Shown here: positions 1-41,618 of the stretch, in pieces
Numbering within the stretch: the stretch's first letter is position 1
How the letters are laid out: each line of letters opens with the position of its first letter
Source of the DNA: Coriobacteriia bacterium
Lineage (GTDB): Bacteria > Actinomycetota > Coriobacteriia > WRKU01 > WQUG01
NCBI GenBank assembly: GCA_009785795.1
Contig: WQVN01000006.1
Span: 1 to 41,618 of the forward strand
Length of the DNA stretch: 41,618 nt
Direction of reading: 5' to 3'
Translations under genes and position numbers: made by a program
The notes under the pieces: model-generated
Told to the model about the DNA's origin: nothing
The model's input: the letters and a program-made list of their open reading frames with translations, nothing else
Databases searched by the model: none

Positions 1-441
1 AAAGCGATTATTGGGAATTTCTTTTATGTTGACATAAAAAGCCAGATGTTGCGCTCCAGGCTTACCGCCAAACTTAAAGCGTTCCCAGGACGGCTTAATA
101 GTTGCGCCTAAAATTCCATCACCTGCAAACATTGAGCGTGCGTGCGGATCATCAGATGAGTAAATGTATCCACCTGGCTCTGCGATGAAATTGGTCAGCT
201 CACCATTAAAAAAGGTGACAAGCGCAGTGCCTTCTGGCACGACAATGCGACTGCCATTTGTAATAATATTCGTCGAGCCCTTGACGTTGACTCCACGTCC
301 CGCATCAGTATTTCTTTGAACTGCTTCAAACACGGCAGTCGTTGCCGTAATGCCTGGACGAGGAAGCAAATAGTCCTTCCACTGCTCGGCAAAGGTTCCA
401 CCAATTGCTCCTGTAAATGCGCGTACAAATCCAAATGCCAT
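1..441 (-). CDS. SPFH-domain protein (YdjI / virion core protein-like), partial, runs off left edge
   Basis: Open frame from ATG (complement 439-441) to base 1 with no stop: MAFGFVRAFTGAIGGTFAEQWKDYLLPRPGITATTAVFEAVQRNTDAGRGVNVKGSTNIITNGSRIVVPEGTALVTFFNGELTNFIAEPGGYIYSSDDP. Absent from the ORF track because it has no stop inside the window. Confidence 0.8.
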   Translation of the reverse strand, partial: MAFGFVRAFTGAIGGTFAEQWKDYLLPRPGITATTAVFEAVQRNTDAGRGVNVKGSTNIITNGSRIVVPEGTALVTFFNGELTNFIAEPGGYIYSSDDPHARSMFAGDGILGATIKPSWERFKFGGKPGAQHLAFYVNIKEIPNNRF

Positions 442-510
442 TTCAATATCCTTTCGTATCTGTTGTTGCTATCACTGTGTTTGTATCTGTCATTGCTCGC
501 TATATGCTGT

Positions 511-1971
511 TTATTCCCCAGCTGGACGGCGGCGTCTGCGGGGTACTCTGGTCTCGACCTTCTGTGTGGTGTTAGCCTGTTGTTTGCCTTTTCCAGACTG
601 TGAACTGCCACCCTGCCTAGTATTGCTACTGCTGCTTTGTCCATGTTTGTCCTTGCCGCCAGACTTACGTCTGCGACCTTTATTGCGACGATTCGAACGC
701 TTGTGACCAGATCCTTGCTGCTTACCCGCCGAGTTCTCAGATTTTGCATCTTTCTTGTTTTCCTTAGAAGCATCTGAGCGACTGCTATTTTTACCATGAC
801 CAGCGTCACGATTACGACTTCTACGGCTTTTTCGACCCTTGCTACTTCTGTCACGGTGATCATCTGCGGCTTGTTTTCCGTTGTCAACAGCAGCACCATC
901 GCTGGATCTGAGTCCCATATAATTCAAGCCGTCGGTTGAAAGTGATGCACTGCGTGCCTGCTTGCTTTCCTCTTCAAGACGTTCGAATTCTGTTGGCTCG
1001 ATGGCACATGGACGCCCTCCGCAACCATGGTTACTGCCTTTGTCGCCACGGCCGCCCTTACGGTCCCTGCAACACATGCGCGTCAGAGGAACTACCATGC
1101 TGTCACCCTGCTTGTCAGGCTCATCACCTTTAAATTGCAGCTTTACTGTTTCGCGCAGAGCATCAAGTTCAACAACTTTACCACAGCCTCGTGGGGTATC
1201 AATACGTGCACCCTTCTTAGGTGCGCGACGGTTGAAATCTTTGTAGGCCTCAACCTCGTAGCGCAAACAACACATCAAGCGACCACAAACCCCTGAAATC
1301 TTGCTAGGGTTAAGCGGCAATCCCTGCTCTTTTGCCATCCTGATTGACACAGGTTCAAATTCGCCGCCCATCCTGCTGCAGCAGAGTTCTTCACCACAAT
1401 GTCCCAGGCCACCTGCCATACGTGCTTCATCACGCACACCAATCTGGCGCATCTCGATACGACAGTGAAAATGTGCTGCCAAATCACGCACGAGCTGACG
1501 AAAGTCAATCCGTTCCTCTGCCGAAAAGTAAAAAATCATCTTTTCGCGTCCGAACAGAATCTCAATATCAGCTGGCTTCATGTCGATTTCGTTTTTTTCG
1601 ATAAGTTCACGAAATGCAGGAAATGCAGCATGCTCCTCGTCCTGCAGTTCTTTGTCGCAAGCAAGATCATCGTCAGTTGCGATGCGCAATACAGGCTTTA
1701 GAGGTGCAGGAAGTTCACTGTGCAAAATCTCATGGTTGACCAAGGTACAGTCTCCCATTTCTGTTCCCCGCTCAGTAGAAACAATAAGCTTTTGACCAAC
1801 CTGTGGCTCATGTCCACTCGGATCAAACCACAAGGTCTTTGAGTGTCGAAAGCGCACACCGACCACCTGAACAGTGGTATCGTCATCTTTGCTTTTGGCA
1901 GTATGTTTCTTAGCAGCCATCTGCTGCAATTCTGCATCCACTTCTTCAGTATCTTCTATCCCTGGGGACAT
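511..1971 (-). CDS. ricT: PSP1-domain protein (RicT/YaaT family) with a long basic C-terminal tail
   Basis: HCGEELCCSR and SGVCGRLMCCLRYE motifs typical of PSP1/RicT; located next to holB and tmk. Confidence 0.85.
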   Translation of the reverse strand: MSPGIEDTEEVDAELQQMAAKKHTAKSKDDDTTVQVVGVRFRHSKTLWFDPSGHEPQVGQKLIVSTERGTEMGDCTLVNHEILHSELPAPLKPVLRIATDDDLACDKELQDEEHAAFPAFRELIEKNEIDMKPADIEILFGREKMIFYFSAEERIDFRQLVRDLAAHFHCRIEMRQIGVRDEARMAGGLGHCGEELCCSRMGGEFEPVSIRMAKEQGLPLNPSKISGVCGRLMCCLRYEVEAYKDFNRRAPKKGARIDTPRGCGKVVELDALRETVKLQFKGDEPDKQGDSMVVPLTRMCCRDRKGGRGDKGSNHGCGGRPCAIEPTEFERLEEESKQARSASLSTDGLNYMGLRSSDGAAVDNGKQAADDHRDRSSKGRKSRRSRNRDAGHGKNSSRSDASKENKKDAKSENSAGKQQGSGHKRSNRRNKGRRRKSGGKDKHGQSSSSNTRQGGSSQSGKGKQQANTTQKVETRVPRRRRRPAGE

Positions 1972-3110
1972 TCTATGACCTCTCGTAAATCAAAAAGCAG
2001 AGCCTGAACCAGCAATTCAATCGCCACGTTGCTCGCAAGTCGTCTGCGCGCAATCGCAATGCATTCCTGTCCGTGGGCGAGCTTTGCCGGATTAAGTGCT
2101 GCGCCAACACAAGCCTGGCGCAACATGTCAACTGCATCAATATTTATCATGTCTGCATCTTCGGTCTCACTGTTGTTATCTGCAACAATACGTAAGCAGT
2201 CAGCAAGCAAGGTCGAAAACACGGTAAGCACCATCATTGTCTGACGTGTTTCAAACGATGATAGTCTTCTTTCATTATATCGCTCTAGCTGTTTTAATGC
2301 AGAAGCTTCAAGCAATTCTTTGCGCTCGATAAACTCTGCATCCATCACTGCGCGCATCTCTTCGACAGAGTCAAGCGCACTACGTAAAACTTCTCGTGCC
2401 ATGCGCAACACATCTAGATCGTCAGCAGTTTGCAGATCACGAAAAGTACGTATGACCACTTGGCGTGACTCCTGTTGTTTGGGAGAATTCAAATAGTCGC
2501 GAGCTGCTGCCACAATATATCCATTTGCTGCAAGTGCAATATCTGCACGCTGTCCATTGATGCCTGTCTTTGCACTTAAGACTTCACGTGCACGCTGCGG
2601 ACTCAATGGAGAAAAGCGATAAATTTGACAGCGTGACCTGATTGTCGCAAGCACTGCTTCAAGACTTGTTGAAAGAAGGATAAAAATTGTACTGTCTGTT
2701 GGCTCTTCTAGGGTCTTTAGAAAAGCATTTGCCGCGCTGACATTAAATAAATCAACATCGCGAATAACAAAAATCTTGCGACTAGCACGAGCAGGTGCCA
2801 GCTGTACTTGATAATTCAGCTCACGGATTTGCCCAACTAGATAGCCTCCCGCACCTTCTGGTTCAAGGATCTGAAAATCAGGATGCGTATTATTTTCGAG
2901 CTGCGTACAAATCGCGCAGGTACCGCAACCTCTGTCTGCGCACATCAGCTGCGTTGCCACTGCACGTGCTGCATTGATTTTTCCAAGCCCACGCGCACCG
3001 ACAAATAAGTAGGCATGCGTGAGGCTATCTGTCTGCAAGGAGTGCTGCAGAGCACGAACAACACCGTCTTGTCCAATAACCTTATCCCAAAAATGCTTTG
3101 AACAGTCCAT
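1956..3110 (-). CDS. holB: DNA polymerase III delta' subunit
   Basis: AAA+ clamp-loader sequence VGARGLGK, zinc module C-CGTCAIC, AANAFLKTLEEP, SRCQIYRF. Confidence 0.9.
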   Translation of the reverse strand: MDCSKHFWDKVIGQDGVVRALQHSLQTDSLTHAYLFVGARGLGKINAARAVATQLMCADRGCGTCAICTQLENNTHPDFQILEPEGAGGYLVGQIRELNYQVQLAPARASRKIFVIRDVDLFNVSAANAFLKTLEEPTDSTIFILLSTSLEAVLATIRSRCQIYRFSPLSPQRAREVLSAKTGINGQRADIALAANGYIVAAARDYLNSPKQQESRQVVIRTFRDLQTADDLDVLRMAREVLRSALDSVEEMRAVMDAEFIERKELLEASALKQLERYNERRLSSFETRQTMMVLTVFSTLLADCLRIVADNNSETEDADMINIDAVDMLRQACVGAALNPAKLAHGQECIAIARRRLASNVAIELLVQALLFDLREVIECPQG

Positions 3111-4360
3111 TAGTTGTCACACCCCAGCCTGCTGACAAGTTCTTGAATCTGGGCAGCAATGGCTGCCTTACTGCGTGTTGCGTCAAGCACATGAACACGA
3201 TCTGGACAGGCAGCAGCGATCGCACGAAAGCCCTCACGCACGCGCTGATGAAACTCTACATTTTCACGCTCTAGGCGATCAGGAGTACCCGTCTGCGCTG
3301 CGCGCGCCAGACCTTGTTCCGATGGCAAATCGAGCACGATAGTCAAGTCAGGAACAATGTTGCCTGTTGCAAATAAGTTCATCTGCTCGATTTGTTCGAT
3401 ATCAAGTTCACGTCCATAGCCCTGATAGGCAGTGGTCGAATCAGAAAAACGATCACACAGTACGATTGCGCCACGCGCGAGTGCAGGTGCAATCGTTTCT
3501 GACACCAGTTGCGCACGAGCTGCCTGATACAAAAATAACTCACTGCGCGCGCTAAGCTCACTGTTGCCAGCATCAAGCAAAATACTACGAATAGCCTCAC
3601 TAATAGCACTTGAGCCTGGATCACGCAAAGTCAACACCTCATGACCCTTAGTTCGCAAGGATTGCGCAATCAATTCAATCTGAGTTGATTTACCGCAGCC
3701 CTCTCCCCCTTCAAAGGTAATGAAAGTTCCTGTTCTGTGCGATGACTGTCCACAATGGAAGAATTGATTTGGACTACCCTCGTCCCCATCATCGCTACAT
3801 TTTCGATATGCGGCATACACATCCCCACCACAGACATCAATTGCAACAACTGCGGGGAAATCGCGCAGTTCCAGACACTGGACAGCCTCTGTCCCTAAAT
3901 CTGACCAAGCGACAACTTCGCTGCTTATAACATGCTGTGCCAGAATCGCAGCAGCTCCACCAATCGCGGCAAGATATATTGCACCATGTTTACATGATGC
4001 TTGCTTATAGGCATCGCTGCGACCTCCTTTACCTAAGGCTGTCAGCATGCCATGTGGCATCAGCGTAATCTGACCTGCGTCCATGCGCTTCGAGGTGGTT
4101 GGCCCAATCGAGCCAAAGGGTAGTTCTGGAGCACCAGAATGTGCGGGAGTCGGTCCAGCAAAGAAAATTAACTGCCCACTCAGTAGCTTCATCAGTTGCA
4201 AGGCCTCTGCATCGCCTGCTTGCACACTGCGAGTCAAGCGTTCCATCGAAGCATCGCGCAAAGTGTAGCAATTACCACTTAGTAGCAATTCGTCGCCAGC
4301 ACGCATGCTTGCACGTACATCCTCTGACAGAGGTAACTGATATGTCTTTTTCTTATTCAT
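3110..4360 (-). CDS. tmk: Fusion protein: N-terminal class-I fumarate hydratase C-terminal (beta) domain plus C-terminal thymidylate kinase
   Basis: One uninterrupted ORF (track 3110..4393; likely start MNKKKTYQLPL at 4360). N-terminal half has GPTP, GSIGPTTSKRMD, GKGGRSD, AIGGAAAILA, DLGTEA (Fumerase_C). C-terminal half from about 3730 downward has FITFEGGEGCGKST, LCDRFSDSTTAYQGYGR, DRLERENVEFHQRVREGF (thymidylate kinase). Confidence 0.9.
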   Translation of the reverse strand: MNKKKTYQLPLSEDVRASMRAGDELLLSGNCYTLRDASMERLTRSVQAGDAEALQLMKLLSGQLIFFAGPTPAHSGAPELPFGSIGPTTSKRMDAGQITLMPHGMLTALGKGGRSDAYKQASCKHGAIYLAAIGGAAAILAQHVISSEVVAWSDLGTEAVQCLELRDFPAVVAIDVCGGDVYAAYRKCSDDGDEGSPNQFFHCGQSSHRTGTFITFEGGEGCGKSTQIELIAQSLRTKGHEVLTLRDPGSSAISEAIRSILLDAGNSELSARSELFLYQAARAQLVSETIAPALARGAIVLCDRFSDSTTAYQGYGRELDIEQIEQMNLFATGNIVPDLTIVLDLPSEQGLARAAQTGTPDRLERENVEFHQRVREGFRAIAAACPDRVHVLDATRSKAAIAAQIQELVSRLGCDN

Positions 4361-5750
4361 TTCGCTTATTCCAGTATATAGCCTTAAAGGCAAAAGCGGC
4401 AGCTAGTCCAACGACTATTGCAGAAATTGCCATCGTGATGCGTGGCCCTGTTAAGGGCAGATACAAAAATTCGTCGATTCCAACTCGCCCAAGTCCGCGC
4501 CTGAGATAACCGCTAATTGCATCGCTTATTGGCGTCATTATGACTACTGATGTCAACATGGATACCCTCAGTACGCTTTCTGTGGCAGCAAAAACACGTG
4601 CACGCATATCTTCACCAACACTACGCACTATACAGTTCAAGCCACTTAACACAACTCCTGCAGCACACAATCCTCCGGCAACAGCGTATATGCCTGCAAT
4701 AAAGTACTGCTCATTAAAAGCAAAGCCCAGCATGCCTGCAGCAAATATTGCAAGGAACGCAGGAAGCAGTAGTGCTGCATCAAGGCGTGTAGTAAGTCGA
4801 GGCATAATAGCCGCTCCAATTGCGACACCAATTGTTGCAAGAGCTAACATGAATATCTGGCGTGAAGCTGATAAAGCATATATTACATAAAGTGAATCAG
4901 CTAATGGGATACTACCCTTAAGTGATGCAATGTAGCTAAGTCCCACAGGAATGGCAGCTCCTCCACCGACAAGCGCAACAGACAGTGCAATCAGTAGGGT
5001 ACGCAACTGAGGTTTTGTACGCAAAAAGCGAAAAGGTGCGATCGCGTCCCTCGCAAGCCTGCGAATGCTGAGCGGTGGAAGTCTTTCAGAGCTTGGTGCG
5101 CTAGACCTGCGCACAAACAATAGAAGCGCAGCAGAAAATGCAAAGATGAGCACATTAACCGCATGGCCAATACCTGACTGTACAATCAGAGGGCTCCAGT
5201 CAAAAATCATCTGCGCAATATTGGTAATGTCGAGCTCAATCACTCGCATAACAGCCTGTTCGAAGCCACGAACAATGGCTGCTGCCATAACAAGCCCCAT
5301 AACCATGGCAATGCGCTGACTGCCATACATAAATCCATTTGCACGTACACGACTATCTTTTTCTACTATGTCAGCAGTCATAACATTGCGTGCTGGCCAG
5401 TAAAACTGACTTGCTGTTTCCATGAGGAATAGTGCGATATAGATTGCAAGTAACGAATTGCTCAGTAGTAGTACCAGCACCAGCAGCATACGTGCAAGAT
5501 CAGAGCAGAGCATGATTGCACGCTGATTGAAGCGTTTTGCCACTGCGTCTGCAAGCGCAGCAAACAGTAGTGCCGGTACAAGCTTTGCCGCCATAATGCC
5601 AGCCACTGCCATAGAGGATCCGTCCGACATCTGCAAGACTACAGGAATTAGGATGCCAACAATTAGCCAATCCCCTAGAGAAGACAGAAATTGAGCAGTC
5701 CAAAGCCTTCGAAAAGCAGAATTTTTCACAAGGTGGTAATGATCACTCAT
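4353..5750 (-). CDS. MFS transporter
   Basis: 465 aa, about 12 hydrophobic segments; N-terminus NSAFRRLWTAQFLSSLGDWLIVGILIPV is typical of MFS exporters. Confidence 0.8.
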   Translation of the reverse strand: MSDHYHLVKNSAFRRLWTAQFLSSLGDWLIVGILIPVVLQMSDGSSMAVAGIMAAKLVPALLFAALADAVAKRFNQRAIMLCSDLARMLLVLVLLLSNSLLAIYIALFLMETASQFYWPARNVMTADIVEKDSRVRANGFMYGSQRIAMVMGLVMAAAIVRGFEQAVMRVIELDITNIAQMIFDWSPLIVQSGIGHAVNVLIFAFSAALLLFVRRSSAPSSERLPPLSIRRLARDAIAPFRFLRTKPQLRTLLIALSVALVGGGAAIPVGLSYIASLKGSIPLADSLYVIYALSASRQIFMLALATIGVAIGAAIMPRLTTRLDAALLLPAFLAIFAAGMLGFAFNEQYFIAGIYAVAGGLCAAGVVLSGLNCIVRSVGEDMRARVFAATESVLRVSMLTSVVIMTPISDAISGYLRRGLGRVGIDEFLYLPLTGPRITMAISAIVVGLAAAFAFKAIYWNKRNE

Positions 5751-5787
5751 ATCGTCAAAGTACCAGCCAGAGATAAGCAGGGCAGTA

Positions 5788-5824
5788 ATAAGGGGCGCTC
5801 CTCTTTAGCAGGAACGCCCCTTAT
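5788..5824 (-). terminator. Probable terminator downstream of the P-type ATPase gene
   Basis: ATAAGGGGCG...CGCCCCTTAT 10-bp perfect stem with an inner stem CTCCT/AGGA; U-tract weak. Confidence 0.7.
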
Positions 5825-5830
5825 ACATTA

Positions 5831-8557
5831 CTAGCCCAAATCAAGACCCTGTTCATAAGTGCCACGCTTTTTTGCACGCGCGGCAAGCAGGCGGTCAATA
5901 TGCACAAATAATTCACGAAGCGCAGTTGGAATAAGCGCGATTAGCATGCCCCAGAACCATTGCTCTGCGCTCAGCGGCGTCAACGCAAAGATATGCTGGA
6001 ATGGCTCGAGTACTATGAAGGCACCAAAGAGTACAATCATGCCAATCGCCGCCCAAAAGAGCGGCCAGTTATCCCTAACCGACTTTCTAAAGATTGACTT
6101 TGAACTGCGTACGTTAAAAATATGCAGAATCGATGACCACCCAATCGCAAGGAAGGCCAAGGTTTGACCCAAAGGATCTGACATTCCTTGCGAAATATAG
6201 TATCCATCGTTGATTAGAAATGCACCATACCAGTAGCCCAAAAGACCCGAGATTGTAAAGAAAATCACCTGGCGAGTTAGGAACTTAGCAATTCCGCCGC
6301 CAAAGAAACTCTCGCCACGCTTAACAGGTTCCCTGTCCATCAGATTAGGATTCGCAGGCTCATTGGCAAGGCGTAATCCTGGTATTCCATCACCCACAAC
6401 GTTAATCAGCAGCAGCATAATAGGAGTAAGGATCAGACCCCAACCTGCAACTTGACCAATTAGCATGATGGCAACCTCAGACAGATTGCAGGCAAACAGG
6501 AATAAGATTACCTTCTTTACAATCCGAAAGACATTGCGTCCCTCGCGAATAGCATCAACAATCGTTGCAAAATTATCGTCAGTTAAAATCATGTCTGACG
6601 CACCTTTTGCAACTTCTGTTCCTGTAATGCCCATAGCAACACCCACATCGGCAACATTCAGTGCTGGTGCATCATTAACCCCGTCACCTGTCATCGCAAC
6701 AACAGCATCATTCTTTTGCCAAGACTTTACAATGCGTAGTTTATCTTCGGGCGATACACGTGCATACACGGAATATTCTTTAACGTGGTCATTTAGGTAT
6801 TCGTCGCTCATATCAGCAAGTTCAGCACCTGTTACTACGCACTGACCTTCATCAAGTATGTCAAGTTCTTCGGCGATTGCTTTTGCCGTAATGGCATGGT
6901 CGCCTGTAATCATGACCGTACGAATACCTGCACACTTCGCCACCTTGACTGCTTCAAGTGCTTCAGGACGCGGCGGATCAATCAAGCCAATCATGCCAAA
7001 GAGGTTCAGATCAGACTCAACACTGTCCAAGTCTTCTTCATTTGGCAACTCATCAAAGCGCTTTCCTGCAATAGCAAGTACACGTAGCGCCTTGCCTGCA
7101 AACTCATCATGCACTTTGCGAGCTTGTGTCAAATTCTCGCTGGATTCTGGGCACAAAGGCAGCCAATCAAGAGCACCTTTTGTCAAAACAACGTATTTGC
7201 CATCACGCTCATCCTTTAAGATAACCGACATTTTTTTACGTTCACTGCTGAAAGGAATCTCGGCAATGCGCTTATAGGTGTATTTCAATGCTCCATACAG
7301 ATCTTTAGAGTCAAGCAGCTTCATGATGCCGACTTCAGTCGCATCGCCAAAGTATTGCTTTTTGCCATCTGCGTCCATTTCAATTTTTGCATTACTTGCG
7401 CGTCCAAAGCCCTTTATGAGCATTTTTTGAGTTTCATTAAAGTCGGAATCTGCGCCAAAGACCCCTTCGTCACGACACCACAGCTGCGTAATTGTCATCT
7501 GGTTCAGCGTCAGTGTTCCTGTTTTATCACTACAGATAACTGAAGCATTGCCCAAAGTTTCAACAGCAGGCAATTTACGAATCAAGGCATTCTTTTTTGC
7601 CATACGCTGCACGGCTGTAGTCAGCGTCAAGGTTACGGTCAGTGCAAGCATTTCTGGCACTGCTGCAACGGCAAGTGCAATGGCAACCATAATCATATCG
7701 ATATAGTCAGCACCGCGCATTATCCCCAGGGCAAAAAGGAATACGGCAGATACAATCGCAACCCAACTGATGATGCCACCCAGTCCATCAAGACGTTTTT
7801 GCAGTGGTGTTTTTGAGCGCTTGCCACCCTTTAAAAAGTGCGCGATGCGTCCCATCTGGGTATCCATGCCTGTAGCAACCACGACAGCAAGTCCATTGCC
7901 TGCAGTAATGACCGTACTTGAAAAGACCATGTTCGCCTGATCGCCTGGCAACAGCGTTCCCGAGAGGTCTGCGCTGGCGTCTTTTTCTGCGGCCTCGCTT
8001 TCACCCGTCAAAGCTGATTCATCAGAAAACAGCGATGCGGATTCGATTAAGCGTGCGTCAGCAGGCACGATATCGCCTGTCTTTAGAACAATGATGTCAC
8101 CAGGAACCAATTCGGAAGTATCCATAGTTACACGCTGACCATCACGTATAACCGTACAGTCAGGTGAAGTCATTTCTTCAAGTGCTGCAAGAGCACGCTC
8201 TGCTTTGCCTTCTTGCGTCATTGCAAGAAACAGATTCAGTATTACGATACCAAGGATTACACTACCCTTGATGAAGTCAGAATCATGCTGAGTAAAGGCC
8301 ATGTAATAAGACAGCCCTGCTGCAACCAGCAAAATGATAATGGAGCGGTCACTCAAATGGTGCAAGACACCGCGAATGAAGCCTTCCTTCTTTTCTTCTT
8401 CAAGGACATTTTTGCCACCAGCTGCCTGTAATTCTGTGACACGTTCTTCAGACAGTCCCGCCTGCGGATCTACCTTTAATTCGCCCAGAATTGCCTCAAT
8501 TTTGTGCTCATACCATTTATTCTGACACTCAGTTGAATTGATTTGTTCTACTTTCAT
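5831..8557 (-). CDS. Cation-transporting P-type ATPase (P2/calcium-transporter-like)
   Basis: TGES, CSDKTGTLTLNQMT, MTGDGVNDAPAL motifs, C-terminal TM domain; 908 aa. Confidence 0.93.
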   Translation of the reverse strand: MKVEQINSTECQNKWYEHKIEAILGELKVDPQAGLSEERVTELQAAGGKNVLEEEKKEGFIRGVLHHLSDRSIIILLVAAGLSYYMAFTQHDSDFIKGSVILGIVILNLFLAMTQEGKAERALAALEEMTSPDCTVIRDGQRVTMDTSELVPGDIIVLKTGDIVPADARLIESASLFSDESALTGESEAAEKDASADLSGTLLPGDQANMVFSSTVITAGNGLAVVVATGMDTQMGRIAHFLKGGKRSKTPLQKRLDGLGGIISWVAIVSAVFLFALGIMRGADYIDMIMVAIALAVAAVPEMLALTVTLTLTTAVQRMAKKNALIRKLPAVETLGNASVICSDKTGTLTLNQMTITQLWCRDEGVFGADSDFNETQKMLIKGFGRASNAKIEMDADGKKQYFGDATEVGIMKLLDSKDLYGALKYTYKRIAEIPFSSERKKMSVILKDERDGKYVVLTKGALDWLPLCPESSENLTQARKVHDEFAGKALRVLAIAGKRFDELPNEEDLDSVESDLNLFGMIGLIDPPRPEALEAVKVAKCAGIRTVMITGDHAITAKAIAEELDILDEGQCVVTGAELADMSDEYLNDHVKEYSVYARVSPEDKLRIVKSWQKNDAVVAMTGDGVNDAPALNVADVGVAMGITGTEVAKGASDMILTDDNFATIVDAIREGRNVFRIVKKVILFLFACNLSEVAIMLIGQVAGWGLILTPIMLLLINVVGDGIPGLRLANEPANPNLMDREPVKRGESFFGGGIAKFLTRQVIFFTISGLLGYWYGAFLINDGYYISQGMSDPLGQTLAFLAIGWSSILHIFNVRSSKSIFRKSVRDNWPLFWAAIGMIVLFGAFIVLEPFQHIFALTPLSAEQWFWGMLIALIPTALRELFVHIDRLLAARAKKRGTYEQGLDLG

Positions 8558-8704
8558 TAAAACCCGTTCACTCGATTTTTACACGCCTATTAATAATAGC
8601 AGTCCGACCGTACATATCAGATGCAAGTCTTGCTTACCACTTATCATGTGGTGGCTATATTGTGCTTGCCAGACTGTTTTCTGGCCTCAAATTTGCATCA
8701 GTCC

Positions 8705-10033
8705 CTATGAGGCAATCGTCGTCATGTTGCGCATGTAGGGACGCAATACTTCTGGAATGGTAACACTACCGTCAGAATTTTGATAATTCTCTATGATGGC
8801 TGCAAAGCAACGGCCCACTGCAACAGCACTCCCATTTAAGGTGTGCACGTGACGTGATCCTTTGAAGTTCTCTGGATCACGATATTTAATACTAGCACGA
8901 CGTGCCTGAAAATCTGTACAGTTCGAACACGACGATATCTCTTTGTAGTCATTGTAGGACGGCAGCCAAACCTCAAGGTCATAGGTCTTTGCTGCACTGA
9001 ATCCTAGATCGCCTGTGCATAGTTCAATTCTGCGATAGGGCAGGTTGAGCGCTTCAAGAACGCTCTCTGCCTGCAAGGTCATTGCTTCCAGTTCGTTAAA
9101 ACTGTCTTCTGGAGTAGATAGGTGGACTAGCTCTACCTTGTCGAATTGGTGAACACGAATCATGCCTCGTGTATCGCGTCCCGCACTGCCTGCTTCTTCG
9201 CGAAAGCAGGGAGCACTTGCCGTATAGTGCACAGGCAATTGCTTCGCATCCAAGACCTCGTCGCGGTGAATGCTCGTTAGGGTTGCCTCTGATGTAGGTG
9301 TTAAGTACAGCTGCCCTGCAGTGATGCCGCCATCATGTGCATTGGCATCGCCCTCTGTCTGTGTCTTGTACAGGTCATCTTCAAACTTTGGCAACTGTCC
9401 TGTGCTAAACAAGGTATCAGTATTTGCCAATACTGGCGGCCACCACTCTTTGTAGCCAGCATCAAGGTGTAAGTCAAGCATAAAGTTAATCAGTGCACGT
9501 TCCAGCTGTGCGCCTGCACCGCCCAACAGCACAAAGCGACTTTCTGCCAGTTTGACCGCACGCTCAAAGTCAATAATGCCCAGTGCTGGTCCTAAATCCC
9601 AGTGTGCCTGTGGCTCAAATCCTTCTGCGGCAAAATCGCGAGGTATTCCCCAGCGCTTCAGCTCGACATTGTCATTCTCATCTGTACCCACTGGCACACT
9701 CGCATCTGGTAGATTAGGAGCTGTAACTGCCAGTTCGCGCACCTGTTTGTCAAGCTCTGTTTTTTGCACATCGATAGCTGCAATGTCAGATTTGAGTTGT
9801 GCAACCTCAGCTTTTGCTGTTTCTGCATCTGCGCGCCTTCCCTCTTTCATCAAAGTACCGATTTGTTTTGATGCAGCATTACGCCGTGCCTGCAAGCCCT
9901 CAAGTTCTGGGATCAGTTTGCGGCGCTGCTCGTCAAGCGCAAGAAATTCATCAGCATTCCAGCCTGATCCGCGCGCTGCCATCGCATCACGAACCAATTG
10001 TGGATTATCACGAATAAAACGAACGTCAAGCAT
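8705..10033 (-). CDS. serS: Seryl-tRNA synthetase
   Basis: MLDVRFIRDNPQLVRDAM N-terminal coiled coil; PCFREEAGSAGRDTRGMIRVHQFDKVEL; EISSCSNCTDFQARR. Confidence 0.97.
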   Translation of the reverse strand: MLDVRFIRDNPQLVRDAMAARGSGWNADEFLALDEQRRKLIPELEGLQARRNAASKQIGTLMKEGRRADAETAKAEVAQLKSDIAAIDVQKTELDKQVRELAVTAPNLPDASVPVGTDENDNVELKRWGIPRDFAAEGFEPQAHWDLGPALGIIDFERAVKLAESRFVLLGGAGAQLERALINFMLDLHLDAGYKEWWPPVLANTDTLFSTGQLPKFEDDLYKTQTEGDANAHDGGITAGQLYLTPTSEATLTSIHRDEVLDAKQLPVHYTASAPCFREEAGSAGRDTRGMIRVHQFDKVELVHLSTPEDSFNELEAMTLQAESVLEALNLPYRRIELCTGDLGFSAAKTYDLEVWLPSYNDYKEISSCSNCTDFQARRASIKYRDPENFKGSRHVHTLNGSAVAVGRCFAAIIENYQNSDGSVTIPEVLRPYMRNMTTIAS

Positions 10034-10050
10034 TGGTCAAACTCCTTTGC

Positions 10051-11610
10051 TTATGAGCCAGCGAGGAAGGTCATTATAGGATTGTGAAATATTCCAGCGG
10101 CCATCAGTACAACCACTATAAGGACTATAGCTGCAACAGCACAAGGTGAATAGCTGGTTTTTGCGGGATACGACGTCGCAGGTTCAATGTCTGCGTCTGT
10201 AAAAGTAGCTTCTATCTCTGCAGCAAGATTTTGACTATCTGCCATGCCTTCTTTTTCTGCATCAAGTGCATCTGTGACAACGGTCGTCTTCTTCTGAGAC
10301 TCGCCAAAGAAACTTGCGCGGATTAAACGTATGTAATAGAACGCACTTACCACTACCATGACGACAGCAAAGACAAGCAGTGCATACTGCTGGGCTGCTG
10401 CAGTGATCAAAAATACGTTGAGTTTCGCGAAGAAGCCCAAGGTTGGTGGTACGCCAATCATTGATACAGCAATGATTGCAAGTGCCCACGCAGCACCTGG
10501 CCGCCTCTCTGATAAGCCATTCAAGTCAGCGACCATACTGCCCTCGTGTGCGCTGATGAACAGTACACCCATTGTGGCAAAGGCTGCTGCCGCAACATAA
10601 AGTATCGCCGCATTTAGAGCAAACAGTGAGCCATCTAAGCCCATTGCCATCATCGCTATGACAAGCAGAATAAAACCTGCGCTACTAACACCCGAATATG
10701 CCATCATGCGACGAATATTAACTTGCATCAAAGCGGCAAACGATCCGACAATCATGCTAAAAATTGCCATCACCATGAGCATTTCTGCCACCTGTGGAAC
10801 TGGCTGCGAAATAATAAATATGAGACGCGCCAATACCACCGTAACTGCCACCTTTGGCACAACGGCAGCAAACGAGAGTGCCCAAGACTCGGCACCCTCA
10901 TAAGCATCAGGCGCCCACCAGTGAAAGGGTGCAGCCGACATTTTTGCAAACATTCCTAACACCACCATGCCAACAGCTATCAGGGTTAGTGCGTTGTTAG
11001 ACAAGCTTGCAAGTCCTGCAAAAGTCGTGCTTGCAGAAAGCCCCACAAGAAAGCTTGCTCCATAGAGCATAATGAGTGTCGTAAGTACCGAGAGCAAGAA
11101 GTACTTCATCGCACCTTCAAGTCCCTTTATGCGATAACGCCTATATCCCACTAGAACGTAAGAGGGCATAGTCGCCAACTCCAGCGCTAAAATAATGACA
11201 ATGATGTCAGTAGCGGCAACCGCAATTACTGCGCCAATGGCTGATAGCATAGCAAAAGCAACAGCTTCGCGCGTGCGTCCCAGACCACCATTCTGCCCAG
11301 AACCAAAGGTCCACAGGCACCACAGTGCGGCAAGTAGACAGATTATGACTGCCGCAAACCGAGCGTCAGGCGTAAAGAAATAGCGTCCGCCAAAGAGCAA
11401 TGCGCCTGGCACAGAAAATCCATAACACAGCGTAGCAAGAACCGAGCAAGCCAATCCTACTAATGATGCTCCGCGGTCTTTGCCAGGCAATAGATTGGCA
11501 AATAGTGCCCAAAAGGCTGCTATCAGCAGCAACGCAATAGGCAGCAGTATTCCATAGCCTTGAAAGGGTGGCAGGAAACTGCTTACAATATCTGTTTGAC
11601 CCACAACCAT
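10051..11610 (-). CDS. nuoN: NADH-quinone oxidoreductase subunit N
   Basis: Proton-translocating antiporter-like membrane protein in nuo gene order; LELATMPSYVLVGYRR, MKYFLLSVLTT, MAYSGVSSAGFIL. Confidence 0.93.
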   Translation of the reverse strand: MVVGQTDIVSSFLPPFQGYGILLPIALLLIAAFWALFANLLPGKDRGASLVGLACSVLATLCYGFSVPGALLFGGRYFFTPDARFAAVIICLLAALWCLWTFGSGQNGGLGRTREAVAFAMLSAIGAVIAVAATDIIVIILALELATMPSYVLVGYRRYRIKGLEGAMKYFLLSVLTTLIMLYGASFLVGLSASTTFAGLASLSNNALTLIAVGMVVLGMFAKMSAAPFHWWAPDAYEGAESWALSFAAVVPKVAVTVVLARLIFIISQPVPQVAEMLMVMAIFSMIVGSFAALMQVNIRRMMAYSGVSSAGFILLVIAMMAMGLDGSLFALNAAILYVAAAAFATMGVLFISAHEGSMVADLNGLSERRPGAAWALAIIAVSMIGVPPTLGFFAKLNVFLITAAAQQYALLVFAVVMVVVSAFYYIRLIRASFFGESQKKTTVVTDALDAEKEGMADSQNLAAEIEATFTDADIEPATSYPAKTSYSPCAVAAIVLIVVVLMAAGIFHNPIMTFLAGS

Positions 11611-11616
11611 CAGTAA

Positions 11617-13104
11617 CTATGCCCCAAATATCCGCGCAAGATCAGTTGCAAAGGGATCAGTGAACTGTAAAATCGTGTTCCAATATACGCCAATAACAAC
11701 AATCATCACTGTGATAGGTGCAAGAACTGCAATCTCGCGCAGGTTAAGATCCTTTTGACCTGCAACTTTTTCTGATGGTTCACCAAAGATGCTACGCTGC
11801 ATTAACCACAGCATATAGGCACCACCGCAAAGGATGCCAATACCTGCAAGAATGGTAAGAACAGGTGGCAGTGCAGGGCTCTCCCATGAGCTCAGAATAG
11901 AGAGAAATTCTCCGACAAACCCAGAAAGAAGCGGCAAGCCCATGCTGGCAAAAGATGCTAAGCAGAAAAACCCTGCAAAGCGCGGCATCTGTGCTGCGAT
12001 GCCCGACAATTCAGATATTCGCAGTGTTTTTGTTCGTTCATAAATCATGCCAACCATGAAGAATAGCATGCCTGTTGTCAGTCCGTGACTGATATTCACT
12101 GCCATTGCCGCATTAAAACCAGTTGCTGTACCTGCAGCAATACCCAGCATGGCAAAGCCCATGTGACTGACAGAACTGTAGGCAACAAGCTTTTTGATAT
12201 CGGTCTGTGCAAAGGCAACAATTGCGCCATACAAAATCGATATTACTGCAAGGATTCCCAGCGTCAACTGCCAAGTCTCAAAAGCGTCAGGCAATATAGG
12301 CACTGATATGCGCAAGAATGCGTAAGTTCCCATCTTTAGCATGACGCCTGCAAGCAGCACACTTGCGGCTGTTGGTGCCTGTACATGTGCATCAGGTAGC
12401 CAAGTATGCAGCGGAAACACAGGTACCTTTACTGCCAATGCCAGGAAGAATGCAAGGAATATCCACCACTGCAGTGACCATAGGCCGCCTTCTCCTGCAA
12501 AGGCAATCGGTGCAAGCTCGCGCAGCTCGACCATGTTAAATGACCCTGTCATGATGAACAGTGCCACAATTCCTACCAGCATGAACACTGAGCCCAAGAA
12601 CGTGTACAAGAAAAACTTCATGGCAGCATAGCGTCTGCGTGCTCCACCCCACTGAGAAATGAGGAAGAACATGGGAACAAGGACAATCTCCCAAAAGACA
12701 TAGAACAGTACCAAGTCCAGAGCGGCAAAGACACCTGTTAGTCCCATCGACAGTAACAGTAACATGGAAAAATACAGGCGTGGCTTGACATCAATCTTCC
12801 AACTGGCAACAACTGCGAGCATAAACAGGAATGTAGAAAGCATCACTAATGGAAAGGACAAGCCATCAAGTCCCACATGATAATTTACGTTAATCTGCGG
12901 TATCCAGGCAATTTTTTGCTCGAGCTGCATCCCATCAGCACGACCGTAAGCAATAACCATCCAGGTGGTCAATGCAAAGTTTGCCACCGTGATTACCAGT
13001 GCAGCCCATTTTGCATAGAGCTCGTAGCGTTTTGGCAGCAGTGCTATAGCAAGCACGCCAACCAGGGGCAAGAAAATGATGAGCGAAAGCATGAACGAAG
13101 GCAT
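11617..13104 (-). CDS. nuoM: NADH-quinone oxidoreductase subunit M
   Basis: FHVGLDGLSFPLVMLSTFL-like segment, FPLHTWLPDAHVQAPTAASVLLAGVMLKMGTYAFLR, KKLVAYSSVSHMGF; start refined to MPSFMLSL. Confidence 0.94.
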   Translation of the reverse strand: MPSFMLSLIIFLPLVGVLAIALLPKRYELYAKWAALVITVANFALTTWMVIAYGRADGMQLEQKIAWIPQINVNYHVGLDGLSFPLVMLSTFLFMLAVVASWKIDVKPRLYFSMLLLLSMGLTGVFAALDLVLFYVFWEIVLVPMFFLISQWGGARRRYAAMKFFLYTFLGSVFMLVGIVALFIMTGSFNMVELRELAPIAFAGEGGLWSLQWWIFLAFFLALAVKVPVFPLHTWLPDAHVQAPTAASVLLAGVMLKMGTYAFLRISVPILPDAFETWQLTLGILAVISILYGAIVAFAQTDIKKLVAYSSVSHMGFAMLGIAAGTATGFNAAMAVNISHGLTTGMLFFMVGMIYERTKTLRISELSGIAAQMPRFAGFFCLASFASMGLPLLSGFVGEFLSILSSWESPALPPVLTILAGIGILCGGAYMLWLMQRSIFGEPSEKVAGQKDLNLREIAVLAPITVMIVVIGVYWNTILQFTDPFATDLARIFGA

Positions 13105-13109
13105 GATTC

Positions 13110-15341
13110 TTATAGTCCTCTCAACACAAACACAATTACAAATGCAGCTAACAATACTATTCCAGCGCCTAACATCAGACGTTGATACCACTGAACTTCA
13201 CCACTTTGAACGGTGCGTAGACGTCCTCCTATAATGACAGATAATTGTCCGAGCCCATTAACAAAACCGTCAATGACGCGCACATCGAAAATACGTGCAA
13301 GGCGTGATGACAGAACAAAGCTCCAGCTAGCGCCGTTAACAATGCCATCAATTATATGGTCATCGAACCATTTTGCAGCGCGTGTTTTGGCAACATATAT
13401 CCAAGATATGCCATTTACTGCACCGTCTATGACACGCACATCAAATATGTAAGAAAGACGTGCAAACTGTTGATACAGCCAGGTCACACCATCAACTGCA
13501 CTGTCAAGTATTTGTACATCCAGGCGCCACAGGGCATAGGATAGCCAAAAGTAAGGTCTAATTATTACATGTTGATACAAAGCATTCAGATAGGTATCTG
13601 CTGCTATTGCTGCAGATGCAGTAGCATATGACGGTCTGGCAAAAGTCGTTTTGAGTTGTGTGCGATATGCGTATGCCAGAAAGCCCATACTTGCACCAAA
13701 GACCATTACACCTGTTGATATAGCAACCATGTACAGGGGTGGCCAACCAGCAGGATAGCCCAAGAACACGCCCAGCGGGATAACAGCAAGCCCCGTTACT
13801 GCTGCTAATACCGCAAGAACCGCTATGGGAACAGTTTCTAGTGTGCTTGCGTCGCGCGCATTAGCACTGCCCTCTGTTTGCGGCTTGCCAAAAAAGATTG
13901 TGAACCAAGATTTGAAAACATAGAATGCGGTGAGTGCGCCTGCAATTGCTATTCCCGCAAAGGCCAGATAATTACCTGTGTCATGTCCATGATGTAGCAG
14001 AGCTTTAAATATTTCGTCTTTTGAGAAAAATCCAGAGAGTGGCACTACACCTGCAAGTGCAAAAGCACCAATGCTAAAACTTGCAAACGTTACGGGCATA
14101 CGTTTCGCAAGACCACCCATTTCCTGCATATATTTTGTACCAGTGGCAGCAATGATGGCACCTGCCGCAAGGAACAACAGTGCCTTGAAGAAAGCGTGAG
14201 TTATCGTATGAAAGGCTGCGACAAAGCCAGCACCAACCCCAAGTGCTGCAAACAGAAAGCCTAACTGGCTAATGGTAGAAAATGCAAGAACCCTTTTGAG
14301 TTCTTTTTGAAAGCAGGCAAGCAGACCACCATACAGAGCAGTAATCACGCCTACGGCAAGAATGATGTTCATTGCAAGCGGATACAGAGTCAGCACAGGC
14401 AACATGCGCAGCAGTAAAAACACACCGGCTACAACCATAGTCGCTGCATGAATCAGTGCAGAACCAGAAGTCGGACCCGCCATTGCATCTGGCAGCCAAA
14501 TTGACATTGGAAACTGTGCAGATTTGCCAATTGCTGCCCATATTAACCCCAGGCAGACAACAGCAAGCAGGAATGGTGACCAACTAGCTGCAGTAGCAAA
14601 AATTTGGCTAAGCTCAAAGGACTGTGCCGCCACAAAAATTGCAGACAATGCAATAAAGAATCCTACGTCTCCTGCACGCGTGACAAGGAATGCCTTTTGT
14701 GAGGCCTGGCGTGGAGCTTTGTTGCGATACCAAAACCCAATAAGGAAATATGAACACACGCCCATAATCTCCCATAGAGCAAACTGTAGCAAAATATTGC
14801 CCGAGAGCACAAAACCCAGCATTGCCGCAAGAAATAACGACATGATGCAGTAGAACCAACCAATGCGCTCATCATCTTTCATGTAATGAAGTGAATATAT
14901 CTGAACGCACAGACCAACAATAGACACCATTAGCAGCATTATGACTGCAAGAGAATCAACCGCAAGTGACAGGGTCAGCGGAATTGCGCCTATGTGACCC
15001 AGAGTCCACTGCAGGGTATAAAATGCCTCGTTAACGGGGCCGCCTGGCCAGATTGCAATCGCAGCAGCAACAGCGATAAAGAAACTCATTGTTAGGCAGG
15101 CAATGGGAACATAGCGCAAAGTTTTACGTAGTTCACGCGGCAAGCAAATCAGCAGCGCAAATCCGAAAAATGGGAACAAGGGTGCCAGTGCAACCCACCA
15201 TAAATTAAGTTGCGGCACCCATGATGTTACGGGTGCCAGTGCATTTGTAAAAATCATACCATCAAACGAATATGATCCTGGTAAGCACGCTATGGCTGTT
15301 GCTATGTTTGCTACTTCTAGCACAATCCCTTTTAAGCCCAT
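13110..15341 (-). CDS. nuoL: NADH-quinone oxidoreductase subunit L with four tandem 26-aa repeats near the C-terminus
   Basis: FALWEIMGVCSYFLIGFWY, WLPDAMAGPTSGSALIHAATMVVAGVFLL, KRVLAFSTISQLGF; C-terminal FDVRVIDGAVNG repeats. Confidence 0.94.
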   Translation of the reverse strand: MGLKGIVLEVANIATAIACLPGSYSFDGMIFTNALAPVTSWVPQLNLWWVALAPLFPFFGFALLICLPRELRKTLRYVPIACLTMSFFIAVAAAIAIWPGGPVNEAFYTLQWTLGHIGAIPLTLSLAVDSLAVIMLLMVSIVGLCVQIYSLHYMKDDERIGWFYCIMSLFLAAMLGFVLSGNILLQFALWEIMGVCSYFLIGFWYRNKAPRQASQKAFLVTRAGDVGFFIALSAIFVAAQSFELSQIFATAASWSPFLLAVVCLGLIWAAIGKSAQFPMSIWLPDAMAGPTSGSALIHAATMVVAGVFLLLRMLPVLTLYPLAMNIILAVGVITALYGGLLACFQKELKRVLAFSTISQLGFLFAALGVGAGFVAAFHTITHAFFKALLFLAAGAIIAATGTKYMQEMGGLAKRMPVTFASFSIGAFALAGVVPLSGFFSKDEIFKALLHHGHDTGNYLAFAGIAIAGALTAFYVFKSWFTIFFGKPQTEGSANARDASTLETVPIAVLAVLAAVTGLAVIPLGVFLGYPAGWPPLYMVAISTGVMVFGASMGFLAYAYRTQLKTTFARPSYATASAAIAADTYLNALYQHVIIRPYFWLSYALWRLDVQILDSAVDGVTWLYQQFARLSYIFDVRVIDGAVNGISWIYVAKTRAAKWFDDHIIDGIVNGASWSFVLSSRLARIFDVRVIDGFVNGLGQLSVIIGGRLRTVQSGEVQWYQRLMLGAGIVLLAAFVIVFVLRGL
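13212..13523 (-). repeat. Four tandem 78-nt/26-aa coding repeats in nuoL
   Basis: LDVQILDSAVDGVTWLYQQFARLSYI / FDVRVIDGAVNGISWIYVAKTRAAKW / FDDHIIDGIVNGASWSFVLSSRLARI / FDVRVIDGFVNGLGQLSVIIGGRLRT; same 26-residue spacing throughout. Confidence 0.85.
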
Positions 15342-15364
15342 CCTATCCTATTACTAATCTGCTG

Positions 15365-15679
15365 CTAGCCCTTGAGTTCGCGCAAATCTTCAACTTTACT
15401 GGTTCGTGCACGACGGTACAATGCTACAACCAGCGATAGTCCAATTGCTATTTCAGCGGCACCCAACACCATGATAAATATTATGAAAAACCAGGCATGG
15501 GGCTGTGCGCCAGGCACAAATCGTGCCAAAGCAACCAAGTTCAGCGTAATGGCAAAAAGCATAATTTCAAGCGACATCAAGATGCTTACCGCAGCTTTGC
15601 GCGATATTGCACCATAGAGCCCAACCGAGAACAATGTTGCCGAAAACAGGAGTGCTGTGACTAATCCAACTTCAGGCAT
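15365..15679 (-). CDS. nuoK: NADH-quinone oxidoreductase subunit K
   Basis: MPEVGLVTALLFSATLFSVGLYGAISRKAAVSILMSLEIMLFAITLN; position in nuo order. Confidence 0.93.
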   Translation of the reverse strand: MPEVGLVTALLFSATLFSVGLYGAISRKAAVSILMSLEIMLFAITLNLVALARFVPGAQPHAWFFIIFIMVLGAAEIAIGLSLVVALYRRARTSKVEDLRELKG

Positions 15680-16310
15680 GGCTGTCCTCCTGTCCCTCTG
15701 CTGACTGTTGTTCCTTCTTTTCATCTCTGAGTGGAGCATTTAGCGTAGCCGAATGCTCAGACAAAGGATCTTCAATACGAGCTGCTTTGTCTTTTGCAAT
15801 GCGCTCACCATCGAGATCACTGTCTTTGCTCCACCAGACTGCTGCAATCAGAGCCGCCAACAACACCAGGGATGCAATTTCAAAGGCAAAAGCATGACCA
15901 TCAATTGCGAAAAGCTCTGCACCAAAGTCTGCCAATTCCATTGGCTCCTGTGCAGTGGTAAAGGCTGCCAATTCAGGAGTCATGATGATTCCATAGGCAA
16001 CCAGTCCCAAAAAAGCGAGTGACAGAATCACCGCAGATACGGACAACTTTGACTCTGTGCAAGCACTCTCGTAGGAACGATGTGTTACCATGACGGTAAA
16101 AATGGTGAGGATGCTGACAGCACCTGCATAAAGCAGCAATTGGGTGACAGCTAGATATTCTGCACCCATAAACCAGGTCATGCCTGCAACTCCAATTGCG
16201 CAAAGCAGCAGCCAGTATGCGCCATGTATGACGTTTTCTGCACTGATGCAATTAATGGCTGCAACAAGGATGACAAAGCCTAGAACACTAAATGCTACTG
16301 CACTAAGCAT
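15672..16310 (-). CDS. nuoJ: NADH-quinone oxidoreductase subunit J
   Basis: FMGAEYLAVTQLLLYAGAVSILTIFTVMV; between nuoI and nuoK. Confidence 0.92.
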   Translation of the reverse strand: MLSAVAFSVLGFVILVAAINCISAENVIHGAYWLLLCAIGVAGMTWFMGAEYLAVTQLLLYAGAVSILTIFTVMVTHRSYESACTESKLSVSAVILSLAFLGLVAYGIIMTPELAAFTTAQEPMELADFGAELFAIDGHAFAFEIASLVLLAALIAAVWWSKDSDLDGERIAKDKAARIEDPLSEHSATLNAPLRDEKKEQQSAEGQEDSHA

Positions 16311-16797
16311 CGCTTGCCTCCTTTTTTGCTGCAGTTGCAGGACGTGGCTTCTTTGGACGTCTGTAGGCAGGAACATCTACCAGTAAGTCCAATTCAAGTA
16401 ATTCTGGATCTACGTGAGCAAGTTCATAGTCGTGCGCCATCTTGATTGCACAGAAAGGACAGACTTCAACGCATAGACCGCACATCATACATCCTCCACG
16501 ACGATAGAGCCAGCGATTAATATGTCTGCTGCGGTCTTCTGCAACAGTGATGTCAATCTCAATCAGGTCATCAGGACACTCCTTCTCGCAAACCCTGCAA
16601 GCAGTACAACGATGTGTGCCGTCTTCAGAAGCGTAATTGATTTCGACTGCCCAACGTGCGCGCTGCGGAATTTCAAGTCGTTCCTTAGGATACTGCACTG
16701 TTATGGGACGTCTAAATAGATTCTTAAACGCAATGCGCAGCGACAGGAATATGCCGAGGGGTATGCGGCGCTCTTTCTCGTTAAACATGCGGCTCAT
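16303..16797 (-). CDS. nuoI: NADH-quinone oxidoreductase subunit I (two [4Fe-4S] motifs)
   Basis: CTACRVCEKECP and CMMCGLCVEVCP; start refined to MSRMFNEKERR. Confidence 0.93.
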   Translation of the reverse strand: MSRMFNEKERRIPLGIFLSLRIAFKNLFRRPITVQYPKERLEIPQRARWAVEINYASEDGTHRCTACRVCEKECPDDLIEIDITVAEDRSRHINRWLYRRGGCMMCGLCVEVCPFCAIKMAHDYELAHVDPELLELDLLVDVPAYRRPKKPRPATAAKKEASDA

Positions 16798-16801
16798 TGT
16801 G

Positions 16802-17800
16802 CTAAGCACCTGCCCCAAAAAGCGTTTGTACCGCGCGCAATCCTATCGCAAACACTAATACCCAAATAAGAGTAAAAGGAATGAGTCTTTTCCATCCCAA
16901 TGCTGCCATTTTGTCTACACGATAACGTGAGAAATTCCCGCGTACCATCATAAACAAAAATATGATGATGTAGGATTTAATTATCAGCACCATGGGAGCA
17001 AAAATGCCCATCGAATGTGGATCAATGCCTGGCAGTGTCCAACCACCAAAAAACAAGGTTACGGCAAGTGCTGCCATAACAAAGTTGCCTGCAAATTCTG
17101 CAAGGAATATAAAGCCAAAACGCATGGCAGAATATTCAGTTGAAAAACCTGCGACCAGCTCGCTTTCTGCCTCTGTCATATCAAAAGGAGCCTGATTGGT
17201 TTCCATTTGCGCACAAATCAAAAAGATGACTGCTGATGGCAGTGCAGGGATGACAAACCAGAAACCGTTTGCCTGTGCCAGAACGATTTCGGACAGATTC
17301 ATGCTACCTGCAAGCATAATTGGTGGCAAAACCGACAGCAGCAATGGTATCTCAAAGGTAATCGCAGCACCAACAGATCTAACTGCGCCAATCAGTGCAT
17401 ACTTATTATGGCTCGCCCACCCTGCAGCAAATACCCCCAGAGGAACTAAAGTCAGAAAGGCCAGAATCATCATGACGCCCATATTCACATTTGCAGCCAC
17501 CATCGTAGGGCCAAAGGGAATAAAGGCAAAAGCTGTCAGCATGGGCACAAATATAATGATCGGTGCCAAGCAGTACAGCCCCTTGTCGGAAAAATTCGGA
17601 TGGCGGTCTTCTTTCGTCAGCAGCTTAATGACATCAGGAACGAGCTGTAAAATTCCTGCAGGACCTAAGGTATTTGGCCCAATGCGCAAGTGAGCTGCTG
17701 CAAGAACTTTGCGCAACATGTAAATGATAGATGCGCCACTGACCATCATAATGGTGACAACAAAGAGCATCCATAAAAGTGCTTGCAACCAGACATTCAT
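16802..17800 (-). CDS. nuoH: NADH-quinone oxidoreductase subunit H
   Basis: RIGPNTLGPAGILQLVPDVIKLLTKED, APFDMTEAESELVAGFSTEYSAMRFGFIFLAEF. Confidence 0.95.
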   Translation of the reverse strand: MNVWLQALLWMLFVVTIMMVSGASIIYMLRKVLAAAHLRIGPNTLGPAGILQLVPDVIKLLTKEDRHPNFSDKGLYCLAPIIIFVPMLTAFAFIPFGPTMVAANVNMGVMMILAFLTLVPLGVFAAGWASHNKYALIGAVRSVGAAITFEIPLLLSVLPPIMLAGSMNLSEIVLAQANGFWFVIPALPSAVIFLICAQMETNQAPFDMTEAESELVAGFSTEYSAMRFGFIFLAEFAGNFVMAALAVTLFFGGWTLPGIDPHSMGIFAPMVLIIKSYIIIFLFMMVRGNFSRYRVDKMAALGWKRLIPFTLIWVLVFAIGLRAVQTLFGAGA

Positions 17801-19077
17801 TAGCGATCAACCTCGCCAAAGCAAAAATCAAATGACCCCATGCCCACTATTGCATCTGCAAACATCATATTGGGCAACAAGATTTCAGCTATCCCCAAAG
17901 AGTAGAGCGTCGGTGGACGATAGCGCATGCGCACAGGCTTATCACTGCCATCTGAATACAGGTGGATACCCACTTCTCCACGCGCAGATTCGACAATCCC
18001 ACAGGCCTCGCCTTCTGGCACACGAAGAACTTTGGGCATTTTTGCTTTAATGTCACCCGGTGGCATGCCATCTAAACATTGCTCAATAATGCGCAGCGAT
18101 TGACGAATTTCATCAAAGCGACAGGTAACACGGTCAAATACGTCACCACCTGTTCGAGTCATAACATCAAAGTCAAACTGATCGTAAGCATCGTAGGGAC
18201 GATCACGACGCACATCAAAATCTATGCCAGATGCACGTAGCACGTGACCCGTTGCACCATAGTTCAGTGCATCATCTGCGCTCAGCACTCCAATGCCTTT
18301 TGTACGTATTTGAAAAAGCTCAGATTCGAATAGGCTATCCCAGTGCTCTTCCATGCGCTCAATGCCAATTTTCAGATAATCTCGCAGCAGCTTTTCTGCG
18401 CGAGGCGTGAGGTCACCCGTAACTCTGCCAGGACGCACATAGTTAAACATTAGACGCTGTCCTGTCATTTCTTCAAGCACGTCAATGAACAGTTCACGAT
18501 CTTTTTGCATGTACAGGAATATCCCCATCGCGCCACTATCAAGTCCCATGGGACCTATCCACATGTAGTGGCTGGCAATACGATTGACCTCTGCCATCAA
18601 GCAGCGCAACCACTGAGCACGCGGAGGCACTTCAATCTCTGCAAGTTGTTCTGTCGCAAGAGCAGCAGCAGTCTCCACGGTAATGCCAGACACATAGTCT
18701 GCGCGATCAACGAGAGTTGCCAGCTGGTGATAGCGACGATGTTCTGCAAGTTTTTCAATGCCGCGATGCAGTTGCCCCACATGAGCTTCACCAGACATGA
18801 TACGCTCGCCATCCATTTCTAAGATAACGCGTAGCGCGCCATGCGTTGACGGATGCTGAGGTCCAACATTTAACAAGTAATGATCTGTGGATAGTTGCAG
18901 CGGATCATCTGCAATGCGACGCGTATTGCGCGGCACAACGATTCCTGCAGGTGGCTGCGGCGATAACCAGCCAGGATTAGTATATCCCTCTAACATATCT
19001 TCTTGTAGAGAGGCTTCGTCCTCACAAGGAACTACGGGTGTCAGCAGTGCTTCTGATGGCTTTTTACCTATCCCCAT
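17800..19077 (-). CDS. nuoD: NADH-quinone oxidoreductase subunit D with N-terminal extension
   Basis: NVGPQHPSTHGALR, RPGRVTGDLTPRAEKL, DPVA-type C-terminal region; nuo gene order. Confidence 0.94.
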   Translation of the reverse strand: MGIGKKPSEALLTPVVPCEDEASLQEDMLEGYTNPGWLSPQPPAGIVVPRNTRRIADDPLQLSTDHYLLNVGPQHPSTHGALRVILEMDGERIMSGEAHVGQLHRGIEKLAEHRRYHQLATLVDRADYVSGITVETAAALATEQLAEIEVPPRAQWLRCLMAEVNRIASHYMWIGPMGLDSGAMGIFLYMQKDRELFIDVLEEMTGQRLMFNYVRPGRVTGDLTPRAEKLLRDYLKIGIERMEEHWDSLFESELFQIRTKGIGVLSADDALNYGATGHVLRASGIDFDVRRDRPYDAYDQFDFDVMTRTGGDVFDRVTCRFDEIRQSLRIIEQCLDGMPPGDIKAKMPKVLRVPEGEACGIVESARGEVGIHLYSDGSDKPVRMRYRPPTLYSLGIAEILLPNMMFADAIVGMGSFDFCFGEVDR

Positions 19078-19547
19078 ATCTCCTCCTTTGTGCGAATCGC
19101 AGTACTTTTACGCAGAAAAGGAGGCATTCCCTCTATTGTTAATAGTCGCTTAGGATTGGAATGTCCGTGCAGAGTCAGTCCATACATCTCGCACAGTTCA
19201 CGCTCTGGCAGCAGTGCAGATGCAAAGACGTGCCCAACAGACTGATAGTCGCCATCATAGGGCAACTCGCATTTGATAATTAGGTCAACGTTGTGTCTGA
19301 GCGAGCGCAATCGATACGTAACCTCGATTAAATCACGAATGTCTGCTCCGAAAAGATCAATCAACTGCACGAATTGCAAATCACTGTCTTTGCGAAGTGC
19401 GTCCAGCACTAACATAACTTGCGCTGCAGGCAGTCGCATAACGACACCCAGATTGTCATCCGCATCAATCTGATAGTCCCAGGAATCAGTGACACCTGTG
19501 GTGTCAAGTGCCGTGGCAATGCATTCTGTCAGCGTGGCGGGATTCAT
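19068..19547 (-). CDS. nuoC: NADH-quinone oxidoreductase subunit C
   Basis: LPERELCEMYGLTLHGHSNPKRLLTIEGMPPFLRKS; between nuoB and nuoD. Confidence 0.9.
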   Translation of the reverse strand: MNPATLTECIATALDTTGVTDSWDYQIDADDNLGVVMRLPAAQVMLVLDALRKDSDLQFVQLIDLFGADIRDLIEVTYRLRSLRHNVDLIIKCELPYDGDYQSVGHVFASALLPERELCEMYGLTLHGHSNPKRLLTIEGMPPFLRKSTAIRTKEEIWG

Positions 19548-20221
19548 TTTTGGACGCTCTCTGCCGCTTTATCGGAACTATTGGAACGCACAAACTCTGC
19601 AGAGTTTTCGCACTTTGATGCACGGGGTGCGCCATATTCAGGAACGTTTTCAATTCCTGGCAGCGGAATGGGAACTTTCACCCTACCTACAGGTTTTGGA
19701 TCTGGCGGAACAAGCCCTGCTTGCCAGCGTGCACGTTCGGCAAGACGCTCATCAGTCTGTGCATAAATTTTTTCGCGAAGCTGCAGAAATGCATACTGAA
19801 TCGATTCGGGACGCGGAGGACAACCTGGCACATAAATGTCAACAGGAACGATTTCATTCACGCCTTCAATAACATTGGGATATGCGCGAAAGGGGCCACC
19901 TGTGTTGGCGCATGCTCCCAGCGAAATAACATACTTTGGTTCCTGCATTTGCTCATATAGGCGCTTTACCACAGGTGCCATCTTATAATTGACAGTTCCT
20001 GCCACTATCATGACATCTGACTGGCGGGGTACTCCACGGAAGAAAACACCGTGACGATCAAAGTCAAAGCGAGGACCAGATGCAGCAAGCAGCCCCTCAA
20101 GTGAACAGCAGGCAATGCCGAAAGCCTGATACCACAGGCTGCGCGCACGTGCCCAGTCAAACAGTTGCTCTGAACGTATAAAAGCAAGAGAGTGTTCGCC
20201 AAATGCTTTGTCTAGTGCCAA
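19544..20221 (-). CDS. nuoB: NADH-quinone oxidoreductase subunit B
   Basis: FGIACCSLE, PRQSDVMIVAGTVNYKMAPVVKRLYEQM, SLGACANTGG, VPGCPPRPE. Confidence 0.96.
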   Translation of the reverse strand: MALDKAFGEHSLAFIRSEQLFDWARARSLWYQAFGIACCSLEGLLAASGPRFDFDRHGVFFRGVPRQSDVMIVAGTVNYKMAPVVKRLYEQMQEPKYVISLGACANTGGPFRAYPNVIEGVNEIVPVDIYVPGCPPRPESIQYAFLQLREKIYAQTDERLAERARWQAGLVPPDPKPVGRVKVPIPLPGIENVPEYGAPRASKCENSAEFVRSNSSDKAAESVQK

Positions 20222-20571
20222 TTCAGCGCACCTTCTTTCCAGGCATATGCAAGTCCTATCAGAAGGATTGTGACAAAAACAACCATTTCAATGATGATGA
20301 ACCAGCCAGTGACAGCACTTCCTGCAGCGATTGCCCAAGGGAACAGAAAGATAACCTCAATATCAAAGATTACAAATAGGATTGCATAGACAAAATATCC
20401 AGGTCTAAAGCGAACCCAGGGGCGTCCAATAGGCTCTACCCCACATTCATACGTCAAACCTTTGTCTTTTGTAGGTTTTGTGGGTGAAAGCAGCCAGGAA
20501 AGGCTCAAAACCAGGCAGGCAAACGCAGCCCCTGCAATGATAAAAACTGCTATAACTACCTGTTCAAACAT
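20212..20571 (-). CDS. nuoA: NADH-quinone oxidoreductase subunit A
   Basis: TYECGVEPIGRPWVRFRPGYFVYAILFVIFDIEVIFLFPWA. Confidence 0.96.
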   Translation of the reverse strand: MFEQVVIAVFIIAGAAFACLVLSLSWLLSPTKPTKDKGLTYECGVEPIGRPWVRFRPGYFVYAILFVIFDIEVIFLFPWAIAAGSAVTGWFIIIEMVVFVTILLIGLAYAWKEGALNWH

Positions 20572-20771
20572 CCCCTACATGACTCCCCTGTCACACTCCA
20601 TTTGCAAATCGTACATAATATTGTCGCACTATTGCTGCCCATGACAAGAAATTTATGAAACTTTTCAGGCAAATTTTAGCGCACTACCCGCCCAGCGGGG
20701 AATGTCTTATACTATATTCTGCATTTGTGCAGCCACGGTCATCTAACTAACCATGACATGGCCGCAAACAA

Positions 20772-20847
20772 GCCGACGTAGCTCAGTTGGTAGAGCAACG
20801 CACTCGTAATGCGTAGGTCAGCGGTTCAAATCCGCTCGTCGGCTCCA
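20772..20847 (+). tRNA. tRNA-Thr (anticodon CGT), CCA encoded
   Basis: GCCGACG acceptor, GCTCAGTTGGTAGAGC D arm, anticodon loop CTCGTAA, GGTTCAAATCC T arm, CGTCGGC-TCCA. Confidence 0.97.
20824..20847 (+). repeat. Copy 1 of 24-bp direct repeat: 3' end of tRNA-Thr
   Basis: GTTCAAATCCGCTCGTCGGCTCCA, identical to 20971..20994. Confidence 0.97.
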
Positions 20848-20970
20848 TGTAGTCTCTGCAAAATGGCACGCTATCTATCCTGACGGCCAGCGGTTGCCTT
20901 CGCTATGCTACGGCTTCACTGCGCTCCGTTCGGAAATTGACGCAAGCGTCGTTTCGCTCACTACACTTGT

Positions 20971-20994
20971 GTTCAAATCCGCTCGTCGGCTCCA
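20971..20994 (+). repeat. Copy 2 of 24-bp tRNA-Thr 3'-end repeat (att-like), overlapping the 3' end of the cca gene
   Basis: GTTCAAATCCGCTCGTCGGCTCCA, exact copy; no acceptor 5' half or anticodon arm, so not a second tRNA. Confidence 0.95.
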
Positions 20995-22244
20995 GCAACA
21001 GCGTGGATTCTCACACGGCGCAATTCCGCCTTTAGTTGCTCGTGGTGCAGGTCTGCGTAATCCGGAATGTCGCGCGCTTGAATTTTGCTGCATATTGTAA
21101 AGGTCTGCATGGCATAGTCGTGCAGCTGCTGTACTGCCACCTGCGGTGATTGCTCACTGTAGCGTGCTACTGGCTTGTCAGAAATTGCATCTGCGCGACA
21201 TACCTCAAGAAAATCCGTCAGCACATGCAGATAGTCATTGCGAAAGCCACCCGTAATGCCACCTATCAAGTCAACCCACTTCTTAATCGCCATGCCATCA
21301 AAAATGCGCCACACCTTCATGTGGTTTTTCAGAGCAACCTTGCAAAGTTTCTTTGTTCGCGCATCAAACTTGCGCTGGCTTAATACCTGTCGCAAATAGT
21401 CAAGAGCATGCTCGTCATCATGTGCAATATAGTTCTCTGCAGTTTTCTCAAGGTACGCAACAGGCTTATAGATGTCGTGATAAACAATGGCAGTTTTCAC
21501 CTGTGGCTCACTACTGCGTGCCACATCAAGTGCTGCAAGTACATGTCCCCATGTTGTTCCTGTTGCATGATATTTTGTCTTTTCCACACAGTTATGATAG
21601 GCTGCAATTTCTGGGTAGAGTACGTCGAGTGCCCCGCAGTCAAACATTACTTCTAAGAATCTGCGCGAATCATAATCTGCCGACATTGCACGAACAAATT
21701 CATTGTCGATGCGCTCTCTGGGCAGATGCTTTAACATGCCACGCTGTACCATCTGTGCCAACAAGTCCATCGTTTCTGGTGCAACGCTGAAGCCCAGCTG
21801 GGCAGCAAAACGTGCACAGCGCACCACGCGCAAAGGATCCTCAATAAACGACTCCCCCACATGACGTAACACCCCATCTGCACAGTCCTGCAGTCCTCTG
21901 CCTGTAGGATCAAGTATTACTTTGTCACTGCCATCGGGCATGTATAGTGCATTTACGGTAAAGTCACGTCGCTGAGCATCTTTGTCTATCGTAATATCAG
22001 GTATAAATATATATTCGAAATCTGTATGTGCATCGCCCGTTGTGCGCTCCTGTCTTGCAAGTGCATATTCTTCGCGTGTTTCTGGGTGCAAGAATACAGG
22101 AAAGGACTCCCCCACCTGCAGAAAGCCCAGATCGCGCATCGCAGCAACAGTGCTACCTGTGACAACAAAGTCCTGATCGTTGGACGTACTCTGCCGCCCT
22201 AAAACCTTGTCACGAACATATCCGCCAACCACGTAAATCTGCAT
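20973..22244 (-). CDS. cca: CCA tRNA nucleotidyltransferase with HD-type region
   Basis: MQIYVVGGYVRDKVLG, DAQRRDFTVNALY, EDPLRVVRCARFAAQLGF; HD-type region HVLAALDVA...VYHDIYKP. Confidence 0.92.
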   Translation of the reverse strand: MQIYVVGGYVRDKVLGRQSTSNDQDFVVTGSTVAAMRDLGFLQVGESFPVFLHPETREEYALARQERTTGDAHTDFEYIFIPDITIDKDAQRRDFTVNALYMPDGSDKVILDPTGRGLQDCADGVLRHVGESFIEDPLRVVRCARFAAQLGFSVAPETMDLLAQMVQRGMLKHLPRERIDNEFVRAMSADYDSRRFLEVMFDCGALDVLYPEIAAYHNCVEKTKYHATGTTWGHVLAALDVARSSEPQVKTAIVYHDIYKPVAYLEKTAENYIAHDDEHALDYLRQVLSQRKFDARTKKLCKVALKNHMKVWRIFDGMAIKKWVDLIGGITGGFRNDYLHVLTDFLEVCRADAISDKPVARYSEQSPQVAVQQLHDYAMQTFTICSKIQARDIPDYADLHHEQLKAELRRVRIHAVAGADERI

Positions 22245-22264
22245 GCATCAGCCAGTTCTCAATA

Positions 22265-23092
22265 TTAGCTAATAGCAGTAGAGGCAAGCAGCTTTGTGGC
22301 ATTCTGATGGAAGAGTGCATCCAGGTCTGCTTCTGCAAAACCCAGACTCTCAAAGTACGTGATATCATCAGCTACTTGCATCCACGGACTGTCGCTTCCA
22401 AAAAGAATGCGATCCAGTCCCTGCGCACGCATAATGCGCAATAGCTGTTTTTCTCCTATTCGACCGCGTATGTGCGAAGTATCAAAAAATACTCTGTCTG
22501 GATGTCCAATGCCAACCAGATGCTCTTCAACTTCATCCCACATTAGGTAACCACCCAGATGAGCAAGTACGATACGCAAATCAGGATATTCGGCAATGAC
22601 CGCTGCATATTCTTGTGGGGAACCCAATGCAGTGCGCGGACCCACATCATCACCTGAATGACAGTAAGCCATCAGATTAAAGTCAACGGCTGCATCAAAT
22701 ATTGGCTGCATGCGAGGATCAGTGGGATGCACATCTTGATAGTCAGGATGAACCTTAAAGCCTGGTAGCCCTAGCTCTTGAAATTCTGCGAGAATCGCAC
22801 GCGGATTATCACAGTCTGGATGAATCGCGCCCAGTGGCACGATGGGGCTACCTGGCAATGCGCGTTGACTTGCTGCAAATCTGTTGATATTTGCCACCTG
22901 ATCAGGACGTGTTGCAACAGGAATAGTCCATGTCTGCTTAATACCTGCACGCTTCATGTTTGCAAGCAGGTCATCAAGTGTACCCCCAATCTGATTTCTG
23001 CGCTCTGGAACACTCAGTGCTTCAATCGCTACATCAACTACCTTTGGCGGGAATACATGCGCATGTGTATCTATAATAATTCGTGAAGTCAT
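22265..23092 (-). CDS. Amidohydrolase-family TIM-barrel hydrolase
   Basis: IIDTHAHVFPPKV, GFKVHPDYQ, LAHLGGY, RILFGSDSPW. Confidence 0.85.
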   Translation of the reverse strand: MTSRIIIDTHAHVFPPKVVDVAIEALSVPERRNQIGGTLDDLLANMKRAGIKQTWTIPVATRPDQVANINRFAASQRALPGSPIVPLGAIHPDCDNPRAILAEFQELGLPGFKVHPDYQDVHPTDPRMQPIFDAAVDFNLMAYCHSGDDVGPRTALGSPQEYAAVIAEYPDLRIVLAHLGGYLMWDEVEEHLVGIGHPDRVFFDTSHIRGRIGEKQLLRIMRAQGLDRILFGSDSPWMQVADDITYFESLGFAEADLDALFHQNATKLLASTAIS

Positions 23093-23101
23093 GCTGTCAT
23101 T

Positions 23102-23815
23102 TTAGCAGTTCTCTTGAGCAGTGGATTGCCTTAGGACGGCGAGTTCGTCCTTAGCCAAGTGACGCCACGTGGCAGAAGCAAGACTATCAAGACTTAAGGA
23201 TCCAAGCTGTGTGCGGTGTAATCTTTCTACGGGATGACCCACTGCCTTGCACATGCGACGAACTTGTCTGTTGCGTCCCTCACGGATTTGCAAAGTCAGA
23301 ACGCCATCTGCATAGTCTGCCTTTGCAGGTGCCGTTATACCATCTTTGAGCTGAATTCCCTGGCGGAGCGCATCCAGCGCACTATCACCTAACGTGCCTT
23401 GCACGACTACTTCATAGGTTTTAAACAGTTTGAATTTTGGATGGAGGATTCGATACGCTAAATCACCATCTGTTGTAAACAACAGCAGACCACTCGTATC
23501 TTTATCTAATCGTCCTACGGGAAATAGTGCACTTTGATCTGCATCTGCTACAAGACTTGCTACTGTGGAGCGACCGTGGGGATCATCCATTGTGGTTAGC
23601 ACCCCTACTGGCTTGTTCAGCATGATGTAGGTATGACTATCTGCAAGACTTACGACCCTGCCATCAACTGTCACAATATCAACCTTTGGATCAACCTTTG
23701 AGCCCAGCTCGCGTACCACCTCTTGATTGACACTTACGCGACCTGCGGTCATGAGATCTTCGCTGCCACGTCTTGACGCAACCCCTGCACGAGAAAGAAA
23801 TTTTTGCAGGCGCAT
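23102..23815 (-). CDS. RsuA/RluB-family rRNA pseudouridine synthase
   Basis: S4 domain MRLQKFLSRAGVASRR, NKPVGVLTT, VGRLDKDTSGLLLFTTDG, EGRNRQVRRM. Confidence 0.93.
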   Translation of the reverse strand: MRLQKFLSRAGVASRRGSEDLMTAGRVSVNQEVVRELGSKVDPKVDIVTVDGRVVSLADSHTYIMLNKPVGVLTTMDDPHGRSTVASLVADADQSALFPVGRLDKDTSGLLLFTTDGDLAYRILHPKFKLFKTYEVVVQGTLGDSALDALRQGIQLKDGITAPAKADYADGVLTLQIREGRNRQVRRMCKAVGHPVERLHRTQLGSLSLDSLASATWRHLAKDELAVLRQSTAQENC

Positions 23816-23825
23816 TGGATAAATC

Positions 23826-24632
23826 TCAGTCGACAATTCGCAAGTCATCGTCATCGCTCAGGCCATCGCCATCTGAAGCAGCACTATCAGCAGCCTCACT
23901 TGGAGTATCTATCTGTTCATCTGCAGGAGCAAGGAGCTGTGTGCTAGATTGGACGCTCTCTGCTTCTTCTGCAATGGCTTCTGGACTTAAATCATCAAAG
24001 CCTCCAGGACGAGCTTCTTCGTCTACTCCTAATCGACGTCGAATACTTGCCTGTGTTTGCTCATCTGGAGCGAAATCTTTGAGCGGTGGCAAATCCTCTA
24101 TACTGCGCAGACCAAACTTTTCCAAGAAGGTATTTGTTGTCCCGTACAGAATGGCATTGCCTGCACCAGCCTCGCGACCTAGCTCGCGCACCAGCCCCTT
24201 TTCAATCAGGGACGATACAACAGATTCTGAATTCACTCCGCGCACTGCGTTGATGCCCGCACGATTAACTGGTTGCTTGTAGGCGATAACTGATAATACT
24301 TCGAGAGCCGCCTGTGACAGCTTGCGCGTATCCCATGACAATACATATGCCTCAATGACAGCGGCATGCGCGGGATGCGTGTACATGCGCCAACCACCTG
24401 CTACTTCACGCAGTTGGAAGCCACGATCTTCATCTGCATAACTTTCTGCAAGCTGGCGCAAAGCTTCGTCAACATCAACGAGGTCGTGGTTGAGAATTTT
24501 TGCCAATTGCGACGAAGTTACGGGTTCGTCACTCACAAAAAGTAGCGCCTCAAGTGCCCCGCGCAAAGTATCTGCCTGCTGCATGTTATCGTTGTGCATC
24601 GCTGCGTTTTCTTGCTTAACTGTAGTCATCAA
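23826..24632 (-). CDS. scpB: Segregation and condensation protein B
   Basis: LRGALEALLFVSDEPVTSSQLA, QAALEVLSVIAYKQPVNRAGINAVRGVNSESVV; adjacent to scpA. Exact start uncertain. Confidence 0.93.
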   Translation of the reverse strand: MMTTVKQENAAMHNDNMQQADTLRGALEALLFVSDEPVTSSQLAKILNHDLVDVDEALRQLAESYADEDRGFQLREVAGGWRMYTHPAHAAVIEAYVLSWDTRKLSQAALEVLSVIAYKQPVNRAGINAVRGVNSESVVSSLIEKGLVRELGREAGAGNAILYGTTNTFLEKFGLRSIEDLPPLKDFAPDEQTQASIRRRLGVDEEARPGGFDDLSPEAIAEEAESVQSSTQLLAPADEQIDTPSEAADSAASDGDGLSDDDDLRIVD

Positions 24633-25416
24633 AATCCTCTATCTCATCTGGATCAACGCCTCGCTTTTCTGCTTCACGGCGGCTTAAGCGACGCACTACC
24701 AAGTCGCCATCTGCATCTTTTTGTGTCAAATCAATTGCACCATGCTTGTATAGTTCTAGCACTGCAAGAAAGGTCACTACGATGACTTCAGAACTTGCAT
24801 CTGCTGGCAGCAACTGACCAAAGTTCAGATGCTTATTTTTGGACAACATGGTGCGTACACCATCTGCGTACTCGTTAAGAGATATGGGAACACTTGCAAT
24901 ATGTTCTGCCTCAAGCAAAAAGGTTTCTTTGCGAAATTCAAGTTCGGCACATATTAGAGCCAGACTATGCAGGGTCACACCTTCTAGATAGTCCGGTAAA
25001 GGACGGAGGAATTCTGGTTCAAGACCTGCCTGACGCGCATGCATGCGCCCTTCAATTTCTGCGCGCATCTCAAGTGCTGCTGCAATGTTTTTATATTGTT
25101 TGTAGGCAATCAATCTAGCTATCAGCACATCACGCATCTCATCAGGGCTTAAATCGTCCAGTTCATCACCCACGTAGTGCTCATCACGTGGCAGCAAGGC
25201 AAGTGCCTTGATATCAAGCAGCGTTGCAGCAAGCAGCAAGAATTCACTCGCAACCTCAAGATCTAGTTCCTTCATTTGCTCGATATGTGCGAGGTATTGG
25301 TCAGCAATCTCGCTTACAGAAATTGCACCCACATCTAGTTTTTGACGTGAGACCAAGTGCAGCAGCAGGTCAAAGGGTCCCTGAAAATAGTCTGTCTGTA
25401 CTAAAGGTTTTGCCAT
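24616..25416 (-). CDS. scpA: Segregation and condensation protein A
   Basis: FQGPFDLLLHLVSRQKLDVGAISVSEIADQYL; C-terminal VVVTFLAVLELYKHG-like motif. Confidence 0.94.
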   Translation of the reverse strand: MAKPLVQTDYFQGPFDLLLHLVSRQKLDVGAISVSEIADQYLAHIEQMKELDLEVASEFLLLAATLLDIKALALLPRDEHYVGDELDDLSPDEMRDVLIARLIAYKQYKNIAAALEMRAEIEGRMHARQAGLEPEFLRPLPDYLEGVTLHSLALICAELEFRKETFLLEAEHIASVPISLNEYADGVRTMLSKNKHLNFGQLLPADASSEVIVVTFLAVLELYKHGAIDLTQKDADGDLVVRRLSRREAEKRGVDPDEIEDFDDYS

Positions 25417-25456
25417 AATTCTACTGCTCGTTCATTGCTGGGCTCACCTGCAGGCT

Positions 25457-26473
25457 CTATAGACCCACAAGACTACGACAGCGCTCAATGGTTGCCTGCG
25501 CTATGGGCAATGTTTTTTCAGCGCCTGCCTCAAGCACTTCTTTAGCAAAGCCAGGACGAGCATCAAGTGCTGCACGTCGTGTCTGAAAATCTGCAAAATG
25601 CGTAACCAAGTCTTCTGCTAGATCCTTTTTGTGCGGAACACATCCGCAGGTAGCAGCACGACAGCATGCATCCCAGTCTGCAATTTTATCGTCAGCCGCA
25701 ACCAGTTTATGCACCTGATGTAGTGGACATATGTCAGGATTACCTGCATCTGTCAGCTGCTTGCGTGCAGGATCAGTCATGAAGTCCATCGCCTTTTTAC
25801 GAATCTCATCTGGCGTGTCGCTAATGAAAATCGCATTCCCGTAACTTTTGGACATCTTGCGTCCATCAGTGCCCGGAACGCGTGCATCGGCAGCATCCGT
25901 GCGCCCATCATCAGCGGCCGCAAGCAAAGCCTTTGGTTCAATCAGGCCACGATTCCCTGCTTTATAAGTACTGTTAAAGCGCCGGACAATTTCACGTCCC
26001 AGCTCTAGATGCGGCAGCTGATCCTCGCCCACTGGAACACGCGCTGCATCCATAATTGCAATGTCAGCAGTCTGTAAGGCTGGATAAGTAAAGAAGCCTA
26101 GATTGCTTAAATCTTTATCGCCAATTTGTTGTTGTTGCTCTTTATAAGACGGTGTACGCTCCAGCCAAGACATCGGTGTCACCATTGAAAAATACAACAA
26201 CAGTTCAGCCACCTGCGGAATATCACTTTGGCGATAAATCGCGCACTTGTCGGGATCCAATCCCGCTGCAACCCAGTCAAGTACCATTTCCTCGGTATAG
26301 CGTGCAATATCGGCTGGATTCTGCCACTCGCTAGTCAACGCATGCCAATCTGCAACAAAGTAAAAAGCCTCGTACTGATCCTGCAAAGCCAGCATATTCT
26401 GCAAGTTGCCAAACCAGTGCCCCAAATGAAGCTTGCCCGTAGGTCGATACCCTGTCAACACGCGTTCCTTCAT
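25457..26473 (-). CDS. trpS: Tryptophanyl-tRNA synthetase
   Basis: TGYRPTGKLHLGHWFGNL (HIGH region), PVGEDQLPHLEL, GRKMSKSYGNAI (KMSKS). Confidence 0.96.
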   Translation of the reverse strand: MKERVLTGYRPTGKLHLGHWFGNLQNMLALQDQYEAFYFVADWHALTSEWQNPADIARYTEEMVLDWVAAGLDPDKCAIYRQSDIPQVAELLLYFSMVTPMSWLERTPSYKEQQQQIGDKDLSNLGFFTYPALQTADIAIMDAARVPVGEDQLPHLELGREIVRRFNSTYKAGNRGLIEPKALLAAADDGRTDAADARVPGTDGRKMSKSYGNAIFISDTPDEIRKKAMDFMTDPARKQLTDAGNPDICPLHQVHKLVAADDKIADWDACCRAATCGCVPHKKDLAEDLVTHFADFQTRRAALDARPGFAKEVLEAGAEKTLPIAQATIERCRSLVGL

Positions 26474-26715
26474 AGCAAAAGTGCCTTTCTGTTTATATGA
26501 TGTACGCAACAACCTTTAAATTCTATCAGAGTGCATCAGATGTCCAATCCCTGCATCACAACAATGATTCGCCAGCCACACATCTCACATGCATTCATTG
26601 GCAAATAATATCACTGCTCCTTGACCCTAAGTGTCTGATGCACCTTGAAGCGCATCCAGTAAGCGGTGATTTCACCGTTATTTCACCGAATTGCTCCTGA
26701 CTTAAACAAAGTGAC

Positions 26716-26724
26716 TGCTATAAT
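26716..26724 (+). promoter_or_regulatory. Candidate extended -10 (TGCTATAAT) for the OFA transporter gene
   Basis: Exact TGnTATAAT match in the intergenic region 123 nt upstream of the ATG at 26847. Confidence 0.55.
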
Positions 26725-26846
26725 TGCTCGCTATTAATATGCTATGGTGCAAGATAGTTTGAGGTCTGACTTTCGTCCCGTGCGTAGGATACGTGAAGGG
26801 GACGATTTTCATTTTTTGCACCCCGAACTGGCCATAAGGGGTAAAC

Positions 26847-28148
26847 ATGGTAGGGACAAAAAGTCAGGGAAGATCCGTTGTGATAGCGGCAAGCGCAATC
26901 CAGCTAATCGTTGGAATCGCTTATGTGTGGAGCATCTTTCAAACTGGTGTCGCAGACAGTCTGTTCGGTGGCGACAATGCAGCAGCAGGGCTGACCTTTT
27001 CAATCCTACTTGCAATTCTTAGCCTGGGCAGCATTGCAGGTGGCCGCCTTGCAACAGCCTATTCAACACGCCTGGTGGTCTTTATTGGCGGATTAATCCT
27101 TGCATCAGGATTCTTTCTTGCATCCTTTACCCAGCCTGAGTTTGCCTGGCTGTTGTGGGTGACCTACGGTGGCATGGGCGGCATTGGCATGGGCTTTTTG
27201 TATTCGACCACCATCGCTTGTGTCCAGCAGTGGTATCCAGAGAAAAAGGGATTGGTCACAGGCATCATTGTGGCAGCACTCGGCCTGGGCGGTGTTGTAT
27301 TTACGTACCCTATCGAAATGCTGATTGTTCATTTTGGCGGACAAGGTGTTGGTGAGCCCAATACCTTTATTGCTCTAAGCATCCTATTCCTGGTCGTTTG
27401 CACAATAGGCAGTCTGTTCATGCGTGATCCTATTCCTGCAGAAGAGGAAGTATCCACCGCTGAAAAAGCCGCATCAGTAGATGCTGACAGTACCAGCGAA
27501 GATGCTTCTGGTGCCGCCACACGTCCAAAACTGCGCCGCGACTATACTCCAGGTGAAATGCTTAAGACAGCACGCTTTTACCTGACTGTAACCATTATGA
27601 TGCTTGCCTGCATGGGCGGTCTGATGATGATTGCTTTTGCGCGACCAATTGCCTTTGCAAAAGGGCTTGAAGCAACCGCAACCTTTGGCATACTGGCAAT
27701 CGCCATATCAAATTCGTTAGGACGTTTATTCTGGGGCACAGTCTCTGACAGGCTGGGGCCATATCGCACCATCATCATCTTACTTGCTGGAAGTGGTGTG
27801 TTGTCGCTCTTTATGAATGCCGCACAGGGCATCTGGGTATTTGTCTTGATTGGTGCCATTGGTTTTCTGTATGGCGGCATTTTGGCAACTTTCCCATCCC
27901 TCGTCGCTGATCAATTTGGTCCCAAACACATGGCGACCAATTATGGTTTTGTATTGATGGGCTTTGGAGGTGGCGCAATTATCGCTGCACAAGTCGGCGG
28001 TCACTTTAAGAACATTGCTGCAAACGATATCAATCTAATGTTTCCTGCGTTTGTGATTGCGTCTGTGCTCGCATTCAGCGGAATGGGCATGATGTTTATA
28101 TTGCGCATGCTCAATCAGCGACTTACGGCAAAAACAACAGCTACATAA
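26847..28148 (+). CDS. OFA (oxalate/formate antiporter-like) MFS transporter
   Basis: QLIVGIAYVWSIFQTGV N-terminus, GMGFLYSTTIACVQQWYPEKKGLVTGI, second-half GRLFWGTVSDRLG; 12 TM pattern. Confidence 0.9.
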   Translation: MVGTKSQGRSVVIAASAIQLIVGIAYVWSIFQTGVADSLFGGDNAAAGLTFSILLAILSLGSIAGGRLATAYSTRLVVFIGGLILASGFFLASFTQPEFAWLLWVTYGGMGGIGMGFLYSTTIACVQQWYPEKKGLVTGIIVAALGLGGVVFTYPIEMLIVHFGGQGVGEPNTFIALSILFLVVCTIGSLFMRDPIPAEEEVSTAEKAASVDADSTSEDASGAATRPKLRRDYTPGEMLKTARFYLTVTIMMLACMGGLMMIAFARPIAFAKGLEATATFGILAIAISNSLGRLFWGTVSDRLGPYRTIIILLAGSGVLSLFMNAAQGIWVFVLIGAIGFLYGGILATFPSLVADQFGPKHMATNYGFVLMGFGGGAIIAAQVGGHFKNIAANDINLMFPAFVIASVLAFSGMGMMFILRMLNQRLTAKTTAT

Positions 28149-28176
28149 ATTCAGGCTACAGAAATCCAATATTAGC

Positions 28177-28208
28177 AGAGGGTGCCCATGAATAGGCACC
28201 CTCTTTTT
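28177..28208 (+). terminator. Rho-independent terminator after the OFA transporter
   Basis: AGAGGGTGCC-CATGAATA-GGCACCCTCT followed by TTTT. Confidence 0.9.
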
Positions 28209-28238
28209 GGACATATTTTCTTACTATTCCCTTGTAGC

Positions 28239-29438
28239 TTATCTGGTTAAATCAACAATGAGAGTTTCGCCAAAGGTGGGTGAATATACAATCACATCAT
28301 TGTCGCCTTGCCATGACAGATAAATGTCCATCTCGGGACCAAAGGTTTGATTGTCCATATGCAGGGTAATGCGATACCACTCCGCATCAATGCGTTCTTC
28401 CACCATGTTCATGCTTAGCCTGTCAAATTCCCATATATCATCGACGGTAATCACTTCAGCACTAAAGTAGCCCTCAAGAAACACGCTGTTTGTTCGATGA
28501 CTCACATCAAGGTAGTGAGTGAATGTTCTGTTCGAATTGAAAACAAAGAACTCTCCATCCCCATTGAAATCGTGGCGAGAGAACGTACCATCAAATCCGG
28601 TGTACATCGCTATTGCTTCGTATTCGCCAACAATAGCTTCAAGTATTGCTGGATCGATTTCGCTGCTATCTGAAGGAATCCCCGGCGAATCTGAATCCTG
28701 CGCAACGTCAGGTGCTTGCTCTGTGAACCTCTCTTCTTCCAGTGTTGTCACATTAAAGTCTGCATTAAAGATCTCAAGGAAATCATTTCCGCACATAGCT
28801 ACTGGAGCCACGCAGCAAAGCAGTAAAAACGTAAGAACTCCCGCCACAATTGCCACAATTCCCCACGTAGGAATTTTCTTCTTTTTTGGCTGATGCGCAA
28901 GATCTGGAAAAAGACTGGGTGATGATGCAACCTGTGGAAATGCCCCTGATGTAGCTGGTACAGATGTAGTACCTTGCGAAAATACATTTGGCGCAGACGT
29001 CACATCTTGTTGGGGAGCGGCTGCTGTTGCAGGTATCGCTTGATGCGAAAAGTCTGCGGCTGTAGACGTACTTCCCACAGCACTCATATCTGTAGGTACA
29101 GCTTGAATCGAATCTGCAGGTACAGCCTGCACCGCATCCATCCCAGCATCTAAGGGAGCAGGCTGAACGGGCGTCTCTTGCAATGGCACAGGAACAGGTA
29201 TAGGCGCAGGCGCGCTTGTCTGATCAAGTGCTGCGAGCTTCGCGTTAACCCTGTCTTCGAGTGATTGTGGCTCTGCTGACGGTGCCTGTTCATTGCTGTT
29301 AATAGTTGTGGTAGCGCCTACATCAGGTGTGGACTGCTCTACAGTCAGTGCCTGTTCTGCACTTTCTACTGGCGCACCGCAGCTCGTACAAAACTTGCCG
29401 CCCGGCACAATATCACTTCTACATTGCGTACACTGCAT
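28239..29438 (-). CDS. Zinc-ribbon single-TM membrane protein (paralogue 1)
   Basis: MQCTQCRSDIVPGGKFCTSCG zinc ribbon; low-complexity linker; TM IPTWGIVAIVAGVLTFLLLCCVAPV; extracytoplasmic IDPAILEAIVGEYEAI domain. Confidence 0.85.
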   Translation of the reverse strand: MQCTQCRSDIVPGGKFCTSCGAPVESAEQALTVEQSTPDVGATTTINSNEQAPSAEPQSLEDRVNAKLAALDQTSAPAPIPVPVPLQETPVQPAPLDAGMDAVQAVPADSIQAVPTDMSAVGSTSTAADFSHQAIPATAAAPQQDVTSAPNVFSQGTTSVPATSGAFPQVASSPSLFPDLAHQPKKKKIPTWGIVAIVAGVLTFLLLCCVAPVAMCGNDFLEIFNADFNVTTLEEERFTEQAPDVAQDSDSPGIPSDSSEIDPAILEAIVGEYEAIAMYTGFDGTFSRHDFNGDGEFFVFNSNRTFTHYLDVSHRTNSVFLEGYFSAEVITVDDIWEFDRLSMNMVEERIDAEWYRITLHMDNQTFGPEMDIYLSWQGDNDVIVYSPTFGETLIVDLTR

Positions 29439-29547
29439 TATGTCTCCTTAAGGATGTAAAGCCTATCATCAAGCAAAGGCAATTCTACACTAAGCAGGCA
29501 GGTAAAATGCCTATTCTATAACTGCTGCAATAACACTATGCTAAATG

Positions 29548-29578
29548 CAGAGAGCGCTCAAAAAATGAACGCTCTCTG
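29548..29578 (-). terminator. Probable terminator after the second zinc-ribbon gene
   Basis: CAGAGAGCG...CGCTCTCTG 9-bp perfect stem. Confidence 0.6.
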
Positions 29579-29600
29579 TCAATTTATTCTGCAAGTATCC

Positions 29601-30641
29601 CTACGGAGTAGTGCGCTCAACAACAGAAGTCTGTCCGAAGGTCGTTTGATAAATGATTATGTCATCAGGATCTGCAATCGACATAATCAGATTATTCTCA
29701 TAAAGAACTTCAGAATCCCAGACGTGAAACAAGGTCAAATGGTACCAGTCAGACGTAGCTCGATCGTCAACAAAAAGCATGAAGGATCGATCAAAAGAAT
29801 TGACATAGTTACTCAGATTGTCAAAGTCTATCTGAGTAACAGAAAATACGCCTTCATCCCAAGGATGATCTCTGCGGTCAGCCTCGGCAATTGTGAAAGT
29901 TAAATCTGCATTAAACGTATAGTATTCGCCACGACCATTATGCTCTGTGCGACGGGCAGTATCAGCATTATCGCCTTCATAGCTCACGATCTCTTCATAT
30001 TCGCCAACAATAACTTCAAGTACTGCAGGGTCAATATCAACATCTGCAAGAATATCTTCTACGTCAATTTCCTGAAGGCTTGATCCGCCCAGTATTCCTG
30101 GATCGCCAAATGTTGACTGGCCCTGAAGATCTTGTTCCAATTCTTGAAAGACCAAAACTGCTGGAACGATACAGCACGCAGCAATCAAAAGCAGAACGCC
30201 CACAACAATTGCTACAATCCCCCACGTAGGAAGTCCTTTCTTTTTTGGCTGATGTACAGGGCTCTGAAAAGGGCTGGCTGATGATGCAGATTGCGGAAAT
30301 GCTCCCAATGGAGATGTTCCACTTTGCTGAAAGCTTCCAGCAGTAGGTGCACCCTGTGATGATTCGATAACGGGGGGCAAGCCCTGCACAGAACCTATGT
30401 TGTCTGGAACATTACGTGCAGTCCCAGGCATTGATGCAGATGTCTGTTCAAGTGCCGCAAGTTTTGCATTGACCTTCTCTTCAAGTGATTGTGGTTCTGA
30501 TGATAAGGTCTGTCCGTCATTTGTTGCAGCACCTACATCTACGTTGACCAGAGGCTGTCCTGCATCCTGCACTGCTGTGCCACAAGCAGTGCAAAAATTG
30601 TTGTCTGGTGCAATATTTTTTCTACATTGTATACACTGCAT
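29601..30641 (-). CDS. Zinc-ribbon single-TM membrane protein (paralogue 2)
   Basis: MQCIQCRKNIAPDNNFCTACG; KKKGLPTWGIVAIVVGVLLLIAACC; IDPAVLEVIVGEYEEI; same architecture as 28239..29438. Confidence 0.85.
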   Translation of the reverse strand: MQCIQCRKNIAPDNNFCTACGTAVQDAGQPLVNVDVGAATNDGQTLSSEPQSLEEKVNAKLAALEQTSASMPGTARNVPDNIGSVQGLPPVIESSQGAPTAGSFQQSGTSPLGAFPQSASSASPFQSPVHQPKKKGLPTWGIVAIVVGVLLLIAACCIVPAVLVFQELEQDLQGQSTFGDPGILGGSSLQEIDVEDILADVDIDPAVLEVIVGEYEEIVSYEGDNADTARRTEHNGRGEYYTFNADLTFTIAEADRRDHPWDEGVFSVTQIDFDNLSNYVNSFDRSFMLFVDDRATSDWYHLTLFHVWDSEVLYENNLIMSIADPDDIIIYQTTFGQTSVVERTTP

Positions 30642-30731
30642 TGTGTCTCCTTTAGAACCATGGATTGAAATTGTTGCTCATTGTGGGTAATTTTACACCA
30701 GGCAACAAGCAGTGTGCGCTAATTTTACAAC

Positions 30732-30740
30732 TGCTACAAT
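30732..30740 (+). promoter_or_regulatory. Candidate extended -10 (TGCTACAAT) upstream of the DUF2007-like gene
   Basis: TGCTACAAT 37 nt upstream of the ATG at 30777. Confidence 0.5.
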
Positions 30741-30776
30741 GGCACTAGAGTGTTAGTAGGCCGACAGGAGGGTCAG

Positions 30777-31001
30777 ATGCAGCTCGTCGATGTTCTTGAT
30801 ACTACGAGCCAGGGCGATATTGCCATTGCAAAATCGATGCTAATTGGGGCTGGCATTGAATTTTCTGTCAGTGGTGACACTACAACAGGATATGGAGCCT
30901 TGCTTGCAGGAGACGCTGCTCTCGGCGGTATGCAGGTTCTAGTTCGTGAAGACGATGCAGATGATGCTCGCGAGATTCTGAAAACACTCGCTGCAGATTA
31001 A
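30777..31001 (+). CDS. DUF2007-like putative signal-transducing protein
   Basis: AGGAGG Shine-Dalgarno upstream of ATG 30777; AKSMLIGAGIEFSVSGD...GGMQVLVREDDADDAREIL. Confidence 0.8.
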   Translation: MQLVDVLDTTSQGDIAIAKSMLIGAGIEFSVSGDTTTGYGALLAGDAALGGMQVLVREDDADDAREILKTLAAD

Positions 31002-31026
31002 ACTCAGATTGGGATGTGAGGCTACT

Positions 31027-31473
31027 ATGAGGCTAGCACGTATGGCTGCTATAACGGTTATGATTGCGATGATGGGCATGCTACTTACTGCCTGCACGGA
31101 CAACAGCAACGACAACGCAGCAGGTGAAGAAACTGCCATGACCTATCAAGCTGCCACATACCAACTATTGTCTGCAAGCAAAGCAAGGGACGCAATGAAT
31201 TCTGGTGAGCCCTATACCCTAGTTGATGTGAGAACACCAGAGGAGTTTGCCCAAGAACACATTGCTGACGCATTACTACTGCCCTATGATCAGATTGGCA
31301 GTCAGGCCGCAAGCGAGCTGCCAGACAAGAACGCACTCATCCTAATTTATTGTCGTAGCGGACGCAGAAGTGAAGTAGCCGCACGCGAACTATTAAGCAT
31401 GGGCTACACTAGTGTCTATGATTTTGGCGGAATTACTGACTGGCCTTATGATACCGTTAGCGAATCTAATTAG
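31027..31473 (+). CDS. Rhodanese-domain lipoprotein
   Basis: Signal peptide with lipobox LLTAC; DVRTPEEFAQEHIADALLLPYDQI; catalytic loop CRSGRRS. Confidence 0.88.
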   Translation: MRLARMAAITVMIAMMGMLLTACTDNSNDNAAGEETAMTYQAATYQLLSASKARDAMNSGEPYTLVDVRTPEEFAQEHIADALLLPYDQIGSQAASELPDKNALILIYCRSGRRSEVAARELLSMGYTSVYDFGGITDWPYDTVSESN

Positions 31474-31487
31474 TTGACAGGAGATAT

Positions 31488-31748
31488 ATGCGTTGCTCTG
31501 ACTGCGGAAATGAGATCGTACAGATTAGCAGGTTTTGTCCTGACTGTGGAGTTACACTTGACGCCTCTGATGCTTCAGACAGTCAAGATCCACCAGCTGC
31601 GAGTGAGAAAGTGTCCACAAAAAGCATACTGCTGCGAATAGGATTTGCTGTTGCGACACTCGCGGGCGTTGTCTTGGTCACATTCACATTTCTCGCCATT
31701 TTAAGTATGCTTATCTTTGGGACTCCTGACTTTGGAGGTTCTCCTTAG
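31488..31748 (+). CDS. Small zinc-ribbon plus TM protein
   Basis: MRCSDCGNEIVQISRFCPDCG then one hydrophobic segment; AGGAG upstream. Confidence 0.75.
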   Translation: MRCSDCGNEIVQISRFCPDCGVTLDASDASDSQDPPAASEKVSTKSILLRIGFAVATLAGVVLVTFTFLAILSMLIFGTPDFGGSP

Positions 31749-31974
31749 AATCTGCAGAATCACCCTTGCCAGTAAGAGAGCGAAAACTTCTCATCAGTAG
31801 CGACAGCATCAGTATCCCAAAAAATGAAAACAGTACGCCAAAAACTCCTGTCGGATCAGATGTTATGACGGCGTTAATCAGATAGACCACGCCAAAAACT
31901 ATCAGTGTCAGAGACACAAGTATTGTGGCAACTACAAAAGTCCATTTTGATATATGAAGTAAGCGTTTTTGCAT
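31711..31974 (-). CDS. Small two-TM membrane protein of unknown function
   Basis: 87 aa, two hydrophobic helices, charged C-terminus; convergent with and overlapping 31488..31748. Confidence 0.55.
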   Translation of the reverse strand: MQKRLLHISKWTFVVATILVSLTLIVFGVVYLINAVITSDPTGVFGVLFSFFGILMLSLLMRSFRSLTGKGDSADSKENLQSQESQR

Positions 31975-32128
31975 GTTTGGACATCCTCCCTTTCTCTATT
32001 GTAACGGTACGAGTCTGTTTTTCCAAAATCATCTATTGCCTATGATAGGCTGTGACGTGGGAGAAGAAGGGATTAGTACTGTGTTTCTTGTATCAGCTGG
32101 AGTCTTGGTTCTAGCACGAAGGAGAATA

Positions 32129-32386
32129 ATGGTGAACTTCATTCAGGATAGAATTTATGATTTTGTCATGGACAACGTCAGCGGGGATAACCGCAAGCAG
32201 GCAACGCAAATACTGAATACTGCCCTTGATAAATTCGAAGATGGCGAATTGAGTCTTGACGAACTATGGAGAGATATCGACAAATTGCTAGACTTGGCAG
32301 ACCCAGAAAAACGTCCACAGTTGGAACAACAACTCACACAAAACCGCGGCATCATTGAACGCTATTTCAAGCAAATGTCAAAATAG
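32129..32386 (+). CDS. Small hypothetical protein
   Basis: AAGGAG upstream of ATG 32129; MVNFIQDRIYDFVMDNVSGDNRKQATQILNTALDKFEDGELSLDELWRDIDKLL. Confidence 0.65.
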   Translation: MVNFIQDRIYDFVMDNVSGDNRKQATQILNTALDKFEDGELSLDELWRDIDKLLDLADPEKRPQLEQQLTQNRGIIERYFKQMSK

Positions 32387-32502
32387 GCATCTCTGCTGAA
32401 AGCACCACAAGGGGCACATCACATAGCATATTTGTCTTGAAGTAATCTTTGCTTCTCTTAATAATGTTGTAACTTTTTCGCAATCTCAGCTTTGCATTTA
32501 TC

Positions 32503-32515
32503 CACTAGCCTAGTG
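32503..32515. repeat. Short inverted repeat CACTAG-C-CTAGTG upstream of the response regulator
   Basis: Perfect 6-bp arms with 1-nt spacer. Confidence 0.6.
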
Positions 32516-32606
32516 AATGACAAAAGGACGAATAGCACTATTTATGCCTACTGCATAAAGAACGTACGCTATTACCCTTACTGCGGTTCACAACCAGATA
32601 GACAGG

Positions 32607-33395
32607 ATGCTGAAAATGGTGCCACCAGATAAATCAAATTACACAGTCCTTATAGTTGATGATGACGTAGATATCCGCAATGCACTCGATATCTATCTTG
32701 CGCAAGAAGGCTACGATGTACTGCAGGCAAGCAATGGACTTGAGGCAATTAATGCCATGAATAGTCACGATATTCACCTGATTTTGCTCGATATTATGAT
32801 GCCGCAAATGGATGGCATTCAGGCAGCAGTGCACTTGAGAGAGAAAAGTAACGTTCCCATAATATTTCTCTCTGCAAAAGCAGAAGACACTGATCGCATC
32901 CTTGGCTTAAACATGGGTGCTGATGACTACGTAACAAAACCCTTCAATCCCGTTGAACTAATGGCGCGCGTACGCGCAGCCCTGCGCCGATATGCACGAC
33001 TAGGTGGAATACGCGAAGCGGACAGTACAGGTGCCGCAAACAATACCACAAAAGAAACAAGGTCTGATCAAGCAACTGAAGCAACACAAGATATTTATCA
33101 AACGGGTGATTTGATGCTAGACGACAGACAAAAGCTAGTGACTCTTGCCGAAGAAGAGGTGCAGCTCACCGCACTTGAGTACAACATCTTGAAGTTGCTT
33201 ATATCGCATTTGGGACAAGTGTTTAGCGCAACGCAAATATATGAATCAGTGTGGAATGAGCCAGCTTTTGAAGTGTCAAAAACAGTATCGGTTCATGTTA
33301 GGCGCATTAGAGAAAAAATTGAGGTTAATCCTAAAGAGCCTCAATACCTGAAAATGATGTATGGTCTGGGATATAAGGTGGTGCGCAAACAATGA
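32607..33395 (+). CDS. OmpR/PhoB-family response regulator
   Basis: VLIVDDD, LLDIMMPQMDG, KPFNPVELMARVRAALRR; winged-helix C-terminus VSVHVRRIREKIE. Alternative start at 32616. Confidence 0.94.
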   Translation: MLKMVPPDKSNYTVLIVDDDVDIRNALDIYLAQEGYDVLQASNGLEAINAMNSHDIHLILLDIMMPQMDGIQAAVHLREKSNVPIIFLSAKAEDTDRILGLNMGADDYVTKPFNPVELMARVRAALRRYARLGGIREADSTGAANNTTKETRSDQATEATQDIYQTGDLMLDDRQKLVTLAEEEVQLTALEYNILKLLISHLGQVFSATQIYESVWNEPAFEVSKTVSVHVRRIREKIEVNPKEPQYLKMMYGLGYKVVRKQ

Positions 33396-34642
33396 CAGAT
33401 TCAACAACAAATACAGCTAGCACAGACGAAGCTTTAGTAAAAATTGTAGTGGGTGATAGACAGGTTACTCCTGCAGGAGTGACGGCAGAAATAATGGACA
33501 AGCTCTCAAACATGCTCAAGGTTGACAATAATGTAATAAAGGTCATCTTGCTGCTAGGTGCCTACATCTTTGCACTTATGATGATAAGTTCTGGCGGACA
33601 CATCTTTTTTCGCAGCATCTTTTCGTGGGACAGCGCACTTGTTCTCTTTGCAATGTTTTCAATGCCCACACTTTACTTCCTGCTAAAGTGGTCAAGAATA
33701 ATCCATTTTATTCGCAAGCCCTTAAATGGAATAATAAGTGCTTTTACGACTTTAGCTTTTGCAGTCGGAATTGTTTTCTTCTGGGTAATTACACAGCAAG
33801 TTTTTTGGGGAGAATTCAATTTTATCCTCATTGCAATATCAGCACTTATCATTTTTGCAGTAGCCTACCTTAACAGCTTTCTGTTTTCACTAAATGCAAT
33901 TTACGAGCAAAAATATGAAGAGGCCCATCAGGATAAGATCCGAGCAGAGCGCCTTAAGTCTGAGCTTATCACCAATGTATCTCACGACATTCAAACACCG
34001 CTTACTTCAATCATTAACTACTCTGGACTGCTGCAAAATCTGTCGCGCGATGATGAAGAATTCGATAAGAAATTCAATGACTATGTAGAAGTGTTGGACA
34101 GAAAATCGATACGTCTAAAAGTTCTGACGAGTGATCTTATCGAAGCTTCAAAAGCAGCTACAGGAAACATATCTATTGATGTCCAACCTGTAAACCTAAC
34201 AGAACTTGTCTGGCAAGTTGCAGGAGAATTCGATGGCCAATTTACTCGTCGGAACTTAAGCTTTGTACTTATCCCAACAGATACGCAATTCACAGCAAGC
34301 GCTGATCCTCGTCACCTATGGCGAATCTTAGAAAATCTTTTTAGCAACATGGCAAAATACTCCTTAGAGGGCACACGCACTTTCGCGCAATTTGAAAATG
34401 TTCAACAAAGCGGTCATACAGGCATGGTCAAGCTCATTCTGAAAAATACTTCATCTGAACCCCTTGATCAAACAGGCGATGAGCTAACAGAGCAATTCAT
34501 GCGTGGCGATAAGTCACGCCATACTGAAGGCAGCGGCCTTGGTCTCTACATTGCAAAAAGTCTCGCAGAGCTTATGGGCGGAAGATTAGCAGTTCAAGTC
34601 AGTGGTGACCAATTTGAAGTGAATCTTTGGCTCAAAACTTGA
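33392..34642 (+). CDS. Sensor histidine kinase
   Basis: Four N-terminal TMs; LITNVSHDIQTPLTSIINY (HisKA); ENLFSNMAKYS; SRHTEGSGLGLYIAKSL. ATGA overlap with the response regulator. Confidence 0.93.
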   Translation: MTDSTTNTASTDEALVKIVVGDRQVTPAGVTAEIMDKLSNMLKVDNNVIKVILLLGAYIFALMMISSGGHIFFRSIFSWDSALVLFAMFSMPTLYFLLKWSRIIHFIRKPLNGIISAFTTLAFAVGIVFFWVITQQVFWGEFNFILIAISALIIFAVAYLNSFLFSLNAIYEQKYEEAHQDKIRAERLKSELITNVSHDIQTPLTSIINYSGLLQNLSRDDEEFDKKFNDYVEVLDRKSIRLKVLTSDLIEASKAATGNISIDVQPVNLTELVWQVAGEFDGQFTRRNLSFVLIPTDTQFTASADPRHLWRILENLFSNMAKYSLEGTRTFAQFENVQQSGHTGMVKLILKNTSSEPLDQTGDELTEQFMRGDKSRHTEGSGLGLYIAKSLAELMGGRLAVQVSGDQFEVNLWLKT

Positions 34643-34758
34643 GCATTCACACACATCAGCTGTCAGTCTTTGGATAATCTAAGGGCTGACGAGCTGGCCA
34701 TTTTGCCAGTATTGTCTATTTGTGCGATTGCTGCTTAAAGCAGGAAAAGAGATTTTAC

Positions 34759-35856
34759 ATGAATGAATTATTTGCGATGACCTTTGGTAGAATATTTTTT
34801 ACCCTTGCAACAGCACCTGCAACTACCGCCTTGGCAATTGCTGCCTGTTTTAGCCTGTGTATCATTTTCCAAGTTACGCTACTTCGTCGAGAGAGCCTCC
34901 GCACAGGAAAATTGCTTAAAAGGTCGCACTTTGCGTGGACTTCACTGTTTATTTTCTATCTACTAAATGTATATCGCATCACGGGCATGGGAACACTGTG
35001 GAGCATCATCGGCAACAACGCACGAATCAACATGGATACTATCCACCTAGTTCCCTTCATGTCCTTTACTGATGACCAGCTCGGTTTTCTATTTTTTGCA
35101 CTCAATATAGCAATGACGGTACCACTGGGATTATTTCTTTCAGCACTCTGGCCAACAATGCGCTCATGGAAGCGAATCGCATTGGCAGGCTTTTGCTTCT
35201 CGCTGGCCATCGAACTAAGTCAACTATTCACAATGCGAGGCACCAACGTTGATGACCTAATTGCAAATACTCTGGGAGTAGTAGTCGGCTACAGTCTATT
35301 CAAGTTTATCGACAGCTATCGTGCTCGCAAAATGAGCGATCGCAAAAAGGCGCAACTGCAGACAAGAGAACACGTCCAGCCACAATCAAGCATACTGCGA
35401 AATGAGGGCATTACCTATGTGGCACTATCATTTCTAGGCATGTTCCTTTTCTTTAACTCGGCCGTAGTAGCCAATTTGGACATGCAAATTGGACTTGCAG
35501 GCAACATGGAAATAATAAGCACAAATACAACCGATCCATTACAGCAAGAGTCTGATCTCAAGGGCACGGTACTTGAAGCAACTACAAATAGTGTAATCAT
35601 CGAACTGATCGAAACAGACGAAATGGAAGACGGTACTCTATTGGCTGCATCAACAGATGATGAGCAAAAAGTATACTTTGACAACATGACGGGGATAGAT
35701 ATCTGGCGAATTGATGAGTTCAAAGTCGCTATTCCCGTAGCAATAGGAGCAAGCCCCTACGATATCAGAGAGGGTGACATGGTAGATATCGTCCTTAGGG
35801 AAGGTTCCAGCAAAGAAGCTCCAGCACAGCACATCACCGTCTGGCGCTTCCCCTAG
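34759..35856 (+). CDS. VanZ-like family membrane protein with extra C-terminal domain
   Basis: NMDTIHLVPFMSF, PLGLFLSALWP, FSLAIELSQLFTMRGTNVDDLIANTLGVVVGY. Confidence 0.85.
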   Translation: MNELFAMTFGRIFFTLATAPATTALAIAACFSLCIIFQVTLLRRESLRTGKLLKRSHFAWTSLFIFYLLNVYRITGMGTLWSIIGNNARINMDTIHLVPFMSFTDDQLGFLFFALNIAMTVPLGLFLSALWPTMRSWKRIALAGFCFSLAIELSQLFTMRGTNVDDLIANTLGVVVGYSLFKFIDSYRARKMSDRKKAQLQTREHVQPQSSILRNEGITYVALSFLGMFLFFNSAVVANLDMQIGLAGNMEIISTNTTDPLQQESDLKGTVLEATTNSVIIELIETDEMEDGTLLAASTDDEQKVYFDNMTGIDIWRIDEFKVAIPVAIGASPYDIREGDMVDIVLREGSSKEAPAQHITVWRFP

Positions 35857-35922
35857 GCAGAGGTCAGAAAGAGGGATGCTGGATATGATTCAGGCAGTTA
35901 ATCTCCTCATTTCTGCCAGTAA

Positions 35923-36240
35923 TTACTCTGCTGCATCATTGCCGGGTGGCAAAGCTTCCAGTGGCTTTGCCTGCTCATGACTGTCGCCGTGATTGTCAAC
36001 TTCGTAAATCATTACTGGCTCACTATATATTGTCACAGATTCGCTCATAGACCTAATTAGGCGCTTACGAAAAATGAGAAAGGCAACTGTGCCTACCAGT
36101 CCTAAGGCCAGTGCAACTATCAGTACCACAGTCAGACCAACTGTCGCAAGCAGACCACCCACAATAAGCAGCGCAATTGTCAACACCAACAACACAATTG
36201 CCTTCATGCTATTCCAAATTTTGTTCAGAATTTTCATCAT
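35923..36240 (-). CDS. Small membrane protein of unknown function
   Basis: 105 aa; two hydrophobic segments. Confidence 0.6.
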   Translation of the reverse strand: MMKILNKIWNSMKAIVLLVLTIALLIVGGLLATVGLTVVLIVALALGLVGTVAFLIFRKRLIRSMSESVTIYSEPVMIYEVDNHGDSHEQAKPLEALPPGNDAAE

Positions 36241-36249
36241 ATTGGTTTC

Positions 36250-36325
36250 TGGTGGGTCATGAAGGGGTCGAACCTTCGACCTTCGGATTAAGAGTCCGCT
36301 GCTCTGCCAGCTGAGCTAATGACCC
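36250..36325 (-). tRNA. tRNA-Lys (anticodon CTT), CCA encoded
   Basis: Complement: GGGTCATTAGCTCAGCTGGCAGAGCAGCGGACTCTTAATCCGAAGGTCGAAGGTTCGACCCCTTCATGACCCACCA. Confidence 0.97.
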
Positions 36326-36350
36326 ACGTTAGTCACACTAGATGCAATAA

Positions 36351-36392
36351 GCGCGCTAAAGCGGTGGGTTGCTCCGCATCGCCATAGCGCGC
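36351..36392 (-). terminator. Probable terminator downstream of ahcY
   Basis: GCGCGCTA...TAGCGCGC 8-bp stem with inner stem GCGGTG/CATCGC; 14 nt downstream of the ahcY stop. Confidence 0.65.
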
Positions 36393-36405
36393 CCGCTAGT
36401 ATAGC

Positions 36406-37665
36406 CTATACCGTACCCTCTGTCCAACTGCCTAAATACTTTTCTTGCTCAGGCGTTAGCACATCAATCTTGATGCCCATGGACTCTAACTTGACCCGTG
36501 CAATTTCATCATCAATATCACGTGGCATGTCGATAACACCTGGCTGAATAGAGTCGCGATTTGCAAGCATCCATTCTGCTGCGAGCGCCTGATTGGCAAA
36601 GCTCATGTCCATAACACTTGCGGGATGCCCCTCTGCGCAAGCCAAGTTGACTAGTCTGCCATCAGCCAATAAATAAATAGTACGTCCATCAGCAAGAACA
36701 AACTCTTCCACTAGAGGTTTTACGGTGCGTGAAGATACGGCATTCTCGCGTAGCCAAGGGATGTTAATCTCGACATTAAAGTGACCACTATTACAGATGA
36801 TTGCACCATCTTTTAGGTTTGCAAACATGGCTTCATCAATAACATTGATGTTGCCTGTAACCGTAATCCACACATCAGCCTCTTTTGCTGCTTCTGCTGC
36901 AGGCATGACACGATGGCCATCCATGACTGCTTCAAGTGCCATCAATGGATCAATCTCGCACACTATGACGTTTGCACCAATGCCCTCTGCGCGCATAGCA
37001 GCACCTTTGCCACACCAACCATAGCCAGATACTACTACAGTTCGTCCTGCAAGTAGACGGTTGGTTGCACGCACAATACCGTCAATGGTTGACTGCCCGG
37101 TACCATAGCGATTGTCAAACATGTGCTTTGTGTTGGCATCGTTTACTGCAACAATGGGATACTTTAGCGCACCATCTGCTGCCATAGCCTTCAGACGAAT
37201 GACGCCTGTGGTAGTTTCTTCAGTTCCGCCAATGATGCCATCAAGAATTTGCGGAAAGTCCTCGTGGATACGACTTACCACGTCACAACCATCATCCATC
37301 GTAATGTGAGGTTCAAATGCAATCACGCTGTCGATATGCTTGTAATAGGTTTCTGTATCAACACCCTTGATGGCAAAAACCCGAACATCGTAATACTTAA
37401 CTAACGCTGCTGCAACGTCATCTTGAGTCGAGAGTAGGTTGGACGCACATAGTGCTACCTCTGCCCCACCAGCCACAAGAGCGCGCATTAAGTTCGCAGT
37501 CTCGGTTGTGACGTGCATGCAAGCACCTACGCGAATACCTGCAAAAGGCTTTTCGCGTCCATAGCGCTCACCAATTTCCGCAAGCACTGGCATGTCGCGC
37601 TGTGCCCACTCAATACGTGCACGTCCTGCGTCAGCAAGACTCATGTCCAATACATCATATTTCAC
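36406..37665 (-). CDS. ahcY: S-adenosylhomocysteine hydrolase family protein
   Basis: [79 protein letters not shown]. Confidence 0.93.
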
Positions 37666-37703
37666 AGTATTCTCCTAGCGATTTATCCATTTCAAACACA
37701 ACG

Positions 37704-37712
37704 ATTGTAGCA
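37704..37712 (-). promoter_or_regulatory. Candidate extended -10 (TGCTACAAT) for ahcY
   Basis: Complement reads TGCTACAAT, 38 nt upstream of the ahcY start. Confidence 0.5.
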
Positions 37713-37744
37713 GACCTAAATCTTCTTAGGACGTGAAGGGCACC

Positions 37745-38623
37745 CTAAGACCATGCGTCCGCTACCTGTATCGCCACTATCGCAATCAATATAAGAATGC
37801 CACCGATGACAAAACTGCCAGTAATTAGGTCGCCAAAAATAAGAGCGCCACCAATAACACCTATAATGGGCTCTGCCATGGCGGTAATGCCTGCATTAAC
37901 TGCGGGGATTCGCCTCACTGCCATAAGGAATGCTGCAAATGGCAGCAAGGTAGACAGCGTACCTACTGCGAGTAGTGGCAGCGCAGTTTCAGCTGTGAAG
38001 ATGGGTGTCAATACGGCAGTTGGACCAGCAATAGCCAGCCATAGAACTGTTGATACTACCAATCCGTAAAACAGCAGCGTAAAAGCAGAGAAGCGCTCTT
38101 TGACCTGGTTGCCCATAACTGCATATAGCGAGAAAAACACGGCACTTGCCATTCCCCAGAAAAAGCCAAGAGCCGTAACATTCGTGCCAGCAGGATTGAT
38201 GATCCCCACAACAAGGGCACACCCAACCACCGCAAGTCCGACACCGCCAACTGCCAACAGTTTTGGTTTCTGACGTAGAAAAATCACACCAATGAGCAGC
38301 GAAACTACTGGTGCCAAATAATGCATCAAGATAGCAATGCCCACAGGGTTATGAGCTATAGCCTGTAGATAAGTGTAGGACATGGCCGCCTGCCCAAAGA
38401 TGCCAAAGATTAGCAGAAATGGAATGTCGCGCCTAGGATTTTGCAGTTTGAACGCATCGCGCTTAAAAATCAGAAGAAGTGCACCCAGAGCAACGGCAGC
38501 AACGATGGATCGTATGCCTGTCATTGCTGCTGGATCTATTTCGAGCCACTTTGCAGCAAGCCCTCCTGCTGCCCAGCAAAGGGCGGCAAGCAAGGCAAAT
38601 CCATACCCACGCCACATACGCAC
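37745..38623 (-). CDS. EamA/DMT-family transporter
   Basis: Ten hydrophobic segments in two repeats; AALCWAAGGLAAKWL N-terminus, EPIIGVIGGALIFGD. Confidence 0.9.
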   Translation of the reverse strand: MRMWRGYGFALLAALCWAAGGLAAKWLEIDPAAMTGIRSIVAAVALGALLLIFKRDAFKLQNPRRDIPFLLIFGIFGQAAMSYTYLQAIAHNPVGIAILMHYLAPVVSLLIGVIFLRQKPKLLAVGGVGLAVVGCALVVGIINPAGTNVTALGFFWGMASAVFFSLYAVMGNQVKERFSAFTLLFYGLVVSTVLWLAIAGPTAVLTPIFTAETALPLLAVGTLSTLLPFAAFLMAVRRIPAVNAGITAMAEPIIGVIGGALIFGDLITGSFVIGGILILIAIVAIQVADAWS

Positions 38624-38833
38624 CTCCCAACAAAGCGACTACCAGAAATAAGAAGTAATTCTAGCAAACAGATTTGCCTTTTGACCGTCTAAGCCACAGG
38701 TATGGATGTGCTCGTCTGCCAGAAAATTGCCAGTTTAAAGAAAAATTAGCTTTTGCACGAATAGGCTACTATGGAAACCTATCAGTACCTTAAGGAAAGC
38801 ATGATGGAAGAAACAGGCAAAAGGAGTACACCC

Positions 38834-39307
38834 ATGAAAACACTCATCGTCTATGCTACAAAGCACGGTGCCACTCGTGAAATTGCTACTCGCATCTCTG
38901 TGCAAATGAAAGATGCAGAAATCCATGATTTAAAAGAAGGTAACCTGCCCAATCTAAGCAACTACGACTGCACTGTCATTGGCAGCGCCATCTATGCAGG
39001 AACAGTTCGTAAAGAAGTCAAAGAATTCCTTGCAAAGAATGAAAGTGCACTCATGACAAAGAAGCTTGGACTTTTTGTTAGCGGCATGGATCCCAGCAAA
39101 GAGGAAGAAGATTTTCTGGATAACTTTCCACAAAGTATTCGCGAACACGCAACCACGACAAGCCTTCTGGGCGGCATCTTTGATCCGAAAAAAGCTAACG
39201 CGGTAGAACGTCTAGTCATGAAAGCTGTCGCTAAAAAGGTAGAATACTCAGACACCATCAACGATGACAGAATCAACCAGTTTGTACGTGCGATTACTAC
39301 CGAATAG
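38834..39307 (+). CDS. Flavodoxin-domain protein (HemG-like)
   Basis: MKTLIVYATKHGATREIA FMN-binding loop, GSAIYAGTVRKEVKEFL; AAGGAG Shine-Dalgarno. Confidence 0.85.
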   Translation: MKTLIVYATKHGATREIATRISVQMKDAEIHDLKEGNLPNLSNYDCTVIGSAIYAGTVRKEVKEFLAKNESALMTKKLGLFVSGMDPSKEEEDFLDNFPQSIREHATTTSLLGGIFDPKKANAVERLVMKAVAKKVEYSDTINDDRINQFVRAITTE

Positions 39308-39333
39308 CTTATGTAGTGCTAAGATCCTCTGTC

Positions 39334-39711
39334 TTATTTAACAGCTTCACCAGCAACAAACGTTCCCGCCGATTGGAAAGCAGCAACAAGTGACTCATAA
39401 ACCTCATTGTACGCCTTTTTTGCTTGGCTCATTCCAATAAGTCCACCCGACATGCCGCTGGTACTCTGAGTGAGCATTATGGTGAAATTTCCATCATCGC
39501 TAGGCGAGCAAGCGATATCAAGTATTAAATGACGTCCCGACTTTCCTGCGAGTGCGCCCAGTGCAAGCGATGCTCCTTTTGAGCCACGTTCTGCACGAGC
39601 CGACCAATCACCTGTTGGCTCCATCGAAAAGTCTTGACCCTGCATGGTCTTAATCATAATCCCTCTTGCAGCTTCATGATCTCCGCTTACCACAAGCTTA
39701 TATCCAGCCAT
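39334..39711 (-). CDS. Conserved-looking hypothetical protein
   Basis: 125-aa ORF in an otherwise unassigned interval; no family recognised. Confidence 0.6.
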   Translation of the reverse strand: MAGYKLVVSGDHEAARGIMIKTMQGQDFSMEPTGDWSARAERGSKGASLALGALAGKSGRHLILDIACSPSDDGNFTIMLTQSTSGMSGGLIGMSQAKKAYNEVYESLVAAFQSAGTFVAGEAVK

Positions 39712-39736
39712 ACTGAAGTACTCCTTCTCTTTGTAT

Positions 39737-40837
39737 TTATCTTCCTAGTGAGCTAGAAAGATTGCGCCACAGGCTAAAGCCCTGCGGATACATCTGGTAG
39801 TAAACTACGATTGCCTTTACTGATGTTCTGTGATTGCTGTAAGCAGGGAAATTCGGATGAAACCTGCCATTGTGGTCTATTTTGTTCCCAAATAGATTCT
39901 TCATGTGTGGGCGACCGACTCCTGCTTCACCAAGTCCCGTTTCAAAAAGAGATATCCCCACCGCTTTATCGCCTGAAGGAAGCGATGTCCCCATTCTTCC
40001 TTGATAGTAGGCAAGCCAGTATCTGATGAAATATGCCCGCTCGTGTCGGCTTAAAGTTGGAAAGCGAGCGTCCATGTCGATCATTTGCTGGTGCTTGTCA
40101 GCCGATACCTGTGGTAATGACTCTGGAGCAGATTCCTGATCTTCTTCAGCTGCCTGAGGAGCCGTTGGTGCAGCGGCTTGTCGCGCTGTAGCTGTCTGCT
40201 GCTCTGCTCTGGCCGCCGCTGCAGCCGTTGCTTCAGCGGCCGATGCAGCGGCACGATTCTCGTCAAGTAGTTGCTGAACAGAGTCCACATCAGTTCTGCG
40301 TGCAGCCTCAGTGGCCACTTGCTGATCACGCAGTTCATCCAGCTCGCTAAAAGCTTCTTCTAGTTGAAGATTTTGATTGTGCAAGTCATCTAGAGTTTGA
40401 GCATCATTACCTGCCAACATATTCACAAATCGGAAAGTATCGAGAAAGTCTGATAGGTCGTTAGCAGAAAAGAGCATCTTTATGTATCCCAAATTATTTG
40501 ATCGATACATAAAGTCAGCTTGACGTGTCAAGTTTTCTCTGTTGTGAGAAATATCTTCTTTGATTTCTCCAATTCTGGATTCTGTTCTTTCGATCTCTGC
40601 TTCAGTTTCCTCCAGCACTTCTGATGCGCGTTCCAAAGCATCCTGTGCCGTAGCGAGTGATTCCTCTGTCTCTGCAACAAGTGAAGAAGCCGCACGAGCC
40701 TGTTGCTGTAAATCCTGCAATGAGACAGCATGAGCAGCTTGCACCTGTAGTGATGCAAGCACTAAGAGCAAAAAGACGAAAATCAAAACGGCTGCTATAT
40801 TTCGCAGCCTCTTCATGTGTACTATCGAATTCAACAC
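39737..40837 (-). CDS. Secreted coiled-coil protein with GH73/lysozyme-like C-terminal domain
   Basis: N-terminal signal sequence, PcsB-like coiled coil, Ala-rich linker, then ISLFETGLGEAGVGRPHMKNLFGNK resembling glucosaminidase catalytic regions. Alternative start at 40816. Confidence 0.7.
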   Translation of the reverse strand: MLNSIVHMKRLRNIAAVLIFVFLLLVLASLQVQAAHAVSLQDLQQQARAASSLVAETEESLATAQDALERASEVLEETEAEIERTESRIGEIKEDISHNRENLTRQADFMYRSNNLGYIKMLFSANDLSDFLDTFRFVNMLAGNDAQTLDDLHNQNLQLEEAFSELDELRDQQVATEAARRTDVDSVQQLLDENRAAASAAEATAAAAARAEQQTATARQAAAPTAPQAAEEDQESAPESLPQVSADKHQQMIDMDARFPTLSRHERAYFIRYWLAYYQGRMGTSLPSGDKAVGISLFETGLGEAGVGRPHMKNLFGNKIDHNGRFHPNFPAYSNHRTSVKAIVVYYQMYPQGFSLWRNLSSSLGR

Positions 40838-40918
40838 GTTTCAATCATACCATCAGATAGTGATTAATGGTTGTAATAATACGATTTTTTCTAGCCAAGT
40901 GTACTTCAAGCTATAAAT

Positions 40919-41047
40919 TTACTCCGGAGTCAAAACTATCTTCTGCCCTGGAGCGAAGGTGTCCTCATTGTCCCAATTCCAACTGCCACTACCAGTACCT
41001 ATCTGGAAATGCACTTTTGTGACGCCCAGATTAAGCGCTTTATACTG
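40919..41047 (-). pseudogene. C-terminal gene remnant without start codon
   Basis: Open frame QYKALNLGVTKVHFQIGTGSGSWNWDNEDTFAPGQKIVLTPE-stop, preceded in frame by TAG; no ATG/GTG start. Confidence 0.35.
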
Positions 41048-41217
41048 CTACAATAATCGTGTGAGCAGCTCATGCCAATATGACATTAAGGCATTGGACA
41101 GCTTTCATAAGGAACATGCCACATAATTCTTTGGTGCAGTGTACCCAAGTGAACTGTGTAGCTACTCCATTGCTAAACTATTAAGCGTAGGGTACTTATT
41201 TCAAGAGGATAGGTGCA

Positions 41218-41618
41218 ATGAGAACAAAATCAGAGGCTAACCAGCCATTAAAGAAGCGTGCAAAGCTAGCGCAGGTTAATTGCGTCATCTTGGTGGCTGT
41301 ATTTTTACTATCATTGCCCATCATGGGATTCATTAAAGTGTATGCCATTTTTGCTAGAGGGTATGTAATCTGGCTTGCTCCTTGGCTTTTGTCCTTCTTG
41401 AGCGAACTCCTTCTAAGAATTGAAGTTGGAGCGACAATAATTGTAACTACCACCATTTTCGCCATTGCTGCCGCACTTCAAAACACACTAATCGCTTGGA
41501 TCTATTTGCGCTACAAAGACTCATCGAAATTCGTTCGCATCGGCTGCCAAATCTTCGCTGGCATTGTTATCCTTATAGTACTGCTCATCTTCCTGCGACA
41601 CTATATAAGCTTTGGACA
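41218..41618 (+). CDS. Membrane protein, partial, runs off right edge
   Basis: MRTKSEANQPLKKRAKLAQVNCVILVAVFLLSLPIMGFIKVYAIFARGYVIWLAPWLLSFLSELLLRIEVGATIIVTTTIFAIAAALQNTL..., no stop before window end; AAGAGGAT upstream. Confidence 0.65.
   Translation, partial: MRTKSEANQPLKKRAKLAQVNCVILVAVFLLSLPIMGFIKVYAIFARGYVIWLAPWLLSFLSELLLRIEVGATIIVTTTIFAIAAALQNTLIAWIYLRYKDSSKFVRIGCQIFAGIVILIVLLIFLRHYISFG

Follow-up and report, generated by a model that had tools for sequence, protein, structure and literature searches.

Class I ([4Fe-4S]) fumarases have been described both as two-subunit and as single-chain enzymes. In the two-subunit form (Pelotomaculum MmcBC type; solved pair 7xky) the alpha subunit, with its three cysteines, is encoded separately from beta, while in the single-chain form (E. 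coli FumA/FumB; Leishmania fumarase 2, 5l2r) the beta domain is joined to alpha. Bacterial dTMP kinases (Tmk; 4edh, 3hjn, 4tmk) are a second well-characterized family, and fusions of such a kinase to an MFS-type transporter are presumably already named bifunctional in databases.

Here we analysed a stretch of 41,618 nucleotides from a Coriobacteriia bacterium (hereafter the window) in which a fumarase beta domain and a dTMP kinase share one reading frame. With the MmcBC type this protein has in common a full beta domain, the catalytic R, T, T, R and K residues and a separately encoded alpha carrying three cysteines; it differs in that its beta bears a C-terminal kinase and that alpha no longer adjoins beta in the window's genome. 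With the single-chain enzymes it shares the same alpha/beta domains and the same active site, but its beta is joined to dTMP kinase and its alpha is free. Compared with ordinary Tmk, the kinase domain is complete and an N-terminal fumarase beta domain and linker have been added. The MFS-dTMP kinase fusions are alike in that the kinase is joined at its N-terminus to a relative of another gene of the same cluster, although there the partner is a transporter rather than a fumarase beta domain. Both enzyme families are known; the novelty lies in their being combined, in the recurrence of this fusion and in its descent from an old gene cluster. No description of such a fusion was found among open-licence PMC papers; it seems to be undescribed so far.

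A fumarase beta domain and a dTMP kinase in one frame

The minus strand from 4360 (ATG) to 3110 (stop) forms a single uninterrupted frame of 416 amino acids. Pfam Fumerase_C matched residues 17-183 (positions 3812..4312; 2.5e-37, 128.7 bits against a cut-off of 22.2, profile 41-203 of 205) and Thymidylate_kin matched residues 216-405 (5.2e-43, 147.3 bits against a cut-off of 27, profile 1-185 of 185), placing the kinase domain at residues 211-405 (3146..3730) behind a linker of residues 184-210 (3731..3811). The kinase assignment was corroborated by NCBIfam dTMP_kinase TIGR00041 (169.6 bits against a cut-off of 83.25). Frame and domain searches thus bear out the earlier proposal of a beta domain and a full thymidylate kinase in one open reading frame, and all of the fumarase motifs that it listed are present. 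Sequencing or assembly error was considered and ruled out by the recurrence of a stop-free fusion in seven of 401 Coriobacteriia genomes. The beta-kinase fusion is real.

To characterize the beta half, its sequence was compared with Leishmania fumarase 2, for which the beta-side active-site residues have been listed (PMC10602362). Residues R421, T467, T468, R471 and K491 of the Leishmania enzyme align with R35, T88, T89, R92 and K111 of the fusion, and these five positions are invariant across all seven fusions, whose beta domains are 40-70% identical to that of the window. The NCBIfam match of the beta half is to the FumA/TtdB beta family, below the curated cut-offs (NF005310, 150.1 against 238; TIGR00723, 122.7 against 145.15), so that, judged by sequence, the hydro-lyase may act on fumarate, tartrate or mesaconate.

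The kinase half retains the P-loop FEGGEGxGKST, the DR motif and the DRLE motif in the alignment of the seven fusions. Within this alignment, position 247 is aspartate in the window's protein and glutamate in the other six. Kinase identity to the window's domain ranges from 54 to 69% among the fusions, and the Pseudomonas dTMP kinase is 47% identical over 202 columns. Superposition on solved dTMP kinases gave target-normalised TM-scores mostly >0.9.

Between these two halves the linker is unconserved, with only 4-16% identity to the window's linker among the fusions. AlphaFold2 returned a mean pLDDT of 92.4 for the full chain, with both domains mostly >90, residues 190-202 at <50 and a pTM of 0.60. 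This is the kind of model expected if two functional domains are joined by a loose tether, residues 190-202 being predicted as disordered and the relative placement of the domains not being predicted. In a fusion that arose separately (G363, locus L043), the linker contains a short direct repeat (MGSAPNVTKVAMGSAPNVTTVEMG), which may be a record of how that linker grew.

Distribution and origin of the fusion

The earlier suggestion of a taxonomic survey was followed up across the class, and the architecture was found to recur, the seven fused genomes falling into three clades and including termite-gut Coriobacteriia. Besides the window's genome, five genomes of its order (G008, G009, G010, G001 and G002) carry a stop-free fusion, and an additional one (G011) probably has the same fusion split by contig ends. 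Beta and tmk are separate neighbours in four genomes of the window's family (G003, G004, G005, G006) and in one of another family (G012), while in G014 alpha adjoins beta and tmk lies elsewhere. Among the best matches in the 401 genomes there are 20 further loci where tmk follows beta in frame but one or more stops separate the two. A sample of 150 genomes from the phylum yielded no further beta-tmk fusion; adjacency of the two genes was seen in other families.

Outgroup Actinomycetota (L073, L088, L091 and L122) have the gene order alpha, MFS-like gene, beta, tmk, and in three of these four loci the next genes are holB- and ricT-like, as judged from their starts. This alpha-MFS-beta-tmk cluster goes back a long way in deep Actinomycetota, where beta and tmk are mostly separate genes lying side by side. 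In a tree of 47 beta and tmk pairs the fusions occupy three clades, requiring at least three changes. A single origin was rejected by AU tests, as a constraint uniting all seven fusions gave p-AU 9e-11 and one uniting the two groups within the window's order gave p-AU 7e-5. On the tree alone, three fusions and fewer fusions with later splits are indistinguishable; separate genes were taken as the ancestral state because they are separate in the outgroup and in 40 of the 47 pairs, and on this basis the fusion apparently arose three separate times.

Other members of the cluster have also merged. Some Eggerthellaceae-type relatives encode alpha and beta in one frame (L066, L071, L075), and many other members of the Actinomycetota encode the dTMP kinase within frames of roughly 620-1100 amino acids. 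In five of six such frames examined (L148, L149, L151, L152, L153) the N-terminal half resembles the MFS neighbour of the window's fusion (22-33% identity), and both of the MFS-kinase frames tested matched NCBIfam TIGR00900, as does that neighbour. We infer that these MFS-kinase fusions derive from the same alpha-MFS-beta-tmk cluster, and that neighbouring genes of a single cluster appear to have been joined in differing pairs from lineage to lineage. Because MFS is joined to tmk in other Actinomycetota, gene order and not chemistry seems to determine the partner of the kinase. The alpha-beta, MFS-kinase and beta-kinase pairs of one old cluster, found in different lineages, make up a natural fusion series, suggesting that gene order can set fusion partners and that caution is needed when function is inferred from fusions.

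The candidate alpha partner and the probable function of the fused protein

A beta domain of this type would need an alpha subunit, and the first-pass annotation had proposed that one may be encoded elsewhere. The search of the window's genome supports this pairing at the level of sequence: the assembly (856 kb, 60% complete) contains one alpha match, on another contig (C17:11371-12222), and one Fumerase_C match, which is the fusion gene itself. Thymidylate_kin likewise matched once, again in the fusion gene; at 60% completeness a second beta or kinase could be absent from the assembly, and in the near-complete fused genomes G002 (98%) and G001 (96%) the whole-protein match is also single. The alpha retains the cluster cysteines C66, C201 and C288, with Q67 and D68 directly after the first of them, together with the active-site arginine R107 and histidine H276. 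Alpha is present in 14 of the 15 genomes of the order, in several of them a few kb upstream of beta, and relatives keep it at the tmk cluster, unlike the window's genome. There it lies away from that cluster, directly after a malic-enzyme-like gene called by eye (L001 266-2403).

A class II fumarase, which would make the beta half redundant, was also sought and this candidate was rejected, as none scored over the curated cut-off in any genome of the order; the weak class II matches are presumably other lyases of the same superfamily. Given a single beta, a motif-complete alpha and the failure of any class II fumarase to pass the cut-off, it is very likely that the fused beta makes up half of the one fumarase found. 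Annotation by a single domain would conceal half of this fumarase, and the alpha would look like an orphan.

These observations are best accommodated by a bifunctional chain, a reading to which we assign a probability of roughly 0.82. The fusion would have originated when two adjacent genes of an operon lost the stop codon separating them. Its N-terminal half would serve as beta in a two-subunit class I fumarase, docking with the separate cluster-bearing alpha to form the cell's fumarase, and its C-terminal half would be the cell's dTMP kinase, functioning in the usual way on a flexible tether, with one such kinase attached to every beta. Both activities would be present, alpha and beta-kinase would assemble, and the tether would impose no special regulation. 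Class I fumarases and dTMP kinases are commonly dimeric, making an alpha2(beta-kinase)2 assembly plausible.

It was also considered whether the single frame yields two proteins, either by initiation of the kinase at an internal start or by cleavage of the chain within the linker. In-frame ATG or GTG codons do occur in the linkers of G002, G363 and G001. However, the linkers of G008 and G010 contain no ATG, GTG or TTG between the domains, and the linker region of the window's fusion has no in-frame ATG, its nearest possible start being a sole GTG (codon 181) that precedes the TFEGG motif of the kinase by 34 codons and lacks a Shine-Dalgarno-like stretch, much as had been noted at first reading. 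Nor is any cleavage motif conserved, the linker being only 4-16% identical. Production of two proteins is accordingly very unlikely, and the earlier view that separate translation of the kinase is improbable gains support from the G008 and G010 linkers.

The remaining alternatives concern what the beta half does. It might control the attached kinase as a C4-dicarboxylate sensor or regulator, coupling central metabolism, or a role of fumarase in DNA damage, to dTTP supply. The appearance of the fusion in three clades and the age of a neighbourhood containing tmk and holB would fit such a role, as would the finding that the response of B. subtilis to DNA damage involves fumarase and malate (PMC5711358). 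Such a link, if regulatory, would tie C4 metabolism to DNA precursors. Against this, the catalytic residues of beta are kept, an alpha partner is present, no second beta that could take over catalysis was found in the window's genome (60% complete), the linker is unconserved and partly disordered, and elsewhere in the Actinomycetota the kinase is joined to a transporter instead. The sensor proposal of the first-pass annotation is consequently not supported and we regard it as unlikely; of the earlier interpretation, the single product and the alpha encoded elsewhere are the parts that gain support. It is just as doubtful that the tether itself is functional, with malate/fumarate turnover taking place at, or controlled by, DNA-precursor synthesis, for instance within a DNA damage function of fumarase, and selection for this explaining the three origins. 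Alternatively, the beta half could be a passive remnant in a lineage whose fumarase has been lost or is non-functional, with only the kinase at work. That alpha has left the cluster in the genome of the window would agree with this, but the beta domains have held to 40-70% identity with all tested active-site residues in place, the motifs of alpha are kept and no other fumarase scored over cut-off, making a remnant the least probable of these readings and highly improbable in itself.

Genes flanking the fusion

The beta-kinase fusion is encoded within a compact run of minus-strand genes. Directly upstream lies the MFS transporter gene (4353..5750; NCBIfam TIGR00900), a member of the old cluster, and downstream follow the holB-like gene for DNA polymerase III delta' (1956..3110) and ricT, of the RicT/PSP1 family (511..1971). 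The gene ends overlap by 8 bases between MFS and fusion, by 1 base between the fusion stop and the holB start and by 16 bases between holB and ricT, suggesting that MFS, fusion, holB and ricT are translationally coupled. A P-type ATPase is encoded beyond the MFS gene (8557-5831, minus strand).

Further along the minus strand, positions 10051-20571 hold a Complex I-type operon comprising nuoN, M, L, a nuoK-like frame, J, I, H, D, C, B and a nuoA-like frame; the NADH-module genes nuoE, F and G were not found beside it within the window. Two tandem related proteins, neither with a Pfam or NCBIfam match, are encoded at 28239-29438 and 29601-30641 (minus strand). Each opens with a zinc-ribbon-like CxxC..CxxC and continues through a stretch of low complexity and a single hydrophobic segment to a C-terminal domain.
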